Assembly (NCBI GenBank): GCA_027062165.1
Contig: JAMOTU010000224.1
Location: forward strand, 1-16,380
Direction of reading: 5' to 3'
DNA: 16,380 nucleotides
From: Candidatus Altimarinota bacterium
Lineage (GTDB): Bacteria; Patescibacteriota; Gracilibacteria; Absconditabacterales; Absconditicoccaceae
Positions 1-16,380 of this stretch are shown piece after piece. A program made the translations under genes and the position numbers. The notes under the pieces are model-generated. The model was not told where the DNA came from and did not search any database. It saw only the letters and a list, made by a program, of their open reading frames with translations. Each line of letters begins with the position of its first letter. Positions within the stretch are counted from its first letter, which is position 1.

Positions 1-1
1 A

Positions 2-454
2 AAGTTTAGTTTTTCTATTTTGAGACAACAAAGAAGCAATTCTAAAATTTATATAGTAGATAATTGATTTTATACTTTACTTTTTGGGCATTACAAACAA
101 GACTGGGGCAAATTATTTGAAAATTTAGTATTTTTAGAATTGAGGAAAGCATGATTGATAGAAAATGAAAATGTTTTTTATTATAGGGATACAAGTTTTG
201 ATATAGATTTCATGATATTTAAAAATTGAAAGATTTTACCTGTTCAAGTAGTTTATACTTTGGCTGAAGAAAATTATGAAAGAGAAGTTGTTAAGTTACA
301 AAGATTTGTTGAAAAATTTAATTTAGAAAAATGATTGGTAGTTGTATTTGAGGGAGAAAAGAGAAGGTCTGATAACGTAGAGATAGTATGATTTAATGAT
401 TTTATAGATTATGTTTTTGATTATTTAGGTGAGTATTCAGAGTACAGAAGTTAA
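2..454 (+). CDS. DUF4143-type AAA ATPase, C-terminal fragment
   Basis: The gene runs in from the left edge; 150 codons are visible, ending at TAA 452-454. The visible part opens with KIYIVDNGF, continues through FENLVFLELRKAG and YYRDTSFDIDFMI, and then a region around LPVQVVYTLAEENYERE. This series (conserved Asp-Asn, the FENLVF..L helix, then the D.DF.. beta strand) is typical of the DUF4143 domain at the C-terminus of AAA_14-type ATPases, which has a restriction-nuclease-like fold. The ATPase core with its Walker motifs would lie upstream, outside the window. Four TGA codons (65, 146, 215 and 332 or nearby) are read as glycine; one falls in DNG, where family members often have Gly. The family has no settled cellular role; members are frequent in CPR and archaea, often as mobile or toxin-like accessory genes. 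The family call is from motif recall. Confidence 0.78.
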
Positions 455-556
455 GTAATATGATACATTTGTATTTAAAAATTAAAATACTGACAATTTT
501 ATTTTTGTTTACCACTGATATTTCTACTTTGGAATAACATTTGAATTTGTAGGGAT

Positions 557-590
557 TTGACAAAAATAGAAAAATAATTATATTTATAAT
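557..590 (+). promoter_or_regulatory. Sigma70-like promoter for the small exported protein
   Basis: A perfect -35 TTGACA (557-562) is followed after 16 bp by TATATT (579-584), with an overlapping TATAAT at 585-590. It lies about 70 bp before the ATG at 657. The same TTGACA with 16-bp spacing recurs upstream of the genes at 3503 and 6638. The rest of the 455-656 gap is AT-rich with no terminator that I can see. Confidence 0.6.
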
Positions 591-656
591 GTGAATGTAA
601 ATAGTTAAAGTATTAAAAAGATAAAATTATTTATAATTTAATATTATATTTGAATA

Positions 657-911
657 ATGGATAAAAAGAAGTTATGAACAGCATTACTAGCAGGTTCTTT
701 AATATTGACTAGTTCTCAAGGAGATAAAAAGGTAGATATAAATGAACAAAATGTTCCTAAAATTGAGGAAGTTAATCCTGTAAAAGGGACAACAAAAAAA
801 TTATTAGCTGTTTTAAAACAAGAAGTAAATAGTAATAAGGAGAAAAAGAAAGAAAATAAATGGCATTTTGAAATAAGATTTGCATTTAAGAAAGAAGAAA
901 GTGATTTTTAG
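657..911 (+). CDS. Small exported or membrane-anchored hypothetical protein (84 aa)
   Basis: The frame starts at ATG 657 and ends at TAG 909-911. The N-terminus, MDKKKLGTALLAGSLILTSS, has three lysines, a short hydrophobic stretch and small residues, like a signal peptide or anchor; there is no lipobox cysteine. The TGA at codon 7 is read as Gly, so a standard-code reading would lose the signal sequence. The rest is hydrophilic and strongly charged (KEKKKENK near residue 61) and ends in a mixed stretch of Phe and Lys/Glu. A strong promoter lies about 70 bp upstream. No Shine-Dalgarno sequence precedes the ATG. Right after the stop, another frame reads on as a plausible tail (LGDFADYLR then TAA), so a T-run indel near 904-909 is possible. 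I do not recognise a family. An 84-residue gene is short, but the signal-like N-terminus, promoter and codon use support it. Confidence 0.6.
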
Positions 912-964
912 GAGATTTTGCAGATTATTTAAGATAAATGTGAAAATAATTATTTAGTTTTTAG

Positions 965-1072
965 GTCCAGTCAGCTTATGCAAAGGAAGTAAAGACTGAG
1001 TCTATAAGTGGATCTCTTAAAATTCAGAAGAAATGAAGTAAAAAGAATTTAATGTTACATAATAAATTATAA
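965..1072 (+). pseudogene. Possible remnant of an exported protein, no start codon
   Basis: This is an open frame of 35 codons between TAG (962-964) and TAA (1070-1072) with no start codon. It reads VQSAYAKEVKTESISGSLK and on, with one TGA as Gly. The AYA-KEVK stretch resembles a signal-peptide cleavage site and is similar to PSAYGAEVKKE in the protein at 3503. Base composition is less AT-rich than the flanks. It may be the decayed end of a secreted-protein gene, or chance. Other frames here also stay open for about 20 codons, so the call is weak. Confidence 0.2.
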
Positions 1073-1083
1073 AATTATAATAA

Positions 1084-1478
1084 TTGATTTTAATAAACGG
1101 TATAATAAATACAGCAAAGCCTCAAATAAAACAAATTTTACTACATCAATGAATTAAAAATCCTACGGAAGAAGAAATTAATAAGTTTATTTCTAGATAT
1201 GAAGAACAAATATTTAAACAAGCTTTTATGCAAATTTTTGAAAAGGAATTTAGACAAGATATAGAAAAAGCAAGAAAAACTGGGAAAGGTATGGTGGATC
1301 TAAAGATAGATTGCCTAAGAATAAAAGAAATTTGGAGTTAATGTGAGAAATTGCAATTACTGAGGAAAAAGTTAAATGCATAGTTAGGATTTTAGGTTGA
1401 ATAGTGGCAAATGAAAGATATACAAAGTGAGTTATAGAAATTTTAGATATTTTAACAAGTAAATTTAGTTATTTTTAA
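1084..1478 (+). pseudogene. Probable frameshifted gene of unknown function
   Basis: Two overlapping frames look coding. The first is open from 1084 (TTG; no ATG near its beginning) to TAA 1339-1341 and gives a helical, charged stretch with EEEINKFISRYEEQIFKQAF and EKEFRQDIEKARK. The second, offset by -1, is open from 1254 to TAA 1476-1478 and gives RLPKNKRNLELMGEIAITEE and then KCIVRILGGIVANERYTKG. Quality moves from the first frame to the second at about 1275-1300, beside an AAAAAC run, as expected from one gene with a single-base indel. Joined, they would make a protein of about 130 residues. A TATAAT at 1101-1106 lies in the first frame. I do not recognise the family. Alternatives are two overlapping small genes or a programmed shift; no properly phased slippery heptamer is seen. 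Confidence 0.4.
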
Positions 1479-1499
1479 TTGCATACTTATTTAAATGAA

Positions 1500-2255
1500 A
1501 TGTTAAGAAGAAAGTTTATTTATGTTATCTCTTCATATTCTATAGATATAGTTAAGTACTTAAGAAATAATAAAATTTCTATTAGAAAATGAGGTCCTTT
1601 ATATTTTTTTGAAAAATATGTAAATAGAAGTAATGTTGATTTAGAGTTAAAGTTTTTAAATTTAGGATTTTGTATTGTAGAAATTGAGAGAACAGCGGAA
1701 GAGGAATATTGAACTATACTTTTAACAAAGCAACTTGAGAAATTTAAATTTAAAGAAAAGGATTTTGATAATTTACTTATTTCTTTTATAAAAGATGAAT
1801 TTAGTTTTATAGATATAAATTGATATAAAGCCAAAAATTTGTTTGTTGATATCCAATGATATTATAGAGTTTTAAAATGAGAGTGTTACTTAACTAAAGA
1901 TTTGTTACCTCAATATGATAATTTATTTATCAAGGCTACAGAAGAAGAATTTAATATATTAGATAATAGTTTCAAACAGGAAGTTTTAAAACAGCAAGTT
2001 GTTTTAATAACTAGAGGTAATAAGTGAGTTTTTCTAAGTGATCGTTGAAAGAAATATGAAATGTTACCTAATCGTATTGTTAATTGTAAAGATACAATAG
2101 GAGCGGGAGATACTTTTTTTATAAGTTTTGTTTGAAACTGGCTTGAAAATTGAAATATAATTTCTGCTACAAGAGAAGCTATGATTGATGTAGAAAATTT
2201 TTTATCGAATAAAGATAAGGAATCTGAAAAAGATAAGATATTTAATTTATTTTAG
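1500..2255 (+). CDS. PfkB-family carbohydrate/nucleoside kinase (251 aa)
   Basis: PfkB kinases transfer the ATP gamma-phosphate to a hydroxymethyl group of a sugar or nucleoside in the cytoplasm. PfkB signature 2 is clear: DTIGAGDTFF at residues 198-207, with GAGD forming the anion hole and Asp204 the expected catalytic base. It is preceded by the usual VVLITRGNKGVFL strand-turn (residues about 170-182). The N-terminal GG that contacts substrate is Gly31-Gly32, the first encoded by TGA. At 251 aa it is short for the family (about 300), mainly in the N-terminal sugar-binding lid, so the substrate cannot be assigned. ATG 1500 is chosen because the fold begins there (FIYVISSYSIDIV); no Shine-Dalgarno sequence is present. 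It begins 21 bp after the preceding broken frame. No terminator follows. It could be a ribokinase, adenosine kinase or HldE-like kinase relative. Confidence 0.85.
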
Positions 2256-2404
2256 ATTAAAAAAGTTGGTTAAGAGAATTTAATATTATATAATTAAAAA
2301 ACAGACAAGTAGATTTAAAAATGGAAGAATTTTTTATTGAAAATGAATGTAAAAATTTTAACTACTTTTAATAGAGTTAAGGATTTAGTAAATTTATTAT
2401 TTAT
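2256..2404 (+). other. Gene-free AT-rich stretch
   Basis: This stretch between the kinase stop and the leader promoter is very AT-rich. I see no terminator, and only a 16-codon open frame starting near 2322 (MEEFFIENECKNFNYF) with nothing to support it. Confidence 0.4.
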
Positions 2405-2410
2405 TATAAT
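2405..2410 (+). promoter_or_regulatory. Putative -10 box (TATAAT) of the leader RNA
   Basis: A consensus TATAAT sits at 2405-2410. The -35 is poor: the best candidates are TTTAGT at 2384-2389 (15-bp spacing) or GATTTA at 2382-2387 (17 bp). Transcription would start at about 2416-2419, which is at or next to the ATG of the leader peptide, so the leader mRNA may be leaderless. This follows spacing rules and has not been mapped. Confidence 0.45.
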
Positions 2411-2415
2411 TTAAG

Positions 2416-2508
2416 ATGGTTAAAGATAATTTAAATTGAATAATTTTGTATCTTCATCACCATCACCACGTAGCTCCAGGAAGGGGCTATTTGTGGTGAT
2501 GGTTTTAA
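2416..2508 (+). CDS. Putative His-rich attenuator leader peptide (30 aa)
   Basis: The frame runs from ATG 2416 to TAA 2506-2508. Codons 14-18 (2455-2469) are five consecutive histidines, CAT CAC CAT CAC CAC, followed by VAPGRGYLWGWF. Two TGA codons (2437-2439 before the His run and 2497-2499 after it) must be read as Gly for the peptide to be made as drawn. The His codons occupy the 5' arm of the first leader hairpin, as in the enteric hisL leader, where stalling for charged tRNA-His frees the second arm. The stop codon lies just past the second arm, so a ribosome finishing the peptide would cover that arm. An in-frame TTG at 2446 is an alternative start. There is no Shine-Dalgarno sequence. 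The His run could also be a by-product of the stem sequence ACCATCACCAC, so translation is inferred. Confidence 0.5.
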
Positions 2509-2571
2509 TCTTAAGTTAAAATATAAAATGAAGTATTCTTATACTAGCCATCATCAGTAATAGCCTCTTCC
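2459..2571 (+). promoter_or_regulatory. Transcription attenuator: competing leader hairpin and antiterminator
   Basis: Helix 1:2 pairs ACCATCACCAC (2459-2469) with GTGGTGATGGT (2493-2503), 11 perfect pairs, and continues inside as TAGCTCC (2471-2477) with GGGGCTA (2483-2489) around the loop AGGAA. Helix 2:3 pairs 2479-2502 with 2548-2571: 22 of 24 positions pair (two as G-U), with mismatches only at 2492/2558 and 2493/2557. Helix 2:3 takes up the whole 5' arm of the terminator (2564-2571) and the 3' arm of helix 1:2, so 1:2 plus terminator and 2:3 exclude each other. A small hairpin, AGTAT (2532-2536) with ATACT (2541-2545), sits in the loop of 2:3. This is the logic of amino-acid attenuators. 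Expected behaviour: a ribosome held at the His codons frees segment 2, 2:3 forms and the gene at 2623 is transcribed. A ligand- or protein-operated switch with the same helices is possible. No T-box specifier or conserved T-box sequence was seen. Confidence 0.75.
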
Positions 2572-2599
2572 TAAAGGATTTTAAAGGGAAGAGGTTTTT
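2564..2599 (+). terminator. Intrinsic terminator of the attenuator
   Basis: The arms CCTCTTCC (2564-2571) and GGAAGAGG (2587-2594) make an 8-bp stem with a 15-nt loop, followed at once by TTTTT (2595-2599) and ATTTAT. It lies 24 bp before the ATG at 2623 and after no complete upstream gene, so it acts as leader terminator of the downstream gene, with its 5' arm shared with the antiterminator. Confidence 0.85.
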
Positions 2600-2622
2600 A
2601 TTTATATTTTAAAAAGATAGCT

Positions 2623-3174
2623 ATGAAGAAAAGATTGCAAATTTGAGTTATGGGATCGGCTGCTGATTTAGGATATGAAAGATTGATAGAAGAAAGAGCT
2701 ATAGAGTTGTGAAAAGAGATAGCTAAGAGAGGACATATTCTAATTTTTTGAGCAGAAAAGGATGTTTATAGTCTTTCATCGGCTGCTGCTAGAGGGGCTA
2801 AACAAATGGGTGGTTTAACAGTATGAATTACTTATGGTAGATATCCAGATATTTATCCTTTAATGAAACAGTATACGGATGTTATTATATGTAGTGGAAT
2901 GGATAGAGGATGATGAAGAGAATTTGTATTAGTTTCAAGTTGTGATGCTATAATAACAATATGATGATGAAGTTGAACTTTAAATGAGATTACAGTTGCT
3001 TATCAGAAGAAAATACCTATTGTAGTTATGAAATGAACTTGAGGTTGGTCTGATAGATTAGTAGATACATATTTAGATGATAGATATAAAAAGGATTCTA
3101 ACAGATTTATTTGTAAATGAGTAGAAACTGCAAAAGAAGCTTTAGATTATATTGAGAATATTTTTAGATTTTAA
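2623..3174 (+). CDS. TIGR00725/LOG-family Rossmann nucleotide-binding protein (183 aa)
   Basis: This is a single-domain cytoplasmic protein of the SLOG/LOG superfamily (lysine-decarboxylase-like fold, including cytokinin riboside-monophosphate phosphoribohydrolases and DprA). The N-terminus RLQIGVMGSAADLG is the first Rossmann strand and loop. The signature GGGSGTLNE is at residues 114-122 (LOG enzymes have PGGxGTxxE), with Glu122 the expected catalytic or binding acid. It is followed by KIPIVVMKGTGGWSDRLVD, closer to the TIGR00725 branch than to canonical LOG. SGMDRGGGREFVLVSSCDAI precedes the signature. Thirteen codons are TGA, including all four glycines of GGGSGT (2962-2976). Length fits TIGR00725 (about 160-180). 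The biochemical role of TIGR00725 proteins is not established, so I do not claim phosphoribohydrolase activity. Expression is probably controlled by the attenuator that ends 24 bp upstream. No Shine-Dalgarno sequence is visible. Confidence 0.85.
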
Positions 3175-3187
3175 AATTTAGCTAGTT

Positions 3188-3431
3188 ATGGAAAAAGAAA
3201 AGATATTTTATAAGTTCTGATTTAGAAGATACTTCTAAGATAGTAATTGGTAAAAGAGTTGATAAAATTGTATTAGAAGATATAAGAAAAGATATAATAG
3301 AAGTATTAGCTGTTTCTTTTGATGGATAAGTTGATGTGTGTTATATAAATTATGGAGAAATAAAAAGTTTTTATTTAGAATTTATTAAAAATATAGCTAG
3401 TTGAGCTATTTTAAATTTGATGTGAGTCTAA
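3188..3431 (+). pseudogene. Broken gene with frameshift and internal stop
   Basis: ATG 3188 opens a frame (MEKEKIFYK...) that stops at TAA 3236-3238. A frame shifted by +1 reads SSDLEDTSKIVIGKRVDKIV and on to SFDG, meets TAA at 3327-3329, and continues in the same frame as VDVCYINYGEIKSFYLEFIK to TAA 3429-3431. Codon use and amino-acid flow look coding on both sides of the internal TAA. The simplest reading is a decaying gene with one frameshift near 3210-3225 and one nonsense mutation. Joined length would be about 80 residues. I do not recognise the family. It begins 13 bp after the LOG-like gene and may once have shared its transcript. Confidence 0.45.
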
Positions 3432-3435
3432 ATAT

Positions 3436-3463
3436 TTGACAATTTTTTTTAAATAATTATAAA
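3436..3463 (+). promoter_or_regulatory. Sigma70-like promoter for the coiled-coil gene pair
   Basis: TTGACA (3436-3441) is followed after 16 bp by TATAAA (3458-3463), with a T-tract in the spacer. It lies 40 bp before ATG 3503 and starts just after the last stop of the broken gene. Confidence 0.6.
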
Positions 3464-3502
3464 TAAATTAATGAAGATTTTAAAAATTTAACTAATTTTG
3501 CT

Positions 3503-4345
3503 ATGTCAGAATTACAAAAAAATCAAGAAATTGAAAGACAACCTGAGACAGAAAAAAGCAATTTTCTAGAAATAAAAAAACAATTAGCAGCACTTTTAGC
3601 AGCAATATGAATATGAGTTTCAGGAGCAGTTGATAATGTAGGAAAGGTGATAATACCTTCAGCGTATGGAGCTGAGGTTAAAAAGGAGATTAGAGAAGAT
3701 TTGAAAAATATAAAAGTTGTGGAAGTAAAGAATATGAAAGAGTTTGAGGATTATGTGGTTAATAAATTAGATAATACTCAAAATGCAGCTATTATAAAGA
3801 TTAATAAAGATAATTTTGATGAAAAATATTATAAAGAGAATATAGATAATAATTTTTGGAATATTAAAGTTTTAAAGATTTGGGAGGAAGGAGGATATAA
3901 ATATTTTTTGATTTCCGGAAGCAAATTTAAAGAGACTAATGAAGGATTTAGAGAAATAGTGGTAAAGTTAGAAGAAAAGGTAAGGAAATCAGAAGAAGAG
4001 AGAAGGAAATCAGAAGAAGAGAGAAGGAAATCAGAAGAAATAGTAGCATATTATAGATTTGAATTGGAGATGAATAGACTTATAGTATTTTTAAATTTCT
4101 GAGAGAATGTAGATATTTTAGAAAAATATAATTGGAAATTTTCTAGAAAAAAATTGGAACAGATAAATGAGGATTTAGATAAAATATCATTGTTGAAGGT
4201 TGATGAAGTTACGTTTAAACAATGGATAGATACTTTAAAAAAGTTGGAAGAAAGATATCCTGATATGAAAAATTTAATAGAAAAGATAATAAAAAACTTG
4301 AAGTCTAAAAAAAGAATTACTCCGACAATGTTTGCGAGAAGATAA
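3503..4345 (+). CDS. Unrecognised membrane-anchored or exported coiled-coil protein (280 aa)
   Basis: After a polar N-terminus (about 20 residues), residues 26-43 form one hydrophobic helix, KQLAALLAAIGIGVSGAV, followed by IIPSAYGAEVKKE, which has a possible signal-peptidase site near residue 56. The remainder is presumably outside the cytoplasm. Residues about 65-150 form a mixed domain with the sequence YKYFLISGSKF, and residues about 155-185 a coiled coil containing three copies of the heptad RKSEEER. The C-terminal part is helical (DKISLLKVDEVTFKQWIDTL) and ends basic. TGA codons in the membrane segment and at 4100-4102 read as Gly and join the frame; without them the gene would appear as two short pieces. 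It is followed 29 bp later by another unrecognised helical gene, which suggests an operon and perhaps a shared complex. No homologous family comes to mind; a surface or attachment protein is only a guess. Confidence 0.8.
3983..4039 (+). repeat. 21-bp tandem repeat, three copies (RKSEEER heptads)
   Basis: The unit AGGAAATCAGAAGAAGAGAG plus A runs at 3983-4003 and 4004-4024, with a third copy from 4025 diverging after 15 bp. The two full copies are identical at the DNA level, so the expansion is recent or still changing. Each unit is exactly one coiled-coil heptad. Confidence 0.9.
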
Positions 4346-4374
4346 TTGAATTAGTTTTTTAAATAAAAATAAAA

Positions 4375-6324
4375 ATGAAAAAAAATAAAATATTAGAGAT
4401 ATCTGATAGTTTTAATATGAAAGAAAAAAAGGAAAATAAGGAGAGTATCTTATATAAAAAAGTTTCTGAAGATATAGAGAAATCTCATCAAGATATTATG
4501 GATATGATAAGAAGCGATAAAGTAATTAATAAGTTTTATAAAAAATTAGATTTTAAAGATAAGGTAGCTTTTGTTTTGTTGTTAGATGATTTAAGGAAAC
4601 AATGAAAAGATATATATTTTATTAGTAAAGTAATTTCTAAATATCCTAAAAAAATGTTTTCTTTGTTGGAGATTAAATATGATGATGTCAAAAAATTATT
4701 AGTTTTAGAGAAAAAGTATAAAGAGAATAAAGAGATAATTAAAGAGAATAAAGAGATAATTAAAGAGAATAATGAAATAGCAGAGATTTTAGAAAAACAG
4801 AAAAAAGAAATAAAAAGTCGGATAAATCAAAAACTGAAGAAAGCTCCTGAATTTGAAAAACCAATAAAAGATCAATCTAAACAAATTTCAGAAAAATATG
4901 GAATATCTCAAGATGAGGCATTTATATATGTATTCAATAAGTTCTACCAAGAAAATCAACAATTTGCTAACAAAATATGAGATATACCTTCTCAATATAA
5001 ATGATTGATAGAATCTATTACTAAGAAAGTAGAAGAGCAAATAAAAGTTTCTGAAAAGGTAGAACAGATATCTTGAGCAAAGCAATGAATAAGTGCTTTT
5101 TCAGAAAAATCAGTTTATGATAATGATTTAAAATCAAAGGTAGAAGGTGTTAATATAGAAAAATTAGATTTTAATCAAAAGTTAAAGATTTTTAATAATT
5201 TGTTTGATATTTATAAATCCGATATTCAGAAAGATTTGGTAAAATATAATTTAAATATAGAGAAAGTTGAAAAGTATTTAAATTGAGAAAAGTTATCAGA
5301 TCAGGAGACTGAGAAAGTAAATCAAGTATTTATAAGGTATTTGGAAACATTTAATAAAGAATTTGAAAATACTTTTTTGAAAGAGTATAAAAAAAAAGCT
5401 ATGGAAAAGTATGTTAAAGAGACATTAGATTTGTTTTATCAGATAACAGGATGAGAAGGTATAGAATATAAAAGTGTAGATATAAAGTCTGATTGACAAA
5501 TAAATATAAATTTTAAGTATAAAAATACGCCTTTATATATGAGAATTGACAAAGAAGGTAATATTATAATGGAAAATTATACTTATTTTTCTCAGGGACT
5601 TTACAAGTTGTGAGAAGAGAAAGTAAATGATTTTTTTGAGTTTGTAGGTATTAAACAGATAATGGAAGGGGTTGAAAATATGTCAGCTGAGGAGTTTTTA
5701 ATTTTTTGAAAGGAGTGGAAAAATAAATTGGATAGTTTTATAGAAGATAAGTTGGATAAATTTTATCAAGAAAATGATAGATTGTGAAATAAAAATTTGA
5801 TGAAAGCAGAGATGAATTATGAATTAACAAGACAAGATATAAGTTATAGTTTTATAAAATTTTATGTTCCTCCAGAGATTAGACAAAAGTATTTAACTTG
5901 AAATTTTGAGATAACTCAAGAAAAAGATAAAGATTTTTACAATTTTTTAAAGACTATTGATTATAGTTTAAGATTTCAAAAAGGTAGTGAAGAAATATTA
6001 GAGAAAGTTTTAACAAGTAGGCAGTTTAGATGTGTTCTAGATGATCTAAGTTACCAAGAAGACAGTATTTCTACTTATAGTTTTTTGAGAGAGTTGAAAT
6101 TGATTTCTTCAGAATGAAGTTTTAATTTAGAAAGGTTTAATAAGTTTGTAAATCTTTTGGAAAAGTCTGCTTGAAATGCAAAAGCATTGAATTTATTGAA
6201 TTGATTATTTCCTATAAATTGATATGAATGGGAAGTAACAAGTGATGGAAAGGTAAAGTTGGTAAAACAAGAATTAGATTTAGATTTTTCTGATGTAATT
6301 GAAAAAGAAAAGGTAAGTGTTTAA
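4375..6324 (+). CDS. Unrecognised large helical, coiled-coil protein (649 aa)
   Basis: One frame runs from ATG 4375 to TAA 6322-6324 with many TGA-Gly codons. There is no signal peptide or membrane segment, so it is probably cytoplasmic unless exported otherwise. The N-terminal 110 residues are charged and helical. Residues about 106-150 form a coiled coil with the heptad KENKEII repeated twice and a partial third copy. Residues about 165-185 (SEKYGISQDEAFIYVFNKFY) and the central part are helical. A region around residues 375-405 is beta-like (QINIKFKY-type alternation, then LYMRIDKEGNIIMENYTYFS), which hints at a small folded domain. The C-terminus is acidic. It follows the 280-aa gene after 29 bp and ends about 100 bp before a terminator, so the two probably share a transcript. 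I cannot assign it to a family; no catalytic motif stands out. Confidence 0.85.
4720..4779 (+). repeat. 21-bp tandem repeat, two full and one partial copy (KENKEII)
   Basis: The unit AAAGAGAATAAAGAGATAAT plus T is at 4720-4740 and 4741-4761, identical, with a diverged third copy from 4762. It encodes heptads in the coiled coil of the 649-aa protein. The unit length matches the repeat in the neighbouring gene, though the sequence differs. Confidence 0.88.
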
Positions 6325-6426
6325 GTTGATTTAGTAAAGATGTGTTTAAAATAAAAAGAAGTTTGAAATTTAAAAAAATTGGTCTAAGTCAATAAAAGCA
6401 AAATAGATTATATTGTGAAGATAAAG

Positions 6427-6466
6427 CTCCTGGAAAGATAATAGAAAATCCAGGAGTTTTTATTTT
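6427..6466 (+). terminator. Intrinsic terminator after the coiled-coil gene pair
   Basis: CTCCTGGA (6427-6434) and TCCAGGAG (6449-6456) form an 8-bp stem with a 14-nt loop, followed by TTTTTATTTT. It closes the 3503-6324 unit, about 100 bp past the stop codon. Confidence 0.85.
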
Positions 6467-6534
6467 GGGGTTTATGGCACTATAGAGAGGTTTCGACTGA
6501 ATAAATGCTTTTATTGTTTTTATTTTGTAATTTT

Positions 6535-6550
6535 ATTGGAATATTCCAAT
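6535..6550. promoter_or_regulatory. 16-bp perfect palindrome, candidate operator
   Basis: ATTGGAATATTCCAAT is its own reverse complement. It ends 7 bp before the -35 box of the efflux operon promoter. The position fits an operator for a dimeric regulator, as an activator site or upstream repressor site. No regulator gene lies next to it in the window. Confidence 0.5.
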
Positions 6551-6557
6551 TAGGTAT

Positions 6558-6585
6558 TTGACATTTTCAATATGCTATATATATT
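6558..6585 (+). promoter_or_regulatory. Sigma70-like promoter of the efflux operon
   Basis: TTGACA (6558-6563) is followed after 16 bp by TATATT (6580-6585), preceded by TATATA. It lies about 50 bp before ATG 6638. Confidence 0.6.
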
Positions 6586-6637
6586 TTAGCTCGGAAGTAA
6601 TCCAAATTTTTATTTATAATTTAATTTTGTGAGATTA

Positions 6638-8566
6638 ATGAAATTTAAAAATTATTTTTGGATTTTAGGGTTGGCTTTTATTTTACTTTTGGGATGATGT
6701 AAAAAGGGAGATAAGATAGGTGATATTTATCAGGTACAAGAAATGAAATATGTTGTTAAAACTTGAATTATGATTTCAGAAAATAGTTTTGTTTGAACTG
6801 TAGAACCTCAATCTCAAACTATGCTTTGATCTCCAGTAGGTGGTAAAATAGTTTCAATAAAGGTAGATGAAGGAGATTATGTAAAATGATGATGGCTTTT
6901 GGCAGAGGTTGATCCGTCGCCTATAATGACAAATTTAAAATCTGCTAATGATATTTTAGCTACTTTGGAAGCAATGTATAAAAATACAGAAGCTATGTTT
7001 GATGCTCAAATAGCTGCAATGAAACAAAAAGTTCAGCAAGCAAAAGCTGCTATGGAAATGGCACAAAAAGCTTTAGAATGAGTAAATAAGTGATTGAAAG
7101 ATACTCATAAAATTACTAAAGAACAATTAGAAACTGCTAAAAAACAAGTAGAACAGGCAAAGGTATGAGTAGAGACTGCTAAAACTAATTTAGAACATAC
7201 TAAAAAAGTTTTAAAACAAAGAGAAAAAGATATTTATTCAAATAGTAAGAATGCTTTAGCCCAAGCTAGAATTGTTGCAACAAATTTCCTTAATTTTGTA
7301 GATGAATTAGTATGAATTTCAGATAAAAACAAACATAAAAATGATATGTTTGAAGCATATTTGGGAGCTAAAAACACTGCTTTAAAAGAAAATATCAAAT
7401 CAGAACGAAGAAAAGTATATTCAGATTATAAAAATTGGAAGAAGGATGTAGATCAATTAATAGAAGATATTAAAAATTCTCCTGATGTTACTGCTGATGA
7501 AAAATTAAAACAAAGAATATATAATGCTTTAAAGCAAACAGAAGGTCTATTTGTAAAACTTAGAAAGTTAGCAGATGATACATATCATTTAATAGATGCT
7601 AGTGTCGCTGCACCTACATTTCCAGCGTCTATGATCAATCAATATAAACAACAAGCAACTAATTTTCAAACTATGATAGAAAAAACTTTGCTTACTGCTG
7701 AATGAAATTATCTTTTAGGTATAAAATGATCTATTCAAGCTATCGAGAATTTTAAGAAACAATCTAAAATGAAGTTGGACCTTTTGCAAAAACAATATAA
7801 AATGGCACAAAAGCAATATGAAACTGCTAAACAGACTTATCAGCAGTATTTAGCAATGTCACAATGAAAAATTGATGAAGTTACAACTAAAAAACAAGTA
7901 ACAGAAAAACAATATGAAATTGCTAAAAAACAATATGAAGAAGCTGTAGCTGGATTAAAAGCTCTTCAAAAACAAAAGGCTACTCAACTTAGTCAAATAA
8001 AAAGTAAGATTGCTCAAGTAAAATGAAATAGATCACAAGCAGCAATTCAGTTGGGTTATACAAAGATAGTGGCACCTTATGATGGTATAATTTTGAAAAA
8101 AATGGCTGATATTGGACAAGTAGTTGGTCCAGGTATGCCTGTGTTTGCTTTAGCTGATGATAAAAAATTAAAGATAAAAGTGTATTTACCTTCTTCTTTA
8201 GCAAACAAAATAAAAGTAGGAGATAAAGTAAGGATATATATTACTGATTTATGAGAATTTTTTACTGGTTTTGTTCATAAGATATATCCTAATGTAGATT
8301 TTATGTCTAAAAGGGTACCAATAGAAGTGTACTTAGAAAATATAGAATGAAAACTTAAAATAGGTATGTATTGAAAAGTTTATTTTTCTTTTGCTCAGTT
8401 AACGGGTTATAAGATACCTAAATCATTTATTGAATATAAATGGGGTGAATATTTTGTTAAATTGTCTGATTGAAAGAAAGTAAAAGTTAATGTAAAACAA
8501 TGTGATGAAAATCGATGTTTGGTAGAGTCAGAAGAGTTAAAAGAATGAATTGTGATTTTAAAATAA
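6638..8566 (+). CDS. Membrane-fusion protein (HlyD/RND adaptor), lipoprotein (642 aa)
   Basis: This is the periplasmic-type adaptor of the efflux pump encoded next. The N-terminus has a hydrophobic stretch and lipobox LLGGC, with Cys21 as the lipidation site; one lipobox Gly is TGA. Residues about 53-92 are the first half of the biotinyl-lipoyl-like domain (SPVGGKIVSIKVDEGDYV). A long alpha-helical hairpin follows. The second lipoyl half is at about 473-505 (YTKIVAPYDGIILKKMADIG, then GQVVGPG), then the beta-barrel (LKIKVYLPSSLANKIKVGDK) and a membrane-proximal C-terminus. At 642 aa it is much longer than AcrA (about 400). The extra length is a helical insertion at about 205-385, between coiled-coil arms, which starts near NALAQARIVATNFLNFVDEL. 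The RND gene follows after 25 bp. ATG 6638 is fixed by the signal sequence. Confidence 0.92.
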
Positions 8567-8591
8567 TTTAAATTTGTAATATATTTTTCTC

Positions 8592-11500
8592 ATGATACGT
8601 AAATTTGCTGAGTTTTGGATAAAAAATGGAAAGATAACAGTCATTTTTATGATAATTTTTATGATTTGGTGAATATTTTCTTGGTTAGTTATACCAAAGC
8701 AATATAATCCTGATATAATTGTCCCAGCTTTTAATATAATAGTTCCTGCACCTTGATATAATGCAAAAGAAGTTGAGAATCTTATTGTAAAACCTTTGGA
8801 AAATAAACTTATGGAGATAGAATGAGTAGAGCACGTTTATTGAGTAGCTCATGCTGATCGGGGTGCAGTAATGGTTTCTTTTTATGTATGAACAGATAAA
8901 GAAAAAGCAACAACAAGGCTTTATAATAAAATTTTTGCTAACATAGACCTTTCTCCTTTGGGTGTTCAAAAGCCTATTATTAAGCCTATTGATCCAGACG
9001 ATATTCCTATATATACTTTTGCTATAACAAAAGATAATTTAAATGTATGTAGTTGAGTTATTTATTCTGGTTGTAAAACTGATATTGATTTAAGAAAAGT
9101 AGCTGTAGATGTATTAGATAAAATTAAATATGTAGAAAATACATCAGTTTTTTATTTAGTTTGATGAGAAAATGACAATATTAATATAAAATTAGATTTA
9201 GATAAACTAGAAGCAAAACATATTGATATAATGCAAGTATGGCAAGCTTTAAAGAAAAATAATATTGTTTTTCCGTGATGAGAAATAAGAAATGATAAAG
9301 AAAAAGAAATTTTACAAGTAGACTGAAATTTGAATGATATAAACAAAGTAGCTAATCTTATAGTGTGATATTATAATGGTTCTCCTGTATATCTAAAAGA
9401 TGTAGCTTTAATATACAAAGGTATTACCAAGAAAAAATATTTTACTTTTTATCAACCTAGTTTAAAATATTCTACACACAATACTTGAATTTTTAAAGAT
9501 GCTATTTTTATTGGTGTGGCTAAAAAAAGAGGAACAAACGCGGTTTTTGTGGTAAACGATTTAAAGGAAAAACTTAAAGAAATTCAAAATGACTTACCAA
9601 AATGATTTAAGATTGTAGAGATACAAAATGAATGAAAAACTGCAAAAGAAGCTACGGATATGCTTTTGATAAATTTGATAGAGTCTATTATAATAGTATT
9701 TTTCGTTTTATGGATATATCTTGGAATAAAAGATGCATTTAATAATGCTATGGCTATTCCTCTTACTTTAGCTTGAACAATTGGTTTAGCTTTAATATTA
9801 GGAGATAATATTAACAGAATTACACTTTTTGCTTTGATTTTAGTATTGTGAATGCTTGTTGATAACTGAACTGTTGTAGTAGAGAATATTACTAGACATT
9901 TAGAGATGAGAACTAAATCTGGTAAAACAACTTTACAAGCAATATTAGATGCTGTAGATGAAGTATGAGTATGAGTTATTTTATCTACTATAACAAGGAT
10001 TTTGGCATTTATTGCGATGTTTTTTGTTACTTGAATGATGGGTCAATATATGGGTCCTATTCCTAAATATGCAATTATTACTCTTACATTGTCTCTTTTG
10101 GTAGCGTTTTCTGTTAATCCGTTTTTATCTTATGTTTTTGCTAAAAGACCTGAAATAAAGGAGGAAAAGAAAGATTGTGCTAAAGATTTAGTTTGTGAAG
10201 TAGAAGATGTTGCTAAACATTGATTACATGAAGTAAAAAGGACTTGGATAGAAAAGAAATATTTGCAAATTATGAGATCATTGCTAGGAGATGAAAATAA
10301 AGTTAAAAGAAAAATATTTAAATTAGCTTTTTGGAGTTTGCTTTTTGCTGTAATAATTGTTCCACCATCTTTGGGAATATTTAAAGCTAGGATGCTTCCA
10401 AAATCTAATAAAGAGCAGATTTATATTTGGATAGATACTCCTAGAAGTCGGAGTATATATCAGACTATGAAAGTTTCTCAGGATTTAGGTAAATTTTTGT
10501 CCTGTTTTACTTATTCAGGTCAAAAAACAGATTTTTGTAGTAGTTTATATAAAATTTTGAAAATTTCAGATGAAGAGACTAAAAGTCTTTCAATTATAAA
10601 ATGAGTTGCTTGGTGGGTAGGTATAGCTCCAGTACCAGATTTTGCTAATACTTTCCGTAGTTCTATGATGAGAAATTGAGAACAATATATTTCTACAAGA
10701 GTAAATCTTATCTCGGTTGATAAGAGAGATATTTCTTCTGAGCAGTTTACGATAGCTATTAGACCGTATCTTAAAAAGTATCTTCTAGCAAAATATCCTG
10801 ATATTAAGGTTAGACTTTTGGAAGATCCTCCTGGTCCTCCTGTAAGAGCTACGTTTATGTTAAGAGTGCAAACAGAATCTGAAGTTGATTATTCAAAACT
10901 AGAGAAATTAGCAGATTGGCTTTATAAAAAATTATTACCTATATTTAAAACGCATCAAGTTGTAGATGTTTATACTTCCAAAGAGCATTATCAAACAAAG
11001 TGGATTATTAAGTTAGATCATGAATTGATTACTAGACTAGGTTTAAATGTAGAGCAAATTGCTTATACTATTTATAATTTTTTTGGATGATGAGTTAAAG
11101 TTTCATTGTATCATGATAGTAATACTAAAGAGCCAATTAATATAGTAATTGCTGGTTTAGATTCTCAAACAAAAGATATAGATACTTTAAAAAAGATTTA
11201 TTTTACTAATAAACAGTGAAAACAGATACCTTTGTTAGAAATTGCTAAAATTATACCTGTAGCTTATGATAAAACTATTTATGATGATGACAGATACCAA
11301 ACTGTCTATATTTATTGAGAGATGGGTGATAATAGCGTAGTATATCCTGTGATTAATATTTATAAGGAGTTTTTAGATCCTGCTTTTTGGGAAGGAAGTT
11401 ATAAACTTTTGAGCTGGGGACCTTATTGATTTTGGATACAAGATATAAAAACAGGTGAGAAATATAGGCTGCGGTGGTGAGGTGAATGGAAACTTACAAT

Positions 11501-11999
11501 GGATACATTTAGGGATCTTGGTATAGCGATGATTATAGCGATTTTGGCTATATATCTTTTGATGGTAGCTCAATTTAGAAGTTTTGCTATAGGTGGTATT
11601 ATAATGCTTACTTTTTTGTTAGGTTTTTTTGGTGTTTTTCCAGGATTTACAATACTTTATCTGCTGAAAAATGAGTATTTTAGTTCTACTAGTATGATAT
11701 GAGTGATTGCTTTGGCTGGTATAGTAGTTGGTAATGCTATTATTTTGTTAGAATATTTGAATGTATTGTTAAAGAGAGGTTTGACTTTAAAAACAGCTTT
11801 ACTTGAAGCCGGAGTGACTAGATTAAGGCCTATAATTCTGACTTCTCTGACAACAGTGCTTTGAGCAACTACTATTTTAGGGGATCCTGTATGGTCCTGA
11901 CTTGCTTGGTCTATTATATGGGGATTGTCAGTTTCTGCGGTATTGACTTTAATAGTAGTTCCTGTGTTTTTATATGATACTATGAAAAAGGCTAAATAA
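8592..11999 (+). CDS. RND-family efflux transporter (AcrB-like, 1135 aa)
   Basis: This is an inner-membrane proton-driven exporter working with the adaptor upstream. It has the duplicated RND layout: TM1 at residues about 15-35, a first large extracytoplasmic loop with PDIIVPAFNIIVPAPGYNAK, TM2-6 (about 355-520), a linker, TM7 near 570-590, a second porter loop and TM8-12 (about 970-1130). The end reads TRLRPIILTSLTTVLG and LIVVPVFLYD, both characteristic of RND. The TM4 relay motif is GMLVDNGTVVVEN, with Asp424 conserved but Asn425 where AcrB has Asp408. In TM10 the AcrB Lys940 position is Gly1047 (VVGNAIILLEYLN). The linker carries Cys529 and Cys535, and both porter halves contain Cys pairs (153/161 and 638/649). 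No outer-membrane factor gene lies nearby. Substrate is unknown. The gene ends 6 bp before the stop of the converging gene. Confidence 0.93.
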
Positions 12000-12005
12000 G
12001 GAATT

Positions 12006-13070
12006 TTAATTAGAGTTTTTATTATTTTTTATATCTTCGAATATGCTTCAATCATAAGTTTTAAGTAATGTTTTAATTATTGTGATACTCCAGAGAAAAA
12101 AAAGTAATAGGTATAATACGAGTCATATATAATCGATAATTTGTATATTAAAAATTTTGTAAATTAGATGTGTAGAAGCTACATATGCTCATAGTGGAAA
12201 TGTAAAAGCCCACCATGACATAGAATAAGGCAATTTTAAATCTTTGATATAATAAATAGTCATTATAATAGCCATTAGGACCCACCATATACCAAATCAC
12301 CAAATAAAAAATCAAAAAGTAAAGAAAGGTTCTTTTAAAGATATAAAATTGTAATTTTTAATTAAGTTAATTAAAGCAACTGTTCCTGCTCAAATAGGTC
12401 ATAAATTTATCCATATAGTAGGAGCTAAAGTAGTAGGTAAAGGATAATGTATTATAAAACGATATAGACATATAGCTAATAATCCTAAATATAAAAAGAA
12501 ACCAGCTCACCATCAAATAAAATTAGTTATTATTATGATTTCCTTTAAAATTCCAGAAGTATAGGGTATTAACATACTTCAGGCTATAGGTATTACAATG
12601 AGTCATACTGGTGGGATAAACCAACCAGGATTTATGTGATCTATTTTTATATCAGTGTTTTTAAATGATAAAAAGGGAACTAACAAAGCAAAAATAATAG
12701 TAAAAAAAGCCCCGAGACCCCAAAAAATTCATCAGATATTTATATTATTATCTATTACGATAAAATTAGCTGCTAAAACTAATAGTCATACACTTATAGT
12801 AGGATAGAAGTTGGAAATGATTGGGTGATATAAGTCTTTTTTGGCATTTTCAGTATAGAATATCCATCTTAAAATCCAAGGTATCAACAAAAAGAAGAAG
12901 AGAAGAATATTAAAGTAAAATAGTAATTGAGATATTGGTTTTAGTATAGGTATATATTGACTATAAAATAAACTTGTAATAGCCAGTATTCAGGTTCACA
13001 TTACAGAAGCAAACCAAGACGGAGAAAAGTTTTTAACGATTTTACATTTACAACTTAGTTTGTTAAACAT
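12006..13070 (-). CDS. TDT family / SLAC1-TehA-like anion channel or transporter (354 aa)
   Basis: This is an integral membrane protein of about ten helices from the tellurite-resistance/dicarboxylate transporter (TDT) family, which includes TehA, Mae1, Ssu1 and plant SLAC1. Visible hallmarks are FSPSWFASVMGTGILAI in helix 1, NPGWFIPPVGLIVIPIAGSM in the middle, TIWINLGPIGAGTVALINLI, and SWWAFTFPLGAYVAST near the end. Several glycines in these motifs are TGA codons. Length matches TehA/Mae1 (320-400). The start at 13070 is fixed by a short Cys/Lys-rich cytoplasmic N-terminus leading into helix 1. The substrate could be nitrate, chloride, sulfite or C4-dicarboxylate; the sequence does not decide. 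It is divergent from the BI-1/ftsK unit across a shared promoter region and convergent with the RND gene. Confidence 0.9.
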
Positions 13071-13113
13071 GGTTATTTATTTAATTGATAAAATGAGTGT
13101 CTCCTTAATTCAA

Positions 13114-13141
13114 TGAATATTGAAACGTTATTAAAAATCAA
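13114..13141 (-). promoter_or_regulatory. Candidate promoter for the TDT-like gene
   Basis: On the minus strand TTGATT (13141-13136) is followed after 16 bp by TATTCA (13119-13114). The -10 is weak. It lies about 45 bp before the ATG. An AAGGAG on this strand near 13104 is too far from the start to act as ribosome binding site. Confidence 0.35.
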
Positions 13142-13200
13142 GAATAAATTTTTGATTTCTAAATTTAACTTACTAAGATATTTATTTTATCTTGATTTTT
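13133..13200. repeat. Inverted repeat in the divergent promoter region
   Basis: AAAAATCAAGA (13133-13143) and TCTTGATTTTT (13190-13200) are perfect inverted 11-mers 46 bp apart. Each arm holds a TTGATT -35-like box facing outward. The 13071-13250 gap holds nothing else coding. Confidence 0.6.
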
Positions 13201-13219
13201 TCTAATAAGATTTTATATT
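13192..13219 (+). promoter_or_regulatory. Candidate promoter for the BI-1/ftsK unit
   Basis: TTGATT (13192-13197) is followed after 16 bp by TATATT (13214-13219), 31 bp before ATG 13251. Spacing equals that of the other promoters in the window. Confidence 0.5.
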
Positions 13220-13250
13220 AATTGAGATTTATATTTTAAATTTTTTTAGA

Positions 13251-13970
13251 ATGTCTTTAAAGGAGCAACTTTTGCAAATTAACCCATCAGAAGCTGTAAC
13301 TTTATCAGAAGCAGAGAAAAAAGTAAAAATAGAATCAACTTTTACAAGAGTATTTAGTTGGTTAGGTATATCGTTACTTTTAGCATTTTGAACAGCTTAT
13401 TGAGTATTTTGGGGAGTTAAAAATGGTTTTATTGAACCTTCTTATATGTTTCCTGTTTTTGTAGGGAGTGCTATTTTAGCATTTGTTTTAGTGATAGTAA
13501 TTTCTTGGTTTTGGGAAAAACTTTCTTATACAGCTTTAGCTGTACTTTTTATCTTGTTTTCAATTTTAGAGTGATTTGGACTTTCAGGAATATTTTTAAC
13601 TTATCAGATAAAGAGTATAGTATTAGCTTTTGGTTTAACTAGTGGCCTATTTTTAGGATTAGTTTTAGCAGGTAATGTACTAAAAGTTGATATAGCTAAA
13701 TGGTCTACTGTTTTGTTAGTAGCACTGGTAGTTCTTATTATTTGAGCTTTAATAAATATATTCTTAGGTAATTCTACTTTGGATTTGATACTAACAGTAG
13801 CTTTTATAGTTGTATTTTCTTTGTTAGTTATATTAGATATTAATATGATTAAGCAAGCTGCATTGGTAGGAGATAAAAGATTAGAAATAGTAATGGCTTT
13901 ATCTTTGTATTTAGATTTTATTAATTTATTCTTAGAGATTTTAAAATTATTAGGTAAATCTGAAGACTAA
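13251..13970 (+). CDS. Bax inhibitor-1 (BI-1/YccA/YetJ) family membrane protein (239 aa)
   Basis: This is a seven-helix membrane protein of the TMBIM/BI-1 family; the bacterial member YetJ is a pH-sensitive calcium leak channel, and YccA modulates FtsH. A polar N-terminus of about 30 residues is followed by TM segments from about residue 36 (SWLGISLLLAFGTAYGVFWG) to the end. The C-terminal helix reads ALSLYLDFINLFLEILKLLG, the usual BI-1 ending, preceded by VILDINMIKQ where the family has a conserved D-[TI]. Length matches the family (220-240). TGA is read as Gly in several helices. The gene is followed 28 bp later by ftsK with no terminator between, so the two are probably co-transcribed. 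Family membership is firm; the function in this organism is inferred only. Confidence 0.88.
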
Positions 13971-13998
13971 ATATTTAAGAGATTAAAAATTTATTTTT

Positions 13999-16158
13999 AT
14001 GGCTAAAAAGAAAAAAAGAAAATCTAGAAAAAGTAAAAAAAAGGTTTTAACAAAGTGGCATATAGCATTGCCACTTGTTTTTGTATCTTTTTTATTTTTC
14101 TTTTCTTTGATTTTTTCGCCAGATTCTCTTGCATACTTAATAGTATCTTTTGTGCCAGTTTTTTTCTTTGGTAAACGATGAACTTTTTTGTTTTTTGCCG
14201 GTATGCTAATTTTAGGTTTATGGATAATTTATGATGAGACTATTTTAAAGAAGTCGCCATTTAAGAAATTTTTTATATTATTAGTTTTACTTTTGCCTAT
14301 ATTTTCTTTTCCTTTACTTTATGATGAGAAGTTGCTACCTTCTCAATTTGGATGAAATCTTTGATATTTAATTTTATATATAGAGAGTAAATTATTTTCT
14401 TGAAATATAAAAGCTATAGAATTATTTTCTATTATTTTGTTTGTAAGTGTTTTTATTTTGTTGTTTTGAAAAACTATTTATAATTTGTTTAAGAAGATAC
14501 CTAAATTTGAATTAGCAATAAAAAGTGAAAATGAAAAAGATATAAAAAATGATATAAGAAAAGAAAAGACATTATTTAATCAACAAAAAGAAAAAATTAA
14601 AGAGAAAGATAAATTAATTGATAAATCTAAAGATAAGCAACTTTTAAAGCAATTGATTAAACAAAAGATTGAAGAAAAACTTAAGCAAAAAGAAGAAGAA
14701 ACTCAGAAAAAACAAATTAAAATTAATTTTCCTGAAGATAAACCTACTTTTGACGTAAACTTGTTGGAATCTCCATCTAGTCAGATACAGATTGACGAAC
14801 AATATTTGATTGAACAGTGAAAGGCTATAGAAGAAAAATTAGCAGAATTTAATATACCAGTAAAAGTAGAAGGTTTTAACATTTGACCTACTGTTTTACA
14901 AATAAAGGTAAAACCTGAAGCTGGTATTAGTATTTCTAAAATAGAACAAAAGAAAAAAGACTTGGCTATGGCTTTAAAGGCAAAATATTTGAGAATATTG
15001 GCTCCTATTCCATGAACAGAGTATGTAGGTATTGAAATTCCTAATCCTAATGCAAGAATCGTAAGATTGAAAGAATTATTAGATTCTACCGAATTTGCTA
15101 AGTCTATGCAAAAGAGTTTAACTAATCTTGCTATTTGAATATCAATTGATTGAAAAAAAATTATAAAACCTTTAGAGAAGATGCCTCATCTTCTTGTAGC
15201 AGGTGCTACTGGCTCGGGAAAATCAGTGGGTATTAACGATTTTATTTTATCATTGATTTATCAAAATACACCATCTGAACTAAAATTTATAATGGTTGAT
15301 CCAAAACAAGTTGAACTTGGTATATATGAATGAATTCCTTATCTTCTTGCCCCTATTATCACTGATCCAGAAAAAGCTGTAAAAGTGTTGAAGTGGGCAG
15401 TGGGTAAGATGGAGGAGAGATATTCCCTTTTGAAAGAAGCAAGAGTTAGAAATATTGATGAATATAATAAAAAAGTTTCTAAAGATAAGAAACTACCAAG
15501 GATTGTAATAATAATAGATGAATTAGCAGATCTTATGATGTCATCATCTTCTAAGAAAGATACTGAAACCGCTATTGCTCGTATTGCTCAAAAGGCTAGA
15601 GCTGTATGAATGCATTTAATAGTAGCTACTCAAAGACCTTCTGTAAATGTTATAACTGGTCTCATAAAAGCTAATATTCCTACTAGAATAGCTTTTGGTG
15701 TTATTTCTCAAGTCGATAGTAGAACAATTCTTGATATGAAATGAGCAGAAGATCTTATGTGAAAATGAGATCTTTTATATATAGATCCTACTACGAAATT
15801 TCCATTAAGAGTTCAGGCTCCTTTTGTTTCTACAGAAGAAGTTGACAGGATTGTAGAATATTTAAGAGACAAATATATGCAATGACTTTCTGAAGAACAA
15901 GTTTATGATCAAGAAATCATAAATATTCTAAATTCAAAAGCTGAAACTGTTTGAGGAGGTGATATTTCAGAAGAAGATGAAGAGTTAGTACAAAAAGCAA
16001 TAGAAATAATAAAACAAACAAGAAAAGCATCTGCTACTTTACTTCAAAGAAAATTGGGTATATGATTTGCTCGTGCTGCTAGAATAATGGATATATTAGA
16101 AGAGAGATGAATTGTATGACCTCAACAATGAGCAAAGCCTAGAGAGATTTATATATAG
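13999..16158 (+). CDS. ftsK: DNA translocase FtsK (719 aa)
   Basis: FtsK/SpoIIIE is a septum-located hexameric ATPase that pumps chromosomal DNA and activates XerCD recombination at dif. After a very basic N-terminus ([13 protein letters not shown]) come about five membrane helices (residues about 21-39, 43-58, 61-78, 90-107 and 139-157). A charged linker of about 100 residues follows (short for FtsK), then the alpha domain (about 275-360) and the RecA-like beta motor. Walker A is GATGSGKS (402-409), Walker B IVIIIDE (502-508), with [12 protein letters not shown] and MKGAEDLMGKGDLLYI after it. The gamma domain (about 655-719) has [20 protein letters not shown] and ERGIVGPQQGAKPREI, the KOPS-reading winged helix. 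TGA codons encode several invariant glycines, for example the three in KGAEDLMGKG. The tag stop is at 16156-16158. All key residues are present, so it should be functional. Confidence 0.97.
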
Positions 16159-16219
16159 ATAAATATCACAGGCTATCTATTTTATTATCACAAACAAATT
16201 TTTAGATATAACAGAAAAT

Positions 16220-16248
16220 AAGTAGTTTAATTTTTAATAATACTACTT
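16220..16248. terminator. Weak inverted repeat between convergent genes
   Basis: AAGTAGT (16220-16226) and ACTACTT (16242-16248) form a 7-bp stem with a 15-nt loop. It spans the stop codon of the minus-strand gene and lies 61 bp after the ftsK stop. No good T-run follows on either strand, so a role as bidirectional terminator is only possible. Confidence 0.25.
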
Positions 16249-16380
16249 ACAATTCGAGCCAAAAAATTTTTTTCTATCTTATGACAATATAAGTTCTTAC
16301 AACCTAGTTGAAAACATCATACACAAGGAAGATTTTGGGATATATAAGTTGTGTTAGGGTTTGTTAGACTTTGATATATT
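16227..16380 (-). CDS. Probable GT9 (heptosyltransferase-like) glycosyltransferase, C-terminal fragment
   Basis: The gene enters from the right edge on the minus strand and ends at TAA (16229-16227); 50 residues are visible. They read SLTNPNTTYISQNLPCVGCF, then QLGCKNLYCHKI, and a final helix ARIVSSIIKN. The pattern NLPCxxC, two more cysteines, then a hydrophobic helix ending V..II matches the C-terminus of family 9 glycosyltransferases (ADP-heptose:LPS heptosyltransferase-like), where TNP comes from the nucleotide-sugar site. In organisms without LPS such enzymes modify other surface glycans. One TGA (VGC) reads as Gly. The catalytic part lies outside the window, so the call rests on a short tail. 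Confidence 0.5.

Follow-up and report, generated by a model that had tools for sequence, protein, structure and literature searches.

A probable histidine-responsive attenuator upstream of a LOG-like gene in a UGA-recoded member of the Patescibacteria

The window, by which we mean the whole 16,380-nucleotide stretch of DNA that was analysed, is one entire contig (G000:C224) of a 1.08 Mb genome of Candidatus Altimarinota bacterium that is 76% complete, and the genes of this contig are open only when TGA is read through. The gap between a PfkB-family ORF, which ends at 2255, and a LOG-like gene (2623-3174) holds a short element, the features of which are collected in Table 1 with the leaders of related loci discussed below. 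The product of the LOG-like gene matches Pfam LDcluster4 with E = 1.4e-30 (106.4 bits, cut-off 26.3) and scores 106.8 bits against NCBIfam TIGR00725, for which the cut-off is 106.9. PfkB-like genes are also found near LOG in 6 others of the 34 loci that we compared. Further downstream in the window, the ORFs at 3503-4345 and 4375-6324 gave no Pfam match; the former carries, by eye, a short repeat of AGAAGGAAATCAGAAGAAGAG near 3985-4040.

Table 1. Features of the element and its flanking genes in the window, and leader sequences before LOG at other loci.
Feature	Position	Strand	Basis or remark
Upstream PfkB-family kinase ORF	1479..2255	+	context gene
TATAAT, possible -10 box (candidate)	2405..2410	+	by eye; 5 nt before leader ATG
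Leader ORF, 30 residues, MVKDNLNGIILYLHHHHHVAPGRGYLWGWF, stop	2416..2508	+	translation with TGA = Gly (code 25)
Five tandem His codons CAT CAC CAT CAC CAC, proposed sensor	2455..2469	+	sequence, translation
Arm 1, pairs with arm 2	2459..2477	+	minimum-energy fold
Arm 2, pairs with arm 1 or arm 3	2479..2503	+	fold, shuffle test
Arm 3, antiterminator partner of arm 2	2548..2571	+	22/24 positions
Intrinsic terminator, stem 2563-2572 / 2586-2595, 13-nt loop	2563..2599	+	T run 2595-2599
LOG-like protein, TIGR00725 / SLOG cluster 4 (LDcluster4), proposed target	2623..3174	+	183 aa, 13 in-frame TGA
L114, free leader			MITNKTNKPHHHSLLMPIEKLV, stop
L116, free leader			MKLINITILHHHSSPVAEKLG, stop
L120, free leader, frame end			MKNVVFNSHHHDLKSSEKS, stop
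L131, free leader			MQNIFSKLSHHTNPFPLGEVG, stop
L132, free leader, frame end			MIQNIHNLHHHNHPS, stop
L128, leader = hisR end			...HHRPLSSGKK, stop
L133, leader = hisR end			...KHHTSSSSKKGLA, stop
L134, leader = hisR end			...NASHHTPLPVGKGLR, stop
L138 and L142, leaders = hisR end			...GAQHHH...

The leader ORF of the window contains two TGA codons, and the standard code would stop its translation at codon 8. Reading it requires UGA as glycine, which would make the regulatory element itself dependent on the altered code. Codons 27 and 29 are TGG (Trp). Were the TATAAT ahead of the ORF a true -10 box, the leader transcript would be leaderless; a consensus promoter scan returned matches not above chance and none on the + strand ahead of the window leader.

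Folding of 2416-2600 without constraint yields the hairpin 2459-2477/2483-2503 together with the terminator, at -57.4 kcal/mol compared with -34.1 +/- 3.6 for shuffled sequences (z = -6.48; 0/200 shuffles as low), and the first helix proposed in an earlier note on this DNA is thereby present in the minimum-energy fold. The alternative pairing that the note described, between arm 2 and 2548-2571 over 22 of 24 positions, was recovered when counted by hand for 2479-2502, two of the pairs being G-U. Its terminator, with a 5' arm within arm 3 and a closing TTTTT at 2595-2599, is likewise found (-15.0 kcal/mol for the stem), as is the leader stop just past arm 2, a TAA at 2506-2508. The placing of five His codons in arm 1 stands only in part: there are five codons, but the first starts at 2455, before arm 1 begins. 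A simple terminator scan limited to loops of 3-8 nt gave no match at the window, where the terminator loop is longer. The antiterminator, scored as the post-His segment against the terminator 5' arm, was better than dinucleotide shuffles (p = 0.002); helix 1:2 was not unusual in the same kind of test (p = 0.22). A DNA-similarity search for copies of the leader in its own genome and 59 relatives produced only short, weak matches, and a five-His-codon pattern was matched in 22 of the 49 genomes of the window's family, the window being one.

We then used a folding model that masks a ribosome footprint on one leader codon after another and computes, by equilibrium folding, how probable the terminator stem is. 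In the window this probability is 0.98 without a ribosome, with a ribosome at the stop and along most of the leader. On the five His codons it falls to 0.40, 0.01, 0.00, 0.00 and 0.48, with 0.72 and 0.75 on the adjoining codons. With three other footprints the dip moves by about one codon, and values of 0.80-0.87 can then occur at the outermost His codon on either side. A ribosome on either Trp codon leaves the value at 0.98. The constrained and unconstrained folds that the earlier note called for agree with its expectation, the terminator being released only on or beside the His run. Since the dip is a single contiguous stretch, circular shifts put the value of its match with the His run, taken alone, at no more than 1 in 30. 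A cruder kinetic check, with the RNA cut before arm 4, found arm 3 paired at 0.94 with the ribosome at His and at 1.00 with the ribosome at the stop, and is thus uninformative for the window.

The comparison with relatives began from a LOG gene in a named Gracilibacteria MAG (L071), 64% identical to that of the window, with a PfkB-LOG gap of about 25 nt and no leader. It stands in the order hisR - hisS - hisIE - aspartoacylase-like - PfkB - LOG, and because of this neighbourhood of histidine genes the LOG search was widened. The LOG type was found in 8/353 genomes of the class, 9/379 of the phylum and 15/380 of another class, and in 5/49, 1/13 and 2/10 genomes of further sets, with overlaps among the sets and at E thresholds of 1e-30 to 1e-50. 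Thirty-one genomes together with L072, L073 and L074 gave 34 orthologous LOG loci, larger stretches being taken for 29; the LOG paralogues L028-L040 and the LOG relative L075 (34% identity) were omitted as too distant. The 13 loci L028-L040 showed no His leader by eye, and a search of viral contigs for LOG relatives found none.

We asked of each locus for an open frame with tandem His codons, a stop and a downstream terminator-like hairpin, all within 420 nt of the gene, a rule formulated after the first leaders had been noticed by eye. Controls (n = 345) came from the same stretches and comprised the remaining ORFs of 100 codons or more, whose starts were assigned mechanically. The layout was present at 12/34 LOG loci and 8/345 control genes (Fisher p = 2.8e-9), and at 11/33 LOG loci when the window was omitted; 22/34 LOG loci lacked it, among which L074 (205 nt upstream) and L122 (122 nt) were counted as without leader. 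Tandem His was the most enriched of 19 amino acids before LOG. Ala came next (AA, p = 0.005), and other tandem codons were mildly enriched (GG 0.011, SS 0.013, LL 0.023, II 0.027), in part because more LOG loci have a terminator-like hairpin upstream (25/34, against 191/345 controls). Tandem Trp, by the same rule, occurred at 0/34 LOG loci. Three of the eight control hits precede hisI of L119 and two genes of L128, one encoding a GNAT protein downstream of LOG and the other, of M14 type, next to LOG. One rule-passing locus, L140, was dropped, because its antiterminator did not exceed shuffles (p = 0.54) and the HH is part of the conserved HisR body. The 11 accepted loci come from 8 genera and 8 families.

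The conservation in relatives on which the earlier note let its reading depend is missing at the closest level: the leader is absent at the three other code-25 LOG loci (L071, L139 and L141), which speaks against the reading. It does recur in the wider Patescibacteria. A LOG tree places the LOG of the window in one group with those of the three other code-25 loci (96/83 support) and requires about seven changes for the leader, at least three of them by well-supported branches. This scattered distribution indicates that the switch was repeatedly gained, lost or transferred.

The accepted leaders take two forms. Free leaders occur in the window and in L114, L116, L120, L131 and L132; at the five other loci, a His-tailed 3' end of hisR, a predicted histidine repressor gene, would take the place of the free leader. 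Among the 11 hisR genes that adjoin LOG, five carry a His tail beyond the end of the family, and all five have a terminator before LOG. The six without the tail have a terminator in two cases, L140 and L131, the latter with a free leader of its own; the untailed L072 has only a weak hairpin of -6.7 kcal/mol. The recurring leaders differ in their nucleotide sequence, and both His codons are used among them. L114 and L116 belong to one genus, but of the nine residues ahead of HHH only Met is common to both; the three His codons are kept with all their third positions changed, which is hard to explain without translation of His codons.

Several observations lie outside this set. In L119 (G966; about 1430-1900) hisI is preceded by a leader, MKNLNTTIHHHEQAQAI and a stop, with a terminator, near hisG, so that in CPR a His leader would also stand before a histidine gene of a second kind. 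L128 (G756) has a second His leader, MTLLSFYLLHHHNRLF and a stop, with a terminator before the GNAT gene 10540-11088; its position inside the LOG cluster suggests that there are perhaps two switches in one operon. In L073 (a Nomurabacteria LOG; about 1530-1700) TTGACA/TATTAT stands 6 nt before the ATG of MGFLIKFSVNYHTRPVGRSSFC and its stop, a leader with antiterminator and terminator but a single His codon. By eye, the leader ATG lies about 5-11 nt past a -10-like box in L114, L116, L119 and the window, and such mRNAs would be nearly leaderless.

Loci for the structural tests were picked by His codons and terminator, and not by pairing of arm 2, except for L136 (three scattered His) and L073, which were added by eye after their terminator and pairing had been noticed and stand outside the 12/34. 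Both entered the shuffle, arm-swap and His-versus-stop tests, and L136 alone also the circular-shift test. The terminator and antiterminator are mutually exclusive, having one arm in common. The antiterminator was better than shuffles (p < 0.05) at 11/14 loci (Fisher combined 3e-15) and at 9 of the 11 accepted loci; those that missed, besides L140, were L116 (0.080) and L138 (0.068). Helix 1:2 exceeded shuffles at only 3/14 loci (combined 0.003), the window not among them, and hence looks optional. Cognate arm pairs averaged -21.9 kcal/mol and swapped pairs -13.6, with 0/20,000 permutations as good (15 loci). The result was again 0/20,000 for 10 loci selected on no other grounds than His codons and terminator, a set meant as one locus per genus that includes L140 and two loci of a single genus (L133 and L134), and for the nine without the window. 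The stop falls inside arm 2 or at its first base in 8/11 accepted loci and 5-18 nt past arm 2 in the other three, the window among these.

Of the 17 leaders to which the ribosome-position model was applied, 12 had a terminator that was less probable by 0.2 or more when the ribosome stood on the His codons and not at the stop (mean 0.45, Wilcoxon p = 5e-5), a drop seen in 0/5 of the remaining control hits. In 15 leaders, 20/20,000 circular shifts separated His from other codons equally well. Holding of arm 3 before arm 4 is made rose by 0.42 on average in the 17 leaders, but by 0.68 in 2/5 controls. Two resting states were predicted. In the window, L116, L138, the L119 hisI leader and the L128 GNAT leader the terminator is formed without a ribosome (P 0.78-0.98) and a ribosome at His opens it. 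In L114, L128, L132, L134 and L136 the antiterminator is the resting state (terminator P 0.00-0.07 without a ribosome), and termination starts when the ribosome comes within 1-2 codons of clearing the His codons; the switch point of L114 falls just ahead of its His codons. The model had no effect in L120, L140 and L142 and almost none in the leader of the M14-type gene (L128), and in L131 and L133 an effect appeared with only one of two footprints.

The genes around LOG were surveyed by local similarity search over -5/+6.5 kb, flanks being incomplete at several loci. At least one of hisR, hisS, hisI/IE, hisG and hutH is present near LOG in 25/34 loci (hisR 13, hisS 11, hisI/IE 5, hisG 4, hutH 4). 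The window contig has no his gene, being one of nine such loci, and neither HisR nor hisS was recognised in its own genome at 76% completeness, where the hisS model matched C176 (which reads as thrS by eye) and C46. The hisR gene (YerC/TrpR-like) adjoins LOG on the same strand in 11/34 loci; six of these eleven were scanned with NCBIfam and all were above the TIGR02531 cut-off, as were 7/7 hisR proteins scanned overall. Also above their cut-offs were HisS of L071, HisG and HisI of L119 and the histidine ammonia-lyase of L129; HisI of L134 (125.9 vs 126) and HisIE of L071 were below. Behind the switch, L134 has the order LOG - hisG - hisI (HisG Pfam E = 5e-12), and L138 and L142 have LOG - hisIE - hisG, the hisG call being weak (E = 6e-6 in L142, by cluster membership only in L138); the LOG of L142, matched over 131/169 model positions, may be broken.

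Relatives of hutH (histidine ammonia-lyase) were seen near LOG in L121, L127, L129 and L137, with that of L129 checked against NCBIfam. LOG-domain fusions occur at 4101-5360 of L131 and 4004-5008 of L136, where LOG is joined in one of the two genomes to a domain of the aspartoacylase type (AstE_AspA) and in the other to a HAD hydrolase domain, which hints at the pathway. A protein of about 300 residues (cluster c1; L072 8540-9505 and 15 other loci) lies near LOG in 16/34 loci; the member scanned matched no Pfam family and weakly resembles adenine phosphoribosyltransferase.

Ribosome-mediated attenuation that senses charged tRNA-His is known from Proteobacteria and Firmicutes. According to one study (PMC9413887), Firmicutes groups without HisR have attenuators in which three to five His codons occur, HisR (YerC) is predicted to be a histidine repressor, and T-boxes control histidine genes in Firmicutes. 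The window resembles the enterobacterial his attenuator (RF00514 His_leader; PMC9413887) in its short leader ORF with tandem His, its 1:2, 2:3 and 3:4 helices, its stop beside arm 2 and its terminator with a T run. It differs in that its gene encodes a LOG-like enzyme, its leader needs UGA as glycine and its host belongs to another phylum, and with only 14.1 bits (gathering 49; E = 7.9) it is not a member of RF00514 by score. The His attenuators of the Bacillus cereus group, Peptostreptococcaceae and Erysipelotrichales share with it a run of 3-5 consecutive His codons and attenuator, terminator and antiterminator hairpins (PMC9413887); they precede histidine biosynthesis operons, whereas here the first gene is LOG, and they occur in groups without HisR, whereas several CPR relatives possess HisR and five use the end of hisR as leader. 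The adjacency of a YerC/TrpR-like gene to LOG in 11/34 loci recalls the HisR (YerC) histidine regulon of Firmicutes (PMC9413887), although no such regulator was found in the window's own genome. Full-text literature searches, covering top-ranked titles and abstract openings and few subscription papers, returned no CPR report of such an attenuator, in keeping with what the earlier note had said. The E. coli rph-pyrE attenuator takes its translated leader from the end of the protein gene that lies upstream, and it senses UTP through coupling of transcription and translation. The hisR-tailed variant is alike in using the end of the upstream gene as leader; rph-pyrE differs in sensing UTP, with no run of amino-acid codons. 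We know of no other case in which a His-tailed extension of hisR serves as a leader.

The his-type attenuation that the earlier note had proposed is supported by the folding model, by 10 other loci and by the histidine neighbourhoods, and we consider it very probable that transcription of the LOG-like gene at 2623 is governed by a ribosome-mediated attenuator specific for histidine. Control would be exerted through the charging of tRNA-His. When charged tRNA-His is scarce, the ribosome would stall on the His run and cover arm 1; arm 2 would then pair with arm 3, the terminator would be blocked and the LOG gene transcribed. When tRNA-His is charged, the ribosome would reach the stop beside arm 2 and cover that arm, leaving arm 3 to pair with arm 4, and transcription would end.

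Other explanations have to account for both the helices and the codons. A switch that is independent of translation, with helices that answer a ligand or protein and His codons that simply come with the repeated arm sequence (CATCACCATCACCAC pairing with GTGGTGATGG), could draw on the overlap of the His run with arm 1 in the window and on its ability to pair in L134, and pairing alone could preserve the letters. We regard this as distinctly unlikely: the His codons of L132 and L128 are present although they stand upstream of the pairing arms, L114 and L116 keep His despite three third-position differences, none of the other 18 amino acids is as enriched in tandem as His, and an Rfam scan of the window found no family at gathering score. 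An ordinary intergenic terminator with an inverted repeat and a chance His-rich ORF would sit well with the three other code-25 loci that lack the element and with the abundance of terminator-like hairpins among control upstream regions (191/345). Such a coincidence is nevertheless very unlikely in view of the window antiterminator (p = 0.002), the fold (z = -6.48) and the recurrence of the layout at 10 other loci.

Two further possibilities concern what is sensed. The two Trp codons of the leader might suggest that another amino acid, such as tryptophan, is the signal; with a terminator probability of 0.98 when the ribosome is at the Trp codons, and tandem Trp at 0/34 LOG loci, we judge this extremely unlikely. 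A histidine T-box that binds tRNA with no leader peptide has a precedent in the T-box control of histidine genes in Firmicutes (PMC9413887), but no T-box family matched at the gathering threshold or up to E = 10, and the leader ORF, the stop position and the His codons would be left unexplained; the probability of this arrangement is close to negligible.

Taken together, the loci tip the balance modestly towards a joint reading in which histidine attenuators recur in Patescibacteria, as a free leader or as a His-tailed hisR, and LOG belongs to a histidine-linked pathway. If the hisR-tailed form is as it appears, a single gene would both encode a predicted repressor and gate the genes that follow it by the charging of tRNA-His, these being LOG and, in some cases, also hisG and hisI. 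In our judgement, the regulation of genes in CPR bacteria is still poorly understood. A codon-specific sensor present across families would show that these host-dependent cells monitor their charged tRNA-His, and would imply that transcription and translation are coupled in CPR. It would also link an uncharacterised LOG-family enzyme to histidine. Should the joint reading be true, the LOG-like enzyme would act in a histidine-linked pathway that is as yet undescribed.
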